A stretch of 64,000 nucleotides of DNA from IMG/VR virus record IMGVR_UViG_3300033984_000416, positions 57,433 to 121,432 of that record. One strand, 5' to 3'. This DNA comes from a virus. Position 1 is the first letter of the stretch, and each line of letters starts with the position of its first letter. A model generated the notes under the pieces. The model made no database searches. It was not told the origin of the DNA and saw only the letters and a program-made list of their open reading frames with translations. The position numbers and the translations under genes are program-made. Shown here one piece after another: positions 1-64,000 of this stretch.

Positions 1-691
1 TTTTTTTTATTTGTGGTTCGCTAAAATCAGCATCAACATCATCTTGTGTCAACACATATTCTTTTTTCTTTTCTTCACCATTCATAACATCATATTGACC
101 TTCTTTGTCGGCCCAATAATCTGTAAGTTTTTGTGAGTAAGGGAATGAACTTAATGAACGCATTTCTAATTTTTCAACATCTGTTGGGTTTCTTTTTATG
201 ATTTCATTTTCCAATTCTTCAATCTTAGCACTTACCATATCCATCTTAGCGATACGAGATTCTAAGTCAGTTAATTTTTGTAAAAGCATTTCAGAATTTT
301 GACTAGCTTTATCAGCTGCCATCTTCGCTTCTTCGGAACCTTTTACCAATGAAGTAACGTCTATTTCAACATCGTCTGTAGCTGGTTCAGCTGGCATCGC
401 TGGTGCTGGTTCAACTGGTGGTACCGAATCTGCTGGTTCGGCTGGTGCTTCTGCATCTGCTGGTGCAGTATCGTCAACACCTAATTCAGCTCCAATACTA
501 GCCGCTGCATCATCTGCTGGTTCTAAATCTGTAGGAACTTCGTCTTCTTCTTCTAATTTTTTATCGATTAATAGAGGTTTTTCATAAGCTACAGGTTCTT
601 GATTTTCAGCGTACCATTGGTAACCTTCCATTTGGTTGAAACGTTTTAGCTCTTCTTTAAGTAACTCTGGGTTAAATTTTGTTTTCTTCAT
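1..691 (-). CDS. Acidic Ala/Pro-rich virion-type protein, C-terminus cut by window edge
   Basis: The reading frame starts at the ATG at 691-689 on the minus strand and stays open to the window edge, giving at least 230 residues. The N-terminus (MKKTKFNPELLKEELKRF) is basic. Residues about 45-110 are a low-complexity linker rich in Ala, Pro, Glu and Asp. A predicted coiled coil follows (SLVKGSEEAKMAADKAS and then LLQKLTDLESRIAKMD). The start overlaps the stop of the upstream 64-aa gene (TAATG), so the two are translationally coupled and share the late-type promoter near 920. The composition suits a scaffold, core or linker virion protein, but no family is recognised. Confidence 0.75.
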   Translation of the reverse strand, partial: MKKTKFNPELLKEELKRFNQMEGYQWYAENQEPVAYEKPLLIDKKLEEEDEVPTDLEPADDAAASIGAELGVDDTAPADAEAPAEPADSVPPVEPAPAMPAEPATDDVEIDVTSLVKGSEEAKMAADKASQNSEMLLQKLTDLESRIAKMDMVSAKIEELENEIIKRNPTDVEKLEMRSLSSFPYSQKLTDYWADKEGQYDVMNGEEKKKEYVLTQDDVDADFSEPQIKK

Positions 692-885
692 TAGAATAAT
701 AATTGTCTTCCGTCTTCTGTTATTATTTTTTTGTTTATTCTTTCTAAGATGCTTTTATCACCTTTGATAATACAAACACCAGAACTACAATCTAAGTTAG
801 GGTCTTGACCTTCAGTATTCAAAAAACTATCTAAGGTTTTATCCAAATTTTTAGTTGGTTGTTTTTCTATTTTTTTATTTTCCAT
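691..885 (-). CDS. Small hypothetical protein (64 aa)
   Basis: A short Lys-rich protein starting MENKKIEKQPTK, with two cysteines in a CSSGVC motif in the middle. It has no recognisable domain. It is the first gene after the late-type motif at 920-927 and its stop codon overlaps the start of the next gene by one base, so it reads as the leader gene of a late operon. It is probably real because of its promoter position and the coupling; function unknown. Confidence 0.65.
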   Translation of the reverse strand: MENKKIEKQPTKNLDKTLDSFLNTEGQDPNLDCSSGVCIIKGDKSILERINKKIITEDGRQLLF

Positions 886-919
886 GATATTAATTTTTAA
901 GTATATTTTTATCTTTTAT

Positions 920-927
920 ATAAATAT
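920..927 (-). promoter_or_regulatory. Late-type motif (ATATTTAT on the gene strand)
   Basis: On the minus strand the sequence reads TGATATTTATATAAAAG, 35 nt before the ATG at 885. It is one of about fourteen such sites placed ahead of virion operons in this window. Confidence 0.55.
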
Positions 928-937
928 CACAAAAACA

Positions 938-1339
938 TTAAAAAATCCTAGATATGTTGAAAATGGTAAGGTCTTTACCGTTTAATAGTATAAGTTTGTT
1001 TTGATATTCATCCCAATTTACCTTGATTGATTTATTATCAACGTTACCGATAGATTCTGGAAATTTTTGTTCAATAAGTTTATTTAACGCATTTATTGTA
1101 TATAAAGCATTGCCTCGTTTGTGTATGGATACAGCACTTGGGAATAGATTTTTAAGGTTTAAAGGTTTATCTTCTGGAATAACTATCTTGAAGGTAATAA
1201 CGACCTTAGATTCATCATCTAGGTTCTCATACCCAAAGACTTTATCTTTATTGATATTAAATTTTACTTCTAAATAGTTTAGAAACCATTCAACTCTCTC
1301 TGGGAATATGAATGATGCTAGTAGTATCGTTTTGTTCAT
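938..1339 (-). CDS. Hypothetical protein (133 aa)
   Basis: Starts MNKTILLASFIFPERVEWFL inside the 3' end of the 212-aa gene, overlapping it by 50 nt, so both are probably read from one mRNA. The C-terminal half has the pattern KRGNALYTINALNKLI followed by a Trp-containing strand (IKVNWDEYQNKLIL). From memory this resembles a small uncharacterised protein found in T4-like marine phages, but no function is known. It is downstream of the host-type promoter at 1933-1963, so it is probably an early or middle gene. Stops at 938 just before the late motif of the next operon. Confidence 0.7.
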   Translation of the reverse strand: MNKTILLASFIFPERVEWFLNYLEVKFNINKDKVFGYENLDDESKVVITFKIVIPEDKPLNLKNLFPSAVSIHKRGNALYTINALNKLIEQKFPESIGNVDNKSIKVNWDEYQNKLILLNGKDLTIFNISRIF

Positions 1340-1928
1340 TTTTTATAGAAAATAAGTAAGGTACGTATCGAACTTTATTACCTAGTTCTTCCACAGTATT
1401 TTTATATTCTATAAGTATCTCATCAGCACCCAAAAAGACCGCACTCATTGACTTAATTTTATTTCTTATCTTATCTGAATTTAACCCAATGTAAGATAAT
1501 AGCTTCAAATCCACACCAAATAGATATTTTTCACCATATAGATAAATCATATCACCTTGAACATATGTGATAATTTTTTTCAATGAGTAAATTTTTCTTA
1601 TTATTTTCCAAAGTGTTCTGCTTCGATACTGTAATGGGTCAACAAAAATATAAGTTATTTCTTTTGTTAAATCACCATATACCTTACGAATAAACCAAGA
1701 CATGTCTTCTTGGAATTTATCCCTCTTTTCGGTTCGCTTGAATGTCCAATAGAGATTAGGTTCAACACGAATATCCATAATATCAAAATCTGGGTAGTGT
1801 TTGTTTACATAGTCATACCCGACAATTAGTGTAGGTAACCCATGGATTATTTCATCCATGGATTGTACTACATTAAATTCTTCTGAAACGTCTATTTTAT
1901 TGTTTGAAACTATATTTGCAATTTTCAT
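1290..1928 (-). CDS. Hypothetical protein (212 aa), early-type promoter
   Basis: A soluble mixed alpha/beta protein with no membrane segment and no recognised motif. It is rich in aromatic residues (e.g. YGDLTKEITYIFVDPLQY) and in Lys/Ile. The start MKIANIVSNN at 1928 lies only four bases after a TACCTTTG element, so the mRNA may be leaderless. It forms a two-gene unit with the overlapping 133-aa gene. Its promoter differs from the surrounding virion genes, which suggests a role during takeover or replication rather than in the particle; this is inference. Confidence 0.75.
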   Translation of the reverse strand: MKIANIVSNNKIDVSEEFNVVQSMDEIIHGLPTLIVGYDYVNKHYPDFDIMDIRVEPNLYWTFKRTEKRDKFQEDMSWFIRKVYGDLTKEITYIFVDPLQYRSRTLWKIIRKIYSLKKIITYVQGDMIYLYGEKYLFGVDLKLLSYIGLNSDKIRNKIKSMSAVFLGADEILIEYKNTVEELGNKVRYVPYLFSIKNEQNDTTSIIHIPRES

Positions 1929-1932
1929 ACTG

Positions 1933-1963
1933 CAAAGGTACTAAATTATTTTGAATAAACCAA
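1933..1963 (-). promoter_or_regulatory. Host-type promoter TTG-N20-TACCTTTG
   Basis: On the minus strand TTG (1963-1961) is followed by 20 nt and then TACCTTTG (1940-1933), matching the Bacteroidota primary sigma consensus TTTG / TAnnTTTG. The ATG at 1928 is four bases further on. Confidence 0.65.
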
Positions 1964-1965
1964 AT

Positions 1966-4900
1966 TTATGCGTAACTTGCAAGATTTGGTGGGTTAGGTG
2001 GTGTACCATCTTTTATTTGTTTACCAGCATATTCCCAATAAAAATTATTATTAGTTTTATCTGGTGTTCTACTAATAACACCAACAGCTTTTGACGATTT
2101 TGGGTTATAAGCTAAAAATTCAGTCCTAGTACCTATAAATGACCTAGAATTCTCCTGTAATGTTGTATCTTTTAGTGCCGCAATTGTTTCAGTTAAGAAA
2201 GATTTAGCTTTACTACTAGTTATTGATTTAGAATTCATAACTGCTTTAATTGCAGTTTGTTCGTCAGATATAGCTTTCCATTCTGGTCTATTCTTAAATG
2301 TTGGTTCGTATTGACCTTCCTGTACCACAACCTCTTTGATTGTTTTACCGTATGGTTGTTTAGGTACTGAAACTCTGTTATAAATTGATTGTGCAACATC
2401 GGCTCTACTTTGTGGGCCACCAGCTTCTAAAGAACATATCGCCATCAACGCCCAATAATCTGCTTTATCACCTAAAACAATTTCAACACCATCTTTATAT
2501 TTTATTTGTTTATAAATACAATCTTTATAAATACTATCCTTACCATCATTTGATTTAGGGTTTTTAACAAAATCAAATTGAGCTTGGAATTTTTTAATTT
2601 TATACCCACCAGTTGATGTTGGGTTATCTTTAGCACAATATTGAGCAGCAGTACCTTGGTATTCAAAATGCCAGTATTCGTTATAACTACCAACGCCATC
2701 TCTCATTAAATATGGTAATTCAAAACCATATCTATATGAATTTTCTAATAACCATTCTAATGCTGGGTTGTTGGCAATATCAAAATATTTGACTAGACCA
2801 TTTGTATTATCTATTTTAGTTCCATCTTTTTCAAAATAACCTAAATCAATAGCAATACCCCATTGGTGATTCGACACACCTTTACTAGCATTTGAACCAG
2901 CCGCAGCTTGGTCGGCTTCAGTTCTATAAGCTGATGTTATTCTAGCAAAAGTTTTACCATTATCAGTTCCTTTGAAACCATTTTCTTTCATCCATGTAAC
3001 CCAATCTTTTAACATATTTTCTAATGGTACAATTGCTTCAGCAATTAAACGATTTTTGTGTTTATCATTTTTAGATGTAAGTTGATTTGAGATACCAGCT
3101 ATAGTTGGTATTTCTAATAATTTAATATTTTTAGCCTCAATATTAGACGGTGAACCACCGTTATCAATTATTGTTAATACTATTGCTGGGTATGCTTTAG
3201 TACTAGAAACATTAGTAACCGCACCATCACCAGCTTGGCTTGTATCCATTCCTTCGGCTAACGACATGTATAAATCCATTGCTGTCATTAATGGTGTTTC
3301 TGTGTATTTAATCCTAACACCACTAAAATTTGTCATCATTGAGTTTGGTTTAATAGAATGTTTAACCCTAGTAATCATATAGGCACCATGAAACATTGGT
3401 ATATTATCCAATTGGAAATACATCATTGGTTGAATCATAGCATTACCCATCATTTCTATTTCTGCCGTATAACTTCTTACTGAATATACATTATAAATGT
3501 TTTGACCAGCTATTGTTCTATTTGTTTCAGAACCTTTTTGTGATATGTCTTCCTGTATTTGAAGTGACTCATCAGTTTCTGAAAATTCGCTTTGGTCTAG
3601 GTTGATATCTTTAAATATATTTTGATTTTGTTGACTGTATTTTACAGTAAACACACCCATACCATCTTCAAAATCATTTAAGTCGGTTGTAAAATCATCT
3701 GGAACGGTACTTGGACTAACGTTACCATTTTCATCACATCGTAAATTTATACCATCATCTGGATAATCAGCATTTTTGTAGTCTAAGTGTTTAGATTTTT
3801 GTCCAGAGTATACACATACAAAAGTTGGCCCACACGAACCTTTTGTTACCGCCTCACCATAGTTTGGAAATGGTTTAAAAATTGATTCAACTTCTTTTGG
3901 GTCACGGAAATTAATAAATGTTGGTAACGCCACAAAATCAAATTTATTAGACGCTAACATTGAACTAATAGCATCGTAAGCACTAGTGTTTGAATTTTCA
4001 ACCAAGTAATCATTGATTGGTAGTGGGTTAATATATAACTTATCACCAATATCTTTAAACGACCTACTAACAAATCTAAAAGAGTCTATAAATTTAGGTG
4101 TTTTATTACCATAATGGTCACCTAATTTAGCATCTACGTTGCTTCGACCACCGTCAACACCACCACATTGATAAAGTATTTTATCAGCACTAGTTGTTCC
4201 AGCTAACCATTTATCACGTATGTTTTTACATGTTCTATATAATTGTAACTTAATCACATCTTCATTGGCAGTACCAAATAAAGATTGTTCTAAATTTTTT
4301 TTAACATTTACATCAGAATAAGCACTAGCAGTTGTTTGTAATTTTTTTAATATAGTGTTAATGTATAAATCAAAATTTTTCTTAGTTACAGAAATTTCTT
4401 CAAATTCATTTCTATTCGTTGTGGCTACAGATGCTGACCCACCACCACCAATAGCCCCAGAGCCACCATATGTACCTACTTGTGTTGTAGTTGTACCTAC
4501 TTTTGTCCATATTTTATAACCAGTATTTGCGATGATAACAGGTTGCATCAATGCCGACATTAATGTGGTTACAGCACTATTGTTTGTATAATCACCATCT
4601 AGTTCTAAAGCTAAGTAATCAGTATGCACCGATGCTGACGAACCATCTGTTGTTGGTAAAGGTGTAATTATTTTATATGCTTTACCGTTTGAACCGTTTC
4701 TAAAATTTGGATTTGTGAAACTTGATGCTGGAACGTTGTAGACATCTTTATCTTTATCTAGTGTTATTGTTACACGCAATGCTTTTAACCATACATTAAA
4801 ATCACCACCAGAACCAGTCCATATTTCTAAGTTTTCACTTATAGATTTCCATGATATCATACCGTCAGTTCCATTAACAAATTCAAAGAACATTCTTTTG

Positions 4901-7900
4901 AATTCATTTTTTACCTGTTGTGGTAATCTATTAATAAGGTGTTCATCATCAATTTCTTGATAATCTATTAACGCTGTAAGCTCTAAGGCTGTTACATACA
5001 TATCTCGTGTAGGTGGTGTAAATGTTTGTGTTAAGTTTTTATGCCAAAGTATTGGGTCGTTCTTTCCAGAACCACCACCCGTTATTTTACCACCTTCAAC
5101 CACTGGGTTGTTTGTTTGTTTTCGCCATATTATACTACCTATATAAGCACACCAAAGTCTAGGTGCGTGAACAAAACCACCTTTTTTATCAAACAAGTGT
5201 TTAATTTCATTTGTTTCTAAAGCACTACCTTTGGTTGTATTCCATGGAAGTGAATTTAAAAATAAAAACGCTTTTGAATAATCACCACATGGAACCGTTG
5301 AGTTACTTGAAGTTGTTATACGTGCATATCCTTGGTTATAATAAAAATAACTACCAAATAAACTAAAAGAATCCTCATCATAAGCATCTCTATAATTAAC
5401 GTTTTCAGATGCTTTAAACATAAAGGCTCTTTGTTCAACATAAGGGTAAGTAATATCTTTAACATTATTGTTTATCCATTCGTTAAAAAAGTCTCTGTTT
5501 TTACCTAAATCTAAGTGAAGTGTATCTATTTTTTTTCCTTTATACCAACCTTTGTAAAACTCTTCTTTATTTGCTGGTAGCCTAATGTTTCCAGTTTTTT
5601 TGAAATCCGACCATGATGTTGCTGAACTTCCGTCTGGTGAATTATCGTGTTTTTTTCTATTATACGCTAAACCACCATCTGTATTTTTATAAAACACAAA
5701 CTCTAAGGGTAATTTAGTCATTCCATTACCATAATCTAAATTAGCATACTCTTGAATACCTAAAGGTCCACCAAATGTATTGTAACCAGCACTATTATCA
5801 ACAATTTCATCGGCTGATAGTTTTTCCAATATTAACATATTGTTTTCTGGTTTAACTTTTTCTGGTGCTGGATATAAAAGTGCTTTTGTTTTAAACTCAT
5901 CTGCTTTTAGTATTTTAATATAAACACCACCATCATCTGGTTTACTAAAATCACCATTTATTGTCGTTGCTGTACCATAATTAGAGCTGTAATTAGTTAA
6001 AAAAATGTAACCTTCTTCTTTTGATTTTAATGAAGTTTTAGCTGGTTCAATAATCCACTTACCAGTATAACCACCATTAATTGGTATTACCATGTGTAAA
6101 TCTGGATTACTGTACGTATATGTTTTTGTTTTTGTAGATACTGGGTTTCCACCAATATAGTTATAAAAATAATTATCACCTAGAGGTTTTATTACATTTG
6201 TTGGTAATGCACCTCTAGCGTTTAAATCTATTTCACCAATTACACTAGTCACAGCACTTAGAGTTAACATAGACATCGATGATTTTATTTTAGGGTCTTT
6301 AACACCTCTTAATATGGCTTCAGATTCAATCTCGGCCATACTAATAATATCATCAGAAGTCATAATTGTTTCATCGTTTGTATAACCTAAAAAAGTCATA
6401 CCTCTAATAACCATAAGTCTTGCAACTTCATCGTAATTTTTAAATTCCATTCTACTGTATGGCTCTGTAGTGTTAAAAATAGATGTATCAATTGGGTTGC
6501 TTGGGAACCAAGTTGTTTCTTGTTTTTCGGTATCCGCTTTAACATCTTCACTAGCTTTTGCGGCTTTTAAAAATGCCGCCAATAAATCATCAATAAATAC
6601 TAATTCATTAACATCTTTAGGTTTTTCTAAAACACCTAAAGTACCTAAATATTTTTCAACATAGCTTTTTGTTTTTTCATCTTTTTCTCGATAATCTGGC
6701 CATGAAAAATATTTTTTAGTATCTAAATGTCTTTGCGTTAAATCACTATTTACAATATCAGTTTTAAATTTTTTTTCTAGTTGGGTTGTTCTAGGGTCGT
6801 TTGGTTCAAATTCAGCCGCAACCGAAACATCAAAAATAGTTTCCATAAACACTTCAACGGCAGCTGTAAATACTTCTGTAATATTTCTAACGGTTGGTTC
6901 AAACCCTAAATCTTTTGCAACGCTACTTTTTAATTCTTTAGCAAATTCTTCTTTTGCCCCTTTTAAATTTTGTTCAATTTGAGTTCTAGCCACAGATATT
7001 TTTTCAAATAATAAATTCATGTTGTAAATATCAACAACCACTTTTGGGTGATTAAATTTATAATTTGTGTTTAAATAATCATACAATTCTTTTTTGAATT
7101 TAGAAAAATCACTAGGTGAACCTAATGTTTGTTTTAAAACTTCATCAACCGCTGGGTCGCTAGTTGCTGGGTCTAGCATTTCTAAAGTTAAATTACCATA
7201 AAAACCCTTTCCTGGACCAGCTATGCTTATATCTTGAAATTCTTTAAGTACTAATTGAGCACCAGCTTTAAATGCGTTGAATGTGTCTATGTTTGTTTTA
7301 ATATTCTCAGAGTATAACCCTATTGCTCTATCTTGATTTATTTTATCAGTGTCTGAAACTTCGTGAAGTTTCACGATATATGGGTATCTTTCTTTATTGG
7401 TATCAATATCAATAACTTGTCCCAATACTCTCATAACAATTTCTATAGCGTCTAGACTTTCTAAAGCTTTATTTATAGTATTTGTAGCAGCTGCGTTTTT
7501 AGATGATGATGATAATTTGCTTATACCTTTATTAACCTTAGAAATTGCTTGCATTAATTCAACCAAAGTTAATAATTGTGGTGCATCAGCTTTTCTATTG
7601 TCTCTATATTTTTGGTATTTATCTTCACCTATTGTTGTAAAAGGTATAGCTTTTAAATAACCAATAAGCATATCTGATAACATTGCGTAAGTATAACCGA
7701 TAAATTGACATTGAATTTCAAAATTACCAGTTTGTGAATTAAATTTAGAACTAAATTTAAGCATGTGAAGACAATAAGTTACTGGTAACCCGTAGTATCC
7801 TTTTATTTCCAATTCAAACAATGGATATGGTAGTTGGAAAAACGTAGCATATTTATTACCACTATTATTTCCACTTATTTTTTCCTCATTTTGAAATATT

Positions 7901-8310
7901 GAACTTCCTCTAACGTCAATAAAATTAATAGTAACCATAGGGGCCATTGACGAATTAAAATCTATATCAATAGACGTTATCCCTAATGTTTCATCATTGG
8001 TTGTATCTTTATCAAATACCGTTGTTAAGTCGGTGTATTTTGTTGTTAAAACTCTTTGACCAGAAATTTCACTACCTTCAATGAAATTAATAGAAATGTT
8101 GCTGGTACTTTCTCTAGTACCATCATCACCACCTTCTTTTGTTAAAACAGTTCTTCCCTTTTTTTTAGTTCTTAAAACTACAGATATATTCAAATCCTCT
8201 AAAGGAACTGAAATATTACTACTAGAATTAAAACCATCAAAACTATTTGGGTCGACAATTTTTAAACCACCAGATTGACAACCTATTTTATTTGTTATGT
8301 TACTCGCCAT
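1966..8310 (-). CDS. Giant baseplate hub / tail lysin with M15 peptidase and SleB-like hydrolase domains (2114 aa)
   Basis: The first ~250 residues and a segment around 1590-1690 (YTAEIEMMGNAMIQPMMYFQ, then FHGAYMITRVKHSIKPN) look like a gp27/late-control-D type hub barrel. Residues ~1740-1895 form a peptidase M15/VanY domain: SNHQWGIAID gives zinc ligands H1815 and D1822, and EYWH gives E1878 and H1881. Residues ~1950-2100 resemble SleB/Hydrolase_2, with the presumed catalytic Glu at 1962 (LEAGGPQSRADVAQSIYNRV). Gly/Ser linkers (GGSGAIGGGGSAS) separate parts of the middle region. T4 splits comparable functions between gp27 and gp5; here they seem fused, with two wall-cleaving activities (inferred). 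Overlaps the LysM-like gene by 11 nt. Confidence 0.85.
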   Translation of the reverse strand: MASNITNKIGCQSGGLKIVDPNSFDGFNSSSNISVPLEDLNISVVLRTKKKGRTVLTKEGGDDGTRESTSNISINFIEGSEISGQRVLTTKYTDLTTVFDKDTTNDETLGITSIDIDFNSSMAPMVTINFIDVRGSSIFQNEEKISGNNSGNKYATFFQLPYPLFELEIKGYYGLPVTYCLHMLKFSSKFNSQTGNFEIQCQFIGYTYAMLSDMLIGYLKAIPFTTIGEDKYQKYRDNRKADAPQLLTLVELMQAISKVNKGISKLSSSSKNAAATNTINKALESLDAIEIVMRVLGQVIDIDTNKERYPYIVKLHEVSDTDKINQDRAIGLYSENIKTNIDTFNAFKAGAQLVLKEFQDISIAGPGKGFYGNLTLEMLDPATSDPAVDEVLKQTLGSPSDFSKFKKELYDYLNTNYKFNHPKVVVDIYNMNLLFEKISVARTQIEQNLKGAKEEFAKELKSSVAKDLGFEPTVRNITEVFTAAVEVFMETIFDVSVAAEFEPNDPRTTQLEKKFKTDIVNSDLTQRHLDTKKYFSWPDYREKDEKTKSYVEKYLGTLGVLEKPKDVNELVFIDDLLAAFLKAAKASEDVKADTEKQETTWFPSNPIDTSIFNTTEPYSRMEFKNYDEVARLMVIRGMTFLGYTNDETIMTSDDIISMAEIESEAILRGVKDPKIKSSMSMLTLSAVTSVIGEIDLNARGALPTNVIKPLGDNYFYNYIGGNPVSTKTKTYTYSNPDLHMVIPINGGYTGKWIIEPAKTSLKSKEEGYIFLTNYSSNYGTATTINGDFSKPDDGGVYIKILKADEFKTKALLYPAPEKVKPENNMLILEKLSADEIVDNSAGYNTFGGPLGIQEYANLDYGNGMTKLPLEFVFYKNTDGGLAYNRKKHDNSPDGSSATSWSDFKKTGNIRLPANKEEFYKGWYKGKKIDTLHLDLGKNRDFFNEWINNNVKDITYPYVEQRAFMFKASENVNYRDAYDEDSFSLFGSYFYYNQGYARITTSSNSTVPCGDYSKAFLFLNSLPWNTTKGSALETNEIKHLFDKKGGFVHAPRLWCAYIGSIIWRKQTNNPVVEGGKITGGGSGKNDPILWHKNLTQTFTPPTRDMYVTALELTALIDYQEIDDEHLINRLPQQVKNEFKRMFFEFVNGTDGMISWKSISENLEIWTGSGGDFNVWLKALRVTITLDKDKDVYNVPASSFTNPNFRNGSNGKAYKIITPLPTTDGSSASVHTDYLALELDGDYTNNSAVTTLMSALMQPVIIANTGYKIWTKVGTTTTQVGTYGGSGAIGGGGSASVATTNRNEFEEISVTKKNFDLYINTILKKLQTTASAYSDVNVKKNLEQSLFGTANEDVIKLQLYRTCKNIRDKWLAGTTSADKILYQCGGVDGGRSNVDAKLGDHYGNKTPKFIDSFRFVSRSFKDIGDKLYINPLPINDYLVENSNTSAYDAISSMLASNKFDFVALPTFINFRDPKEVESIFKPFPNYGEAVTKGSCGPTFVCVYSGQKSKHLDYKNADYPDDGINLRCDENGNVSPSTVPDDFTTDLNDFEDGMGVFTVKYSQQNQNIFKDINLDQSEFSETDESLQIQEDISQKGSETNRTIAGQNIYNVYSVRSYTAEIEMMGNAMIQPMMYFQLDNIPMFHGAYMITRVKHSIKPNSMMTNFSGVRIKYTETPLMTAMDLYMSLAEGMDTSQAGDGAVTNVSSTKAYPAIVLTIIDNGGSPSNIEAKNIKLLEIPTIAGISNQLTSKNDKHKNRLIAEAIVPLENMLKDWVTWMKENGFKGTDNGKTFARITSAYRTEADQAAAGSNASKGVSNHQWGIAIDLGYFEKDGTKIDNTNGLVKYFDIANNPALEWLLENSYRYGFELPYLMRDGVGSYNEYWHFEYQGTAAQYCAKDNPTSTGGYKIKKFQAQFDFVKNPKSNDGKDSIYKDCIYKQIKYKDGVEIVLGDKADYWALMAICSLEAGGPQSRADVAQSIYNRVSVPKQPYGKTIKEVVVQEGQYEPTFKNRPEWKAISDEQTAIKAVMNSKSITSSKAKSFLTETIAALKDTTLQENSRSFIGTRTEFLAYNPKSSKAVGVISRTPDKTNNNFYWEYAGKQIKDGTPPNPPNLASYA

Positions 8311-8620
8311 ATAATGCTTTATGATTATTTACTTGTGTTATATATCTTGACACAGCACTATCGAAAGGAAAAGGAATCCTAATCAAAGTCATATCTGGTA
8401 TATTAAATTCTAAACCACCAAATTGTGGGTTGGCTAACATAATCAACCAACCACTGTATGCATTATTATAATACATGTTACTCATTTTGTCAAGTCTACT
8501 TAACCCTTGTTTATAAACCATTGATTTATCCGAACCAGATTCTGGGATAGTTATCCCAGGTAAAGGTTTCATATCTGCATTTACTCTAAATGCGTTATAT
8601 CTGTCGTAATATTCTGCCAT
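8300..8620 (-). CDS. LysM-like baseplate protein (gp53/tail-X type)
   Basis: 106 aa with the pattern of a small LysM-type tail protein: SRLDKMSNMYYNNAYSGWLI, then MLANPQFGGLEF, then IPDMTLIRIPFPF. Short proteins of this kind (P2 gpX, the LysM part of T4 gp53) sit at the hub-wedge junction. It lies between the 1430-aa baseplate protein and the hub-lysin gene, overlapping the latter by 11 nt, which supports a baseplate role. The fold call rests on the pattern N-P...IP...L-IP and is not proven. Confidence 0.65.
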   Translation of the reverse strand: MAEYYDRYNAFRVNADMKPLPGITIPESGSDKSMVYKQGLSRLDKMSNMYYNNAYSGWLIMLANPQFGGLEFNIPDMTLIRIPFPFDSAVSRYITQVNNHKALYGE

Positions 8621-8622
8621 AA

Positions 8623-11600
8623 TTAATTTTGATATACTAGTGCTTTTGTTGCTGTTATTGTTTTTTTACCACCACCTACAAGGTCTTTTATTTCAAGTCT
8701 TAACCTAAAACCGATATCAATAGTATAATTTCTTTCGCTAGCTGGTTTTGCTTCTTGTATTGCTACATTACAAGCAATTAAACTCTGTTGTTGTGCAATT
8801 AAGTTATTAAATTTAGCTCTACCACCAAGTCGAGTGTCCTCATCAACCCAAACATAAACGTTTGCATGGTTAAACCATTGTGTTGTTATCTTTTTACCTT
8901 CTTTAGTTTCAACAACACCATCTTTTGTTAATAAAATACTACCGATAAAGTCACCGTTGGTGTCTGAGCTTGCAATCATATCTTTTGGACATGCTTTTGC
9001 ACAGTTGTCATAACTAGCACCGTTTTTAGGTATCATAGCTTGAACTAAATACATATCTATTTGGAAATCAGTTGTTGGTTTTATAACAACACCAGCACTA
9101 TCTGTTTTAAAATTTAAAAAAGAATAAACAAATTGACTTGATTTACCAACGTGAAAGTATTCATCAACAGCTGTAATATTATCTATTGTAAATGGACCGC
9201 CAGTTGGTGAAACTGCCGCTACTTGTGCTACTGGTGCTCCAGCGGCAATCTCAGCTGTTTTTACTTGGTTTGTTTCTGGTGTGTTATCTACAATGTCTGT
9301 CGCTGTAATAACTGTTTCTGGATTTGACATATCTAAATTACCGTTATTCAAATAATAACCAGTGTTGCTCAATGGTGCCATATTTGACATCGGTAAATCT
9401 TTACCATCTTTACCTTTAACGTTATAAGTTGGTCTTTCTTTTGTAACATAATCAGCTCTAGGGTCATATACTTGTGAATTTGCAAAATAATTGAACGACA
9501 AAGCATTTTGTAATTTATTGATTGGACTCATAAGCGTTGAACCACCTATAAATTTGAATGAAATATTAACGTTGGCAATCATTGGTTGAACACCTATACC
9601 TTCTGGGTTAAGGTCCCATACCAATGGTTCGTAATCAATAGCTACGCTGTCCATAACAATTTTTGTGTTATAGAAATCACCTATTCTTAAGATACAAATT
9701 GGTGGTCTACCAAATGCTAAGTTGTTAGCACCTTGAGCTTCAGAAGTTGGTCCTTGTCTTGTACATTGTAATAAAAATGTAAGTCTAGAGTTTAAACCTT
9801 CTGGTGTTGTCGAGTGAAACGCTGGGTGAAAATATCTAATTTTCTCTCTAAACGAATCAAACACTAGTGGGTCATAATCTGCTAGTTTTTCAAAGTATAA
9901 ACATTCATCATAAAACCTATTCGTAATCTTTGTGTTCACATTTTGTGGTATTTTTTTAATAACTGGGTCTGGTTGTGCAACATCTGCCGCAGCTAATTCA
10001 GCGTCAAAAACAAAATGTATCACCGCTTTTCTATCTTGTTTACATGCAACACTATCAGTATCAGCACCATGGTTAGGTATACAACCAGTATTAGTTAAAG
10101 CTATTCCTGGATTAGCTTTAAATCTTTTTTTAGTGTCACCACCAATGTGTGGCCCTAATTTTACATCTCTAAGGTCTTCCATAATAGCTTTTGCTCTTGC
10201 GTCAGCTAATTTTTGATTGTATTTAGCACTACCTTGTGGGCTGGCATATCCTGTTACTTCAACTCTACAATGTGGACATTTTTGTGATAAATGGTCGATA
10301 AGAGCTGGAATATATAACGGGTCATAATAACCATAAAATTCTTGAACACCGATTCTAGAAGGTACGGTATATGGTCCTTTATAATTTAAACCAAAGTTAT
10401 ATCTATCTGGCCATTTTTCAGTATTTCCAGGTGTAAAACTACTAGGATAATTACCTAACCCGTATCCGATACCAGCTGGGTTTACATTGTAATCAATTGT
10501 ATTTGTTGTTGACGAACCACTTAAACCACTTTCATAAGACATTGGTAGAATTGCATTATCGTTTGGAAAATATACAACCATATCATCTGGAACAAATTCT
10601 TCTGGAACAACTTTTTGTTGTGGTATCACTAAATCTCTAGTTGCTATTTTACTTTTCTCACTTACAGTTAATTTTTCACCCCATTTACTATTAGGGTCAA
10701 TACAACCAGCCCAAAATGAATTAATATAATGGTCATCTGGTCCAGTTTCACCTCTAAACGCATTTATATAACTAGGGTGGTCAACAACGATTTGAAATGA
10801 TAAGTTACCACTTCTTTCAGTATTATTATAAGTGTAAACAGGTTCACCTCTACCAATAAAATTGTTAGATTCCCAGTTTACAGAACTATTTTCACTAAAT
10901 TTGATATTGTATGGTGGAAACCACATGATTCTACCTTTTTTACCGCTACTTAAATCTCCAGGACCTCTCTCGCATTCTGGCAAATTTTCTTTGGCATCGT
11001 GCCATGCAAGGTTTTCAATTGAAAACATAAATTTTTTAGGGTCTGTAGCTTTATCAGTTGTGTATGGAGCTATTTTAACAAAACCATTATCATCTAACAC
11101 TGAATTTTCAGTATTAAACCTATATGGTACATTAGGGCTATCCCATAATCCACGAGCTCTAACCAAATTGTATACCGTATCGTATCTATCTAAAGTCGTC
11201 CAACTTCTACAATATACATCACCAGCTGTTTTACCAGTTGCTGTACCCATGTATCTACCTGTAGTTTGGTCAAACATAGAACCTTGCATTACAGCATTAC
11301 CCTTTGAAAACCCACCACCATTGGCTGTTGATATTTGACTTGAATGTTTACCCATATCACCTTTTTGTGAAACGATGTTTTTCATCGCTTTACTATTGAA
11401 TAATTTTTGAGTTTTAACCAAAAGTGATTTTTTATCACCTAATAATTCATCATATTGAACTGTTTTATTTACCGATTCACCATTACTAGTTGTCCATGTA
11501 AATCCAACATCACTTATTTTTCTATCATCATAACCAACATTACCTTTTGGTCCCGTATATGTTTCTTCTGGGCTTTTAAACCCAGCATTAGAAACCATTT

Positions 11601-12915
11601 CTTCTCTGTTGTAGCTAATATTTGCAATAACACCATCATCAGAACCAAATAGATTTATTATTTGACCACCTTTATTGAAAGCATAAAGGATTCCATCGGT
11701 TATTTGAACTTCACCCTTGTTGTTAGCATATGCTGGTGCGTATCCGCTTCTAAACGATGATTTAGAGGGACTATCTATACCAGTTGGACTAACACCTAGC
11801 TGATTTGCTCTAACGTTCGTTAAAAGGGCTTGTATTTGACCCTTACCTGTATGTAGTATCATATGGTTAGCTCTATCAACATTTGATATGACACCACTTT
11901 CTGATTGAAAAATCGAACCATCATCTTCTAGATAACTTCTAGGTAACGTAAATCCTAATATTTTACCAGCAGTATCTAATATTCTACCACCAGTTGTTTT
12001 TGGGATTGTAATTTTGTAGCTTGGTCTAAAACCAGCAAGTGTACCGTTCTTAACAAGACTAAGAATGTTATTTTGAACATTTAAAGCACCCAATAATTCT
12101 TGTTGAACGTTGAATGCAGCATTATTTGCTAGTGCCAATGCTAATTGTTGTCCACCTATAGTTCCTAACTTGGTATCGTTGATAAGACCTGTAGCACCTA
12201 ATATTCTACCAGCCAATGAAGACCTAATATCAAAATTTGTTACAACACCACCTTTAGCCAAACCTAAACCTTGACCATTCAATACACTACCAATAACGTT
12301 AGCAGCTTGAATCGCACCACTACCACCTAGATTTAAACCACCATAGGTATCTAAATAACCACTTATTTGTTGAGATGTATCTACGGGTTGTAAACCTATA
12401 AATGCCGACATATCTATTTGTTTGCTAGCATCTAAATAAAGATTTTTAATCGTGTTTTTCTTTCTAAATTGACCATCGTTTGTTTTACCAATCAACCCAT
12501 AATTATTTACATCGTCATTAGCACCTGTTGGATACGAAGTAATACCTTGCGGCCATTGTGCGTTAGGGAAATTAGAATTTACAGTTGGTATTACAAAATC
12601 TATTTGTGTTAATGCATTAGCATTTGAACCTACATTTTGAAATGTATTTGGAAGTACGTTTAAATTTTTAAATAAAATCCCTTCAACTTGTAAGGGTAAC
12701 CCAATTGGAACAGTAACATTACCAGTACCAACCATAGTATCTAATACTGGTTGACCAATTCTAGGACTACCATTCAATGAAGTTGATAGTTGAGGATAAA
12801 CTGGTAATAAATTTTTATTAAGTAAAAAATCTCTAATACCATACGTTACAGCAGTACTGTTGATAGTATTCCTTGTTGTTGGCGAAGGTGTTGAAGTGTT
12901 ATAAAAGATTGGCAT
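8623..12915 (-). CDS. Large baseplate protein with OmpA-like peptidoglycan-binding domain (1430 aa)
   Basis: The N-terminal ~600 residues are Gly/Asn-rich and unrecognised. Around residues 680-740 the stretch IKFSENSSVNWESNNFIGRG and TYNNTERSGNLSFQIVVDHP resembles the beta-rich adaptor/tube family of contractile systems. Residues ~850-975 form an OmpA C-terminal-like domain: VEVTGYASPQGSAKYNQKLA, with R907 in the NxxLAxxRA motif and RKAVIHFVFD as the last strand. A further beta domain and an Ala/Pro/Val linker follow. It is preceded by a late-type motif and followed 2 nt later by the LysM-like gene, so all three baseplate genes form one operon. Anchoring to host peptidoglycan during infection is inferred. 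Confidence 0.75.
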   Translation of the reverse strand: MPIFYNTSTPSPTTRNTINSTAVTYGIRDFLLNKNLLPVYPQLSTSLNGSPRIGQPVLDTMVGTGNVTVPIGLPLQVEGILFKNLNVLPNTFQNVGSNANALTQIDFVIPTVNSNFPNAQWPQGITSYPTGANDDVNNYGLIGKTNDGQFRKKNTIKNLYLDASKQIDMSAFIGLQPVDTSQQISGYLDTYGGLNLGGSGAIQAANVIGSVLNGQGLGLAKGGVVTNFDIRSSLAGRILGATGLINDTKLGTIGGQQLALALANNAAFNVQQELLGALNVQNNILSLVKNGTLAGFRPSYKITIPKTTGGRILDTAGKILGFTLPRSYLEDDGSIFQSESGVISNVDRANHMILHTGKGQIQALLTNVRANQLGVSPTGIDSPSKSSFRSGYAPAYANNKGEVQITDGILYAFNKGGQIINLFGSDDGVIANISYNREEMVSNAGFKSPEETYTGPKGNVGYDDRKISDVGFTWTTSNGESVNKTVQYDELLGDKKSLLVKTQKLFNSKAMKNIVSQKGDMGKHSSQISTANGGGFSKGNAVMQGSMFDQTTGRYMGTATGKTAGDVYCRSWTTLDRYDTVYNLVRARGLWDSPNVPYRFNTENSVLDDNGFVKIAPYTTDKATDPKKFMFSIENLAWHDAKENLPECERGPGDLSSGKKGRIMWFPPYNIKFSENSSVNWESNNFIGRGEPVYTYNNTERSGNLSFQIVVDHPSYINAFRGETGPDDHYINSFWAGCIDPNSKWGEKLTVSEKSKIATRDLVIPQQKVVPEEFVPDDMVVYFPNDNAILPMSYESGLSGSSTTNTIDYNVNPAGIGYGLGNYPSSFTPGNTEKWPDRYNFGLNYKGPYTVPSRIGVQEFYGYYDPLYIPALIDHLSQKCPHCRVEVTGYASPQGSAKYNQKLADARAKAIMEDLRDVKLGPHIGGDTKKRFKANPGIALTNTGCIPNHGADTDSVACKQDRKAVIHFVFDAELAAADVAQPDPVIKKIPQNVNTKITNRFYDECLYFEKLADYDPLVFDSFREKIRYFHPAFHSTTPEGLNSRLTFLLQCTRQGPTSEAQGANNLAFGRPPICILRIGDFYNTKIVMDSVAIDYEPLVWDLNPEGIGVQPMIANVNISFKFIGGSTLMSPINKLQNALSFNYFANSQVYDPRADYVTKERPTYNVKGKDGKDLPMSNMAPLSNTGYYLNNGNLDMSNPETVITATDIVDNTPETNQVKTAEIAAGAPVAQVAAVSPTGGPFTIDNITAVDEYFHVGKSSQFVYSFLNFKTDSAGVVIKPTTDFQIDMYLVQAMIPKNGASYDNCAKACPKDMIASSDTNGDFIGSILLTKDGVVETKEGKKITTQWFNHANVYVWVDEDTRLGGRAKFNNLIAQQQSLIACNVAIQEAKPASERNYTIDIGFRLRLEIKDLVGGGKKTITATKALVYQN

Positions 12916-12933
12916 AAGTAACTTATTTTATAT

Positions 12934-12941
12934 ATAAATAC
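12934..12941 (-). promoter_or_regulatory. Late-type motif variant (GTATTTAT on the gene strand)
   Basis: Minus strand reads AGTATTTATATATAAAATAA, ending 18 nt before the ATG at 12915. One base differs from the common core ATATTTAT. Confidence 0.45.
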
Positions 12942-12990
12942 TATAGTAGTAAAAATTTTGAAAAAATAAATGCTTATGGTGTTTTATAAA

Positions 12991-13020
12991 AACAAAAAAA
13001 GGCACAATTAGTGCCTTAAT
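12991..13020 (-). terminator. Rho-independent terminator after tape-measure gene
   Basis: Arms AAGGCAC / GTGCCTT (13017-13011 and 13005-12999 on the minus strand) with a 5-nt loop are followed by a T run on the minus strand. It ends transcripts coming from the tape-measure operon. Confidence 0.75.
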
Positions 13021-13195
13021 TAAAAATATATAATTTTATTTATATATATTATATTATTTATATATTAATTTTATTATTTATATATTATATGTTATTTTTT
13101 TATTTGTACAAATATACGGTTTTTTTTTCATAAAGTCAAGTTAATACATATAAACTTTTATAACAATATTCTAATTGATTGATAATCAACGATAT
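13018..13195. other. Extremely AT-rich gene-free spacer
   Basis: Between the tape-measure stop and the terminator there is a run of almost only A and T, with two near-copies of TTATTATTTATATATTA. No ORF of useful length is present. It may be an untranslated 3' region; nothing else is supported. Confidence 0.4.
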
Positions 13196-15877
13196 TTAAG
13201 CAACGTTTGTACCACCATTTCTATTCTTTTCTAATTGTGAAGCAACAGCTCTTTGTAAATCAGAAATAAATCCAGGATTTTTTAATAAGTCTACAGCAGC
13301 TTTAGGATTTCCTGGACTATCAACGGTTATTTTACCGTTGATAACTATCTCACCAAAATCTACTTTCATATTATTTCCACCAGATTTACTAGCATTATCA
13401 ACTATACCTTTATCCTTCAAGGCAATTAAATCATCTTTATTATCAATTGGGTGAATTTTACCACCTTGAACAACACCTCTACCCTTAGAAAAATCTGAAC
13501 CTAAACCCATAGCCATATCACCCATAGCACCTAAAGGGTTTAGAAAAGCACCACCAACCCTAGCCGCCATAGAATCCATACCACCTTCAAAGAAACCATC
13601 ATGTGTTGGTGTCCCAAGCGATAACCCACCATTACTACTTTTACCCCAAACAGCGTCACCACCAACATCACCTATTTTATCACCAGCCATACCACCAGCT
13701 ATACCACCAATCAAACCACCAATAGCTGTACCTACACCTGGAAAAATCATAGTACCAATAGTAGCACCTAACGCAGCACCACCCCATGCACCACCACCAG
13801 CAGCGGCAGCTCTAACACCTGTTCTACCTACGTTTTCACCAGTACCCATTCCAGCAGCAGAGTTTTCACTATATTCATCATAACCAGATACACCAGCAGC
13901 TAATAAACCAGCACCAGCACCACCCCAACCTTTAGCGAATTTACCAATCTTAGAAGCACTTCTAAGTCTACCTCTTTTACCACCTTTACCTAATAAATCA
14001 CCAAGACTATCCATAGCACCGCCACCACCGCCACCAGCACTAGCGGCTGAATTAAAACCTTGAGCCAACAACACACCATTAGAAATCCAACTTAACTTAT
14101 CCCATAACATACCACCCAACTTAGTACCTAAATAAATAGCTGCACTCATGATAGGGTTATCAATAACAAAACCAGCAATACCAGATACTAACTCACCAAC
14201 GGTTGTCGCTAATTTTTCTATCTTTTCACCCCAACCACCTTTAGCAGTAAACTTATCACTTAATTCTCTTAATTTTGGTATTAAATTTTTATTAAGAGTA
14301 TCAATAAATGGTATTAGATAAACTTTCAATTGATTCATTAAATCACCCAAGGATTCATCGAAAGTTCTAGCATCCTCAGCTCTTTTTTTCATTGATTCCT
14401 GTTCAACCATTTGAGCTTTAACTGCTGTAAGGTCGGCTTGTGTTAATTGCTTAAGTAATTTTTTGTCACCATTAAGCATAATACTAGCCTCACCTTTTTT
14501 ATTTAACACTGATTTGTTTGTAAGATATTCTTGTAAATCTTTACCATCTTGACCACCGCCAACACTAAAATTAATTTGAGATTTAATCTTTGTATATTTA
14601 GCTGCGTTTTTACCAGCAGTAACCAAATCATCATAAGCAACACCTGTTTGCTCAGCAATAATCTTAAGTTTATGCATTTCCATAGCACCCAAGTCAAATT
14701 CACCAGTTTTAGCGTTAAATTTAGCCGAAGCTGCCGCAGCGTTACCTAATTCTTCTGTTAAACCGTTAACATCGTTACGAGCCATATACATCAAATGGAA
14801 AGGGTCGGCCATCTTAGCCCATTCACCCCCCATAACTTGCAATTGAGCAGACATATCAACAGCACCCTCAATATCAAACATTTTATCAGCCATGCTAGAA
14901 GCAAATTCCATATTAACACCCAACTTGGTAACTGTTTTAGCCATCTTAGCCAAACCAGCGGTACCTTCTTTAAAATTATATCTGTTAAGCATTTTCATGT
15001 TACCAGATATATTTTTCATTACTTTGGTTGCATTAAGACCCATTTTATGAGCATCATTCATAGTCTGCTCAACATACTTACCAGTACGTTCAGCTGAAAG
15101 ACCTTGATTTTCCATATCAGCAGCCATTTTAGCTGACCCTTCAGCACCTAATCCACTAGCAGCGGCCATTTGACCCATAGCGACTAAACCATCTTGACTC
15201 AACTCAACTGTTCTACCTAATTCCTCACTATATTGAGCTTGCATTGCAGATAATTCTTTTATCCCAATACCCATCATGTTGGTTTGAGTAGCAGCACCTC
15301 TAATGGTGTTTCTAAAACCTTCTGTTCCTTTAGAAAGAATACCCATAGATAAAGCCGACATTTTCATCGCCTTATCTAATTCAAATAACCCTAACCCCTT
15401 TATTTCACCGTAACCTTTTTTAACTAAGTTCGGTAATCCAACTACAATTTTTTCTAAACCTTTTAATGATGTAGTAAAAGCTTTACTAGCTACAAGTGCT
15501 TTTTTATTAACACTACCTAATGCTTCGTCTAACTTTTCACCTTGTTTTTTTATTTCTTTGGTTTGAAGCTCAAGGATTCTCAATTTCTTTTTTGCAGCCT
15601 CAATAGCTGTAGCATCTTTAGAAGCAATAGCATCTTTTAATTTATCTTCTAATTTTAATGCTATTTTTTCGTTTCTAGCAATAGTTTGTTTGATTTTTTT
15701 AGAATCTTTTAACCCTTGAATATAGTCTTCTAGGCTAGCACTTACTTTTTGTCTAAGTCTAGCATCTTCTTCAAGGGCTCTGGTTGCTCTTTCAACTTCA
15801 TTAGCATAAAGTGCCGCCTCTTCTTTTAGTAGTTTGGCGGCTTTAGCTGCTGCTTTTTCTTCATCACTTTTTGCCAT
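13196..15877 (-). CDS. Tail tape measure protein (893 aa)
   Basis: Residues 1-130 are a long charged coiled coil (DEEKAAAKAAKLLKEEAALY). A helical middle region follows. Around residues 560-600 and 690-770 there are hydrophobic Gly/Ala stretches (GTAIGGLIGGIAGGMAGDKI) typical of membrane-active tape measures, and a Gly run (AGGGGGGAM). The C-terminus ends in a short domain (VDFGEIVINGKITVDSPGNP). The length would set a tail of roughly 130 nm using the usual 1.5 angstrom per residue rule. It lies in the expected place downstream of the gp26-like chaperone and ahead of the hub genes. Three bases separate it from the upstream 488-aa gene. Confidence 0.85.
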   Translation of the reverse strand: MAKSDEEKAAAKAAKLLKEEAALYANEVERATRALEEDARLRQKVSASLEDYIQGLKDSKKIKQTIARNEKIALKLEDKLKDAIASKDATAIEAAKKKLRILELQTKEIKKQGEKLDEALGSVNKKALVASKAFTTSLKGLEKIVVGLPNLVKKGYGEIKGLGLFELDKAMKMSALSMGILSKGTEGFRNTIRGAATQTNMMGIGIKELSAMQAQYSEELGRTVELSQDGLVAMGQMAAASGLGAEGSAKMAADMENQGLSAERTGKYVEQTMNDAHKMGLNATKVMKNISGNMKMLNRYNFKEGTAGLAKMAKTVTKLGVNMEFASSMADKMFDIEGAVDMSAQLQVMGGEWAKMADPFHLMYMARNDVNGLTEELGNAAAASAKFNAKTGEFDLGAMEMHKLKIIAEQTGVAYDDLVTAGKNAAKYTKIKSQINFSVGGGQDGKDLQEYLTNKSVLNKKGEASIMLNGDKKLLKQLTQADLTAVKAQMVEQESMKKRAEDARTFDESLGDLMNQLKVYLIPFIDTLNKNLIPKLRELSDKFTAKGGWGEKIEKLATTVGELVSGIAGFVIDNPIMSAAIYLGTKLGGMLWDKLSWISNGVLLAQGFNSAASAGGGGGGAMDSLGDLLGKGGKRGRLRSASKIGKFAKGWGGAGAGLLAAGVSGYDEYSENSAAGMGTGENVGRTGVRAAAAGGGAWGGAALGATIGTMIFPGVGTAIGGLIGGIAGGMAGDKIGDVGGDAVWGKSSNGGLSLGTPTHDGFFEGGMDSMAARVGGAFLNPLGAMGDMAMGLGSDFSKGRGVVQGGKIHPIDNKDDLIALKDKGIVDNASKSGGNNMKVDFGEIVINGKITVDSPGNPKAAVDLLKNPGFISDLQRAVASQLEKNRNGGTNVA

Positions 15878-15880
15878 GGT

Positions 15881-17347
15881 TTATTTAGTTGTTTCTTCTT
15901 TTTGTTCGTTATAACCTTTTGATTGTAAAAATCTAACATTAGCTTCTACAGTATCTAGTGTTAGGTTTTCCCAGTTTCCACCTTTTTTTAATTTACCAAC
16001 TTCTATCTCACAATTGTAAATGTTAGGGTCTTCTGTTTTATTTTTTACTATTATTCTTAAATCTAAATTTTTATTAAGTTGCTTTATCAATACTTGGTCT
16101 CTATCTTCAATTACGTGTCGTCTAACACGTATGTAATCCGTTTCAGCTCTAAGAGTTTCAATATCATTGGTATTTTTACTAGTTTTGTAAGGTATTTCGA
16201 TTGTTTTTAGTAATTGATATTTAGCATCGTTATCGATAACAAACCCATCACCAATCTTTTGTTTTATCTTATTCATACCGTATTTACCCAATAAATCTAG
16301 TGTTGGTATAATACCAGCCCCAGTCGGTTTATCCCCTCTTAAATCAGCAACAAATGCTTGCCAAAAAGTTGGTTGAGTGTAGAACGCTGCTTTTAACTCT
16401 GGGTCAGCTAAAATCATTTTAAACGCTAGTTGACCATCAGCTTTTAATTCTTCTGGTGATTGTTCTTCTTTCGATTTTTCCTCACCTTCTTCTTCATCAG
16501 ATTCACATGAAGTGGTAACTGAAAAGTTTTGGATACCACTAATAACAGCTTCACCATTGTTATTACCAGCCACAACTTTAAATTTAAGATTCAATTTAAG
16601 GTTATCATTGGTTGAAAGTATATCTTGGTTTTCACTATAAAAATCAGTTGTTTCGTCCTCAACGTCACCTTTGATTTCTAAGATATAAGTATCCCATTTG
16701 TTTAAATCTGGTAGTGTTTTGTTGGTTTCTTTTATTAACTCTAAAGTAAATGTGTTATTTGATTTTGCTAAACAACAAAACATAATATCACCATTATTAA
16801 ATGATAATTTAAAACCTTTTTCTTTATCTAAATTTTCCAAGACATACCTTAATTCTTGGTTTATTGCACTAGTAAAATCACTAGATACGTCTTTACCACT
16901 TAAATTATTCTTGGTACCTTGTTTTTGTTGTTTTTCAGCTGTAGGTGATAATGGGTCAACAATATCAATTTGTTTCCCACCTCTAAATACTTGAATGTTG
17001 GTAATATCCTTAACAGTCATTGGTGACCACTCTTTAAAATCGGTCAATTTGTCTTTTTCGTTGATTTTATGAACTCTTCTTAACTCTAAATCATCACCAC
17101 TCAACCCAGTATAAACCATATAATATCGATAATTTATATTGCTAGAACCAGAATCAATATTATCCATGATGACATGACCAGAAGTGTTATCAATAACTTT
17201 AAAATTATTTTTACTATTCTTCCATGTTATAACTACGGTGTCACCAACTTTCATAGTATTTTTTACCATAGTGTCAAAAGGTGTTTCGTTTATAAAATTA
17301 AGAAGCCTTTGATATTGTGCTTCGGTTACTATTAGTTTATTGCTCAT
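15881..17347 (-). CDS. Tail-region protein with N-terminal TEAQYQRLL motif (488 aa)
   Basis: An acidic protein of unknown function between chaperone and tape measure, so probably a tail or baseplate component. The N-terminus MSNKLIVTEAQYQRLLNFIN resembles that of the 133-aa protein at 20527-20928 (KIKITQAQYDTILL), pointing to a shared packaging, targeting or maturation signal. A Glu/Lys-rich hinge (ESDEEEGEEKSKEEQSPEEL) near residue 290 splits it into two halves. Residues ~310-350 (LADPELKAAFYTQPTFWQAF) look helical and hydrophobic. Has its own late-type motif 17 nt upstream of the ATG. Confidence 0.7.
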   Translation of the reverse strand: MSNKLIVTEAQYQRLLNFINETPFDTMVKNTMKVGDTVVITWKNSKNNFKVIDNTSGHVIMDNIDSGSSNINYRYYMVYTGLSGDDLELRRVHKINEKDKLTDFKEWSPMTVKDITNIQVFRGGKQIDIVDPLSPTAEKQQKQGTKNNLSGKDVSSDFTSAINQELRYVLENLDKEKGFKLSFNNGDIMFCCLAKSNNTFTLELIKETNKTLPDLNKWDTYILEIKGDVEDETTDFYSENQDILSTNDNLKLNLKFKVVAGNNNGEAVISGIQNFSVTTSCESDEEEGEEKSKEEQSPEELKADGQLAFKMILADPELKAAFYTQPTFWQAFVADLRGDKPTGAGIIPTLDLLGKYGMNKIKQKIGDGFVIDNDAKYQLLKTIEIPYKTSKNTNDIETLRAETDYIRVRRHVIEDRDQVLIKQLNKNLDLRIIVKNKTEDPNIYNCEIEVGKLKKGGNWENLTLDTVEANVRFLQSKGYNEQKEETTK

Positions 17348-17364
17348 CGTATTAATCTTTGTTT

Positions 17365-17372
17365 ATAAATAT
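17365..17372 (-). promoter_or_regulatory. Late-type motif (ATATTTAT on the gene strand)
   Basis: Minus strand TGATATTTATAAACAAAG ends 17 nt ahead of the ATG at 17347 and just after the terminator at 17380-17411. Confidence 0.55.
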
Positions 17373-17379
17373 CATATAA

Positions 17380-17411
17380 AATAAAAATCCCCACTTTATG
17401 CGGGGATTTTA
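17380..17411 (-). terminator. Rho-independent terminator after tail chaperone genes
   Basis: Minus-strand hairpin AAAATCCCCG / TGGGGATTTT with an 8-nt loop region is followed by a T-rich tail. It starts at the stop codon of the 17412-17660 frame. Confidence 0.8.
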
Positions 17412-17660
17412 TTATGTTGTTGGTAAATCACCATTTTTCATTCTGGTTTTTAAAGCCTCACCAGATACTCTAGTTTGTCTAGAACCTTTGGTACCACTTG
17501 TTTTCGATTTCTCTTTTGCTTCTTCGTATTGTTCTTGTCTCTTAGCGTGGTCTTTTGTTAATAACCCTAAGAAATAACGCCTTTCATATGTCGGCATCAC
17601 CAGAACATCTGAATATGAAATATTTTTCATATGTTGAGTGCAAATCCAAATCTCTTCCAA
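17412..17660 (-). CDS. Tail assembly chaperone extension (gp51-like), probably made by frameshift
   Basis: The frame has no ATG at its head; the first usable start is TTG at 17660, eleven bases after the stop of the 433-aa gene. The frame is open further upstream to 17723, and those codons read like coding sequence (FFGLTSDYKIPLLEEIW), continuing into SYSDVLVMPTYERRYFLGLL and a charged tail. This ending (EI..., sYsDV..MP..eRr) is typical of chaperones read by frameshifting from the upstream gene. A +1 or -2 shift on the T7 run at 17697-17691 would fuse it to the gp26-like protein (about 519 aa). Independent initiation at TTG is the alternative. Confidence 0.65.
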   Translation of the reverse strand: MEEIWICTQHMKNISYSDVLVMPTYERRYFLGLLTKDHAKRQEQYEEAKEKSKTSGTKGSRQTRVSGEALKTRMKNGDLPTT

Positions 17661-17670
17661 TAATGGAATC

Positions 17671-18972
17671 TTATAATCGGAAGTTAGGCCAAAAAAAGTT
17701 GAAGTTAAGTGGAAGAAAGGTGGCTACAGACCCACCCCCAGGAGTCTCGACATTAATATTCAAATCAATACCACAGTCAACAGTTTCAATATATTCGTTA
17801 AACGCTTTAGCGTCACCAATTCTCATTCCATTAGCAACATCTCTAATAATATTTTTATCTCTATCTCCATTTACTTCGAAAATCATACGCTCCAATCTGT
17901 ATGTTGATGTATTATCAACCAACATATTGTTTTCTTTATCCTTAGCAATTCTTTTTTCTAAATCACTAATATCTCCACATGTCAAAGGTCTAAATCTTAA
18001 TTGTACCTTGCTTAATGGTAGTGTAAAACTAAATAACCCATCGCTATCTGGTTCAACACTCAATTCAATAGTTTTTAAATCATTAAGGTTTACTACAGAA
18101 TCAAAAGGCTCGTCTAATTCATCTAACAATGTTACTGGATACATTTCACCGTAACTAGTAGCTCTTAACCAAATCATAATAGCGTTTCTATCACCAACCA
18201 ATAAGTCTTTATATCTTAATTCTGGTTCAAGGATTTTTCTGTTGATAAGAATCTCTAAGAATTCACCACTTTGTAATAAGTTAGGACTAGTAAGAATATT
18301 CTCATCAGCTGTAGTCATATAACCAACTCTTATGCTAGCTTTTTTATTTTTATATAATTTACCTTTAGAAGGCAACGGTATAACATCAAAAGGAGCGTTG
18401 TAATTTGGCTGACTTAACTCATAAATTGCTGGGTTGATATTAGAAGGGTTTTGACCATAACTATCACTGTAATTTGTGATTGGTGTTGAAGGCGGTGTTG
18501 GTGGTGTTGGTGGTGTATAATTATTTTGATAATTATTAGCCTGTACGTTTTGTGGCATCTCTGTTGGTGTTGGAATGTTATTATGTCTAGTTGTAGCTTC
18601 TTCAGTTTGTCTTTGGAAGTTTTGAGTATTTTCTAGGTTCTTTTTTAATTGTTCGTCACGAAGCCTCATTTGTTCTTCGTTTTTTAACCTAGCCATTATT
18701 CCATAGCTAGAAGCTGAAGTTTCTTCCGCAAAATCATTTTCTTTAACAACATCACCATTTTGAATTTGTTGTAATTGATTTGCTGTTCGTCTACGCATCA
18801 TTTCTACAGCACTAATTTGTCCATCTGGTACGTTGGCTTCATTGGTAGCGGTTGCATAGATATCGTTTGTTACTATTGCTTTTTCTGTTTCATAAGCATC
18901 TATCTTAGCCTTTTCAGCTGCTGCTGCATTCATTTGTTCTTTACTTGGGATTACGTTTGGTTTTTTATCCAT
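17671..18972 (-). CDS. Baseplate/tail assembly chaperone, gp26-like (T4_baseplate family)
   Basis: Residues 1-190 are a Gln/Asn/Pro-rich, low-complexity region (TPPTPPTPPSTPITN). The conserved part starts at VIPLPSKGKLYKNKKASIRV and continues with MTTADENILTSPNLL, then DLLVGDRNAIMIWLR and SYGEMYPV, a pattern of the T4 gp26 family. The C-terminus ends FNFFWPNFRL just past a T7 run that probably serves as a frameshift site. In T4 gp26 works with gp51 in hub assembly. Position just before the tape measure supports a role as a tape-measure chaperone. A late-type motif lies 35 nt upstream of its ATG. Confidence 0.8.
   Translation of the reverse strand: MDKKPNVIPSKEQMNAAAAEKAKIDAYETEKAIVTNDIYATATNEANVPDGQISAVEMMRRRTANQLQQIQNGDVVKENDFAEETSASSYGIMARLKNEEQMRLRDEQLKKNLENTQNFQRQTEEATTRHNNIPTPTEMPQNVQANNYQNNYTPPTPPTPPSTPITNYSDSYGQNPSNINPAIYELSQPNYNAPFDVIPLPSKGKLYKNKKASIRVGYMTTADENILTSPNLLQSGEFLEILINRKILEPELRYKDLLVGDRNAIMIWLRATSYGEMYPVTLLDELDEPFDSVVNLNDLKTIELSVEPDSDGLFSFTLPLSKVQLRFRPLTCGDISDLEKRIAKDKENNMLVDNTSTYRLERMIFEVNGDRDKNIIRDVANGMRIGDAKAFNEYIETVDCGIDLNINVETPGGGSVATFLPLNFNFFWPNFRL
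17688..17700 (-). other. Probable programmed frameshift site (T7 run)
   Basis: Minus strand reads AAC TTT TTT TGG C in the 433-aa frame. Slipping +1 (or -2) on the T run moves ribosomes into the 17412 frame, which is open from 17723 to 17412. The upstream frame ends six codons after the run. Confidence 0.55.
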
Positions 18973-19007
18973 TTTAAAACTATTTGTTGTTTGTTATAAC
19001 TTTACAA

Positions 19008-19015
19008 ATAAATAT
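19008..19015 (-). promoter_or_regulatory. Late-type motif (ATATTTAT on the gene strand)
   Basis: Minus strand CTATATTTATTTGTAAAG lies 35 nt before the ATG at 18972. Confidence 0.55.
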
Positions 19016-19064
19016 AGAAAAAGAAATTTTTTTGTAAATAGCTTTATTTTTATCTAGTTAGTAT

Positions 19065-19072
19065 TAGCTTTG
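19065..19072 (+). promoter_or_regulatory. Host-type -7 element TAGCTTTG
   Basis: TAGCTTTG fits TAnnTTTG and lies three bases before the ATG at 19076, so the transcript would be leaderless or nearly so. No good TTG is visible 20 nt upstream. Confidence 0.45.
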
Positions 19073-19075
19073 AAT

Positions 19076-19483
19076 ATGGAAAAAATAATACTAAAATACT
19101 TAGAAAAAGAACTCAATTTAAAACATAGTGGTGTTTTTAGTGTTTTTGAGAATTATATTTTTGTTAAAGGTGATTATTTTAAACAAGAATGTAAAATTTT
19201 TGATATTACAGAAATTAAAATGATAGATATTATTTATGGTTATTTTGAAGGTAAACTAGATTATAAAATATTTGTATTCGACCCCAAAACATTTATTCTA
19301 GATTTCGAAGATATTGAAGATGAGATAAAACTTGAAGGAGAATACTCAGAACTAATTGATACTTTGATAAAATATGTTATAAATCTTAAACAAGAAGCAA
19401 TTCTTAAACAGCATTATGAAGATGCTGCTAACTACCGAGATATAGAAAAAACACTAGAAACAAAAAAGCCACCCATGGGGTAG
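19076..19483 (+). CDS. Small protein with C-terminal UVR-like motif (135 aa)
   Basis: I take the ATG at 19076 rather than the TTG at 19070, because the ATG gives MEKIILKYLEKELNLK and the TTG lies inside the promoter element. The N-terminal part is an acidic beta-rich domain. The C-terminus (EAILKQHYEDAANYRDIEKT) matches the UVR motif found in UvrB, UvrC and McsA, a helical hairpin used in protein contacts. The gene stands alone on the plus strand between two minus-strand tail operons, with its own promoter and terminator. Function unknown; interaction with a host repair or protease partner is possible. Confidence 0.75.
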   Translation: MEKIILKYLEKELNLKHSGVFSVFENYIFVKGDYFKQECKIFDITEIKMIDIIYGYFEGKLDYKIFVFDPKTFILDFEDIEDEIKLEGEYSELIDTLIKYVINLKQEAILKQHYEDAANYRDIEKTLETKKPPMG

Positions 19484-19492
19484 CTCTTTTTA
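19467..19492 (+). terminator. Terminator overlapping the stop codon
   Basis: AGC-C-ACCC-AT-G-GGGT-A-GCT hairpin followed by CTTTTTATT. The last codons and the TAG of the 19076 gene form the stem. Confidence 0.6.
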
Positions 19493-19603
19493 TTATTTAC
19501 TAAGTGATTTTAATAGTTCTTCATTTTTCTTAATAACACTAAGACGTTTAACTTGGTTTACCCTATTTTTTTTAGGCTTACCTTCTTTTTTTGACTTTGA
19601 CAT
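19493..19603 (-). CDS. Very small basic protein (36 aa)
   Basis: ATG at 19603 gives MSKSKKEGKPKKNRVNQVKR followed by a helix (LSVIKKNEELLKSLSK), stop at 19493. It begins six bases after the tail tube stop, in the same operon, and its end meets the convergent terminator of the plus-strand gene. The very high Lys/Arg content would suit nucleic acid binding, but short AT-rich frames are easily Lys-rich by chance. Confidence 0.45.
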   Translation of the reverse strand: MSKSKKEGKPKKNRVNQVKRLSVIKKNEELLKSLSK

Positions 19604-19609
19604 AATTTA

Positions 19610-20098
19610 TTAGAATAATAAAATAGCTCTGTCAAATCTAAGTGTTGCAGTAATCTCAGCAATACCATCATCATCCATTGATAAATCTCCGAATGAAACG
19701 TTTGTTAACATAGTACCGTCAAGTAACCATTTTTCGATAACAACACCAGTTGGGTCAAGCATTTCAAGTTCAACAGGTCTTTTATAACCAGCTGCGTAAC
19801 CTTGACGACCTGTAATAGATTCAGAGTGTAAACGAACCCACTCCATAATAGCTTGTGTAGCTGATGGCCCGATTGGGTCACGGAATGTTACGTCAATTGC
19901 TTCCCAAGTAAATCTACCAATAACCCATGTAGATGTATTAAGGAATGGGATTTCAACTTCATTTTGTGTAATTGAAGGTCTAGATGCAGAAGATAACCAC
20001 CATTGTTGGATACCTAAATCTGCTGGGAATGTAATTAACCAACGATTCTTTTTCTTAGGCTCGTATGGTAAGGGCATTTTCATCAATAAATCAGCCAT
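19610..20098 (-). CDS. Tail tube protein (gp19-like, 162 aa)
   Basis: Length and pattern match the T4 gp19 tail tube family: KKNRWLITFPADLGIQQWWL at the start, then SSASRPSITQNEVEIPF, ITFRD-type strand (WEAIDVTFRDPIGPSATQAI), MEWVRLH, and a terminal pair of strands (LSMDDDGIAEITATLRFDRA). It forms the inner tube through which DNA passes, stacked inside the sheath. It lies downstream of a late-type motif and is near the sheath gene, as expected. Confidence 0.9.
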   Translation of the reverse strand: MADLLMKMPLPYEPKKKNRWLITFPADLGIQQWWLSSASRPSITQNEVEIPFLNTSTWVIGRFTWEAIDVTFRDPIGPSATQAIMEWVRLHSESITGRQGYAAGYKRPVELEMLDPTGVVIEKWLLDGTMLTNVSFGDLSMDDDGIAEITATLRFDRAILLF

Positions 20099-20135
20099 GT
20101 CTTTTTTGTTTTAATTTTTTTGTTCTTATTTATTA

Positions 20136-20143
20136 ATAAATAT
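20136..20143 (-). promoter_or_regulatory. Late-type motif (ATATTTAT on the gene strand)
   Basis: Minus strand AGATATTTATTAATAAATAA lies 37 nt before the tube ATG. A second copy on the same strand is at 20189-20182. Confidence 0.5.
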
Positions 20144-20232
20144 CTAAGAATTATTTTTTTAGAAAAATTTCTTTCTTACCTATAAATATGGTAACTATAT
20201 AAAATATTCTTTATTTTATTATTTTTTTTTCG

Positions 20233-20240
20233 TATCTTTG
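20233..20240 (+). promoter_or_regulatory. Host-type -7 element TATCTTTG
   Basis: TATCTTTG fits TAnnTTTG, 16 nt before the ATG at 20257. The upstream region is a T-rich run with no clear TTG. Confidence 0.5.
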
Positions 20241-20256
20241 TTAAAATAATTTAACT

Positions 20257-20541
20257 ATGAAAATAACTGAAAAGGAATTACTCGAAAAATACAACATAAT
20301 AATTGATAATATACTAGACGAATGTGATTGGAAAACTAATTTTACTGGTGAAGAAGTTTGTCAATTGGTGCACAATATTCTTAAACAAAATAATGAAGAA
20401 CCATCTATTTCAGCTGAAAAACTTCATGAAGTATATTCTTTGAAGGTTTCCTCTTTAAAATTAACCCCAGAAGAATGGCGTGAAAACTATGGTATTCCAG
20501 AAATCATATCAATGATTTACGAAATACTACTTTCCTTGTAA
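20257..20541 (+). CDS. Small acidic hypothetical protein (94 aa)
   Basis: An all-helical-looking acidic protein (MKITEKELLEKYNIIIDNIL). It is the second of three lone plus-strand genes between minus-strand tail operons and has a host-type -7 element. Its 3' end overlaps by 15 nt the 3' end of the convergent gene 20527-20928. No family recognised. Confidence 0.65.
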   Translation: MKITEKELLEKYNIIIDNILDECDWKTNFTGEEVCQLVHNILKQNNEEPSISAEKLHEVYSLKVSSLKLTPEEWRENYGIPEIISMIYEILLSL

Positions 20542-20928
20542 TTCCTTTAAATTCGTAATTGAAATAAAATCTAATTTTTCATTAGGTGATATTTCATTAA
20601 ATTTATCTTTTATTTTATCAGCATTGGTAGATAAAAGACTAGTAGGGTCACTAAACCCTTTTTCAGTCATCGTAGCTATCAATTCATCCGTTTTTGATTT
20701 ATCTTCTAACGTATTCTTAATCATAGATATCGTTGTTGGCTCTTTTAAAGCCTTGTTAGCGATAAACTCGTTTTGACCAGATAGTTTAACACCAGCCAAC
20801 ATTGCAATACCTAAGAGAGCTTCTTTTGAAGTCTCCAATATCATTTGCTGTTCTTTTGACGGACGATTAAGTTGTTCTCTTAAAAGTATAGTATCGTACT
20901 GTGCTTGAGTTATCTTTATCTTTCTCAT
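20527..20928 (-). CDS. Hypothetical virion-type protein with N-terminal TQAQY motif (133 aa)
   Basis: Starts MRKIKITQAQYDTILLREQL, similar to the first residues of the 488-aa tail protein (KLIVTEAQYQRLL). The rest is helical and unrecognised (MILETSKEALLGIAMLAGVK). A late-type motif 13 nt upstream and the position between sheath and tube genes suggest a virion or assembly role. The shared N-terminal peptide may be a targeting or prohead-protease signal; this is inference. Confidence 0.65.
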   Translation of the reverse strand: MRKIKITQAQYDTILLREQLNRPSKEQQMILETSKEALLGIAMLAGVKLSGQNEFIANKALKEPTTISMIKNTLEDKSKTDELIATMTEKGFSDPTSLLSTNADKIKDKFNEISPNEKLDFISITNLKELQGK

Positions 20929-20941
20929 AATATCTTTAGTA

Positions 20942-20949
20942 ATAAATAT
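20942..20949 (-). promoter_or_regulatory. Late-type motif (ATATTTAT on the gene strand)
   Basis: Minus strand TCGATATTTATTACTAAAG, 13 nt before the ATG at 20928 and just after the sheath terminator. Confidence 0.55.
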
Positions 20950-20956
20950 CGATACA

Positions 20957-20987
20957 AAACAAAAAAACCACCGATTTGGTGGTTTTA
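20957..20987 (-). terminator. Rho-independent terminator after tail sheath gene
   Basis: Minus-strand stem AAAACCACC / GGTGGTTTT with a short loop is followed by a run of T. It separates the sheath from the next late promoter. Confidence 0.8.
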
Positions 20988-21007
20988 GTGTTTAATATTT
21001 ATATGGT

Positions 21008-23854
21008 TTAGATGTTATCAAAAGATGCACCTGTATTCATAATTACAAATTCTAATTGAATGAACTCTAAAGCTCTTGTTGGTTTCAAGAAGATTTGACC
21101 AGTTAATTGATTTCTATCGATATCCTCTGGGTCATTCGAAAGAACAACACGGAAATCTGTAAGACCTCTTTCACTTCTAATGTTATCCAAGATTGGGTTA
21201 ACAAGTGCCAAGAATTGGTTTCTAACTACGTTATCATTTTGTTCAAATAACAATCTGATAGAAACAGCAGAAATAAGTTTTCTAGCTTGTAATAACAATC
21301 TTCTAACGTTGATTCTGTTAAGTGCTGTATCTTTAACTTGAAGTGTTTTATTACCCCAGATTTTAATACCATCACTTGTGAATGTAGCGATAGGGTTGAT
21401 TCTATTTTCATAAAGAACATCTCTTTCAGCAAGAGTAAGTTTTTTACGAGCTTGAATAGCATCAACATCACCTCTTTGGATACCAGCAACCGCAAACCAT
21501 GGGAATGAAATGTTGTCAGTAAGTGCGATGTTTCTAACTACATCTCTTGTAGGTGGCATGAATATGTAAACATTGTTTTCAGCATCGTTTACTTGAATCC
21601 AAGGCCAGTAAGTACAAGAATAGTTACTATCGTAAGCACCATCTAAAGAGTCAGTGATATCTTCAACAGTCATTACATCACCACCACCATCTAAATCTGG
21701 AGTTGTCATGATATATAATGAGTCAGCTCTATCAGTTTCAATCATATCGATTGTAGCCTCAATAAGGTTAGAGTTATCTAAGTTATCAATACCAGGTGTA
21801 GCAAACACGTTAATGTTAACCGCTTCTGGGTTTTTGAATGTCCAAATAGCTTCTAAGTAAGCATAGTAATCAGAGTTGATACCCAAGTCACCGTTTGTTA
21901 AGTTTCTAGGTACAAAAGCACCAGAAGTTGTACCGTTTTGTCCTAATGTTCCGTTGATTAAGAAACTATCTAAATTACTTCTTCTAGTTCTATAAACATC
22001 CCATCCATCATAACCACCAAATGGTGCCATAGTAAATTTACGAGCATAAACTTTTTCGTATGGTCCATTAACCAATCCAGAATCAGTTCTAAATTGCCAA
22101 TCTCCAGTATCAAATGAGAATACAGGTGAATATGTATTACCGCTTGAATCGATGACAACAGTCACGTTATCAATTGTAACAGCACTAGCATCAATATCCA
22201 TGTGGAATCCGTTTGTCATACCAGTCCACATATTTGGAGAAGTAGTTAAAGGAATACCTTTGTAATCGAAGAAGTCAGCATCAATACCTACAGTTTCAGA
22301 AAGACCTAAGTAGAACTTACGTTTGTTTTCGTATTGTGTGTATTCAGTTTTGTATGTTAATTTAGGGTTAACAACTGAAGTATTACCATTAGTTTGGTAA
22401 TCTCTAATTGGGAAACCTACAAAACCAGCTGGGAAAGCATCACTAGTATCAGATGTATCATCCATATCTACCAATACATAAGAAGATTTAGAAGGATATA
22501 AACCATCAAGTGTACCAATTCTTCTACCAATGTAGTTATTAGAAGTTGGGTCCATTGTACAACGGCTGTAACTTTCTAATACGGTTGGTTGAGCATCAGT
22601 ATCATAGAAAGCTCTAATAACTACGTCAAATTCTCTAGTATCTGGTTTAATGTTTCTAAATGAAATTTTAAATTGTTCATTGGCAGCGTTACCATCAGAG
22701 ATAGTCCAGAATCTGAAAAGTCTCAATACTTTTGTACCACGTAATTCAGATACAACATAAGGAGTAACTGCTGGTTTGTATTCTTGTAAATAATCAGAGT
22801 AATCTCGATTATAATCAACGATAGTTTGTTTTATACCTCTAATTTTACCTTCATTGTTTAATTTATCAAACATTTTGTTGTAAAATTCTTCTAAAAATAA
22901 TGGAGTGTTACCATTTTGAACACTTCTACCTAATACTCTAGGTAAATAGTTTTTCTTAGTTTTATCTAAAGACGCTAAATTTTCAAATAAGCCTTGTGTA
23001 GCAGAAAAACCACTCAAAGAGAAATCACCTAACGGACTAGTAATTGAACCAGTAAATGCTGGGTCAAGAACTACATTTCCAGTAACTTCAAAAGCTGGTA
23101 ATTGTGTAGCTAAATCAATTCCACCTCTAGAACGCATCAAAGCAACTAATTTGTTTTCAACATCAGTATATGCTGTACCTGTAATATCTACAGTTACACC
23201 AGTAGTTACACCAGTGATAAACGCACCAGAAGGGTCATAAGATTTATAATCTAAATAGATGTTAAATGATACACCATTAAATACATTACCAGTTTTGATG
23301 AATTTAGGAGCAACATTAGAAGTAGCACCAATACTCATAGAACTCAAGTAAGCTAAATCGTTTGTTAATTGACCATCATTAATAAGTGCTTGAACCATTG
23401 GGTCTGGAGACGTTACAGTCACCATTGTACCAGCAGAAGTTGCGGTAAATGTTAATAATGGGTTAGCACTATCATATGTGTTAGTACCAGTAACAGCAGA
23501 TGTTGCTGGGTCTAAAGCACCGTCAAGAACAATACCCCAAGCTTTACCAGCGTCATATCCAGAGAAACCTAATACTCTAGTAACGAATAATTGGTTTGAT
23601 TGAGATAAGTATGATTTTGCAATATAAGGTAACTCATATTGAGGTGCCCCATTATCTTTTACTTTTGTAGCGTTAAGGCCACCGAAGAAAGATTGGAATT
23701 CACCGTAGTTTCCAATAAAAATTGGTTGAAATGCTGGTCCGATAGTTGTTTCACCAACTAAACCTAGCGTTGTAACACCTACTTGACGTGTAATAAAAGT
23801 TAAGTCTTTTTCAGATGTATAAACTCCAGGACTTACGAATACTTTTGTTGACAT
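21008..23854 (-). CDS. Tail sheath protein (gp18-like, 948 aa)
   Basis: The N-terminus MSTKVFVSPGVYTSEKDLTF is the standard start of contractile sheath proteins, and the C-terminal domain is clear (SIRLLFEQNDNVVRNQFLAL, GLTDFRVVLSND, then LEFIQLEFVIMNTGASFDNI). Between them lie large inserted beta domains (residues ~100-290 and ~480-640) that would decorate the sheath surface; T4 gp18 is 659 aa, so this one is long. It contracts to drive the tube through the envelope. The gene has a late-type motif 52 nt upstream and a strong terminator downstream, so it can be transcribed on its own at high level. Confidence 0.93.
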   Translation of the reverse strand: MSTKVFVSPGVYTSEKDLTFITRQVGVTTLGLVGETTIGPAFQPIFIGNYGEFQSFFGGLNATKVKDNGAPQYELPYIAKSYLSQSNQLFVTRVLGFSGYDAGKAWGIVLDGALDPATSAVTGTNTYDSANPLLTFTATSAGTMVTVTSPDPMVQALINDGQLTNDLAYLSSMSIGATSNVAPKFIKTGNVFNGVSFNIYLDYKSYDPSGAFITGVTTGVTVDITGTAYTDVENKLVALMRSRGGIDLATQLPAFEVTGNVVLDPAFTGSITSPLGDFSLSGFSATQGLFENLASLDKTKKNYLPRVLGRSVQNGNTPLFLEEFYNKMFDKLNNEGKIRGIKQTIVDYNRDYSDYLQEYKPAVTPYVVSELRGTKVLRLFRFWTISDGNAANEQFKISFRNIKPDTREFDVVIRAFYDTDAQPTVLESYSRCTMDPTSNNYIGRRIGTLDGLYPSKSSYVLVDMDDTSDTSDAFPAGFVGFPIRDYQTNGNTSVVNPKLTYKTEYTQYENKRKFYLGLSETVGIDADFFDYKGIPLTTSPNMWTGMTNGFHMDIDASAVTIDNVTVVIDSSGNTYSPVFSFDTGDWQFRTDSGLVNGPYEKVYARKFTMAPFGGYDGWDVYRTRRSNLDSFLINGTLGQNGTTSGAFVPRNLTNGDLGINSDYYAYLEAIWTFKNPEAVNINVFATPGIDNLDNSNLIEATIDMIETDRADSLYIMTTPDLDGGGDVMTVEDITDSLDGAYDSNYSCTYWPWIQVNDAENNVYIFMPPTRDVVRNIALTDNISFPWFAVAGIQRGDVDAIQARKKLTLAERDVLYENRINPIATFTSDGIKIWGNKTLQVKDTALNRINVRRLLLQARKLISAVSIRLLFEQNDNVVRNQFLALVNPILDNIRSERGLTDFRVVLSNDPEDIDRNQLTGQIFLKPTRALEFIQLEFVIMNTGASFDNI

Positions 23855-23906
23855 ATTGTTTCTTGTTTTGTTTTATGTTATTATTTACTTTACAGTTTTC
23901 TTTATT

Positions 23907-23914
23907 ATAAATAT
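23907..23914 (-). promoter_or_regulatory. Late-type motif (ATATTTAT on the gene strand)
   Basis: Minus strand TTAATATTTATAATAAAG lies 52 nt before the sheath ATG. Confidence 0.5.
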
Positions 23915-23953
23915 TAACTTTTTTTCAAAAGTAGATAGTATTAAAAAGATATA

Positions 23954-23985
23954 TTGTTTTTAGTGTGATTTTTTTCATACTTTTG
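23954..23985 (+). promoter_or_regulatory. Host-type promoter TTG-N21-TACTTTTG
   Basis: TTG at 23954-23956, 21 nt, then TACTTTTG at 23978-23985. The ATG at 23994 follows after eight bases. Confidence 0.6.
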
Positions 23986-23993
23986 TCATACTT

Positions 23994-24158
23994 ATGATAA
24001 AAACAATGATGAAAAGGGATAAAAACTTAAAAATAACACCAACAACACATGAACTTTTAAAAAAGTATTGTGAAGAAAATGGTTTAAAAATGTTTGCTTT
24101 TGTGGAAAAATTAATTCGAGAAAGATGTTCACCGAAAAAAGATTTATATGGTGAATAG
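23994..24158 (+). CDS. Small ribbon-helix-helix-like protein (54 aa)
   Basis: The frame is MIKTMMKRDKNLKITPTTHE and continues LLKKYCEENGLKMFAFVEKL to the stop at 24158. A basic start, one strand (NLKIT), and two helices split by ENG match the pattern of Arc/CopG-type ribbon-helix-helix regulators. Initiation at one of the internal Met codons (MMKRDK) is possible. It has a host-type promoter and a perfect-stem terminator, so it is a complete one-gene unit on the strand opposite to its neighbours. A DNA-binding regulator role is inferred. Confidence 0.65.
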   Translation: MIKTMMKRDKNLKITPTTHELLKKYCEENGLKMFAFVEKLIRERCSPKKDLYGE

Positions 24159-24179
24159 TGATATTCAATTAGATTAAGA

Positions 24180-24219
24180 AAGCTCTCTCCGTAACTTAGT
24201 TGAGAGAGCTTGGTTTTTA
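24180..24219 (+). terminator. Terminator of the small regulator gene (perfect 10-bp stem)
   Basis: AAGCTCTCTC (24180-24189) pairs fully with GAGAGAGCTT (24202-24211) and is followed on the plus strand by GGTTTTTA. On the minus strand it forms the last hairpin of the structured RNA candidate. Confidence 0.75.
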
Positions 24220-24948
24220 TCGAATAGAGTTCTAGAGTTCTTTTCGCTTAACCACTCCTAATCATTAGAAGTGATAGTCTGAGTCATTCCCTTTACAAAA
24301 ACGGAACTTATTGTTGTGTGCAACCTTTACAGGGATAAAGGCCCGATATAGTCATACGTCTCCACTGTTCTATACCAAACCCAATCAAATAAAGTCCTCG
24401 CTTCCACCGTTTTGCTCATTGAGTTTTATCGCTCACGGGCTCCCTTAAGTAATAGGGGGTTACTCGAATATTTATTTAAAAGACCCAAAAAAGTTAGGGT
24501 CGCACACAGTTACATTTACTAAGCTCCACAGCATGATTACTCACATTGCTTCTCAGAACAGTCTATAACCCAACAATTCCTCGCCAGCATTACAGCATGA
24601 CACAAATTAAGTTAAATATCTTAACTACCAACTCGATTACAAAATAAGCACCACTAAATCCACGCCTCGACTTTTACAGTCATAAATTTACTTTAGCCCT
24701 ATGATAACCGAGTCGTTACCGACATATCACTTCTTTTTGGGTTGAGTTTCGAAATGGCTTAGCCAAATCTAGATACATTAACTTGGTTTGGCAGAAGGAG
24801 CTAACCATCTCATCCACTCACAGTAGATACCTCGTTTCTTATACCTTAGTCATTTGTGCACGGAATGGTAACCACCCCTTTCGGTAGAATTAATAACTAC
24901 CATGCATTTCCCAACTAATTTCTCAACCCTTATTTATTATTATACGTT
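24180..24948 (-). ncRNA. Large structured RNA candidate (about 770 nt), no known family assigned
   Basis: No ORF of note exists here on either strand and the sequence is visibly richer in G and C than its surroundings. Read on the minus strand it folds by eye into many helices: an 8-bp closing helix GGGTTGAG/CTCAACCC (24929-24922 with 24746-24739), GCCAAA/TTTGGC (24792-24787 with 24767-24762), GGTAG/CTACC (24901-24883), and GTCG-GTAA-CGAC with a GNRA loop (24723-24712). Two helices (24273-24253 and 24376-24370 with 24351-24345) contain G-U pairs on the minus strand that would be A-C mismatches on the plus strand, which sets the orientation. An internal hairpin at 24501-24482 ending in TTTT may divide it in two. 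It follows the 339-aa gene directly. Size and phage setting recall the ROOL and GOLLD RNAs, but I cannot show homology. Confidence 0.7.
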
Positions 24949-25968
24949 TTAATACGTTTTTTTTACTTTAGATTTTTTAGGAACATAATTTATGTTCTCT
25001 AATTTACCTTTAAGTACAATAAGGTTATCAGTTGCAGCTTTTAATGATTCATAAACACCAAGTCTATAAGTTGATAAATTTGATAAACCAGCTTTTTTAT
25101 AACCATTAATAAGATTCATTAAATTTGTATATAATTTTTCATTTGTAAAGTTATCAAGAATTGTTGTTTCTTCATCAGTAGCGAATAACGCTCCTAATGA
25201 TTGTTTTTTAGTAGCAGCTATTTGTCTTTCTAACACCTTTGCTTGTGTTTCTAAAAAATTAACTTCAGTAATAACATCAGTTAACACTACTGGCATTTTA
25301 CCATTTGGATAACTATCAGTAATCAATTTATCAATAACCGATTGTCTAACAACATAAAAAGGTATATCAATATGACCTTCTGCCTCATATTCTGCTCTAA
25401 TTGTTAATAGCTCCACTTCTCTTTCAGAGATTTTCCATTTTTCAAAAGCGACAGCCGTAGCTTCTTTTTCTGCTTGTTCTATTAAAGCAATATTTTCTGG
25501 TGTGTCCCCTTGAACAATACCTGTTGTGTTTCTATAATCTTGTATAAAAGCTCTAAAATTATCTGTAACATAGTATTGTTCCATGGTATCAAACATAGGA
25601 AATTTTGGTTCTGTTACCATAATATCCCTACTAATTTTTGGCACGGCACCAATGTAGTTTTCTAAATTTTGAAATAACCTATCATTAGGTGTAACACTAA
25701 AAAATGGGTATCTTTTTCCATTGATAATTGCTGTTAAATCTAATGATACAGAATAACCAGTTTCCATGTCTGCTTCAAAGCTTAAAGTTTCTTCTAATTT
25801 TTCTTTTGTTGTTGTACCTTTTTTCTCAAAAGTAACACCATTCATCATATGATATACTAATATGTCATATTCAATAATAGCCTCTGGCGTTTCTAATATT
25901 CCAGAATTATTTTCTTCTTCTTCCATTATAAGTAATGCTACTTTTTTTCTAATCGAACCTTGCATCAT
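24949..25968 (-). CDS. Hypothetical virion-region protein (339 aa)
   Basis: A soluble acidic protein, unrecognised. Starts MMQGSIRKKVALLIMEEEEN. Middle contains a charged helix (IALIEQAEKEATAVAFEKWK) and the C-terminal half is largely helical (VNFLETQAKVLERQIAATKK), ending in a basic tail. A late-type motif is 40 nt upstream. It lies between the fibre cluster and the structured RNA, after which the sheath follows. A tail or neck component or an assembly factor is plausible. Confidence 0.65.
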   Translation of the reverse strand: MMQGSIRKKVALLIMEEEENNSGILETPEAIIEYDILVYHMMNGVTFEKKGTTTKEKLEETLSFEADMETGYSVSLDLTAIINGKRYPFFSVTPNDRLFQNLENYIGAVPKISRDIMVTEPKFPMFDTMEQYYVTDNFRAFIQDYRNTTGIVQGDTPENIALIEQAEKEATAVAFEKWKISEREVELLTIRAEYEAEGHIDIPFYVVRQSVIDKLITDSYPNGKMPVVLTDVITEVNFLETQAKVLERQIAATKKQSLGALFATDEETTILDNFTNEKLYTNLMNLINGYKKAGLSNLSTYRLGVYESLKAATDNLIVLKGKLENINYVPKKSKVKKTY

Positions 25969-26008
25969 AATTTTTTGTGTTTTTATTTATTATTATTATT
26001 ATCTTTAT

Positions 26009-26016
26009 ATAAATAT
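26009..26016 (-). promoter_or_regulatory. Late-type motif (ATATTTAT on the gene strand)
   Basis: Minus strand TTGATATATTTATATAAAG lies 40 nt before the ATG at 25968 and just after the stop of the fibre gene at 26023. Confidence 0.5.
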
Positions 26017-26022
26017 ATCAAT

Positions 26023-26868
26023 TTACCCAATTGATACGACTAATCCATTTTTAATTACAACAATTAATCCATCAATTGTTTTGAAGGTTGTTGTGATACC
26101 CACAGAACCATCACTAGATGAATAACCATCTGATTTTAATGTTCCATGCACTATCGTTTCTTTTGTTTTTACATTCCCTATTGTTGTAGTATTTGAACCA
26201 TGACCAATTGAAGTTGAGCCGATTACTATTTCGTTTACACCCTCATCTTGTAGAGGTTTTGTGTTGGCACCAATAAATATAGATTCATTTGATTGATTAT
26301 TGTTTTGATTCTTGCTAGTTACTTTACCAGCATTAACCCCAATACCAATGTTTTCGACACCTCGCCATATAGCAGCCATTGAATGTCTACCCAATGCTGT
26401 ATTGTTAGAACCCTCTCTGTTTGTTGCTAAAGAACCTTTACCAACACCTACATTTCCGCTACTAACATTGTGGTTTAAAGCATTCTTACCAATCGCAACA
26501 TTATCAATACCTTTCTTGTTCTTAAGCAAGGCATTTTTACCAATCTTAATGTTTTCGTCAGTACTAGTTATAGTTTCAGAAATAGTAGATTCAGAAATAG
26601 TAGGTTGTTGACTTAGTAACGCTACAACTTCTAATGCTCGAATATTACTAATAGGTTGTACTGTTGAATTCAAATCAACAACATTTGGTAAAATCATTTG
26701 CTCTAATTCAATATCAGCGATAGTTGTTTCTTCAGTTTCCACTACAGTACCACCACCCCTTAAATATTTAATATATTTATCGTGAGGAACAGTCCCTTCA
26801 ATCATAGGTATAGCAACCCCATTTAGGGTTATTATTCGGTTAGGGTTAATTTTATATATTTCTTCCAT
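26023..26868 (-). CDS. Fibre protein with YadA-head-like repeats (281 aa)
   Basis: Residues ~100-235 carry degenerate repeats of the type NxAIGxxALxxN (e.g. GIDNVAIGKNALNHNVSSGN and SNNTALGRHSMA), which form left-handed beta-rolls in trimeric adhesins. A short tip domain follows (TTIGNVKTKETIVHGTLKSD and FKTIDGLIVVIKNGLVVSIG). The N-terminus (MEEIYKINPNRIITLNGVAI) may join the preceding fibre. Start overlaps the stop of the 988-aa fibre gene by one base, implying coupled synthesis and perhaps stacking at its tip. Confidence 0.75.
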   Translation of the reverse strand: MEEIYKINPNRIITLNGVAIPMIEGTVPHDKYIKYLRGGGTVVETEETTIADIELEQMILPNVVDLNSTVQPISNIRALEVVALLSQQPTISESTISETITSTDENIKIGKNALLKNKKGIDNVAIGKNALNHNVSSGNVGVGKGSLATNREGSNNTALGRHSMAAIWRGVENIGIGVNAGKVTSKNQNNNQSNESIFIGANTKPLQDEGVNEIVIGSTSIGHGSNTTTIGNVKTKETIVHGTLKSDGYSSSDGSVGITTTFKTIDGLIVVIKNGLVVSIG

Positions 26869-29834
26869 TATGAACTAATTGCGTTACGTTTGAACATCTG
26901 ACAACCATAATCTTTAAAAGATACAGCCCCAGAAACTCCAGTATTATTTCCCATCCACGCTACTGGATAATAGTTTACACCAGTATTATAATCACTAGTA
27001 ATAGTAGTACCAGTAACCAATACAGCACCAGTTGAGTTTGTTATTTGTGTTAATTCTAAATTTATAGCCGCAACTCCGAATTTTTTAGATATTTTAAGTT
27101 TATAAGTAACAGTTGTTGCAGTACCCATAAAGTTAGGTCCTAAATCTAAATAACTTGCAGTACCAGATGCGTCATTCCAAACAAAGTTAAGTGTTCCACC
27201 ACTTTGCAACTTAGCAACACCAATACTATTTATTAGTGTTAACGGGTCAACATTGGTTGGTGCCGCAGTAGAATATAGTGAGGATATACCAACAAAAATT
27301 CTTTGATTACCGTTGTTTGTGTTTATTCTGAATTTTCTAATAGTTTCAAATTGAAAATTTGTACCTAACAACGAACCACCAAAAACAGTACCATATTGTG
27401 CCGTTACCGAACCAACAGCCAGTGATGTCGTTAACAATATACCCATAGGATTCTCAACTAGTGTTGAAATAGAACCAGTTGAAAGTATCGTACCACCGAC
27501 TGTTCTAAGACCACTATAAGTAGCAGTATTATCAGAAGGTAAGAAATACGAATACTGGTTAGTCATGAATTTATCATACAAATAATCATCAAGTGTCGGA
27601 CTATAAATAGTCGTAGCTGATACTGTAGATGCACTCATACCATTACTATTAGCTGAGAAGCTAGGCGTTGCTAAGCTAGAACCAGAAATATAACCATCAG
27701 CTCTTATAAATGATGTAGCATCTCCAGCAGCATTAAGACCTTCTAATAATCTTGTAACGTTATCAGCGTTTCCAGTACCATTTTTGATACTTAAACCATC
27801 TAGAGTTGAATTTATAACAATTTCTGGGGTTGTTGAATTGTTGTATGCTTGTTGAAGTGTTGTAGTTGATAAACCACCAGTTCCACCAAAACTTTCACCA
27901 AATTTAGAAACTAGTGTAAATTTAGCATAATCAGTGTTGGTTAAAGGTTCACCATCAGCAACAATATCATTTCTAACAGAAAGAACACCAATAAGTATAC
28001 CAGTAGACTCTACGTTAGGGTAAGGTATAAATGTTTCAGATTGTATATTAGCGATAGCTTCAGCTAATGTGGCATACCTAGTTTGACCATACAAAACATT
28101 AATAACCCCAGTAGGGTACATATAAATTCTTTGATTAGTCGCATCATTACTACCAGCTGGTGTAATAGTAGTTATTACACCACCAATATCATATTTTCTA
28201 GGGTCAATAACTGTAACCGAACCACTAGTACCACCAGTTTGAGTTCTATAAAAAAATGACGCTGGTACTTTTGCAGCAATATTAACATTATTAGGGCTTA
28301 ATTGGTTATTATGCCAATTAATACCATTACCCCAAAGAATACCAGCTGAAGTATTAAAACTTAAATTAGCACCATTTGGTGAAGGTATAATACCTTGATT
28401 TATCAATCTTATAGGTGACCATAAATCACGCAAAGATGACATTGGTGATACATCGTAATCAACTGTATTATTTATGTTTAATATACTCGTTCTATTTGGG
28501 TGATTAACTTTACCCAAAAATATATTTTCTCTTCTTTCTTGTGGCGTTGGAAATGTTACTTGTTGTGTAACTGTTAAAGCACTAGTGATTAAAATATATG
28601 TTGAATCCGCTGAAGCAATATTAGTAACTGAAATGTTTGTACCGCCAGTGTAATTAATACTTTGAACATCTGGTGATAAAGCATATGTATATGTGTTTTT
28701 AACCAACCAACCTTTCAATGGTGCAACATTAAAAGTTGTTGTTGATGCTGTTGTCATACCAGTAAACTCAAACAAACCAGTAGATAATGTGTTACCTTCT
28801 AATACATTTCGTTCTAAATCTGTAAGTGATAAAACAGAATTTTCATTATTAATATTAACAAATAATTTACCAGTTGTAGTACCAGTTTGTACTACATAAC
28901 CAATACTATTTGTTCTAGCAGTAAGAGGGAAGTTTAAATATTTTGTAGCATCATCTATTTTACCTGGTACTGTATCTGAAGCATAAACCAAAGAACCAAC
29001 GGTTATTCCAGTCAACTCAATATTAGAAATAACACCATAAGTAATAGCAATACCTTCAGTATTGTTAGGTATGATTTCAGCAGAAACACCAACGCTATTA
29101 AAACCAGTATGTTTATTCACAGCTAGAGTTACAGATGGTAATCCGCTATAAGCAGAAAGTACTTCCAAAGCTTTACCTCTTTGGATATCAACACCAGAAT
29201 TATTAAATACTCGTAGATAGTTTTGTTGTCCCATGTTAACGGTAACACCTTGGTTAATAGAAGTATTGTATGATAAAGCATGTTCTGTATTATTAAAATA
29301 AACAGTACCAGCTACTGTAGCAGCACTAGTTGTTCCAGTGTTAAATACGATGTAATCAACCATGTTTATACTAGTAGCACTGAATGTATTCGCTGTAAGA
29401 CCGTTAGTAAAATTAGTAGCACCAGATACTGTACCACCTGTAAACGTAGTTCCGTTGCTAGTACTAAAACCAGTTACGTTAAACGTACCACCAGTTGTGT
29501 TGGTAAATATTGCTGTTCCAGCAGAATATGTTCCACCAGTTGTGAATATATCAGTAGGCAACCCTAAATAAGTTGTTGCAGAAAAGGTGGTAGCACTAAG
29601 CCCACCACTAAAAAATGTTGCACCAGATACTGTACCACCGCTAAAACCGATAGATGTATTTGTTGAATCTAAAAATTCTGCCCATGTTGCAATACCATCT
29701 TTATTGATGTATTCAATAGCGGTAAGCATGTCAATATAAATTGACCCTTTTATTGCTATGTGGTTTGGTGAACCATTACCACTTTGTATGGTTACATCAC
29801 CGACAGATATTGACCTTATATTATTTGATGCCAT
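26868..29834 (-). CDS. Long tail fibre protein (988 aa)
   Basis: N-terminal residues 1-60 (IAIKGSIYIDMLTAIEYINK) are likely an attachment domain. Residues ~60-170 hold short modules of the type TVSGATFFSGGLSATTFSAT and GTFNVTGFSTSNGTTF that recur in other fibre genes of this cluster. Middle part includes LSDLERNVLEGNTLSTGLFE and a conserved beta domain (SPIRLINQGIIPSPNGANLS). The C-terminal ~200 residues look like a jelly-roll receptor-binding tip (NFVWNDASGTASYLDLGPNF). First gene after a late-type motif. Confidence 0.8.
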   Translation of the reverse strand: MASNNIRSISVGDVTIQSGNGSPNHIAIKGSIYIDMLTAIEYINKDGIATWAEFLDSTNTSIGFSGGTVSGATFFSGGLSATTFSATTYLGLPTDIFTTGGTYSAGTAIFTNTTGGTFNVTGFSTSNGTTFTGGTVSGATNFTNGLTANTFSATSINMVDYIVFNTGTTSAATVAGTVYFNNTEHALSYNTSINQGVTVNMGQQNYLRVFNNSGVDIQRGKALEVLSAYSGLPSVTLAVNKHTGFNSVGVSAEIIPNNTEGIAITYGVISNIELTGITVGSLVYASDTVPGKIDDATKYLNFPLTARTNSIGYVVQTGTTTGKLFVNINNENSVLSLTDLERNVLEGNTLSTGLFEFTGMTTASTTTFNVAPLKGWLVKNTYTYALSPDVQSINYTGGTNISVTNIASADSTYILITSALTVTQQVTFPTPQERRENIFLGKVNHPNRTSILNINNTVDYDVSPMSSLRDLWSPIRLINQGIIPSPNGANLSFNTSAGILWGNGINWHNNQLSPNNVNIAAKVPASFFYRTQTGGTSGSVTVIDPRKYDIGGVITTITPAGSNDATNQRIYMYPTGVINVLYGQTRYATLAEAIANIQSETFIPYPNVESTGILIGVLSVRNDIVADGEPLTNTDYAKFTLVSKFGESFGGTGGLSTTTLQQAYNNSTTPEIVINSTLDGLSIKNGTGNADNVTRLLEGLNAAGDATSFIRADGYISGSSLATPSFSANSNGMSASTVSATTIYSPTLDDYLYDKFMTNQYSYFLPSDNTATYSGLRTVGGTILSTGSISTLVENPMGILLTTSLAVGSVTAQYGTVFGGSLLGTNFQFETIRKFRINTNNGNQRIFVGISSLYSTAAPTNVDPLTLINSIGVAKLQSGGTLNFVWNDASGTASYLDLGPNFMGTATTVTYKLKISKKFGVAAINLELTQITNSTGAVLVTGTTITSDYNTGVNYYPVAWMGNNTGVSGAVSFKDYGCQMFKRNAISS

Positions 29835-29854
29835 TCGTTTTTAGTTTATTATTT

Positions 29855-29862
29855 ATAAATAT
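29855..29862 (-). promoter_or_regulatory. Late-type motif (ATATTTAT on the gene strand)
   Basis: Minus strand TTGATATTTATAAATAATAA, 20 nt before the ATG at 29834. Confidence 0.55.
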
Positions 29863-29869
29863 CAATTTA

Positions 29870-31492
29870 TTATTTTATTATTTCCCAATTTGACTTCCAT
29901 GTATAACTTTTGGCTGTTTCGCCACTTACACTTATCAAAATATTACCACTATTCGCAGAATATATAACTGAGTTTGCTGTCATACCACTAGAAACCCTAT
30001 CAAAATCAGAATTTTCACCAACAACCTTAACCAACCCAGATACTTTATTTATTGCAATTGTTCTTTTCCAAAAACCATAATCTACAGAATCTTTAAAAGC
30101 ACTAACATAGTTAATTATAAATACATTTGAATTATCAGTAATTCCAGTTATTGTGTCGATTGTTTGTAATGTATTATTACTCGTTGTTGTACTAGCAGTT
30201 AAAAACGTTCTAACAGGCAATACAACATCAATATTTGTATTGTCACTTCTAGTATTTCTTAATGTTTTAGAACTAGTATTAAAAGTACTACCAGTTATAG
30301 AAATACCACTTGGTATATTGTAATATGTTGTTGCAGAAATAGTTGTCGCACTTAAATTACCATTTATCAATGTATTACCAGATACATGTAAAGCATGTAA
30401 AGGTTTAACAACATTAATACCAATCCTACCGTTTGTTTGACCAGTAATACTTGGGTTACCTGTTATAGCACTATATGTCCCACTTCCAAATAAAATACCA
30501 CCTAAGTTAATACTGTTGGTTGCTCCAGATGGTAACGATATATTTGTACCAATTATTATATTATTTGAACCAATATTATTACTAGTAAAAGATTTCCCAG
30601 CATAATAACCAAATAAGTTTGAATAACTAGCATTAGTTGCACTATTACCAGCGTATTGACCAAAAAAGTTTGAATAAGTAGCATTGGTAGCATATTGACC
30701 AGCAAAAAGACCCATAAAGTTTGAGTTAGCCGCATTGGTAGCGTATTGCCCAACAAAATTACCCATAAAATTTGAATAATAAGCATTAGTTGCACCACCA
30801 CCAGCAAAATAACCAAAAAAGTTTGAACCATTAGCATTAGTCGCTTGATAACCAGCTTGATTACCCATAAAGTTTGAAGCATTAGCACTAGTCGCTTGAT
30901 ACCCAGCACTAATTCCCATAAAGTTTGAATCATAAGCAGTAGTGGCTTGATAACCAGCTTGATTACCAAAAAAGTTTGAGTTATAAGCAGTCTTTGCACT
31001 ATAACCAGCTTGATTACCAATAAAGTTTGAATTATAAGCAGTCTTTGCAGTATACCCAGCGTCACTACCATAAACAAACATATCATAACTTAATGCTTGT
31101 GCATTTTTACCAAAAGCAACGCTACCAGAACCAGTTGCAATTGGTTTAATTGTTGGTGCTATTGCATTTTCAGCATACCATTTTATATCAGTATAACCAG
31201 TAACTGTAAACGCAGTACCACCATTATTATTTTTAAAGGTAGTTGTTCCAGCAGTATACGTACCACCAGTTAATGTTGAACCACCAGATATTTCCCAACC
31301 AGTAGATTTTTTTGTGTATGTGTTTTGGTCTTCCAAAACAAAAGTTATCATACCTATAAATTGAGAAGGTAAGATTGTTGTATTTGTTAAATCAGAAATA
31401 TTATCAACAACCATGTAATCTGCTACTGGTTGAGCTGCTTGTATTTTAAACCCTGTTAGTAATGCTATACCACCATTATATTTTTTCGCCAT
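29870..31492 (-). CDS. Tail fibre protein with 17-residue repeats (540 aa)
   Basis: The N-terminus (MAKKYNGGIALLTGFKIQAA) is an attachment domain. Residues ~150-300 hold about nine copies of a 17-residue repeat, SNFxGxxAGxxAxxAxx (e.g. NSNFFGNQAGYQATTAY). The same repeat and the preceding segment (WYAENA...PIATGSGSVAFGKNAQ) occur in the 831-aa protein at 44411-46906. After a GDSL-free beta region comes a C-terminal tip of ~110 residues starting TFLTASTTTSNNTLQTIDTI. A trimeric beta-roll shaft is the likely structure (inferred from resemblance to YadA-type repeats). Confidence 0.8.
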   Translation of the reverse strand: MAKKYNGGIALLTGFKIQAAQPVADYMVVDNISDLTNTTILPSQFIGMITFVLEDQNTYTKKSTGWEISGGSTLTGGTYTAGTTTFKNNNGGTAFTVTGYTDIKWYAENAIAPTIKPIATGSGSVAFGKNAQALSYDMFVYGSDAGYTAKTAYNSNFIGNQAGYSAKTAYNSNFFGNQAGYQATTAYDSNFMGISAGYQATSANASNFMGNQAGYQATNANGSNFFGYFAGGGATNAYYSNFMGNFVGQYATNAANSNFMGLFAGQYATNATYSNFFGQYAGNSATNASYSNLFGYYAGKSFTSNNIGSNNIIIGTNISLPSGATNSINLGGILFGSGTYSAITGNPSITGQTNGRIGINVVKPLHALHVSGNTLINGNLSATTISATTYYNIPSGISITGSTFNTSSKTLRNTRSDNTNIDVVLPVRTFLTASTTTSNNTLQTIDTITGITDNSNVFIINYVSAFKDSVDYGFWKRTIAINKVSGLVKVVGENSDFDRVSSGMTANSVIYSANSGNILISVSGETAKSYTWKSNWEIIK

Positions 31493-31495
31493 TAT

Positions 31496-33001
31496 TTAAG
31501 ATATTTGAATTACTACTGAAGTTGTGTTATTTACTATGGCTTGAGTTCTATATGTATACAAAGTTTGTGTTGTAACACCATCAGCCAAAGTTAATAGTAT
31601 TTGTTTTTGCCACCAGAACGAACCGTCTTCAACACCAACAGCACTAACAGTAGTGGTAAACCCAGCTTGAGTTATTGCAGCATTTTGTTTAGTTGAAATA
31701 AGCCAAATATAATTATTGGTTGTTAACACATTTAGAGTTTGAACAGTAGAAGATTGAACCACTTTATTTAACCCTAAAGCCGTTACAGCAGCATAAGTAG
31801 TATTACCAGTAACCCCAGTAACACTAGTCGATAAACCATTCCATTGAGGGGCATAAGTTGTATATGTTGCTGTATTTGTAGATGTTAAACCACTTCCGTT
31901 TCTAGTATAATTAATGCTCAATGTATGAGCTGTGGTTAAATTAAAACTACCTATAGCTTGTGTATGTGGTAATCCATCAGCGTTTGATGTAACATCATAA
32001 GAACCAGGATTAATAATTGCACTATTAATAGTATCATCATTAGGTTTTATATTGTAATTTAATGTCAATGTTGTTGCTGAACCTTTTTCACCTGTAGTAG
32101 GTGTAACACTAAAGGTAACTGAATTATTAACGTATATTAAATTTAAAACTCTAGCATATTGAGAACTACCTAAATGATAATATTCGCTAGGTAACCCACC
32201 TTGTAACCCTGTTGTTGTATTATGGTTAACATTTTGATAAGTTGTTGCCGAAATAGTGTTTGCGGTAAGACCATTAGTAAATTGTGTAGCACCAGATATA
32301 GTTCCACCAGATATGTTAAATTTATCACTTAATAACGGTGTTAAACTTACATTATAAAAATTATTACCTTGTAAATTATTATTAAATTGAATTGTTTCAC
32401 CACTAAGATTAGCACTAGTTGTAAATGAATCTGTCATACCACTAGTAAAACCAGTAACATTAAATGTACCACCACTATTATTAGTGAAGGTAACAACACC
32501 TGTGTTGATATTATAAGTACCACCAGTTACGCTCATATCTGTAGCTAGAATACCTAAACTTTGTGTATAATCTACACCATCATTACCCTTTATCGTGATA
32601 TCATATGTAGAAGGGTTAAATGTCATACCAGTTGTATGAATATCTAAGGGTAACCCCAAGTAAGTTGTCGCACTAAAAGTATTAGCAGTTAAACCATTAG
32701 TAAATTGTGTAGCACCAGTTACTGTTCCACCAGTAAATTCATTAAGTGTCAACAATGTCCAATCTGAAATTGTATTTGTCCATGGAGCTGGGTTTAATTT
32801 ATAATAATCACCCCCATTATTCACACCAACAAGCATACCAGCTCTTCTCCTATCTGTTGTGATAGAATTCAAATCAGTTGTACCACCACTTAAATTACGT
32901 AACCCATCTATACCATAGATTGAGTCAATTACAGCGTATGTATCTAACGTATTTGAAGGTACTATAATACCCGTTACTTTAACCCCTTGAATTGATGCCA
33001 T
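31496..33001 (-). CDS. Tail fibre protein (501 aa)
   Basis: Starts MASIQGVKVTGIIVPSNTLD. Contains two copies of the module ATQFTNGLTANTFSATTY shared with the 988-aa fibre, and the VTFTNNSGGTFNVTGFTS module seen in several fibre genes. C-terminal ~230 residues form a predicted beta-sandwich tip (FSVTPTTGEKGSATTLTLNY onward, ending TQTLYTYRTQAIVNNTTSVV). Three bases separate it from the 540-aa fibre gene and 20 from the upstream fibre. Confidence 0.78.
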   Translation of the reverse strand: MASIQGVKVTGIIVPSNTLDTYAVIDSIYGIDGLRNLSGGTTDLNSITTDRRRAGMLVGVNNGGDYYKLNPAPWTNTISDWTLLTLNEFTGGTVTGATQFTNGLTANTFSATTYLGLPLDIHTTGMTFNPSTYDITIKGNDGVDYTQSLGILATDMSVTGGTYNINTGVVTFTNNSGGTFNVTGFTSGMTDSFTTSANLSGETIQFNNNLQGNNFYNVSLTPLLSDKFNISGGTISGATQFTNGLTANTISATTYQNVNHNTTTGLQGGLPSEYYHLGSSQYARVLNLIYVNNSVTFSVTPTTGEKGSATTLTLNYNIKPNDDTINSAIINPGSYDVTSNADGLPHTQAIGSFNLTTAHTLSINYTRNGSGLTSTNTATYTTYAPQWNGLSTSVTGVTGNTTYAAVTALGLNKVVQSSTVQTLNVLTTNNYIWLISTKQNAAITQAGFTTTVSAVGVEDGSFWWQKQILLTLADGVTTQTLYTYRTQAIVNNTTSVVIQIS

Positions 33002-33021
33002 TTATACTTTTTTATTAATTA

Positions 33022-34065
33022 TTACGAACATAACCATACATTCTGTGACCCTGTTATTTGATTTGTACTTCTATAAATATTATAAATTGTTGAAATACCA
33101 TATGTATTTACTATGGTAGCCGTACCGACATTTGAATATGGTATATTATTACCGAAACAACCAGTTGTAGAATCTCTCCAGTCACTTGGCTGACCTAAAC
33201 CTTGTGGTATTATAACGTAAAGATACTCTGGGCTAGAACTAGCTGTAAATGAAATACCAGTATTTGTAACAGTAGTTACCAAATTTGTATTTGATAAACC
33301 CGTTATTTGTAATGTTGTTAAGGTTGTACTAACATCTTTACCATAATACCATCTATTTTTCCATGTTCTACTAATTGTTAACGTAAAATCTACTGAATTA
33401 GAGTTAGTTGCAGTTATTTTATACATAGAAATAGTACCAGCACCAGATAATAATATTGTCGAACCTGTAAGATTTATAATTTCACTACCATCATTGGTAC
33501 TCCCACTGATTAGATTAACAATACTAGGATATAATTGGTCAATTTTTAAGGTATTTGGTAATATATTACTAGAATTTGCTGTTACCCATGAAAAAGTTTG
33601 ACTACCAGCCAATACTGGTTGACCTAAATCATATTCTGTTGATATATTCGTCCTACCAAAGTTAGAAAAACTTGGTGTTTGATATGGATATAATAATAAA
33701 TTCCACATTTCTGTCATCGTTTTATTATTAAAACTAGAACCAGATGCTATACCACCAATTACATTAGGTGTTGAAGCACTATTAGTGTATGTTTCACCAG
33801 TTGATATACCAGTAAGGTTACTACCATCACCATAAAAAGTTGTACCACTAACTACATTGGCAGTAAAATCATCATTGGTATATAAATTACCATCGAATGT
33901 AATTAAACCAGTACCCATTAAAATCTGAGTATTGCCATCACATGAAACAACAGCGTTAGTGTATAATCCTGTACATGCTGTAAGCGTTGGCGAACCACCA
34001 GTAATTGATAATGGCTCGATTATGAATGTTTGGTTAATATCCGATGTGTTGAAAAAATACGCCAT
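33022..34065 (-). CDS. Tail fibre protein (347 aa)
   Basis: N-terminus MAYFFNTSDINQTFIIEPLS; residues ~80-95 have the fibre motif TTFYGDGSNLTGIS, common in phage fibres and adhesins. The C-terminal ~220 residues resemble the tip of the 501-aa fibre (NSVDFTLTISRTWKNRWYYG, then SSPEYLYVIIPQGLGQPSDW). Its start overlaps by one base the stop of the upstream 352-aa tail protein, so the fibres are coupled to structural genes. Confidence 0.75.
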   Translation of the reverse strand: MAYFFNTSDINQTFIIEPLSITGGSPTLTACTGLYTNAVVSCDGNTQILMGTGLITFDGNLYTNDDFTANVVSGTTFYGDGSNLTGISTGETYTNSASTPNVIGGIASGSSFNNKTMTEMWNLLLYPYQTPSFSNFGRTNISTEYDLGQPVLAGSQTFSWVTANSSNILPNTLKIDQLYPSIVNLISGSTNDGSEIINLTGSTILLSGAGTISMYKITATNSNSVDFTLTISRTWKNRWYYGKDVSTTLTTLQITGLSNTNLVTTVTNTGISFTASSSPEYLYVIIPQGLGQPSDWRDSTTGCFGNNIPYSNVGTATIVNTYGISTIYNIYRSTNQITGSQNVWLCS

Positions 34066-35123
34066 TATATTGTACTACCTATTAATTTGAAAGTTCCAGT
34101 TGCCAAGAAATTTTTATATACCCTTATATTTATTACATCATTTGCGAAAATAATCAAAGGACTACTTAAAACCGTACCATCAAATACTCCAACGCCATTA
34201 ACAGTAATTACAATTCTAGAAAGATACTCAATATCAACTAGTTGTGTAAAATTTACATCATATAATGCTGTAAACGAGAATTGTGGTTCTGATTTTGGTT
34301 TCCAAACAAAACTATAAGTAACAACGTTACCCTTTTTTAAAGGTTCAAAAATTACATTGTTATAAATCCTAGTATCATCAACTTCCATAGTTAAAACACT
34401 TCTATTTATCGTAGGTATAACTTCGTAATCTTCTTCATCTAGAATATAACCCAAAAGTTTCATTTCAAACATTTGAACATAAAATCTTCTATTTTCAAAA
34501 TCTTCAATATTACTCTCATCACCAATAGTTTCTAAATGCAACGGCATAGGGTGACCATTTACGTTGATGTAGCATTGTCTTGATTGGAAAGCTCTTTGTA
34601 TCTTACCATTAAACTTATTTAAGTCCTTCATTTTATTAGTAAACAATCTAACCTCGTAAGTCAAATCGACAGCAGTTGGTTGTGGTACCTTATATAAATC
34701 AACACCACGTCTAACACCATCCCATGTCGGAACTTTCATATATGTATATGTTTGTTTTCCTGGTATGTTCCATAATCCAGCTTGGTTTTGACCTTGTTGA
34801 ATATCTGGTTTTCTAACTATTGTGATAAACGGTAATTCTATGTTTTTGTATTTGTCTGAAAATTGCCATGTTCTACTAAATTCAGTCCATCTTTGTATTG
34901 TTAAAAATATAACAGGAATCTTGGCACCATCAACACTAATAGAAAGACCTTCATCTAAATTCATAAATTCGACAAAGCTTTGGTCCATGTCTTCTTCCAT
35001 CACTCCTCTTGGTAAATAAGTTCCTTTGTCAGCAATTCCGTCAAGAATTTCTTGTCTTCTAGGGAAACCTATCTTACCTTGGGTAATGTCAATATTCGTT
35101 TTGTATCCTTTTGGCATTGCCAT
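34065..35123 (-). CDS. Tail completion / terminator-like structural protein (352 aa)
   Basis: Middle region WDGVRRGVDLYKVPQPTAVD, then LTYEVRLFTNKMKDLNKFNG and FQSRQCYINVNGHPMPLHLE, has the pattern of gp15/tail-terminator proteins, in which a strand-helix-strand unit handles the last tube or sheath ring. A separate C-terminal beta domain (residues ~255-350) looks like an added decoration. Located between the neck-like gene 35143-35661 and the fibres. Call based on pattern and position. Confidence 0.6.
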   Translation of the reverse strand: MAMPKGYKTNIDITQGKIGFPRRQEILDGIADKGTYLPRGVMEEDMDQSFVEFMNLDEGLSISVDGAKIPVIFLTIQRWTEFSRTWQFSDKYKNIELPFITIVRKPDIQQGQNQAGLWNIPGKQTYTYMKVPTWDGVRRGVDLYKVPQPTAVDLTYEVRLFTNKMKDLNKFNGKIQRAFQSRQCYINVNGHPMPLHLETIGDESNIEDFENRRFYVQMFEMKLLGYILDEEDYEVIPTINRSVLTMEVDDTRIYNNVIFEPLKKGNVVTYSFVWKPKSEPQFSFTALYDVNFTQLVDIEYLSRIVITVNGVGVFDGTVLSSPLIIFANDVINIRVYKNFLATGTFKLIGSTI

Positions 35124-35142
35124 AGTTTCATCTTTTTATTAA

Positions 35143-35661
35143 TTACATTCCTCTGAATTCACTAGCGTCAACACTTGCACAAACAACTGTTCTAAACGCA
35201 CCTTTGTAACCCATAATGGTATGTATGTTATCGTAATTTTTAGCCCCATCATTGGAAACACTAAAATATCTAATTTCAGTTTCCGTAACAGGATAGCCGA
35301 TGTAATCACCGTAGCTAATTTCAGTATCTAACTCACTTAATTGAGCTTCGTATATACCAAAGGTTAATTGACCATCTTGAAGATATCTCAATCCACCATC
35401 CTTGTTATAAGCTTTATTCTCTGGAGCCGCCATAATTGGCATAATCTTAAGTTCTAAAGGTGGGAAAAATCTTATACCATCTTTAGATGCCTCACCATAC
35501 AAGTTATCAGATTCAGTCATTTCTCGATTAACTCGATATAAAATCACTGTAAAGTTTCCATCACCTTCAATAGCCTCACGACCCATTTCAATTTCTAATT
35601 GAAAATCCGATTCAGAGAAAAATTTATTAATTCTCGTAATAGGTACAATAGATTTAGACAT
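35143..35661 (-). CDS. Putative neck / head-closure protein (172 aa)
   Basis: I choose the start MSKSIVPITRINKFFSESDF at 35661, since the longer form from 35691 would run 38 nt into the nuclease gene instead of 8. Pattern: an early strand pair (DGNFTVILYRVNREMTESDN), YGEASKDGIRFFPPLELKIM, and SYGDYIGYPVTETEIRYFSV. The order and strand pattern are loosely like T4 gp14-type neck proteins, which close the head and join the tail. Support is positional; homology is not certain. Confidence 0.5.
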   Translation of the reverse strand: MSKSIVPITRINKFFSESDFQLEIEMGREAIEGDGNFTVILYRVNREMTESDNLYGEASKDGIRFFPPLELKIMPIMAAPENKAYNKDGGLRYLQDGQLTFGIYEAQLSELDTEISYGDYIGYPVTETEIRYFSVSNDGAKNYDNIHTIMGYKGAFRTVVCASVDASEFRGM

Positions 35662-36301
35662 ATTTAACTCCTTTCTTTTTTGACGGAACACCTTTTTTAG
35701 TTTCCGAAATTTTTGTTATTACTTCTTTAGAATGGTTTTTACCATAAAAATGATTTTTTTTACCCATATGTGATTCGCTCATTTTTTTCTTTGTTTCTTC
35801 ACTTAATTTAACACCTTTTTTAGCGTTTCTTATTTTTTCTTTAGTTTCCTCAGACATTGGTTTTCGTTCAATAAGTTTTTGTGATTCACTCATTTTTTGT
35901 TTAGTTTCATTACTAATATTTTTACCTTTATGTGCATTACTTAATTTTTCTTTATGTTCTTCAGTGAATTTAATACCGATTCTAACCTCACTCATTTGTT
36001 TTTTTGTTTCTTCAGAATGTTTACGATTTAACATCGTCCCATTAGTTCCACCAAGACAAATATTATAACCAATTAATTTATCTGTCGATTTATATTTTAA
36101 AATATAATTTTGCTCCATTTCATTCAGTTCTTTTTGTGTGTCACATTGACACAAAATTTCTTTTTTAAAATTTATTAAACCATATTTTTTTATTGCTTTT
36201 TTAATTAAATCACCAGAACCAAAATAATTAAAATTGTTTTTACTGTCTTGACCAATATAGATTTTACCATTCACTAAATTTGTTGTTTTATATATTACCA
36301 T
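35654..36301 (-). CDS. GIY-YIG homing endonuclease with NUMOD3 repeats (215 aa)
   Basis: Residues 1-90 are a GIY-YIG nuclease domain: VIYKTTNLVNGKIYIGQ in the first two strands, YFGSGDLIKKAIKKYG, and the catalytic Glu in ELNEMEQNYI. Residues ~95-210 carry five or six NUMOD3 helix repeats (HSEETKKQMSE, FTEEHKEKLSNAHKG, LSEETKKKMSESHMG), used for DNA binding in seg-type mobile nucleases. It is not needed for the virion: it sits as the first gene of a structural operon, overlapping the next gene by 8 nt, and has a late-type motif 14 nt upstream. Free-standing homing gene inserted at this junction. Confidence 0.88.
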   Translation of the reverse strand: MVIYKTTNLVNGKIYIGQDSKNNFNYFGSGDLIKKAIKKYGLINFKKEILCQCDTQKELNEMEQNYILKYKSTDKLIGYNICLGGTNGTMLNRKHSEETKKQMSEVRIGIKFTEEHKEKLSNAHKGKNISNETKQKMSESQKLIERKPMSEETKEKIRNAKKGVKLSEETKKKMSESHMGKKNHFYGKNHSKEVITKISETKKGVPSKKKGVKYV

Positions 36302-36512
36302 AATAATTTTTTTAAATAAATATCATAATTATTCTATTTATGTAAGTTATTGGTGTTATTTATTTATTGATACGTGTGATTGGTGTTATTTTCTTGTTGT
36401 CCATCGTTTTTATTATAAATATTTATCTTTTGATTAATATCACCAAACACTTGATTTTTATTTATTTTTTTCTTATATTTAGATATAATTACCAGGATAA
36501 AACAAAAAGACA
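36302..36512. promoter_or_regulatory. Divergent control region between homing nuclease and helicase
   Basis: This 211-bp spacer holds a late-type motif facing left (36323-36316), a near-palindrome TATAAATATTTAT at about 36415 that reads as the late motif in both directions, a variant TATATTTAG before the helicase, and a 12-bp direct repeat ATTGGTGTTATT at 36349-36360 and 36379-36390. No convincing gene is present. Confidence 0.45.
36316..36323 (-). promoter_or_regulatory. Late-type motif of the homing nuclease/structural operon
   Basis: Minus strand TGATATTTATTTAAAAAAA, 14 nt before the ATG at 36301. Confidence 0.55.
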
Positions 36513-38354
36513 TTGATAAATTTAGACGACATACGAGGACATTCAGCAATTTCACTTCTAGAAGATTATGAAGGTATTAACCCATATCTTAAGAAATTGA
36601 AGATTGCTTACTTAAAGAATAAAAAATTGGCTCTTACTGAGAACCAATCAAAATATATATTAGATAATCACGATAGACAACCACAATACATCAATCGAGT
36701 GATTGGTATTACTAGCTATCTAGGTGATGAGTTAAAAAAACAAAATGAATTATCATTTACACCAGAGAAAATTCTAATCGAATTTATACTGGCCGATACT
36801 GAAAAAACATTTCACGTTTACGGTAAGCTTAAACAAAACCAAAAAGAATCTAAGATGTATTGGTTACCTAAAACACAGGTAACTGATGACCCATATTTTG
36901 AAGAAATAAAAGTAGAAGTAGATTTTACAAAATACAACGATATCTTAGCTGAGACGGGTAAAAAACTTTATGAGCATCAAGAAGACGGAATTAAGTTTTT
37001 ATTGTCTAGAAACGGCTGTATATTAGCTGATGACATGGGATTGGGTAAATCTATACAATCTATTATTGCTGCGTTAGAAAGCGGAGCCAAAAAGATACTA
37101 GTTGTTTGCCCATCTTCAACAAAGATTAACTGGGAAAGAGAAATAAACGTTTTTTGTGACGATACAGCAATCATTGATGGTAAAAAATGGAACGATGCTA
37201 AATTCACGATTATTAACTTTGATATTCTTAAAAATTTCCATACTCTTAGTACTGGTAAAAAAAGAAAAGAAGGCGAACCAGAAGAAGTATTAAATAGAGA
37301 ATTAGCCAACGCTGGTTTTGATTTAGCAATCATTGATGAGGCTCATTATTTGAAAAATAATGAAAGTATCCGTGGTAAGGTTATGGTAGAGTTATCAACA
37401 AAACACAACATTGATAAGGTATGGTTACTTACAGGAACACCTGTTGCCAATAGACCTATGGATTTCTTTAATCTATTGAAGATTATTAAGTCACCTATTG
37501 CCGATAACTGGAAACACTTTGCGGTTAGATATTGTGATGGAAGACAATTCTTTAGAACACTTAAAAATGGTCAAAGAAAACAAATATGGTTAACTGACGG
37601 TGCTAGTAATCTTGAAGAATTGGCATCGAAAACAAAAAACATTATAGTTAGACGTTTAAAGACTGAAGTATTGGATATGCCAGACAAGGTAATGACACCT
37701 ATGCATCATATGTTAGATAAAAAAGGGCTTAAAAATTATGAGTTGCTTTGGGAACAATATACCGAGAAAAGAAAATTAGAAGGTAAGAAAACGAATGAGT
37801 TACAAAAAGATTTGGTTGAACTTATTCTTTTAAGACAATTTATTGCTTTAGAGGCTATTCCTTATACTATTGAAATGGTTGAAAATGCGATTGAAATGGG
37901 ACGTAAGGTAATTGTTTTTACAAGCTTTACCGAAGAATTAGAAATAATAACAAACCATTTTGGAAAGTTAGCCGTTAAACATAACGGGCCAATGACGACA
38001 ACACAAAAACAAAGGTCTGTAGATGCTTTCCAAACCAATCCAAAGGTTAAGGTTTTTGTTGGTAACATTAAATCAGCTGGTGTTGGTATTACACTTACTG
38101 AAGGTACTGTTGTGATATTCAATTCATTTGATTGGGTTCCTGGAAATAATGAACAGGCTGAAGATAGAGCGTTCCGTATTGGTCAAAAGAATGATGTTAA
38201 TGTTTACTACCAATTATTTGACGATACAATCTCAACTAGAATGTGGAATATGTTAAACAGTAAAAAAGATGTTATATCAACCATTATGGGTGATAAAAAA
38301 TTAACAGATGATGAAATAACTGCCTTATTGGTGGATGAATTAATAGCAGCATAA
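36513..38354 (+). CDS. SNF2-family DNA helicase/translocase (613 aa)
   Basis: Superfamily 2 motifs in order: Q-like LYEHQEDGIKFLL, motif I DDMGLGKSIQS with K179, motif II DEAH at residues 275-278, motif III LTGTPVANRP, motif V SAGVGITLTEG, motif VI QAEDRAFRIGQ. The arrangement matches SNF2/SMARCAL1-like enzymes, which move on duplex DNA and remodel forks or protein-DNA complexes; in the phage a role in fork restart or recombination is likely. An in-frame stop at 36498 and no ATG before residue ~112 make TTG at 36513 the best start. Two bases separate it from the glutaredoxin gene, so they are co-transcribed. Confidence 0.9.
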   Translation: MINLDDIRGHSAISLLEDYEGINPYLKKLKIAYLKNKKLALTENQSKYILDNHDRQPQYINRVIGITSYLGDELKKQNELSFTPEKILIEFILADTEKTFHVYGKLKQNQKESKMYWLPKTQVTDDPYFEEIKVEVDFTKYNDILAETGKKLYEHQEDGIKFLLSRNGCILADDMGLGKSIQSIIAALESGAKKILVVCPSSTKINWEREINVFCDDTAIIDGKKWNDAKFTIINFDILKNFHTLSTGKKRKEGEPEEVLNRELANAGFDLAIIDEAHYLKNNESIRGKVMVELSTKHNIDKVWLLTGTPVANRPMDFFNLLKIIKSPIADNWKHFAVRYCDGRQFFRTLKNGQRKQIWLTDGASNLEELASKTKNIIVRRLKTEVLDMPDKVMTPMHHMLDKKGLKNYELLWEQYTEKRKLEGKKTNELQKDLVELILLRQFIALEAIPYTIEMVENAIEMGRKVIVFTSFTEELEIITNHFGKLAVKHNGPMTTTQKQRSVDAFQTNPKVKVFVGNIKSAGVGITLTEGTVVIFNSFDWVPGNNEQAEDRAFRIGQKNDVNVYYQLFDDTISTRMWNMLNSKKDVISTIMGDKKLTDDEITALLVDELIAA

Positions 38355-38356
38355 TT

Positions 38357-38611
38357 ATGGTAACAATTTACACATTCCCAGAATGTCCATACTGTACAGA
38401 ATTGAAAGAGATTCTAGTAAGTGAAGGTATTGAATTTAAAGATGTCAATATCAATTTAGATGAAAATAAAGAAGAATTCGAAGCAATTCTAGAAGTTTCA
38501 AAAGCAGAAGAAGTACCTGTAATTAAAATAGGTAAACAATTGCTTATTCCTAATGTTTCTTTTAGAAGTATTAAGGAAGCGGCTGAATTAACCAAGAGTT
38601 TTTTAGTATAA
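38357..38611 (+). CDS. Glutaredoxin (84 aa)
   Basis: Short dithiol glutaredoxin: active site CPYC at residues 10-13 after TIYTFPE, cis-proline strand EEVPVIKIG, and a C-terminal helix. Phage glutaredoxins usually supply electrons to ribonucleotide reductase; no reductase is in this window. Directly follows the helicase gene. Confidence 0.9.
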   Translation: MVTIYTFPECPYCTELKEILVSEGIEFKDVNINLDENKEEFEAILEVSKAEEVPVIKIGKQLLIPNVSFRSIKEAAELTKSFLV

Positions 38612-38620
38612 TTTGATTTT

Positions 38621-38640
38621 TTCTTATATTTATAAGAAAA
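38621..38640 (+). promoter_or_regulatory. Late-type motif within a palindrome
   Basis: TTCTTATATTTATAAGAA is a perfect inverted repeat (TTCTTATA-TT-TATAAGAA) that contains the late core ATATTTAT at 38626-38633, 14 nt before the ATG at 38648. Confidence 0.5.
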
Positions 38641-38647
38641 GTAAATT

Positions 38648-39793
38648 ATGGCAGTAAGCTTAGAAGAAAAAGAAAAATTGTTTCGTCAATTTAGACACTC
38701 TGTAGGTGCACCAATCCGTACTATTGAAGTTCCAGATGAAGTATTATGTACCCTTCTAGAAATATCAATTGAGGATTATGCTCAATACGTACAAGAGTGG
38801 TTGATTGAACATCAATGGCAATCATTGTTAGGTCACAATGTTGATACTACTGATATGGCATTTGCATTGAGTGTCAGAAGCTTTGACTTTATGACTCAAT
38901 ATACGTATGCTTATTCAAAACAAGTTGGATTACAATCTAACGGACCATGGGAACTTAAAAAAGATTACGTTGAGATAGAAGCTGGAAGACAAGTTTATAT
39001 TATCCCAGCTGGACGTGAAGTAAATGAAGTTCTTTGGATTACGCCACCAGCAACCAGTCAAGCTTTATTGGCTAACTACGGTGGTATTGATTATGGATTT
39101 GGTGGTGGTTTTGCACAAACAGGTGGTGGTATGGGAACAAGTGGGCCAGGTGGTGCTGGACGTATGGGTTACTATATTGCACCAGCATTTGATATTTTAT
39201 TAACAGCTGCTGATATGAACCTTAAAAATCGTATCGTAAGAAGTGAATTGGTACATAAAATTACAGCTGGACCTAACGGAACAAAATTATTACACTTGTT
39301 ATCGGTTCCTGGTTCTAAGTTATCGTTTGGTCAAGGTATCGGTGGTGTTGGAAGTTCAATAAACATGACAGGTTGTCAAGTATGGTATCACTATTATGAT
39401 ACTACTCCAGAAAACCTAGAGGCGTGTAAAAATGACAATCCAGATATCATTAAGATGCCTAATCAAGTACAATTATCAAAGTTAGATTTTAGTGACTTTA
39501 ACGAACCAACAAAGACTCTTGTAAGACAATTGTTCATCGCTGAAGCCAAAAGAGCACTAGGTAGAACAAGAGGTAAATTTGGCGGTATCGTTGGTTTACC
39601 AGAAGGTGAAAGAACCATGGACTACGAAACACTAATTAGCGAAGGAAATGACGAAAGAAAAGCGGTTCTAGAAAGATTAGAAGCTAGATTATTAAGACTT
39701 TCAAGTACGTCACAATTAGAAAGAGGTGCTAAAGAAGCTACCGATTTGAATACATCATTAAAACACCACCCATTAGGATTTTGGGTATATTAA
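38648..39793 (+). CDS. Neck/connector-type virion protein (381 aa)
   Basis: N-terminal half is helical with a conserved look (IEDYAQYVQEWLIEHQWQSL, RSFDFMTQYTYAYSKQVGLQ). A segment YVEIEAGRQVYIIPAGREVN leads to a Gly-rich linker (residues ~148-178), and the C-terminal part again has helices (TKTLVRQLFIAEAKRALGRT) ending HHPLGFWVY. Proteins of this type occur in other large phages near head-tail joining genes, where a neck or adaptor role has been suggested (from memory). Preceded by a late-type motif, so expressed with the virion genes. Confidence 0.65.
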   Translation: MAVSLEEKEKLFRQFRHSVGAPIRTIEVPDEVLCTLLEISIEDYAQYVQEWLIEHQWQSLLGHNVDTTDMAFALSVRSFDFMTQYTYAYSKQVGLQSNGPWELKKDYVEIEAGRQVYIIPAGREVNEVLWITPPATSQALLANYGGIDYGFGGGFAQTGGGMGTSGPGGAGRMGYYIAPAFDILLTAADMNLKNRIVRSELVHKITAGPNGTKLLHLLSVPGSKLSFGQGIGGVGSSINMTGCQVWYHYYDTTPENLEACKNDNPDIIKMPNQVQLSKLDFSDFNEPTKTLVRQLFIAEAKRALGRTRGKFGGIVGLPEGERTMDYETLISEGNDERKAVLERLEARLLRLSSTSQLERGAKEATDLNTSLKHHPLGFWVY

Positions 39794-39827
39794 TAATAAA
39801 TAACAAACAAATAAAAAAAAAGAAAAA

Positions 39828-40133
39828 ATGGGATTAAAAATTACAACACCTTTACATACTAATAAAGGTGAAACTTCAGAAATGTATTTAAACATTGAAA
39901 ACATTATGATTAACAAACAAAACATGAATAACGTAATGTTTAATAAATACGTTAGCAAAAAAGCCAGAGAAGCTGACGCTAATAATAGATGTGAATGTTT
40001 TGAAGTATCTAGTTCATACATGTTAGACTTCGTACAAGGAGAATTATCTGACAACTATGTTTACGAATTGATATATAGTATCGTTAAAGAAAAACTAGAA
40101 GCTCAAGGGTTAGTAGTTGAAAATTTAAAATAA
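39828..40133 (+). CDS. Hypothetical virion-associated protein (101 aa)
   Basis: A small protein starting MGLKITTPLHTNKGETSEMY, with strand-helix character and a helical C-terminus (YELIYSIVKEKLEAQGLVVE). It is the last gene of the short plus-strand operon with the neck-type gene 38648-39793, 34 nt downstream, and ends at a bidirectional terminator. No family recognised. Confidence 0.65.
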   Translation: MGLKITTPLHTNKGETSEMYLNIENIMINKQNMNNVMFNKYVSKKAREADANNRCECFEVSSSYMLDFVQGELSDNYVYELIYSIVKEKLEAQGLVVENLK

Positions 40134-40137
40134 AAAA

Positions 40138-40160
40138 AGGGGCTTAAATAGCCCCTTATT
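40138..40160. terminator. Bidirectional terminator between convergent genes
   Basis: GGGGCT-TAAAT-AGCCCC stem with A run on the left and T run on the right serves both the plus-strand virion operon and the minus-strand polymerase gene. Confidence 0.8.
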
Positions 40161-40166
40161 TATTTG

Positions 40167-43100
40167 TTAGAATTCCCATTCATCTTCTTTAGGTTCTTCT
40201 TTGTGTTGAAGTTCTTCTTTGTGTTGAAGTTCTCCTTCACGATACATCCCATTCATATCAGCAGTTTCGTCATATTCATCGACAACGTAACCTTCTGGTA
40301 TTTCAGCAACGGTATCATCAAATTCATCGTCAAACTTTATGACTTCATCGTCAGTATCTTCATCGCCTTCATCATCATCTTCCGATGTTGTTTTCTTTTT
40401 GACTTCTTTAGGTTGTTCAACAACTACTTTGCTAGCCTTCTCTTTTAATATTTCAGCTATGTTGTCTTGCTCGGTGATGCCAACATGGTCCTCAAGTTCC
40501 TCAAACTCCATAGTAATTGTATCACCAGTCATTACTCTACATTCCGCAACATAATCTAACCATTGGTCATATCTATTATCTTCATTTCCATTACCAGCCA
40601 TTTGATAGTATCTAAATCTTTCGTTGGCTTGGTCTTTGTATTTAAAAATCTCTAAGTATCTACATAATTCTACGTTCCACTTTCTAGAAACCAAATATAC
40701 CCCATCATTATCAGAATCTACGTCACACAAAACGAATATATCGATTGGAAGTTCACACTTTTTGTCTATATCGTTAAGGTCTTTAACCTCTAAGTGTCTA
40801 AAGATATCATCTAACATTTTTTTCTCATGTTCGATACTCTCTAACCTAGCGATACACATACGCTCGTGATAATCAGCTCTTAATTCGTCCCATTCAGCTT
40901 GCTCCATGTTATTTGGAAGCTTATTAACCTTATCCCAGAATTTAATCTCTTTATCTTCCATACGCATAAGGTCTTCATATGAATCTTGGTCACCATCTTT
41001 AAACGGAATACCAGAAACCAATTCACATTCACCTTTGGTAAAGATAACTCTTTCTTTTAACTTTTCAGTTACTTTCTTGGTGTCTTTATCTTTAATCTTA
41101 ACGATATCCAAAAGAATTCTATCTCTAATTTCTTGACTGAAACAAACCAATAATGGTCTAACTTTTTTGTTAAAGTTATCCAAATAACGAGCAACGTTAT
41201 ATTCATCAGTTGATAACGAATCATTTATTTCCTCAATTCTTTGACCAATGGTAGCAAAAGAATCCATATCCATTTCGTTGTTCTGTTCCATAGCTGCCAA
41301 AGCCTTCTTCAGCATTTCAACTTCTTTGATTAATTCAAAATCACGCTCTACAGTATCTGGTGAGATAGATTTACAATTAAGAGTTACAGTTGATATACCA
41401 GTTTCTTTGTTTCTTTCAGTTTTTAAATCACCATGAGATTTAGCACTACCAGTATTCACATAATAAAGAGTATCACCTAACGTAATATCAATATTATCTC
41501 TAAGTGCCAACTCCATGTGTGCTTGTTTAGGCATTGGATTACCAGCTTTGTTTTTCATTGTAGCTTTTTTCTTGTAATCAGTCATGGTAAGTTTAACTCT
41601 AGCTTTAGAGGCAATCTTAACCAATGGTATTTGATAATTATAGATTTTATCCACGTATTCATGATAATAGTTTATAAATGAATGACCATCACCATCCAAT
41701 AACATACGTATAGCTTTACCTAAAAAATCTTCAATATAAACTGACATCTTTTTAGACTTAACAGAGTTACCAACCAATTTAATCTTACCACCAATATCAT
41801 TGGCGTAATTTTTTCTAGCGAAATTGATTGTAGAGTTACAAATATCATCGATATCCAATCCCATACGACCTTCCATGTAGTTTTCGTTGAACTCTGCCAA
41901 TACCGCATCTAAACCAGAAAGTTCTTTATTGGCATCATCTGTAGTTTTCCAATGCGTACCTTTTGCTACGTATTTTATTTCATCTACATTATCTGGGAAC
42001 GAGAAGTTGAAACCATCGGTGTCACCCACAAGAGCACGGAACCCGTGAGTTTCAGTAAAGTGTTTTACCATCAGTCTTAAATACTGACGACCACGACATG
42101 TTGTTTCTTCAGCCGAATCGGTATCACCCCAATTAAAGATATATGGTGCACCATATGAACCAAACCATGAATTGGCAAGAATCTTAAGTGGCAACTGTTT
42201 TTTATCGTATAGATTAGCCATGGCTTTATGGTCATGAATCTCTTTAGTTAAAAGTTCTTTTTCTTCGACACTTAGTTCTTCTTCCTTTAAACGTTTTTCC
42301 AAAGCTTTTACAGTTTTCTTTTCTTTTCCGTTTAAGAATTTAAACTTATCACGTGTATCAACTACGTAGGTCAACATACCTTCCATTACACCGCTGATAT
42401 CTAAGTCTGGGAAGATATTATGGGTAAGTTGTGTTTTAGGGTAAAGAGCAGCGTAATCTAGCTTTACTACGTTTCTAGCATAACCCACTTCTAACAGACG
42501 AGAAAGTCCACCAGTAAATTCACGTTTAGCTTGTGTTTCTGGTATCGCTAATCCATTCTCATACGACCATGCAGCCATGATAAGTTTCCATTGACCAGCA
42601 GTACCCATTGTTGAGCTACGCATGAATGTTGTTGGAAGCATCTTTGCAATAAGGAAACTGGCTTGGTTGAAGATATTATCAATTTGTTCAGTTTCCCACA
42701 AGTCATCACAAAGATAACGTTGCACGATATAATCACCTTTTACAATCTTGTAATCAGTTTTTAATGGATTCTTTTCGGTAATCTTATACCAGTCACCATT
42801 TTTATCATTGAAAGCGAATTTGCTTACTTTGTCGGCCCAAGTTGTGTTGATTTTATCACCAGGAACATAAACTCGATTAGGTTTAGCGATTTCAGAGTAT
42901 TGAGTAATATACTTCAAACCCCATGATTTAATTTCAGAGTTAATCGCCATGGCTCTACGCACGGCATGTGAGATATCTATGATGTTATAACCATACATAT
43001 GCGTTTGCTCATAAACTTCAGTTTCACCACCTAATTTAAGCGATGCTGGTTTACGTTTAATCTTAGAAATTCTATTAAGAGTGATTGCCAATTCTGTGAT

Positions 43101-43880
43101 TGGAATTGAAAGTCTTTCGGCACGTTCAAATAAGAAAGGCCAGTCAAAATTCTCAGAGTTATAACCAGTAATAATATCTGGTTGAATCGCATCAATTACT
43201 TGGAAAAATTTAGCGATATTTTCTCTTTCTGAATTACGTTTTTCTTGACCATCTTTTCCTATGGTTTCGATAACACCTTCAAACCCTCTATTATCACGAA
43301 CACCGATTTGGAAGATAGCGTTCTTGCTAGCGAACAATCCTTCCGTCTCCAAGTCAAATTGAAATCTATGGACATCATCGTAGTCATCCATTCCTTTAAA
43401 CAAACGTTTACCTGTTTGGATAAGGTATTGTTCAGTTGGGCTGAACATAACAAAGTTTCTAGAATATTCCTTGCTAAAGATATCAACACCACCAAATTTA
43501 AAGAATGTTATTAAATCTTTATAAGCATTTTTACATGTAGCTAAATACTTATAACCATTTTCCATTCTTAAGGGTATGTCACCGTTAGCATCGTTTGTTC
43601 TAAGTCTAGTAATCTTGACACCATGTCTAGTACACGCCTCGATTGTTTTCATACGTTTACCACCATAAAGAATCTTCGTGATATCTTCTTTAAACCACAA
43701 GAATGGTTTAAACTTATCTTCGACTAGTGTTTTTGTGTTTGTTTCCCTATCGTTAATGACAAGTGTCACGCTAGGCTTATCATAGCTGGGTTCAACTGCT
43801 ACGATATATTTTTGAGGGTTATTTCCTTGAAGAAATGATTCGATTACTTCCGTATCGACTTTTGTTTTTTGTTGACTCAT
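40167..43880 (-). CDS. Family B DNA polymerase with 3'-5' exonuclease (1237 aa)
   Basis: Exonuclease motifs: FQFDLETEG (D176, E178) and GYNSENFDWPF. Polymerase motif A is KLDYAALYP (D475), motif B ILANSWFGSYG near residue 570, and motif C VGDTDGF (D620, D622). It copies the phage genome and proofreads. At 1237 aa it is much longer than T4 gp43 (898 aa): there is added sequence after motif C (e.g. LKKALAAMEQNNEMDMDSFA) and a strongly acidic C-terminal tail (EDDDEGDEDTDDEV) ending in an ELQHKE duplication. I use the ATG at 43880 (MSQQKTKVDTEV), since the start at 43910 falls upstream of the -7 element. Tandem host-type promoters lie upstream. Confidence 0.93.
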   Translation of the reverse strand: MSQQKTKVDTEVIESFLQGNNPQKYIVAVEPSYDKPSVTLVINDRETNTKTLVEDKFKPFLWFKEDITKILYGGKRMKTIEACTRHGVKITRLRTNDANGDIPLRMENGYKYLATCKNAYKDLITFFKFGGVDIFSKEYSRNFVMFSPTEQYLIQTGKRLFKGMDDYDDVHRFQFDLETEGLFASKNAIFQIGVRDNRGFEGVIETIGKDGQEKRNSERENIAKFFQVIDAIQPDIITGYNSENFDWPFLFERAERLSIPITELAITLNRISKIKRKPASLKLGGETEVYEQTHMYGYNIIDISHAVRRAMAINSEIKSWGLKYITQYSEIAKPNRVYVPGDKINTTWADKVSKFAFNDKNGDWYKITEKNPLKTDYKIVKGDYIVQRYLCDDLWETEQIDNIFNQASFLIAKMLPTTFMRSSTMGTAGQWKLIMAAWSYENGLAIPETQAKREFTGGLSRLLEVGYARNVVKLDYAALYPKTQLTHNIFPDLDISGVMEGMLTYVVDTRDKFKFLNGKEKKTVKALEKRLKEEELSVEEKELLTKEIHDHKAMANLYDKKQLPLKILANSWFGSYGAPYIFNWGDTDSAEETTCRGRQYLRLMVKHFTETHGFRALVGDTDGFNFSFPDNVDEIKYVAKGTHWKTTDDANKELSGLDAVLAEFNENYMEGRMGLDIDDICNSTINFARKNYANDIGGKIKLVGNSVKSKKMSVYIEDFLGKAIRMLLDGDGHSFINYYHEYVDKIYNYQIPLVKIASKARVKLTMTDYKKKATMKNKAGNPMPKQAHMELALRDNIDITLGDTLYYVNTGSAKSHGDLKTERNKETGISTVTLNCKSISPDTVERDFELIKEVEMLKKALAAMEQNNEMDMDSFATIGQRIEEINDSLSTDEYNVARYLDNFNKKVRPLLVCFSQEIRDRILLDIVKIKDKDTKKVTEKLKERVIFTKGECELVSGIPFKDGDQDSYEDLMRMEDKEIKFWDKVNKLPNNMEQAEWDELRADYHERMCIARLESIEHEKKMLDDIFRHLEVKDLNDIDKKCELPIDIFVLCDVDSDNDGVYLVSRKWNVELCRYLEIFKYKDQANERFRYYQMAGNGNEDNRYDQWLDYVAECRVMTGDTITMEFEELEDHVGITEQDNIAEILKEKASKVVVEQPKEVKKKTTSEDDDEGDEDTDDEVIKFDDEFDDTVAEIPEGYVVDEYDETADMNGMYREGELQHKEELQHKEEPKEDEWEF

Positions 43881-43896
43881 AGTTATATCTTTTTTA

Positions 43897-43927
43897 CAAA
43901 GGTACGACACAAAATCAGTTTATACAA
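43897..43927 (-). promoter_or_regulatory. Host-type promoter P2 of the polymerase, TTG-N20-TACCTTTG
   Basis: Minus strand TTG (43927-43925), 20 nt, TACCTTTG (43904-43897); the ATG at 43880 follows 16 nt later. Confidence 0.65.
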
Positions 43928-43949
43928 GTAAAAATCAATAAATATTTTT

Positions 43950-43970
43950 AACTTTGTACATTACAAAGTT
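43950..43970. promoter_or_regulatory. Perfect palindrome AACTTTGTA-CAT-TACAAAGTT, operator candidate
   Basis: Two exact 9-bp arms with a 3-bp spacer. It overlaps the -7 element of promoter P1, so a bound dimer would block it. Confidence 0.55.
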
Positions 43971-43994
43971 ACGAAATAAGATTCAGTAATGCAA
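43964..43994 (-). promoter_or_regulatory. Host-type promoter P1 of the polymerase, TTG-N20-TAACTTTG
   Basis: Minus strand TTG (43994-43992), 20 nt, TAACTTTG (43971-43964). It lies 84 nt before the ATG at 43880 and overlaps the palindrome at 43950-43970. Confidence 0.55.
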
Positions 43995-44004
43995 CTAAAG
44001 GTGG

Positions 44005-44379
44005 TTATTTTTTAATACTACCGTCTAAAACATTAACGAAAAGTTCTTCTCTTATAGGAACAATAAGGGTTCCAGACCCATCCAAAAAATTAATTTCAAA
44101 TTGAGCAGCATATCTAGCAGCAGTATTTGTTTCTTTTCCCGTAAATTGGTAAACTAGGTAAAATTCTTCACCGACACAATCACTAGCTGGTTCCACTTGT
44201 TGAATACCAGCTGATTTTTTAGCTATTTTTTTAACACCTGTAATCACATCAGTCATAGTGAAGGTTATGCTGGCATTTTGAATTTTATCGTGGAATTTAT
44301 GAAAATCATTTCTCCCATCTTTGATAAGTTCCAATTTTAGAACTGGAAGTGTTGAATTTTTATTTATGTGAAATTCCAT
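44005..44379 (-). CDS. BppU-like baseplate/fibre-base protein (124 aa)
   Basis: Pattern FHINKNSTLPVLKLELIKDG, ITFTMTDVITGVKKIA and YAAQFEINFLDGSGTLIVPI matches the N-terminal domain of upper baseplate proteins (BppU family), small Ig-like units to which fibres attach. Sits at the 3' end of the second fibre cluster, 31 nt after the 831-aa repeat fibre. Family assignment by eye only. Confidence 0.6.
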   Translation of the reverse strand: MEFHINKNSTLPVLKLELIKDGRNDFHKFHDKIQNASITFTMTDVITGVKKIAKKSAGIQQVEPASDCVGEEFYLVYQFTGKETNTAARYAAQFEINFLDGSGTLIVPIREELFVNVLDGSIKK

Positions 44380-44410
44380 ATATTGTTTATTGTTTTAAAT
44401 TATTTATTAA

Positions 44411-46906
44411 TTATAGTCTTACACCTTCTATAGCAAAGGTTGTTTGATTATAATATAAATATGTATTATTAACACTAGCACCGTTAAGAACGGTAATAGC
44501 AGTTGTTGCGGCACTCCTATCAACATAAGATGGTAGAGAACCATTTGAGAATATTGTTTGTCCATTCAAAGCATTATTAATACCAGCATTAGCACCAAAA
44601 GCATTAACAGTATTACCAGAAGAATTTAAACCAGCGTTAGTACCTATAAAGTTTGAACTATAAGCGTTTGTTGCACCATTACCAGCACCTTGCCCAATAA
44701 AGTTTGAATTATAAGCTCCTGTTGCATATCGCCCAGCTTGATAACCAATAAAGTTTGAAAAAGTTGCACCAGTAGCACCATTACCAGCATAAGAACCCAT
44801 AAAGTTTGCGTTAGTAGCGTTGGTTGCTAGAAAACCAGCACCAGTCCCAATAAAGTTTGAATTACTAGCACCTGTTGCAGCATTACCAGCATTAGCACCC
44901 ATGAAGTTTGAGTTATTAGCAGCAGTTGCACCATAACCAGCATTAGGACCAATAAAGTTTGATTGAGAAGCATTAATAGCTTCACGACCAGCATTTTGAC
45001 CTATGAAATTTGAGTTATTTGCACCACTTGCAGTAAAACCAGCTTGTTGACCAAAAAAGTTTGAGTTAGTAGCAACAGTTGCACCTTGACCAGCAGCTTG
45101 ACCTATAAAGTTTGATTGACTAGCATTGGTTGCTTGATACCCAGCATTATAACCCAAAAAGTTTGAATATACAGAATTGGTTGCACTCCAACCAGCACTA
45201 TAACCTAAGAAATTTGAATACTGAGCATCCGTTGCTTGATAACCAGCTTGAAGACCTATAAAGTTTGAATTGCTAGCACCAGACGCACTATTACCAGCAC
45301 CATTACCAATAAAGTTTGATTGACTTGCGTTTGTTGATTGATAACCAGCACCATTACCTATAAAGTTTGAATTTAGTGCAGAACTTGCCTCTCGACCAGC
45401 ACTACTACCTATAAAGTTTGAATTGCTAGCACCAGACGCACTATAACCAGCACCATTACCAATAAAGTTTGAAACATAAGCATTAGTCGCACCATTACCA
45501 GCATAAGCTCCAAAAAAGTTTGAGTTATTAGCATTTGTAGCATTATAACCAGCATAAGAACCCATAAAGTTTGAATTATTAGCGGTTGGTGCATTATACC
45601 CAGCATTATAACCCAAGAAGTTTGATTGGTAAGCAGAACTTGAATATTCACCAGCATCAGCACCCAAAAAGTTTGAATTATTAGCAGAACTTGCACCCCA
45701 ACCAGCACTGGTACCCATAAAGTTTGAATTATAAGCGTTGTTTGCGTATCGTCCAGCAGCTGGACCAATAAAGTTTGATTGGAAAGCATTATACGCACCA
45801 GTACCAGCAAAATTACCCATAAAATTTGAGTTACTAGCACTAGTAGCACCCCAACCAGATTCTTGACCCATAAAGTTTGAATGGTAAGCGTTGGCTGCAT
45901 TATTACCAGCATTATTTCCCAAAAAGTTTGAGTTATACGCACTGGTCGCTCCATTACCAGCACCATTACCTATAAAGTTTGATTGGAAAGCATTGGTTGC
46001 GGATAACCCAGCGGCTCCACCAAAAAAGTTTGAATCGTAAGCACCAGTTGCACCATACCCAGCCATACTACCAATAAAGTTCGACTGATTAACACCTGTC
46101 GCACCATACCCAGCATAATAACCCATAAAATTTGAATAAATAGCATTGGTTGCTTGAAAACCAGCTAGGTAACCAAAAAAGTTTGATGCTATAGCGTTAG
46201 CCGCTTGATAACCAGCTTGTTGACCAATAAAGTTTGCGTTAGCAGCACCACTTGCACCCCAACCAGTATTGGTACCCAAAAAGTTTGAATTATTAGCTCC
46301 AGTTGCTATATAACCAGCTTGAAAACCCATAAAGTTTGAGTTGTTTGCAGCATTTGCGTTAGAACCAGCATTGGTACCCAAAAAGTTTGAATACGTAGCG
46401 TTTGGTGCGTTATAACCAGCGTTAGAACCCATAAAGTTTGAATGACTCGCATTTATCGCACCTTGACCAGCATTCCAACCCATAAAGTTTGATGAAAAAG
46501 AATTGGTCGCTTCTCTACCAGCACTTGACCCCATGAAGTTTGAATTATTAGCGTTGGTTGCTAGTAGACCAGCAGCACTACCAAAAACAAACATTTCACT
46601 CGACAATGCTTGTGCTGCATCACCCAAAGCAATTGAACCAGTACCAGTTGCTATAGGTGTTGTAGTTGGCGGTGTTGCATTTTCAGCATACCAATATAAT
46701 TGACCACCAGTTGAACCCGTATAAAACCCAGATACGCTAAACGTACCACCAGTCGAATTTAAGAATGTTGCGATACCAGTGATATCATTGTATGAACCAC
46801 TTTTAACATATATGTCAGTTGGTAAATAAACCCTTTCAATTTTTTTAATGTTGTTTAAGGATACATAACCGTTAGCTTTGTCTTTGTTTAATTTACTTTC
46901 GAACAT
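44411..46906 (-). CDS. Repeat fibre with 38 copies of a 17-residue unit (831 aa)
   Basis: Residues 1-120 start MFESKLNKDKANGYVSLNNI and include the shared modules GTFSVSGFYTGSTGGQLYWY and PIATGTGSIALGDAAQ. Then come 38 tandem copies of SNFxGxxAGxxATxAxx, each exactly 17 residues with no gaps (e.g. YNSNFLGNNAGNNAANA), to residue ~770. A short C-terminal cap follows (NAFGANAGINNALNGQTIFS, then SAATTAITVLNGASVNNTYL). A trimeric left-handed beta-roll shaft is the likely fold, as in YadA heads, but the repeat is 17 instead of ~14 residues. No obvious receptor-binding tip. Confidence 0.82.
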   Translation of the reverse strand: MFESKLNKDKANGYVSLNNIKKIERVYLPTDIYVKSGSYNDITGIATFLNSTGGTFSVSGFYTGSTGGQLYWYAENATPPTTTPIATGTGSIALGDAAQALSSEMFVFGSAAGLLATNANNSNFMGSSAGREATNSFSSNFMGWNAGQGAINASHSNFMGSNAGYNAPNATYSNFLGTNAGSNANAANNSNFMGFQAGYIATGANNSNFLGTNTGWGASGAANANFIGQQAGYQAANAIASNFFGYLAGFQATNAIYSNFMGYYAGYGATGVNQSNFIGSMAGYGATGAYDSNFFGGAAGLSATNAFQSNFIGNGAGNGATSAYNSNFLGNNAGNNAANAYHSNFMGQESGWGATSASNSNFMGNFAGTGAYNAFQSNFIGPAAGRYANNAYNSNFMGTSAGWGASSANNSNFLGADAGEYSSSAYQSNFLGYNAGYNAPTANNSNFMGSYAGYNATNANNSNFFGAYAGNGATNAYVSNFIGNGAGYSASGASNSNFIGSSAGREASSALNSNFIGNGAGYQSTNASQSNFIGNGAGNSASGASNSNFIGLQAGYQATDAQYSNFLGYSAGWSATNSVYSNFLGYNAGYQATNASQSNFIGQAAGQGATVATNSNFFGQQAGFTASGANNSNFIGQNAGREAINASQSNFIGPNAGYGATAANNSNFMGANAGNAATGASNSNFIGTGAGFLATNATNANFMGSYAGNGATGATFSNFIGYQAGRYATGAYNSNFIGQGAGNGATNAYSSNFIGTNAGLNSSGNTVNAFGANAGINNALNGQTIFSNGSLPSYVDRSAATTAITVLNGASVNNTYLYYNQTTFAIEGVRL
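44612..46552 (-). repeat. Tandem 51-bp coding repeat (about 38 units)
   Basis: On the plus strand each unit contains a near-constant AAAGTTTGA block every 51 bp. It codes for the 17-residue repeat of the fibre gene. Confidence 0.85.
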
Positions 46907-47078
46907 AGTTTATATTTTTAGATTCAAATCTTTTTATTAGTTTAAATGCCGCCTTTGACAGCGGCATCTAAATTTTTACTACCCTTTCGGGTGGTAATGA
47001 GTCCAATCGTAAGACCACCATCGGCAGCCACCATACGAACCCCATCGGGGTTCCAAACAAGGTCTCAATATTTTTACG
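46907..47078 (-). ncRNA. Structured intergenic RNA candidate (about 170 nt)
   Basis: Read on the minus strand the spacer between two fibre genes forms: GAACCCC-GAT-GGGGTTC (47053-47037) enclosed by AGACC/GGTCT (47065-47061 with 47016-47012); TTAC-c-ACCC-GAAA-GGGT-a-GTAA with a GNRA loop (46997-46976); and ATGCCGC/GCGGCAT (46967-46946), a terminator-like end. It is richer in G and C than its neighbours and lacks an ORF. No known family recognised; it could also be an mRNA processing or attenuation element. Confidence 0.5.
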
Positions 47079-47795
47079 TTATACGTATTTATAATTTAAT
47101 TGTGGTAGATAACCACCTGGTGTACCTTGAAATTCCCACATTAGTTGTATTTTAGCCAACGGCTTTGTATACACCCAACCATTAGCATCACTACCAATTT
47201 TTAATTTGAATCTTAAATAAACATTAGAACGTCTATTTTGATAACCCCTACCTAATCCTTTAGATAAAATAACACCACCTTCTTGACCCACACCTTGACC
47301 TTTACCAATAGGGTTGTAACTTATAGTAAAATATTGTTCTTGGGCAAAATAAAAATCATTGGTTGTTGCTGCTGTTAATCTAATTTCAGACGGTCTATCT
47401 GGAAAAAATTCATTTGGGTGAGTTTCATGTTTCCATTGAGCTTCACGAATTATATTTTCATCAAGCAAGTTTGTTTTAATTCTTTTCCCTTTGTATCTTT
47501 CAATATATAACCATACTTCATCACCAGTTGTACCAGTTAGAATATCGTTTATGTTAGTATTGATATCAAGTAGTCTAACTCTTTCACTGTTAACACCAAT
47601 TGTTTCACCAGAACCCCACCCTAATTCCATTTGTAGGTTATCTAAAGCACTACCACCACCACATTGTGGCACTACGTGACCCTCATTATCTTTTAACGTA
47701 ATACACCCATTGCTTATGAATAAGTTCATTGAACCGTTAGCACTTGCATTTGGGATATCACCTTCTGGTTGTTGTTGTAATTGTATATATTGCAT
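47079..47795 (-). CDS. Virion protein of the fibre cluster (238 aa)
   Basis: Starts MQYIQLQQQPEGDIPNASAN. N-terminal strand-rich part (MNLFISNGCITLKDNEGHVV), then VWLYIERYKGKRIKTNLLDE and a C-terminal part with KGLGRGYQNRRSNVYLRFKL and MWEFQGTPGGYLPQLNYKYV. Not an extended repeat fibre; perhaps a connector or tip protein. Five bases from the upstream 158-aa gene, and followed by the structured spacer. No family recognised. Confidence 0.65.
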   Translation of the reverse strand: MQYIQLQQQPEGDIPNASANGSMNLFISNGCITLKDNEGHVVPQCGGGSALDNLQMELGWGSGETIGVNSERVRLLDINTNINDILTGTTGDEVWLYIERYKGKRIKTNLLDENIIREAQWKHETHPNEFFPDRPSEIRLTAATTNDFYFAQEQYFTISYNPIGKGQGVGQEGGVILSKGLGRGYQNRRSNVYLRFKLKIGSDANGWVYTKPLAKIQLMWEFQGTPGGYLPQLNYKYV

Positions 47796-47800
47796 ATTTT

Positions 47801-48277
47801 TTAAATTAAAATTCCTGTTCCTGTTATTGTTGAGTTTCCAGATAAAATAACACCGCCAGCGACATTGATTAAACCATCATTAACGATATTGCTATCTACT
47901 AACAATAAATATCCACCAATAAAGATTTGTGCGTATTTATTGAAAATTAAATTTCCAATTGTTATACTATCATTATCTGAAAGCAAATATAATTGTGAAT
48001 TTCTTAATACATAGTCACCAGAAATAACAACTGTCTCTGTACTACCAACTGTTTTACTAGTACCTTCCAACCAATGTGTAACATTAGATACAGGAAATGA
48101 AATATTATGACCATTGTATTTTTTTAGTATAACTTGGTCATTTTGGGTTTCACCAGTATATATGACTTCACCTTTTAAACTAACGAAATTCTCATCAAGT
48201 TCACCTTGACTCAATACACTCCCTTTGTTTACGTCCCCATATGGGCTATTGGTTGTTCTAAGAATTAAATTATTCAT
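47801..48277 (-). CDS. Small fibre-like protein (158 aa)
   Basis: N-terminus MNNLILRTTNSPYGDVNKGS with SQGELDENFVSLKGEVIYTG looks like an attachment domain found at the start of phage fibres (xGxxLtxaElDxNF pattern). Residues ~85-158 are short strands with turn Gly/Asn (YLLSDNDSITIGNLIFNKYA, NIVNDGLINVAGGVILSGNS), i.e. a small beta-solenoid. Ends without a tip domain. It probably sits at the base of a fibre. Confidence 0.65.
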   Translation of the reverse strand: MNNLILRTTNSPYGDVNKGSVLSQGELDENFVSLKGEVIYTGETQNDQVILKKYNGHNISFPVSNVTHWLEGTSKTVGSTETVVISGDYVLRNSQLYLLSDNDSITIGNLIFNKYAQIFIGGYLLLVDSNIVNDGLINVAGGVILSGNSTITGTGILI

Positions 48278-48295
48278 ATTTTAAATTATTTTATT

Positions 48296-50155
48296 TTAAT
48301 TATGTGTTACATCGCAACCTCTTGCGATTAAAATTGCTTTAGCTGCTAAACCTGTAGCTGATGGTACAGCTGAAGTACCTTTTATTGTTACTATTCTATT
48401 ATTAAATGATGTTGTACCATTTGTCCCATCTAACGCTGCTAATCTAACCAATAACCCATCTACAGATGTTTGACCTAATACGGCACTTGTTATAATTACA
48501 TTTCCAGATGTAAAACCTACTTGTTTTAATGATGGACTTAACCTAAATGTTGTTAATGTTGGTGTTCCAGAAGTAAATGAAATTAAACTACCAGATGTAC
48601 TACTTACCCCTATTCTTTCGATAGCGTCTAGGTAAATCTGTTCAATAACAACCATACTACTTGGCGAAACACTACCACCAATAGTTTTAAGTGATGGAAA
48701 CGTCATAATATAAATACCATCCATTTTACTAAAACTCAAATTTCCACCTACAGAAACTAAAGATGGTACACTTAAAGAGGTCAAACCATTCATGGTATTA
48801 GCAGCAAAATTACCACCAACAGTTGTTAAAGATGACATGGACATAGATTGTAATGCTACCATAGCTGTTGGGGCAAAATCACCACCAACACTTAATAAAG
48901 ATGGTAAATTAAGTAATGTTATCCCATCCATAGCACTAGGGTTAAAATTCCCACCTACTAATTTTAAAGCTGGAAAACTCATACCAGTTAAAGCATTCAT
49001 ACCACTAGGACCAAAATTACCGCCAACACTTATTAAACTAGGTAATGACATACTAACCAGACCACTCATTGTATTTGGTATAAAACCACCACCAATAGTT
49101 TCTAAACTAGCAAAAGTCATAGCCGCCAAAGCACTCATTGTGTTAGCCGCAAATGAATTTGTTATAGTTTTCAAAGAAGGAACTACCATAGCAGTTAACC
49201 CAGCCATAAAACTTGGTGAAAATTCACCAGCAGTTGTTAACGCTGGTATATTCATAGCAGTTACAGCCGCTAAATTATTAGGACTGTAACTACCAGTTAC
49301 AGTTTTTAAATTTGGAAAAATCATTGTTACATAACCAGCTAAATTATTAGGACTAAAGTTGCCCTCAACATTTACAAGGATAGGTACATTTATAGTCGTT
49401 AATAAAATTAATGTACTTGGTGAAAATGAACCCAATACTGTAATTAAAGCTGGAAAATTAACACCTGTTAAACCAGTTAAACTATTTGGAGTAAATGAAC
49501 CCATAATACCTTGAATATCAGTAAAGGTTATTGTTTGTAAATTTGGGTTATCTGATGGTAAAACTATTGTTGATACCCATTTTCCAGAATAATCTGGTAT
49601 ATAACCACTTGCCAAAGCTGGTGGTGGTGCTGTTATAACACCAAATGGTGGGGTTGTTAACGTTCCAGTATAAACATAATTAATAATCCCTAATTCACCA
49701 CTTAATGAACTACCTAAAGCATACCAATTAGCACCATTATAACAATCTAACCAATGGTAATCATTATTATAAATCACCAAACCCTCAACAGGATTAACTA
49801 CCGATGTTCTTTGTAAAGTAGTTAATCTTGGTGGTAAAAAACCTTGCGTAGTAGAGTCAATTTGTAATTTAGCTGAAGTTACAGGTATTATTGTTCCAAT
49901 ACCTAAACTAATAGAATTATCATACATCTGACTATCACCAATTATATCAACATCTATAAATTTTGATATAAAATTAGTACTACCAGAAAAAGTTACTACA
50001 CCACCAAATTTAATCCAAACGCCATTAGTTTTATGGTAGTATTGATTTCCAGTACTTTGGTCATTCCAAAATTGTCCAATAAAATAACCATTAGCTATGT
50101 TATTTAGATTAGTAGGTGGGTGATTTTCGTAATAGGTTATTGTTTTCTTTATCAT
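48296..50155 (-). CDS. Fibre with leucine-rich-like 24-residue repeats (619 aa)
   Basis: Residues 1-190 are a fibre head (TITYYENHPPTNLNNIANGY, YNNDYHWLDCYNGANWYALG). Residues ~200-530 hold about thirteen 24-residue repeats of the form (M)xxLTxMSxPSLxxVGGNFxP (e.g. MSLPSLISVGGNFGPSGMNA). The spacing and hydrophobic pattern are those of a leucine-rich-repeat variant similar to BspA-type or receptor-L repeats. C-terminal ~90 residues (FTSGTPTLTTFRLSPSLKQV) cap it. Such solenoids bind proteins or glycans, so a receptor-binding role is inferred. Confidence 0.75.
   Translation of the reverse strand: MIKKTITYYENHPPTNLNNIANGYFIGQFWNDQSTGNQYYHKTNGVWIKFGGVVTFSGSTNFISKFIDVDIIGDSQMYDNSISLGIGTIIPVTSAKLQIDSTTQGFLPPRLTTLQRTSVVNPVEGLVIYNNDYHWLDCYNGANWYALGSSLSGELGIINYVYTGTLTTPPFGVITAPPPALASGYIPDYSGKWVSTIVLPSDNPNLQTITFTDIQGIMGSFTPNSLTGLTGVNFPALITVLGSFSPSTLILLTTINVPILVNVEGNFSPNNLAGYVTMIFPNLKTVTGSYSPNNLAAVTAMNIPALTTAGEFSPSFMAGLTAMVVPSLKTITNSFAANTMSALAAMTFASLETIGGGFIPNTMSGLVSMSLPSLISVGGNFGPSGMNALTGMSFPALKLVGGNFNPSAMDGITLLNLPSLLSVGGDFAPTAMVALQSMSMSSLTTVGGNFAANTMNGLTSLSVPSLVSVGGNLSFSKMDGIYIMTFPSLKTIGGSVSPSSMVVIEQIYLDAIERIGVSSTSGSLISFTSGTPTLTTFRLSPSLKQVGFTSGNVIITSAVLGQTSVDGLLVRLAALDGTNGTTSFNNRIVTIKGTSAVPSATGLAAKAILIARGCDVTHN
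48690..49500 (-). repeat. Tandem 72-bp coding repeat
   Basis: Imperfect 72-bp units encode the 24-residue leucine-rich-like repeat of the 619-aa fibre. Confidence 0.7.
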
Positions 50156-50156
50156 T

Positions 50157-53100
50157 TTATAGTTTTACTATGGTTAAGATACGATTATTCAATAAAACTC
50201 GACCAACATCTGTTCTCCAATTAACACTAATTGCTTGCGAACCATTAACAGTCGCAATACCAGCTAAATTAATATCTTGTGTGTAGTTATTATACTTTCT
50301 AATTCTATTAGAATTTATAATCATAGCGGTACTATAATATAAACTAAACACATTGGTAATACCAAATTGTTGTGAATCATCATAAGGATTTCCATTAAAA
50401 ACTGTACCAGCAAATACTGTTACGTTACCAAAATTAGTACCCATATCACCAGTTATAACAGCCAATGCTGTATTGGCAACATTTCCAGCCGCTGTAAAAC
50501 ATAGGAAAGTCTGTAAAATACCCATATTCATAACACTTTGAGCCGTTGGTCTAGATTGAATTCCAGAACCAAAAGCTAATGCACCGCTAGTCGAAAATAA
50601 ACGACCAGTAAATACACAATTCGCACCTAATGCCGCAGCAGCACCATAAGCGATATAGTTACCAGAAATTACGTTATCAGCCCCAATTCCAACAGCTCCA
50701 ATTGCCATGAAAAATACATTTGCAGCGTTAGCTCCATTAGTCAACTGTATTGTTGTAGCCGCTGCTGTATTTATAGCTCCAGTCACTCTGAAAATAAATA
50801 AAGAATTTGGGTTACCACCACCATCTAAGGTTAATGTCCCAGCAACAGACATCGCTCCAGCAACAGTGTATACCCCAGCAGTTAGAACTTCACCAGAACC
50901 AAACGATAACCCATGACTTCCAGTAGCTGGCGTATTTAACAAAGCTAAATATAAATTTTGTAAATCCAAGGTAGCTATCGTACAAACATTACCTGGTACT
51001 ATATCGTAATTAGCATTAAAATCTATTTTATATGTACCAGCTGGCGGTGTTATAGACATACCACTTATTATAACATCAGTAGATGAAGTTGTTGAAACTT
51101 CATAAGATTCTGTAATTGATGACCAAAAATTTGTTGTTGTTGTTGCACTAATTGTTACTACATTACCACTTAAATCAACACCAATTGGTTGACCTATTGA
51201 TGTTGGGCTTACACTAGTAAGATTAGCAAGTCTTAATCCACTATCATTAATTGTTTCTCCAGAAATATGTAAACGTTTTGTTGGGTTAACAACACCACCA
51301 ATACCAACATTACCTTTAAGAATTGTTTTAGTTATACTATTATTACCTAAAGTAACTGAATTTGAACCATTTCCTATTGCTCTATAACCAATGACAATCT
51401 GATTAGCTTGATTGTCTTTCTCAACTCTACACTCAGTACCAATCAAAGTAGAGTTTATGATGTTTGTAGCATAACTTGTAGTTCCTGTTCCAACCGCAAT
51501 ATAAGCACCACTAAAATAACCAATTGCAATATTTGAACTACCTGTTATATTATTAAACAATGAAAATGCTCCAACTCCAGTATTATATAAAGGTGTTGTT
51601 TGATTTGCAAGTGCTTGAAATCCATCTCCAGTATTATAACTACCAGTTGTGTTATAGTATAAAGCATTAAATCCATTTCCTGTATTTCTTACACCAGTTG
51701 TGTTATAGTATAACGCATCACCACCAATTGCAATATTTCTTTTACCTATTGTATTAGAATATAACGTTTGTGAACCAATTGCTAAATTTTCCATTCCTGT
51801 TGTATTATTGAATAATGAACTTGCTCCAATTGCAACATTTAATGTACCTGTTGTGTTGTTAGATAACACACTCTTACCAAAAACTATATTTGAACTATAA
51901 TTACCTTGACCAAGACCAATTTGTGTTCCATTTAATAATAAATCAAATGCACCTAAATCAACTTGACTTGTTGCACCCACATAAGGAACAAAATTACCAG
52001 TTGTATAACCAGTAACTGTAAATGTATTTCCAGAATTATTTTTAAAGGTAGTTGTCCCAGCAGTATATGTACCACCAGTAACAAAAGTATCGTTAGCATT
52101 TCCTTGAATCCCTTGTGGACCGATTGGTCCAATTGGACCTACAATTCCTTGAATACCTTGAATACCGATAGGTCCAGTTAAACCACTAACCCCTTGTATT
52201 CCTTGTGGACCGATTGGTCCAGTTAAACCACTAATTCCCTGTATCCCTTGCAGACCGATAGGACCGATTGGTCCAGTTAAACCACTAATTCCCTGTATTC
52301 CTTGTAGACCGATAGGTCCAATATCACCAGTTAAACCACTAATTCCCTGTATTCCTTGTATTCCTTGAATACCGATAGGTCCAGTTAAACCACTAATTCC
52401 TTGGGGACCAATTGGCCCAATTGGGCCAGTTAAACCACTAATTCCCTGTATACCTTGAGCTCCTTTAGCAGCTAGTAAAGCCCAGTGCATTGTATCGATT
52501 ATTGGTGATGTATTTCCAGATGTTGTTATATCTAGGATACAAAAATATGATGCACCACTATAACTTACTGAATCATTAATAATATATTGATAGTTATTAT
52601 CCCATAATGATAACCAATTTAACCCAGAAGGTGCTACTTCACCTTGTATTCCTTGTGGACCAATAGGTCCAATACCACCAGTTAAACCACTAACCCCTTG
52701 TATTCCTTGTGGACCGATTGGTCCAGTTAAACCACTAACCCCTTGAAAACCTTGGATTCCTTGCAGACCGATAGGACCAATCGGCCCAGTTAAACCACTA
52801 ATTCCCTGTATTCCTTGTAGACCGATAGGTCCAATATCACCAGTTAAACCACTAATTCCTTGAATCCCTTGTGGACCAATATCACCAGTTAAACCACTAA
52901 TTCCTTGTAACCCTTGAATCCCTAGTAACCCTTGAAACCCCTGGATTCCCTGTGGTCCTATAGGGCCAACAATTCCTTGTATTCCTTGAATTCCTTGAAT
53001 CCCTTGAATTCCTTGCGTACCACCAACATATGGTTTAATAAATTCTGTTAATCCACTTATACTTATTTTTTTAGTTTCACCGCTATTTACAATAGGTATA

Positions 53101-53159
53101 ACATCCTCTAAGGTTGGGTTGTTATTAACGTTAAAAGCACTTATTTTTTTATTAGCCAT
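50157..53159 (-). CDS. Collagen-like fibre with CBM-like insert, beta-roll repeats and a nested ice-binding-like (DUF3494) tip domain (1000 aa)
   Basis: Order of domains: head (MANKKISAFNVNNNPTLEDV); Gly-X-Y collagen repeats ~47-180 and ~235-355 (GPIGPQGIQGFQGLLGIQGL); between them a chitin-binding-like unit (VSYSGASYFCILDITTSGN and IIDTMHWALLAAKGAQG); YadA-like repeats ~400-600 (NTTGMENLAIGSQTLYSNTI); then a C1q-like tip beginning SSTDVIISGMSITPPAGTYK near 690 and ending GRVLLNNRILTIVKL. Into its loop, residues ~725-935, is inserted a DUF3494 domain: LTAGVYTVAGAMSVAGTLTL, LFIFRVTGAINTAAATTIQL, VFTGRLFSTSGALAFGSG, and last the usually N-terminal strand set FLCFTAAGNVANTALAVITG. The order suggests circular permutation. 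Late-type motif 14 nt upstream. Confidence 0.82.
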   Translation of the reverse strand: MANKKISAFNVNNNPTLEDVIPIVNSGETKKISISGLTEFIKPYVGGTQGIQGIQGIQGIQGIVGPIGPQGIQGFQGLLGIQGLQGISGLTGDIGPQGIQGISGLTGDIGPIGLQGIQGISGLTGPIGPIGLQGIQGFQGVSGLTGPIGPQGIQGVSGLTGGIGPIGPQGIQGEVAPSGLNWLSLWDNNYQYIINDSVSYSGASYFCILDITTSGNTSPIIDTMHWALLAAKGAQGIQGISGLTGPIGPIGPQGISGLTGPIGIQGIQGIQGISGLTGDIGPIGLQGIQGISGLTGPIGPIGLQGIQGISGLTGPIGPQGIQGVSGLTGPIGIQGIQGIVGPIGPIGPQGIQGNANDTFVTGGTYTAGTTTFKNNSGNTFTVTGYTTGNFVPYVGATSQVDLGAFDLLLNGTQIGLGQGNYSSNIVFGKSVLSNNTTGTLNVAIGASSLFNNTTGMENLAIGSQTLYSNTIGKRNIAIGGDALYYNTTGVRNTGNGFNALYYNTTGSYNTGDGFQALANQTTPLYNTGVGAFSLFNNITGSSNIAIGYFSGAYIAVGTGTTSYATNIINSTLIGTECRVEKDNQANQIVIGYRAIGNGSNSVTLGNNSITKTILKGNVGIGGVVNPTKRLHISGETINDSGLRLANLTSVSPTSIGQPIGVDLSGNVVTISATTTTNFWSSITESYEVSTTSSTDVIISGMSITPPAGTYKIDFNANYDIVPGNVCTIATLDLQNLYLALLNTPATGSHGLSFGSGEVLTAGVYTVAGAMSVAGTLTLDGGGNPNSLFIFRVTGAINTAAATTIQLTNGANAANVFFMAIGAVGIGADNVISGNYIAYGAAAALGANCVFTGRLFSTSGALAFGSGIQSRPTAQSVMNMGILQTFLCFTAAGNVANTALAVITGDMGTNFGNVTVFAGTVFNGNPYDDSQQFGITNVFSLYYSTAMIINSNRIRKYNNYTQDINLAGIATVNGSQAISVNWRTDVGRVLLNNRILTIVKL
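52090..53020 (-). repeat. Collagen-like Gly-X-Y coding repeats (9-bp based)
   Basis: Two blocks of GIQGIQG / GPIGPQG / ISGLTG units, split by the chitin-binding-like segment near 52480-52650. Confidence 0.85.
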
Positions 53160-53173
53160 GATTTTTCTTTATA

Positions 53174-53181
53174 ATAAATAT
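53174..53181 (-). promoter_or_regulatory. Late-type motif (ATATTTAT on the gene strand)
   Basis: Minus strand ACATATTTATTATAAAG, 14 nt before the ATG at 53159. Confidence 0.55.
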
Positions 53182-53217
53182 GTTATTTAATCTTTAAATT
53201 ATTTTAATTTCAATGAA

Positions 53218-55065
53218 TTACCAAATAATCCCAGAACCATCTTCTTGCAACATCAACCCATCATCTTCTTGCGTTGTTAAATCTGCTTCAGCGACAATTA
53301 TTTTACTTTGTATGTTACAATATTTTAAATCACAAATATTAAACTTAAAATCTGAAATACCACCAATAAATGAACCAGCGAAATTTCGTTCTATTATTAA
53401 ATTTCGGTCATTAGGGTCTAAACCATCAAAAGTTTGACTTTCAAGTAATCCTTGAGTTCCACCACCTAAACTAAAATTAAATGGAACACCAAGTTGTTTA
53501 TCTTTATATTCATTAAGTCTTCTACCAATAAATTCGTCAAATTCCTCAACAACATATTTTAATTTACTATTAACATAAAACATAAGTCTTCCCTTTCTTG
53601 GTTTAGTAACCTCAAGTTCACAATCTGTTTTATAATCAGTAACATATCTAATTGCAATATAAGACCACATATCTGGGTTAACCAATCCAGCTTCAGAATA
53701 TGATTCTTCAATAGTTACACCACTCACATAAACATCTTCACCTAACGAATTCGTTTCACAATGACCAGTAAACGATAATAATCTATAACCAATTCTACCA
53801 TCATCTGTAACCCTAAAACCTAACGCATTATCAAACACATCCAATGTATAATTAACTTCAGTTTCTGGGCTTGTTCTACCACTAAAAGTTGAAACCGTTT
53901 CACCACCAAAGCCATCGTTGGGTCCAGAACATGTATTACAACCACATGAACGACCATGTTTTCTAGCTCTACCGTATATAAGGAATGGGTTATCGTGATT
54001 AGTCAACACACTAGCGGTGCTAACAACAGCAATACCTTTACCATCATATGTACATGCAGTTTTAGTACCTAAACCATCATGATTTTGACCACAAGCACTG
54101 CATCTACATGATGTATTACCTGTTTGAACTTCATCGTGTGGTTGATAAATAATACTACCTTCTTCTTCGGTAGATTTTGGTACACTACTATCATGAGCTC
54201 TACCATATATTAAAAATCCATTTGTAATCAAATCTATATGTACTTGTGGTGGGTCTAACGGAATCGCAGTACCATAATCACCTACAATTGAAATTTCACT
54301 TTCTTTAGGAATTGTACACCATTCATTCACAGTATCAGTACATGCTGTTGAAGCTGAACAAGATACTGTACAACCAGTGTCAGCACCTTCCCATATATTC
54401 CAAAACTTATTTTCAGCTCTAGTACCCATATAAAAGAAAAATCCACTATTATTTGGGTTAACGTCATTAAGAATTGGTTCCGTATTACTACATAAATTTT
54501 GTGGTTTTAAATTAATCTCAATAGCCCATGCTTGATTGACCCTAGTTGGTAAAACTTCATATGAATATCCATCTAATTTATAAAACCCTTGAAAAAACCC
54601 ACCACAAAGATTAATATAATCGTTACCACCTTCATTTAATATTTGAGTAGGATACACGAAATTACCTGTTGTACCTGTAACCCTATTCAATGTAAGCCTC
54701 ATATCATTAGCTGGTATTACTAGTGTTGAACCAGTCAAAGCCGACAATAAAGCCAAGTTTGAATCATCACCAGCTTGTTTATCGAATGTTATTAATCCGT
54801 TATCAATACCAGTAAGTCCAATCGTATTTAAGGTATAACCAGTATTTACCGCTTTGTCCCATGTAACAAGACTATATATTGAATCCGTACCAGTTTCATA
54901 TATTGCTGGATTATTAAAATCGTACCAAACAACCAGACATGAACCAGCCTCTAAAGGATAGCAATCACCATCCGTTGCATCGGCAGCCAAAAAGAAGTCC
55001 CAATAATCACTATTGGATAGTTTAAGGTCTAGTTTGTTAAAGTTAAAATTTAATAGATTTGCCAT
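53218..55065 (-). CDS. Large fibre-base / adhesin-like virion protein with duplicated Cys motifs (615 aa)
   Basis: Two related segments near residues 300-345 and 360-395 each hold FLIYGRA, then a CxCxxC cluster (CRCSACGQNHDGLG and CGCNTCSGPNDGFG), suggesting a duplicated small metal- or disulfide-stabilised loop. A third Cys-rich stretch (TGCTVSCSASTACTDTVNEW) precedes them. The C-terminal half (MWSYIAIRYVTDYKTDCELE, KGRLMFYVNSKLKYVVEEFD) resembles a concanavalin-like beta-sandwich. Stop lies two bases after... the start of the upstream YadA-like gene is 2 nt away, so both are coupled. Function unknown; a fibre connector or adhesin is plausible. Confidence 0.65.
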   Translation of the reverse strand: MANLLNFNFNKLDLKLSNSDYWDFFLAADATDGDCYPLEAGSCLVVWYDFNNPAIYETGTDSIYSLVTWDKAVNTGYTLNTIGLTGIDNGLITFDKQAGDDSNLALLSALTGSTLVIPANDMRLTLNRVTGTTGNFVYPTQILNEGGNDYINLCGGFFQGFYKLDGYSYEVLPTRVNQAWAIEINLKPQNLCSNTEPILNDVNPNNSGFFFYMGTRAENKFWNIWEGADTGCTVSCSASTACTDTVNEWCTIPKESEISIVGDYGTAIPLDPPQVHIDLITNGFLIYGRAHDSSVPKSTEEEGSIIYQPHDEVQTGNTSCRCSACGQNHDGLGTKTACTYDGKGIAVVSTASVLTNHDNPFLIYGRARKHGRSCGCNTCSGPNDGFGGETVSTFSGRTSPETEVNYTLDVFDNALGFRVTDDGRIGYRLLSFTGHCETNSLGEDVYVSGVTIEESYSEAGLVNPDMWSYIAIRYVTDYKTDCELEVTKPRKGRLMFYVNSKLKYVVEEFDEFIGRRLNEYKDKQLGVPFNFSLGGGTQGLLESQTFDGLDPNDRNLIIERNFAGSFIGGISDFKFNICDLKYCNIQSKIIVAEADLTTQEDDGLMLQEDGSGIIW

Positions 55066-55067
55066 AG

Positions 55068-58000
55068 TTAAAAGTTTTCTAAGTTAGTACGCTTCCAACC
55101 TGTACTAGTTCTAACATATAAATAGTCGTCATCTCTTGTAAGATTACCTTCAGAACCATTTATATCACTAGTCGATGTTGGTGTATATGTTGGGATTGTT
55201 AAAGCGTTTGGTTTAAAATCATTGTTTGTAACCCAATTACCTTCAGCATCAGTCACAATTTCAGCTGATAATCCCATACCTTTGGCGTGGAGTACACTAA
55301 TACCACCACCAATGGCGGTTGTAGGAGTTCCACTATAATTTAATTCTATATTGTTATCCTCAGCTAGAATTGTTTGAGTTTCTAAATAGGTTGTATTATT
55401 GCTAGTTGTTCCAGTTGCCAATTCTTTGACAGCTTCAACCAACAACGCAGTTACGTCACTATAATGAACCCCCATGTATTCTTCTGGGATTGTTTTGTTT
55501 ATAAATGTTAATTCTGGTACTATTTCGTTGACTTCTTGAGCGATAAACCCAATTCTAAAATCATCACCACCAGTTACTCTATCTTTTAATTGGTAAGTAA
55601 CACCTCTAAGATTTTTCACCTTATCCAAAGAATTTGTTAGAGTTGATATATTTTCTTTAAGACGTAAATCTGAAGATGTTAAAACGACATGTCCAGTACC
55701 ATCAACAGCAATACTAGTACCAGGACCAGCACCAACAGTTTTAATGTTTAAATTATCAACATACGTTGTGTTTGCAACCAATCCAGTTATGTTAGCACCT
55801 AATACAACAGTATTTGTTCCACCAGCTATTGAATTGGCCCCATGAACAAATGCAGTATCACCACTTGCTGTTGACTGGATACCACCAGAATGCGAACCAT
55901 AATTACCGCTAGCGGTAGTTTGATATCCTTCGGCATGTGAATTACTATTGCTAGCTATTGAATAATACCCTTCAGCATGTGAATAGGGACCGCTCGCTAG
56001 TGTATGTATTCCTTCAGCATGACCACCTTCACCACTTGCTGTTGTACTGTTACCTTCAGCATGTGAATAAAGCCCACTAGCAAGTGTTAGAATACCTTCA
56101 GCGTGTGCTGCTGCTGTTGTTGCTGACGTTGCTCCACCTTCAGCGTGTGAATAAATACCACTAGCCCTAGTATTCTGACCTTCAGCGTGTGAATTATCAC
56201 CAATAGCTTGTGAAAATGCACCTTCAGAGTGAGCCGCAAAACCAATAGCTTTTGATTCACGACCTTCAGCATGACTTGCATCACCACTAGCTGTACCACC
56301 AGTAATAACGTAAGCTGAAGAACCACCCTCAGCATGACTTCCATTTCCACTTGCTAGTGATTTATAACCTTCAGCGTGTGAATTATCACCGCTAGCGATT
56401 GTCGACCCACCTTCAGCGTGTGAACCAAAACCACCAGCAAGTGTTTGGTAACCTTCAGAAAAAGCATAATCTGTCGTTGCGGATGTAGCCCCACCAACAG
56501 CAAAACTCGTCCCACCAATGGCTCTAGTATTTTGACCATGTGCAAATGAATAATTACCAATAGCATGACCAGCATTTCCACCAGCATGTGATGATGTACC
56601 ACTAGCTATTGATTGATTACCTTGAGCATGTGAATAATTACCACTAGCTATAGTATAATAACCTTCAGCGTGACTAACTTGGGCAGATGCTATGGTATAC
56701 GAACCTTCAGCGTGAGCAGCTTGTGCTGTTGCTGTTACCCTAAAACCTTCAGCGTGAGCTGCATCAGTACTAGCAATTGTTTGGTAACCTTCAGCGTGTG
56801 AGTAAGTACCACTGGCTAGTGTTCCATAACCTTCGGAATGTGCATAACTTGTTGTTGCTGAAGTCTCGTAACCTTCAGCGTGAGAGGCTTGACCAGCTGA
56901 CCTTGTAGCCCAACCTTCAGCGTGAGCACCTTGACCATAAGCTTTTGTATTACCACCTTCAGCATGTGAAAAATCTGTTGTCGCACTAGTTTGGTAACCT
57001 TCAGCATGACTCCCTAAATTACCACTTGCTATCGTACTAACACCTTCAGCATGACTCGCAATACCGCTAGCAGTACCACCAAATAAACCTAAACTATAAT
57101 AACCACCCTCGGCATGTGAACCTTCACCAATTGCTAATGTCAAAGCACCTTCAGCATGTGAAAAATTACCGATAGCTTGTGTTTCTTGACCTTCAGCATG
57201 ACTACCAGTACCACTAGCTAGTGTCAATTTACCTTCTGCGTGACTTGCAATTGTTGTTGCTGATGTTTGTTGACCTTCAGCGTGACTACCAGTATTAGAA
57301 GCAACAGTATTTTGACCTTCAGCATGACTCCCATCACCACTGGCTAGTGTTCCCATACCTTCTGCGTGAGCATATAGTGATGTTGCCGATGTTGACATAC
57401 CTTCAGCGTGACTCCCACCACCAATAGCTCTAGTCAACCAACCTTCAGCATGACTCCCATAATTACCACTTGCTATCGTACTAACACCTTCAGCGTGACT
57501 CGCAACACCACTAGCAGTACCACCAGAAAGATTCAATAACCAGTTACCACCTTCAGCGTGCGAACCAGCACCAATAGCTTGTGAGTAAGCACCTTCAGCA
57601 TGTGAATATTGACCACTTGCTAGTGTAAAACCACCTTCAGCATGTGCACCTTGATTAGCTGCTTTAGTATATTCTCCTTCAGTATGAGATGATTGAGACA
57701 TTGCAGACGTACTAACACCTTCAGCGTGACTCCACGCAGCATTAGCGATTGTTTGACTACCTTCAGCATGACTTGAAGTACCCAAAGCTTTTGTTTGAAA
57801 CCCTTCAGCGTGTGAATACCAACCACTTGCTAGTGTATTTTGATTTTCAGCATGACTGGCTATACCACTAGCTATTGAACTAGCACCTTCAGCATGAGCA
57901 CCATTAATTCCACTAGCAAGCGTACCAACACCTTCAGAGTGTGAATAAATTGTTGTTGCTGATGTTTGGTAACCTTCGGCATGACTTGCTGTTCCACCAG

Positions 58001-58898
58001 CAAGTGTACCCCAACCTTCAGAGTGACTATAATCACCATTTGCTGTGGTTCCACTACCTTCAGCGTGACTCGCACCACCGAGTGTAATTGTACTCTGACC
58101 TTCAGCATGTGATGCAGCACCACTAGCAGTTGTCTGTAAACCTTCAGCGTGTGTATAAGGACCACTAGCAATATTGACATCACCTTCAGCCACTGAAAAG
58201 AAACCACTAGCAATACTTGTACTACCATTTAGTATGGCAGAATTAGGGTTTGTACTTATATCCCATACAGTTGAAGCACTAGTTGCTCCAGAAAGTGGTA
58301 ACCACCCAGCTTTACCTTCAGCATCCAAACATGTTAATACATGCCCAACACCTGGATTTTTAGTTATTATAAGTTCTTGTGTTCTAGTGATTCCAGATAC
58401 ATCAGCCCATATTGTTCTTCCTGTGAAATCTAACGTTCCAGCAGAATAAAAATATAACTCATCAGTCTCAACTGTACCACTATAGTTACCACCACCCAAA
58501 TCAGTCATGGCTAGTACGTAAATATCGAAAGATACACCACTATAATCTAATACAACGGTATTCCCATCAATAACAGTTAAAGTGTTAGCTGTAAATATTG
58601 GGTCAACAATTTCTTGGGTAAAACCAGAAGTTGAAGGTGTTATTGCGGATAATGAAGACCACCCTAACTGCATATTTGGGTCGAACCAATTATATATTGT
58701 AGTTGTGTTATTACCAGAGAAAGTACTAACAATATTAGCATCATATCCAGTATCACCAGAAGTTGTTAAATCTGGGCCTGTTGGTAAAACGTTAAATGGA
58801 ACACCAAATGATGTACCACCAGACAAAACAGTTATAGTTTCTATGTGTTGTTTTACTTGTCTGTTGCTTGAAAAGTCTAATTTTGTTCTAAATGCCAT
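55068..58898 (-). CDS. Long fibre with ~50 HAEG beta-roll repeats and C-terminal S74 intramolecular chaperone (1276 aa)
   Basis: Residues 1-230 are an attachment and head part (MAFRTKLDFSSNRQVKQHIE). Residues ~235-1000 are tandem ~14-residue repeats of the type SHAEGxxTxASGxx (e.g. ASHAEGQSTITLGG), interrupted at intervals by longer turns (e.g. GGTASGVASH). They match trimeric YadA/Hia-type beta-rolls. From residue ~1070 a peptidase S74 chaperone domain is clear: SSDLRLKENI with catalytic pair S1076-D1077, FRIGFIAQEVNEIVPEL, and YSDVTALLVEAVKEL. In tail spikes this domain helps trimer folding and cuts itself off. A ~110-residue tail follows it. Late-type motif 16 nt before the ATG. Confidence 0.88.
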   Translation of the reverse strand: MAFRTKLDFSSNRQVKQHIETITVLSGGTSFGVPFNVLPTGPDLTTSGDTGYDANIVSTFSGNNTTTIYNWFDPNMQLGWSSLSAITPSTSGFTQEIVDPIFTANTLTVIDGNTVVLDYSGVSFDIYVLAMTDLGGGNYSGTVETDELYFYSAGTLDFTGRTIWADVSGITRTQELIITKNPGVGHVLTCLDAEGKAGWLPLSGATSASTVWDISTNPNSAILNGSTSIASGFFSVAEGDVNIASGPYTHAEGLQTTASGAASHAEGQSTITLGGASHAEGSGTTANGDYSHSEGWGTLAGGTASHAEGYQTSATTIYSHSEGVGTLASGINGAHAEGASSIASGIASHAENQNTLASGWYSHAEGFQTKALGTSSHAEGSQTIANAAWSHAEGVSTSAMSQSSHTEGEYTKAANQGAHAEGGFTLASGQYSHAEGAYSQAIGAGSHAEGGNWLLNLSGGTASGVASHAEGVSTIASGNYGSHAEGWLTRAIGGGSHAEGMSTSATSLYAHAEGMGTLASGDGSHAEGQNTVASNTGSHAEGQQTSATTIASHAEGKLTLASGTGSHAEGQETQAIGNFSHAEGALTLAIGEGSHAEGGYYSLGLFGGTASGIASHAEGVSTIASGNLGSHAEGYQTSATTDFSHAEGGNTKAYGQGAHAEGWATRSAGQASHAEGYETSATTSYAHSEGYGTLASGTYSHAEGYQTIASTDAAHAEGFRVTATAQAAHAEGSYTIASAQVSHAEGYYTIASGNYSHAQGNQSIASGTSSHAGGNAGHAIGNYSFAHGQNTRAIGGTSFAVGGATSATTDYAFSEGYQTLAGGFGSHAEGGSTIASGDNSHAEGYKSLASGNGSHAEGGSSAYVITGGTASGDASHAEGRESKAIGFAAHSEGAFSQAIGDNSHAEGQNTRASGIYSHAEGGATSATTAAAHAEGILTLASGLYSHAEGNSTTASGEGGHAEGIHTLASGPYSHAEGYYSIASNSNSHAEGYQTTASGNYGSHSGGIQSTASGDTAFVHGANSIAGGTNTVVLGANITGLVANTTYVDNLNIKTVGAGPGTSIAVDGTGHVVLTSSDLRLKENISTLTNSLDKVKNLRGVTYQLKDRVTGGDDFRIGFIAQEVNEIVPELTFINKTIPEEYMGVHYSDVTALLVEAVKELATGTTSNNTTYLETQTILAEDNNIELNYSGTPTTAIGGGISVLHAKGMGLSAEIVTDAEGNWVTNNDFKPNALTIPTYTPTSTSDINGSEGNLTRDDDYLYVRTSTGWKRTNLENF
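55900..58190 (-). repeat. Tandem ~42-bp coding repeat (HAEG units)
   Basis: Plus strand shows the block CCTTCAGCRTG at about 42-bp steps over 2.3 kb; it codes for the fibre shaft repeats. Confidence 0.85.
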
Positions 58899-58914
58899 AT
58901 TTATAGGTTTTATT

Positions 58915-58922
58915 ATAAATAT
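58915..58922 (-). promoter_or_regulatory. Late-type motif, leftward (ATATTTAT on the gene strand)
   Basis: Minus strand GGAATATTTATAATAAAAC, 16 nt before the ATG at 58898. Confidence 0.55.
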
Positions 58923-58936
58923 TCCATCTTTTGAAT

Positions 58937-58944
58937 ATATTTAT
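58937..58944 (+). promoter_or_regulatory. Late-type motif, rightward
   Basis: GAATATATTTATAATAAAAC on the plus strand, 15 nt before the ATG at 58960. Together with 58915-58922 it makes a divergent late promoter pair in only 61 bp. Confidence 0.55.
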
Positions 58945-58959
58945 AATAAAACATAAATT

Positions 58960-59451
58960 ATGAGTACAATTAAAAAGAATGAATTGAACGAATTGGTTGG
59001 TGGTGATGTATTTTCTGCTGGTAACGACAGAAATGTAACCAACAACAGTGAAATTGAAACAGGTCCAGTTCAAAAACCTTACAACGATACTTCAGACTAT
59101 GAAAAAGGTATGGCGACAACTGGTGACAAGGTATTTGGTCGTTACAGACAAAATATTCCATGGTTTGCTGTGTATAGTTTTGGTGGTTCTAGAAGTGGTG
59201 GTTTACAAATTAGTTATGGGTTAAAAGAAAGTAAAAAAAATATCGTCACTAAAAAAAGTGTTGAAGAAAAAATTGAAGATTTGGTTAAAAAAAGTAAATC
59301 ATCTGATGTTACTCAAAAAGGTTATAACCCAAAGGTTGGTAAATTAATCGACACCATTAACGATGTTGATTTAACAGATACTCAATTAGAGGAATTATCA
59401 AACGCAATTTTAAACAAAAAAAATAATCCTAACAAAACTAAAAATTTGTAA
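58960..59451 (+). CDS. Virion-type hypothetical protein (163 aa)
   Basis: First gene of a rightward late operon. MSTIKKNELNELVGGDVFSA at the start, a Gly-rich central segment (FAVYSFGGSRSGGLQISYG) and a Lys-rich helical tail with NDVDLTDTQLEELSNAILNK. One base separates it from the next gene. Unrecognised; coexpression with virion genes suggests a structural or scaffolding role. Confidence 0.65.
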   Translation: MSTIKKNELNELVGGDVFSAGNDRNVTNNSEIETGPVQKPYNDTSDYEKGMATTGDKVFGRYRQNIPWFAVYSFGGSRSGGLQISYGLKESKKNIVTKKSVEEKIEDLVKKSKSSDVTQKGYNPKVGKLIDTINDVDLTDTQLEELSNAILNKKNNPNKTKNL

Positions 59452-59452
59452 G

Positions 59453-59926
59453 ATGCCAAATCAAGCTTTAACTGGTAAAATTTTTAATACAGGCGACTCT
59501 AGCGTTAAGAATGATAAGAACAAAGAAACATACGATGCTTTAGCCATGCAAAAAACTAGGTTGAATCAAGCTAAAAAGCTATGTGAAGAAACCAACAACT
59601 GTTTTGAATATCAAAAATTAAAACAAGAAGCGAATAGTAAGAATTTAGAGGGTACAATAGATGTAGCTCAAGAAACCAATTACAACGCTAAAGATATCAA
59701 AAGAAAAGGTGGGGCTGAAAATCAATTCTTAACAAAACACACAAAAGATAGAGATAATGCAAATCCTACCGCTATCGGTGGAGTCCCAAATGTAACAAAA
59801 GGTAAAGTTAGTGATAAAATTATGACTAACAAAGAAGTTTATAATGAAGGATTAAATAAAGAATTATCTGGAATGAGATATTTAATAGAATACATGGATA
59901 ACAATAACAAAAAACAAAAATTATAA
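59453..59926 (+). CDS. Virion-type hypothetical protein (157 aa)
   Basis: A hydrophilic, probably partly disordered protein (MPNQALTGKIFNTGDSSVKN) with a helix carrying two Cys (RLNQAKKLCEETNNCFEYQK). No family recognised. It lies in the five-gene rightward operon, with one base before and three after its neighbours, so expression is coupled. Possibly an internal or scaffold component. Confidence 0.65.
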   Translation: MPNQALTGKIFNTGDSSVKNDKNKETYDALAMQKTRLNQAKKLCEETNNCFEYQKLKQEANSKNLEGTIDVAQETNYNAKDIKRKGGAENQFLTKHTKDRDNANPTAIGGVPNVTKGKVSDKIMTNKEVYNEGLNKELSGMRYLIEYMDNNNKKQKL

Positions 59927-59929
59927 ATT

Positions 59930-60388
59930 ATGCCACAAGTTTACAACGGTCAACAATCACCATTAGAATATTACGCTATCAATGGTAATTCATTATACCC
60001 AGGTTCTGGAAGATTAGCAATAATCGGACAAACTAAGATTGGTACTGGAAAATATAACTTCCAAGGGCCATATAAAAACCCACAAATTACTGGTAACGCA
60101 AATGACCAATATGGTGCTACTAATACAAATGCATTAGCTGATGCGACAACACCATTCAACGGTAGAGGTACTGGTAACGGTGTCACTCAAGGTGTTTACG
60201 CTGCTAGTACTAACTATGCTGGTGGAAACACTGAAGATATTAACGGTGTTCCATCCCAAGCTGGTTCTGGTAGAAACCAAGAAATAACTCTTAATGCAGC
60301 GACATGGGGTTATGGTCCAGCAATTATTGCTGGTGGTAACTATGTTTCACCTAACACAGCTGGTAACGTAGGTCAAGTAGTTATCTAA
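59930..60388 (+). CDS. Virion-type Gly/Asn-rich hypothetical protein (152 aa)
   Basis: Rich in Gly, Asn, Thr and Tyr, with short turns such as AINGNSLYPGSGRLAIIGQT and NGRGTGNGVTQGVYAASTNY, and few charges. The composition is that of an exposed or beta-rich virion protein. Third gene in the operon; followed after 12 nt by the WYL-like gene. No family recognised. Confidence 0.65.
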   Translation: MPQVYNGQQSPLEYYAINGNSLYPGSGRLAIIGQTKIGTGKYNFQGPYKNPQITGNANDQYGATNTNALADATTPFNGRGTGNGVTQGVYAASTNYAGGNTEDINGVPSQAGSGRNQEITLNAATWGYGPAIIAGGNYVSPNTAGNVGQVVI

Positions 60389-60400
60389 AAAAAAATATTT

Positions 60401-60889
60401 ATGAAACTTTACAATCTATTCGAAGAAGTTATATTAGAAGAAACCCAAAAACACTTACAGATAATTTCTGAAGGTGTTTCTGGCAATGAAGTAGTTGCAG
60501 CGATAGATGGTAAATATAACGTTAATATTTTATATCGAGATTATAAAAATGCACCACCTAGCAAAAGGTACATACAAACATATGTATACGGAAAGCTAAA
60601 TAATGGTAATTATGCGATTAGAGCATACCAAATTTTTGGTGGTTCTAAAACAACACCATCAACTGGTGCGTGGAAAATTTTTAGATTAGATAGAATTGAA
60701 GGTTGGTACCCTACAAACATGAAATGGAACAAACCAGTTTCAGATTACGGTGCCGTTGGAGCATACAACGATAATGGAGATATGAAAGGTAATTTAATAA
60801 AAGGACAAAAAGTTAATACTTTTGCAACAATTATTAGACAATACAAACCAGAAGCTCCAGTAAATAATGTTGAAAAACAAGAAATATAA
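60401..60889 (+). CDS. Small protein with WYL-like domain and T4-CTS-like N-terminus (162 aa)
   Basis: The N-terminus MKLYNLFEEVILEE looks like the capsid-targeting peptides of T4 internal proteins (MKTYxEFxxEA type). Residues ~30-110 follow the WYL-domain plan: NVNILYRDYKNAPPSKRYIQ, then TYVYGKLNNGNYAIRAYQIF, then GAWKIFRLDRIEGWY. WYL domains sense ligands or nucleic acid in bacterial regulators and defence proteins. If both calls are right this protein is packed in the head and injected. Both are pattern-based inference. Confidence 0.55.
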   Translation: MKLYNLFEEVILEETQKHLQIISEGVSGNEVVAAIDGKYNVNILYRDYKNAPPSKRYIQTYVYGKLNNGNYAIRAYQIFGGSKTTPSTGAWKIFRLDRIEGWYPTNMKWNKPVSDYGAVGAYNDNGDMKGNLIKGQKVNTFATIIRQYKPEAPVNNVEKQEI

Positions 60890-60900
60890 AAGATAAGAAT

Positions 60901-61551
60901 ATGGAAATGCCAACACCAGTTAACTTAGGACCTTTACAAGCACTTTTAGCTAAGTCCAAACAAGTTATGTCAAAAGTTGAAGGTGAAAAACCTGTTAAAC
61001 AATCTGGAAATCAAATAAATGAGTCATATGAATCAGAAGTTTCATATAACGACTACGATTCACGTAATAGTTATAATGAGTCATCTGGTTTTGATGATGA
61101 TAGATTACCTAGCCACAATCAACCAGAATTATTAACCTCTGACCCAACACGTGTCTCAGATTATACTGAAGAACAAGTACGTGCATCTAAGATGCCAGAT
61201 GCGATTAAAGAAGCTATGTTGAAGAATAGAATTGCTAGACCACAAAGTTTTGGTACTGGGGTTTCAGCTGAAGAAATTTCTAGAATCACAGGTGCACCAA
61301 TTAGAAAACCAGCACAACAACAACAACAACAACAACAACAAAGATTAAACGAAAATCAAGCACCTAGACAAATTCAAAATTCAGATATGATTACATGTAG
61401 TAAAGCTGAATTAAAAGAAATGATAAACGAAGGGATATCAACATTCTTCAAACAAGTTTATGATAAAACACTTACCGAAGAAACAATCAAAAAAACAATT
61501 AACCTACTAATAAAAGAAGGTAAAATAGGTGTAAAAAAGAAAGTTGTATAA
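60901..61551 (+). CDS. Acidic, low-complexity virion-type protein with polyglutamine run (216 aa)
   Basis: Contains a helical N-terminus (LGPLQALLAKSKQVMSKVEG), a long Ser/Tyr/Asp/Asn-rich stretch (residues ~40-90), a run of nine Gln (61317-61341, CAA codons) and a helical C-terminal domain (SKAELKEMINEGISTFFKQV then ETIKKTINLLIKEGKIGVKK). The layout resembles a scaffold or core protein, but no family is recognised. It is the last gene of the operon and is followed by a terminator. Confidence 0.6.
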   Translation: MEMPTPVNLGPLQALLAKSKQVMSKVEGEKPVKQSGNQINESYESEVSYNDYDSRNSYNESSGFDDDRLPSHNQPELLTSDPTRVSDYTEEQVRASKMPDAIKEAMLKNRIARPQSFGTGVSAEEISRITGAPIRKPAQQQQQQQQQRLNENQAPRQIQNSDMITCSKAELKEMINEGISTFFKQVYDKTLTEETIKKTINLLIKEGKIGVKKKVV

Positions 61552-61566
61552 AAAAAATAATAAAAT

Positions 61567-61590
61567 AAAGTCCTTTTAGGGCTTTTTTTA
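61567..61590 (+). terminator. Rho-independent terminator
   Basis: AAAGTCC-TTTT-AGGGCTTT stem with a T run, 16 nt after the stop at 61551. Confidence 0.75.
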
Positions 61591-61613
61591 TTTACTATTG
61601 TTTTGATTTGTAA

Positions 61614-61621
61614 TATATTTG
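61614..61621 (+). promoter_or_regulatory. Host-type -7 element TATATTTG
   Basis: TATATTTG lies 32 nt before the ATG at 61654. No clear TTG sits 20 nt upstream, so it is a weaker case than the polymerase promoters. Confidence 0.45.
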
Positions 61622-61653
61622 CTTATTATAAAACTGTTTTTAAAAATAAAACT

Positions 61654-62883
61654 ATGAAAAAATTAAAAGTGCTAGTAGTACCTAGCGACAGAACTGGAGT
61701 TTCTTACTTTAGAAGTACTAATCCTCATATTGCATTAGAAAATAATTACCCAGATGAATTTCATATTGACGTTGATTATGAACCACAAATCAATAATGAT
61801 GAATGGTTAAAACAATATGATATTATTCATTATCATAGAACTATCGGTTCTTATGAACAAATGGCCTCTTTGGTGCAGAAATTTAAAAGCTTAGGAATCG
61901 TTTCTATTATGGACTTAGATGATTACTGGGCTCCAGGAATTCACCACCCAGCATATCTTTTGATTAAAAATGCTGAAATAGATAAAAAAATTCTAGAAAA
62001 TATTAAATCAGCCGAAAATGTAACAACAACCACATCTATATTTGCCAAAGAAATTGCTAAATATAATAAAAATGTACATGTGTTACCAAACGCTGTTGAC
62101 CCTAAAGAAAAACAATTTACACCAAAATTAGAGAAATCCGACAGAATTAGAATCGGTTGGTTAGGTGGTTCATCTCACTTAAAAGATTTAGAAATTCTTA
62201 ATGGAGTTGTAGGTCGACTTAGAACTGATAATTTATTAGACAAGGTACAATTTGTGTTATGTGGTTTCGATACTAGAGGTACACATACTCAAATTGATAG
62301 CGTAACCAAAGAACAAAAAACTAGACCAATTACACCAAGAGAAAGTGTTTGGTTTAAATACGAACAAATATTTACTGATAATTATCAAACTATTAGTCCA
62401 GAATATAAAGAATTCCTTATGAAATTTTCACAAGATGAATTCCCTAACGTTGCAAACGAACCATACCGTAGAGTTTGGACAAAACCAATTTCTACATATG
62501 CTTCTAACTACAATTTGTTTGATATTTCTTTGGCACCGATTGAAGAACACATCTTCAACCAAGTTAAAAGTCAATTAAAAGTGATTGAAGCTGGTTTTCA
62601 CCACAAAGCTATTATCGCTCAAGACTACGGACCATACCAAATTGATTTAACAAACGCTATTCAATATGGTGGTGGTTTTGATATGGAAGCCAACGGTATC
62701 CTTATTGATTCTAAAAAGAATGGTAAAGATTGGTACACAGCAATTAAAAAATTAATAACTAACCCAGAAGTTGTAACTGCATTGCAAGAAAACTTATACC
62801 AAACGGTTAAAGATACATACTCTATGGATAAAGTAACCGAAGATAGAAGAGCTTTGTACTTATCACTAGTTAATAAAAACTAA
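61654..62883 (+). CDS. Glycosyltransferase, GT4-like (409 aa)
   Basis: I start at the ATG at 61654 (MKKLKVLVVPSDRTGVSYFR), not at the TTG 51 nt upstream, because the TTG precedes the -7 element. The N-terminal half is Rossmann-like with GVSYFRSTNP near the donor loop and MDLDDYW. The second half holds RIRIGWLGGSSHLKDLEIL, the GT-B/GT4-type signature, and EAGFHHKAIIAQDYGPY near the acceptor site. It transfers a sugar to a phage or host target, perhaps phage DNA, a virion protein or host surface; the target is unknown. Confidence 0.8.
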   Translation: MKKLKVLVVPSDRTGVSYFRSTNPHIALENNYPDEFHIDVDYEPQINNDEWLKQYDIIHYHRTIGSYEQMASLVQKFKSLGIVSIMDLDDYWAPGIHHPAYLLIKNAEIDKKILENIKSAENVTTTTSIFAKEIAKYNKNVHVLPNAVDPKEKQFTPKLEKSDRIRIGWLGGSSHLKDLEILNGVVGRLRTDNLLDKVQFVLCGFDTRGTHTQIDSVTKEQKTRPITPRESVWFKYEQIFTDNYQTISPEYKEFLMKFSQDEFPNVANEPYRRVWTKPISTYASNYNLFDISLAPIEEHIFNQVKSQLKVIEAGFHHKAIIAQDYGPYQIDLTNAIQYGGGFDMEANGILIDSKKNGKDWYTAIKKLITNPEVVTALQENLYQTVKDTYSMDKVTEDRRALYLSLVNKN

Positions 62884-62887
62884 AACT

Positions 62888-63313
62888 ATGAACAAGAAAC
62901 AAGATTTATTAAATGTATTCAGCTTTATTGCTGAATTTTTAAGAGAAGAAGATTCCACAACAAATGTTGGAACTAAAAAATTATTAGTTGAAACTGCAAC
63001 TTTACCAAGCTTAGAAAAAGCTGAATCTAATATATTGAATCACTTAGGTGTTTTTCAGAGTGATACGATATCCAAGCTTAAATCACCAATCGATAACTTA
63101 GGTAAAGATGCCAAACATATCAAAGACCTTATGGATAGAGTTGACGCTAAAGATAAAGAACAAGCAGTAACAAATATCCTATTGAGTACTCAAAGAAAAA
63201 CTTTTGAAAATGAAATCAAAAATTTGAAAGAAGAATATAGTAAAAAGTTGGAAACCGAAAAAATTGAAGATGATGGAATCACTGGTGGTACTCAAACAAT
63301 TATTCGTGAATAA
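62888..63313 (+). CDS. Hypothetical coiled-coil protein (141 aa)
   Basis: Helical throughout: residues ~50-135 are charged heptad-like sequence (ENEIKNLKEEYSKKLETEKI). N-terminus MNKKQDLLNVFSFIAEFLRE. Four bases follow the glycosyltransferase stop, so it is in the same transcript. No family recognised. Confidence 0.6.
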   Translation: MNKKQDLLNVFSFIAEFLREEDSTTNVGTKKLLVETATLPSLEKAESNILNHLGVFQSDTISKLKSPIDNLGKDAKHIKDLMDRVDAKDKEQAVTNILLSTQRKTFENEIKNLKEEYSKKLETEKIEDDGITGGTQTIIRE

Positions 63314-63344
63314 TTAAAAAACATTAAATTTAACACCAAAAGAC

Positions 63345-63375
63345 TTGATTTATTGAAATTAAAGTAGTATATTTG
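63345..63375 (+). promoter_or_regulatory. Host-type promoter TTG-N20-TATATTTG
   Basis: TTG at 63345-63347, 20 nt, TATATTTG at 63368-63375, then the ATG at 63407 after 31 nt. Confidence 0.65.
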
Positions 63376-63406
63376 TATAAAATAACACTTCTTAAAACGA
63401 TATAGA

Positions 63407-63976
63407 ATGTCAATAGAACAAGAAAAAATTGTTTCAAATACAAAAAAATACTTTGAAACAGCAACAAAATTAGGTTTCATGAATAGTGACCTTATGGGTT
63501 ATTTAGGTGAATCTTTCATCAAAGCCCCAGCATCAACAATGGAAAGCTTGCATAACGCTTTTGAAGGTGGTCTTATTGACCATTTATTAAAAGTTGCAAA
63601 CTATGCTGTAAAATTCAATAATGCATTACCAGAAGGTGAAAAAGTAGACCAAACTTCTTTATTAAAAGTTTGTTTCTTACACCAAATTGGTAAAGCAAAT
63701 CTTTATACTCCATGTACATCAGACTGGCACCGTAAGAACCAAGGAAAGATGTTTGAATTTAATGAAGATTTGGTTTCAATGCGTGTAAGTGACCGTAGTG
63801 TTTACTATGCGTTATCACACGGTATTACTCTTACTGAAGAAGAATACCAAGCAATCATTATGTTCGATAGAGTTGATGATAAAATGGCTGAATACCATAA
63901 CTCAACTTTAGGTGAACTCTTAAAAATGGGTAATACTTTCGCAATAAAAAATGAAAAAATCAAAACTACAAAGTAA
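63407..63976 (+). CDS. HD-domain-like protein with an altered HD motif (189 aa)
   Basis: The layout matches HD-type phosphohydrolases: H49 and H59 in LHNAFEGGLIDHLLKVANYA, then LHQIGKANL where HD is expected (H92, Q93). The usual Asp is replaced by Gln, so it may not bind the metal in the standard way. Later helices include YYALSHGITLTEEEYQAII. Host-type promoter upstream. Small HD proteins act on nucleotides, second messengers or as anti-defence factors; which of these applies is unknown. Confidence 0.65.
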   Translation: MSIEQEKIVSNTKKYFETATKLGFMNSDLMGYLGESFIKAPASTMESLHNAFEGGLIDHLLKVANYAVKFNNALPEGEKVDQTSLLKVCFLHQIGKANLYTPCTSDWHRKNQGKMFEFNEDLVSMRVSDRSVYYALSHGITLTEEEYQAIIMFDRVDDKMAEYHNSTLGELLKMGNTFAIKNEKIKTTK

Positions 63977-64000
63977 TGTTTGATTTAGAATATATGCGAG
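63976..64000 (+). CDS. Start of next gene, cut by window edge
   Basis: ATG at 63976 overlaps the TAA of the HD-like gene by one base and reads MFDLEYMR up to the edge. Too short for identification. Confidence 0.5.

Follow-up and report, generated by a model that had tools for sequence, protein, structure and literature searches.

What occupies the longest stretch without an open reading frame in the tail region of this T4-like phage? The source record is 121,432 bases long, of which the window (the whole 64,000-nucleotide stretch of DNA that we analysed) covers a part. The ORF-free interval measures about 790 bases and was the sole gap of more than 300 nt when all gaps in the 121-kb record were surveyed. 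It is bounded on one side by a minus-strand gene for a 339-aa protein (24949..25968) and on the other by a reversed, plus-strand gene for a 54-aa Arc-like repressor (23994..24158; phrog_582, E = 8e-5). Beyond the Arc-like gene lies the tail sheath gene (21008..23854, minus strand; phrog_23, E = 1e-56). The tail sheath, tail tube and fibre-like genes of the window are all leftward, and comparison of sheath proteins placed those of a Microcystis phage and of Flavobacterium phages nearest among named sheaths. Elsewhere in the window, a gap of 280 bases (12916-13195) has a GC content of only 14%.

Coding potential, strand and homologues

The initial annotation proposed that the interval specifies a large structured noncoding RNA read leftward, and our sequence comparisons make it very likely that such an RNA is real. 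As claimed, the interval lacks ORFs: none of at least 50 aa lies within 24169-24948, and the longest open frame in the RNA stretch, on both strands, is at most 59 codons. No conserved reading frame was found. Translated similarity was confined to the 3′ end, where the DNA itself is conserved, and it occurred in frames of both strands; a hidden protein is therefore unlikely. The annotation had also pointed to a difference in base composition. At 0.393 the GC content does exceed the genomic 0.332, but values at least as high occurred in 167 of the 2414 genomic windows of the same size, which makes composition alone weak evidence. Folding of the interval favoured the minus strand, with z = −2.9 there and z = −1.1 on the plus strand. 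For the homologue L010, described below, z was −7.55 on the RNA strand, as against −5.9 on the opposite one. Together with the fold z-scores, 11 G-U cells in the helices support the leftward direction, since, read from the plus strand, each of them would become A-C.

BLAST of the RNA stretch against 80 loci that had been fetched with the sheath protein yielded a single homologue, the complete L010 (4932-5685), which is similar to the window RNA at both ends only and has the same gene order. A third member, L083 (5130-4644), was recovered by a 3′-end sequence pattern; its contig ends inside the 5′ part, leaving the 3′ two-thirds. Both are IMG/VR contigs, and both carry the RNA at the site equivalent to that of the window. 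Patterns of the conserved ends, run against IMG/VR and genome contigs, retrieved no further members beyond L010/L082 and L083, and a BLAST search for the RNA in phages and plasmids gave no credible match. A model of domain III (R1), run on 82 sources and 30 whole records, found the three members alone, at 100-113 bits.

Architecture and covariation of the RNA

The structure supported by homologues and covariation covers 24172..24929 on the minus strand, 758 nt from the 5′ strand of P1 to the 3′ strand of P6. The span first proposed, 24180-24948, thus largely holds, except that the left end of the covarying structure (24929-24172) lies slightly beyond 24180. The predicted RNA has three domains, I (P1-P4), II (closed by P5) and III (P6-P8): the 5′ and 3′ domains are conserved, and the domain between them, held by a long-range helix, is replaceable.

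Domain I (24739..24929) is closed by P1, in which 24929-24922 pair with 24746-24739. This helix, already noted in the initial annotation, is retained in L010 with one compensatory change (G-C to A-U) and one one-sided change (G-C to G-U), the strands GGGUUGAG/CUCAACCC of the window becoming GGAUUGAG/CUCAAUCU. The pairs of P2 (24918-24913 with 24851-24846) are retained in L010 as well. P2 surrounds P3b (24878-24872 with 24868-24862, within 24846..24918), where one G-U is replaced by A-U in L010. P4 (24845-24840 with 24777-24772), with the stems inside it, occupies 24771..24846, and two G-U pairs of P4 in the window are A-U and C-G in L010. Local alignment of domain I between the window and L010 gave a score of 39.5, as compared with a shuffle maximum of 19.

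Domain II (24269..24732) is variable: it measures 464, 390 and 247 nt, and the sequence similarity of its interior is not above chance. It is closed by P5 (24732-24725 with 24276-24269), whose two strands are separated by about 450 nt in the window. P5 is present in all three members (AAGUGAUA/UAUCACUU, GAGGUAAUAGU/ACUAUUACCUC and GAAGUGUAAAU/AUUUACACUUC) with four compensatory pairs, and its length exceeds chance in each (108, 23 and 25 of 20000 shuffles). A helix proposed earlier between 24376-24370 and 24351-24345 can be formed by the sequence and sits in this unalignable domain. The middle domain of L010 contains four hairpins with GCUUCGG (UUCG) tetraloops (5380-5505).

Domain III (24172..24263) consists of P6 (24263-24256 with 24179-24172), P7, P7b and P8. 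Six of its 30 pairs are compensatory; two-sided changes occur in P6 and in P8, a hairpin (24180..24211) with five compensatory pairs among ten. Against these six two-sided changes, shuffles gave 2.3, and sliding the register gave 0-1. A hairpin that the annotation had placed at 24273-24253 did not survive this comparison. Although 12 bp can form in the window (p = 0.001), L010 and L083 allow at most 7 and 5 bp, respectively, and the hairpin, extending over 24276-24250, competes with the covarying P5 and P6; it is, therefore, probably not native and may be a folding intermediate or a product of chance.

Over the 55 pairs considered, we counted 11 compensatory and 6 one-sided changes and 1 non-pairing cell, seven helices supplying the compensatory pairs and the 11 G-U cells. 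These counts come from three members, one of them incomplete, and lie below the reach of formal R-scape significance; when L010 was folded alone thermodynamically, P1 and P6 were not favoured. Nevertheless, the check for homologues and covariation that the annotation had called for produced two relatives, and the compensatory changes support a structured RNA. The stretch combines, as a large structured phage noncoding RNA should, an absence of coding capacity with helices that carry such changes. One could envision instead a degenerate intergenic stretch or a recombination site acting at the DNA level, as recombination could give conserved ends and a variable middle, and the GC content of the interval is only slightly unusual. 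We regard this as extremely improbable, given the compensatory changes in four helices with one-sided changes in others, the G-U pairs on one strand only, and the strong folding of L010.

Domain III includes a conserved element (24212..24253, minus strand) that contains P7, P7b and the loop ACUCUAGAAC and is identical in the three members except at A24225. Within it, a run of 39 nt (AAGCG...AAAACC) with one differing base among three genomes reads AAGCGAAAAGAACUCUAGAACUCU(A/U)UUCGAUAAAAACC and forms a stem capped by ACUCUAGAAC. This 10-nt loop includes the self-complementary sequence UCUAGA, so that two copies of the RNA are predicted to be able to pair loop to loop, with a calculated energy of −7.2 kcal/mol. 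By our estimate, about 8% of 10-nt loops would contain a 6-nt palindrome (5 positions × 1/64), so that its presence is not unusual, and because the loop is invariant, its self-pairing has no support from covariation. Alternatively, the loop might make an internal contact, since both the window and L010 have a second CUAGA after the 3′ strand of P4, and L083 has a CUAGAUUUGG stretch in its 5′ part. Self-association through the palindromic loop is, on these predictions, conceivable, with the balance somewhat against it. The bare 16-nt loop motif matched 13 more contigs, which we judged to be chance; the best of these matches was in a short hairpin before a capsid-like gene. Hairpins with an identical loop (AGAACUCUAGAACUCU) were seen in six unrelated phages (L098, L100, L101, L102, L106 and L108), and that of L101 precedes an apparent capsid gene. 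This is probably coincidence.

Distribution and relation to known RNA classes

The 54-aa Arc-like gene, which is convergent with the RNA, served as a marker of the insertion site. It is present in 69 loci among the sheath relatives, and in nearly all relatives it is reversed and directly ahead of the sheath gene; its product is perhaps a regulator of the sheath promoter. Examination of the relatives' loci showed that the RNA is missing from about 65 of them. These mostly keep the Arc-like gene, and the end of a fibre or other gene lies close against it. Long gaps in L031, L040, L047, L069 and L072 that seemed free of ORFs were in fact ends of ORFs, mostly fibre-like. Since nearly all relatives that share these tail genes lack the RNA, tail assembly in the group cannot generally depend on it, and the virion or assembly role that the annotation raised is conjectural.

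The sheath protein of L083 is 93% identical to that of the RNA-less L058 and 73% identical to that of the window. Between the window and L083, domain III is 95.6% identical and outranks the adjoining genes in conservation, whereas the sheath DNA is only 75% identical. These values suggest that the cassette probably moved between phages or was exchanged by recombination, and we consider it likely that the RNA is a laterally moving accessory cassette. The site between the tail-fibre genes and the Arc-like gene is variable. At the same position, L026 carries a gene of about 620 aa with DUF7487 (86-1948) and L065 one of about 620 aa with a DUF4379/Mom-like domain (3836-5692), each running against the direction of the sheath gene. 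Such genes mark the insertion site as an accessory-gene hotspot.

ROOL is an octameric RNA nanocage, and GOLLD is a 14-mer nanocage induced at lysis. OLE RNA belongs to extremophilic Gram-positive bacteria, and the phi29 packaging RNA (pRNA) is a phage RNA that assembles via loop-loop pairing. Scans against the whole of Rfam, at gathering and at permissive thresholds, gave only chance matches; they returned no OLE match in the window and no match to pRNA, which is far smaller than the window RNA. The ROOL model (RF03087; gathering threshold 99.1 bits) found nothing at E ≤ 10 in the window record, the L010 record or L083, in a search of limited power and unproven sensitivity, as 14 control genomes were silent too. 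The GOLLD model (RF02032; gathering threshold 150 bits) gave no match at E ≤ 10, the group II intron model RF01998 had none in the three records, and the 64-kb window contains no tRNA genes. The resemblance to ROOL and GOLLD suggested by the annotation thus stands in kind, but neither covariance model matches.

Like ROOL, the window RNA is phage-borne, accessory and multi-domain, falls in the same size class, and has a variable linker and probable loop-loop contacts (PMC12286853). Unlike ROOL, which is often near tRNAs, it resides in a phage with no tRNA island in the window, and its conserved domain III was found in three phage contigs only. With GOLLD it shares a length of about 800 nt, a phage location and, in part, the pattern of a conserved 3′ domain with a divergent remainder (PMC12286853); it differs in that its 5′ domain is also conserved (in two members), its middle is replaced and tRNAs are absent. 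Late or lysis expression has been reported for GOLLD (PMC12286853), whereas for the window RNA we only infer it. OLE, too, is a large RNA that has protein partners and a symmetric kissing loop, and loops of this kind hold the ROOL, GOLLD and OLE oligomers together (PMC12286853). Judged by sequence, then, the window RNA would be an uncatalogued class among large structured phage noncoding RNAs, neither ROOL nor GOLLD.

Expression, partner protein and possible function

The sequence TATTTATA (consensus TGATATTTATAATAAA) lies 20-60 bases upstream of many leftward genes of the window and resembles a late promoter. This putative promoter is strong ahead of the 339-aa gene (ATATATTTATATAAAGATAATA, 25997..26018, minus strand; 16.4 bits) and ahead of the sheath gene (23854; 18.3 bits), but at the start of the RNA the best score is about 0 bits, within background. 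We propose, therefore, that the RNA is probably cut from the late 339-aa transcript. On the plus strand, P8 is followed by GGTTTTTATC (T5), and the T run is found on that strand only. This terminator-like element could end the Arc-like transcript, and the changes in P8 could also serve such a terminator. Relatives without the RNA mostly lack such an element after the Arc-like gene, which indicates that it arrived with the cassette.

One hypothesis built on these features is that the stretch acts in cis, as a long structured 3′ UTR or as a region in which the 339-aa mRNA and the transcript of the convergent Arc-like gene are processed or terminated. Structure at the 3′ end stabilises messages, the RNA has no promoter motif of its own, and P8 with its T5 is suitably placed. 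We think that this is quite unlikely, because three domains with long-range helices, about 760 nt in all, far exceed the needs of a terminator or stabiliser, a terminator-like element is missing there in most relatives, and the comparison of the window with L083 shows stronger conservation of domain III than of the adjoining genes. A different proposal is that the RNA is a monomeric scaffold or guide complexed with the 339-aa protein rather than an RNA-only assembly. The 339-aa gene ends 19 nt ahead of P1, and the same spacing holds in both complete members. Its homologue was found only in L010 (55% identical), which likewise carries the RNA, with no other occurrence in viral or genome collections. 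The gene thus accompanies the RNA wherever that side is visible, a single late promoter probably serves both, and the conserved ends and unconserved middle of the RNA are as expected if the ends bind protein. The protein, however, has no match in Pfam or PHROGs and no recognisable nucleic-acid-binding domain, and its AlphaFold model (pLDDT 46) is too poor for structure search. Moreover, the pairing is seen in two genomes, themselves close relatives, the L083 contig stopping before the gene. That the protein partners with the RNA at all is rather doubtful, and the scaffold or guide is, to our minds, unlikely, if slightly less so than the cis-acting region. Were the RNA a moron that shields the phage from host nucleases or abortive systems, by counter-defence or as a decoy, this would account for the patchy presence, apparent lateral transfer and variable site, which resemble those of counter-defence genes, and in other relatives the site holds other accessory genes such as those with DUF7487 and Mom/DUF4379. 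Expression is expected to be late, not early, and Rfam gave no match to a known anti-defence RNA; we hold this explanation to be very unlikely.

Our preferred account, offered tentatively and at somewhat below even chances, is that of an accessory late phage noncoding RNA that travels as a cassette with the 339-aa gene, associates with itself and has an exchangeable middle. Judging by the motifs, transcription would start at the late promoter of the 339-aa gene, and processing would free the RNA from that transcript. With lesser support, the conserved 3′ domain would make RNA-RNA contacts via its palindromic loop, by which copies might form a dimer or a larger assembly, and the variable domain would, in the manner of ROOL and GOLLD, be on display or enclosed; the RNA may have the 339-aa protein as its partner. 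A bolder version, in which a mobile phage RNA device of a new kind has two conserved domains that link copies via kissing loops around an exchangeable RNA domain of 250-460 nt and moves between phages with a dedicated protein, seems to us improbable.

To our knowledge, few RNA classes beyond ribosomes, introns and RNase P are so large and ornate. Two of these classes, ROOL and GOLLD, are phage RNAs that build hollow cages. The addition of an unrelated third one, whose middle is replaceable and for which a partner protein can be nominated, would mean that phages arrived at such RNAs repeatedly, and the naturally empty sites of close relatives make its function testable.
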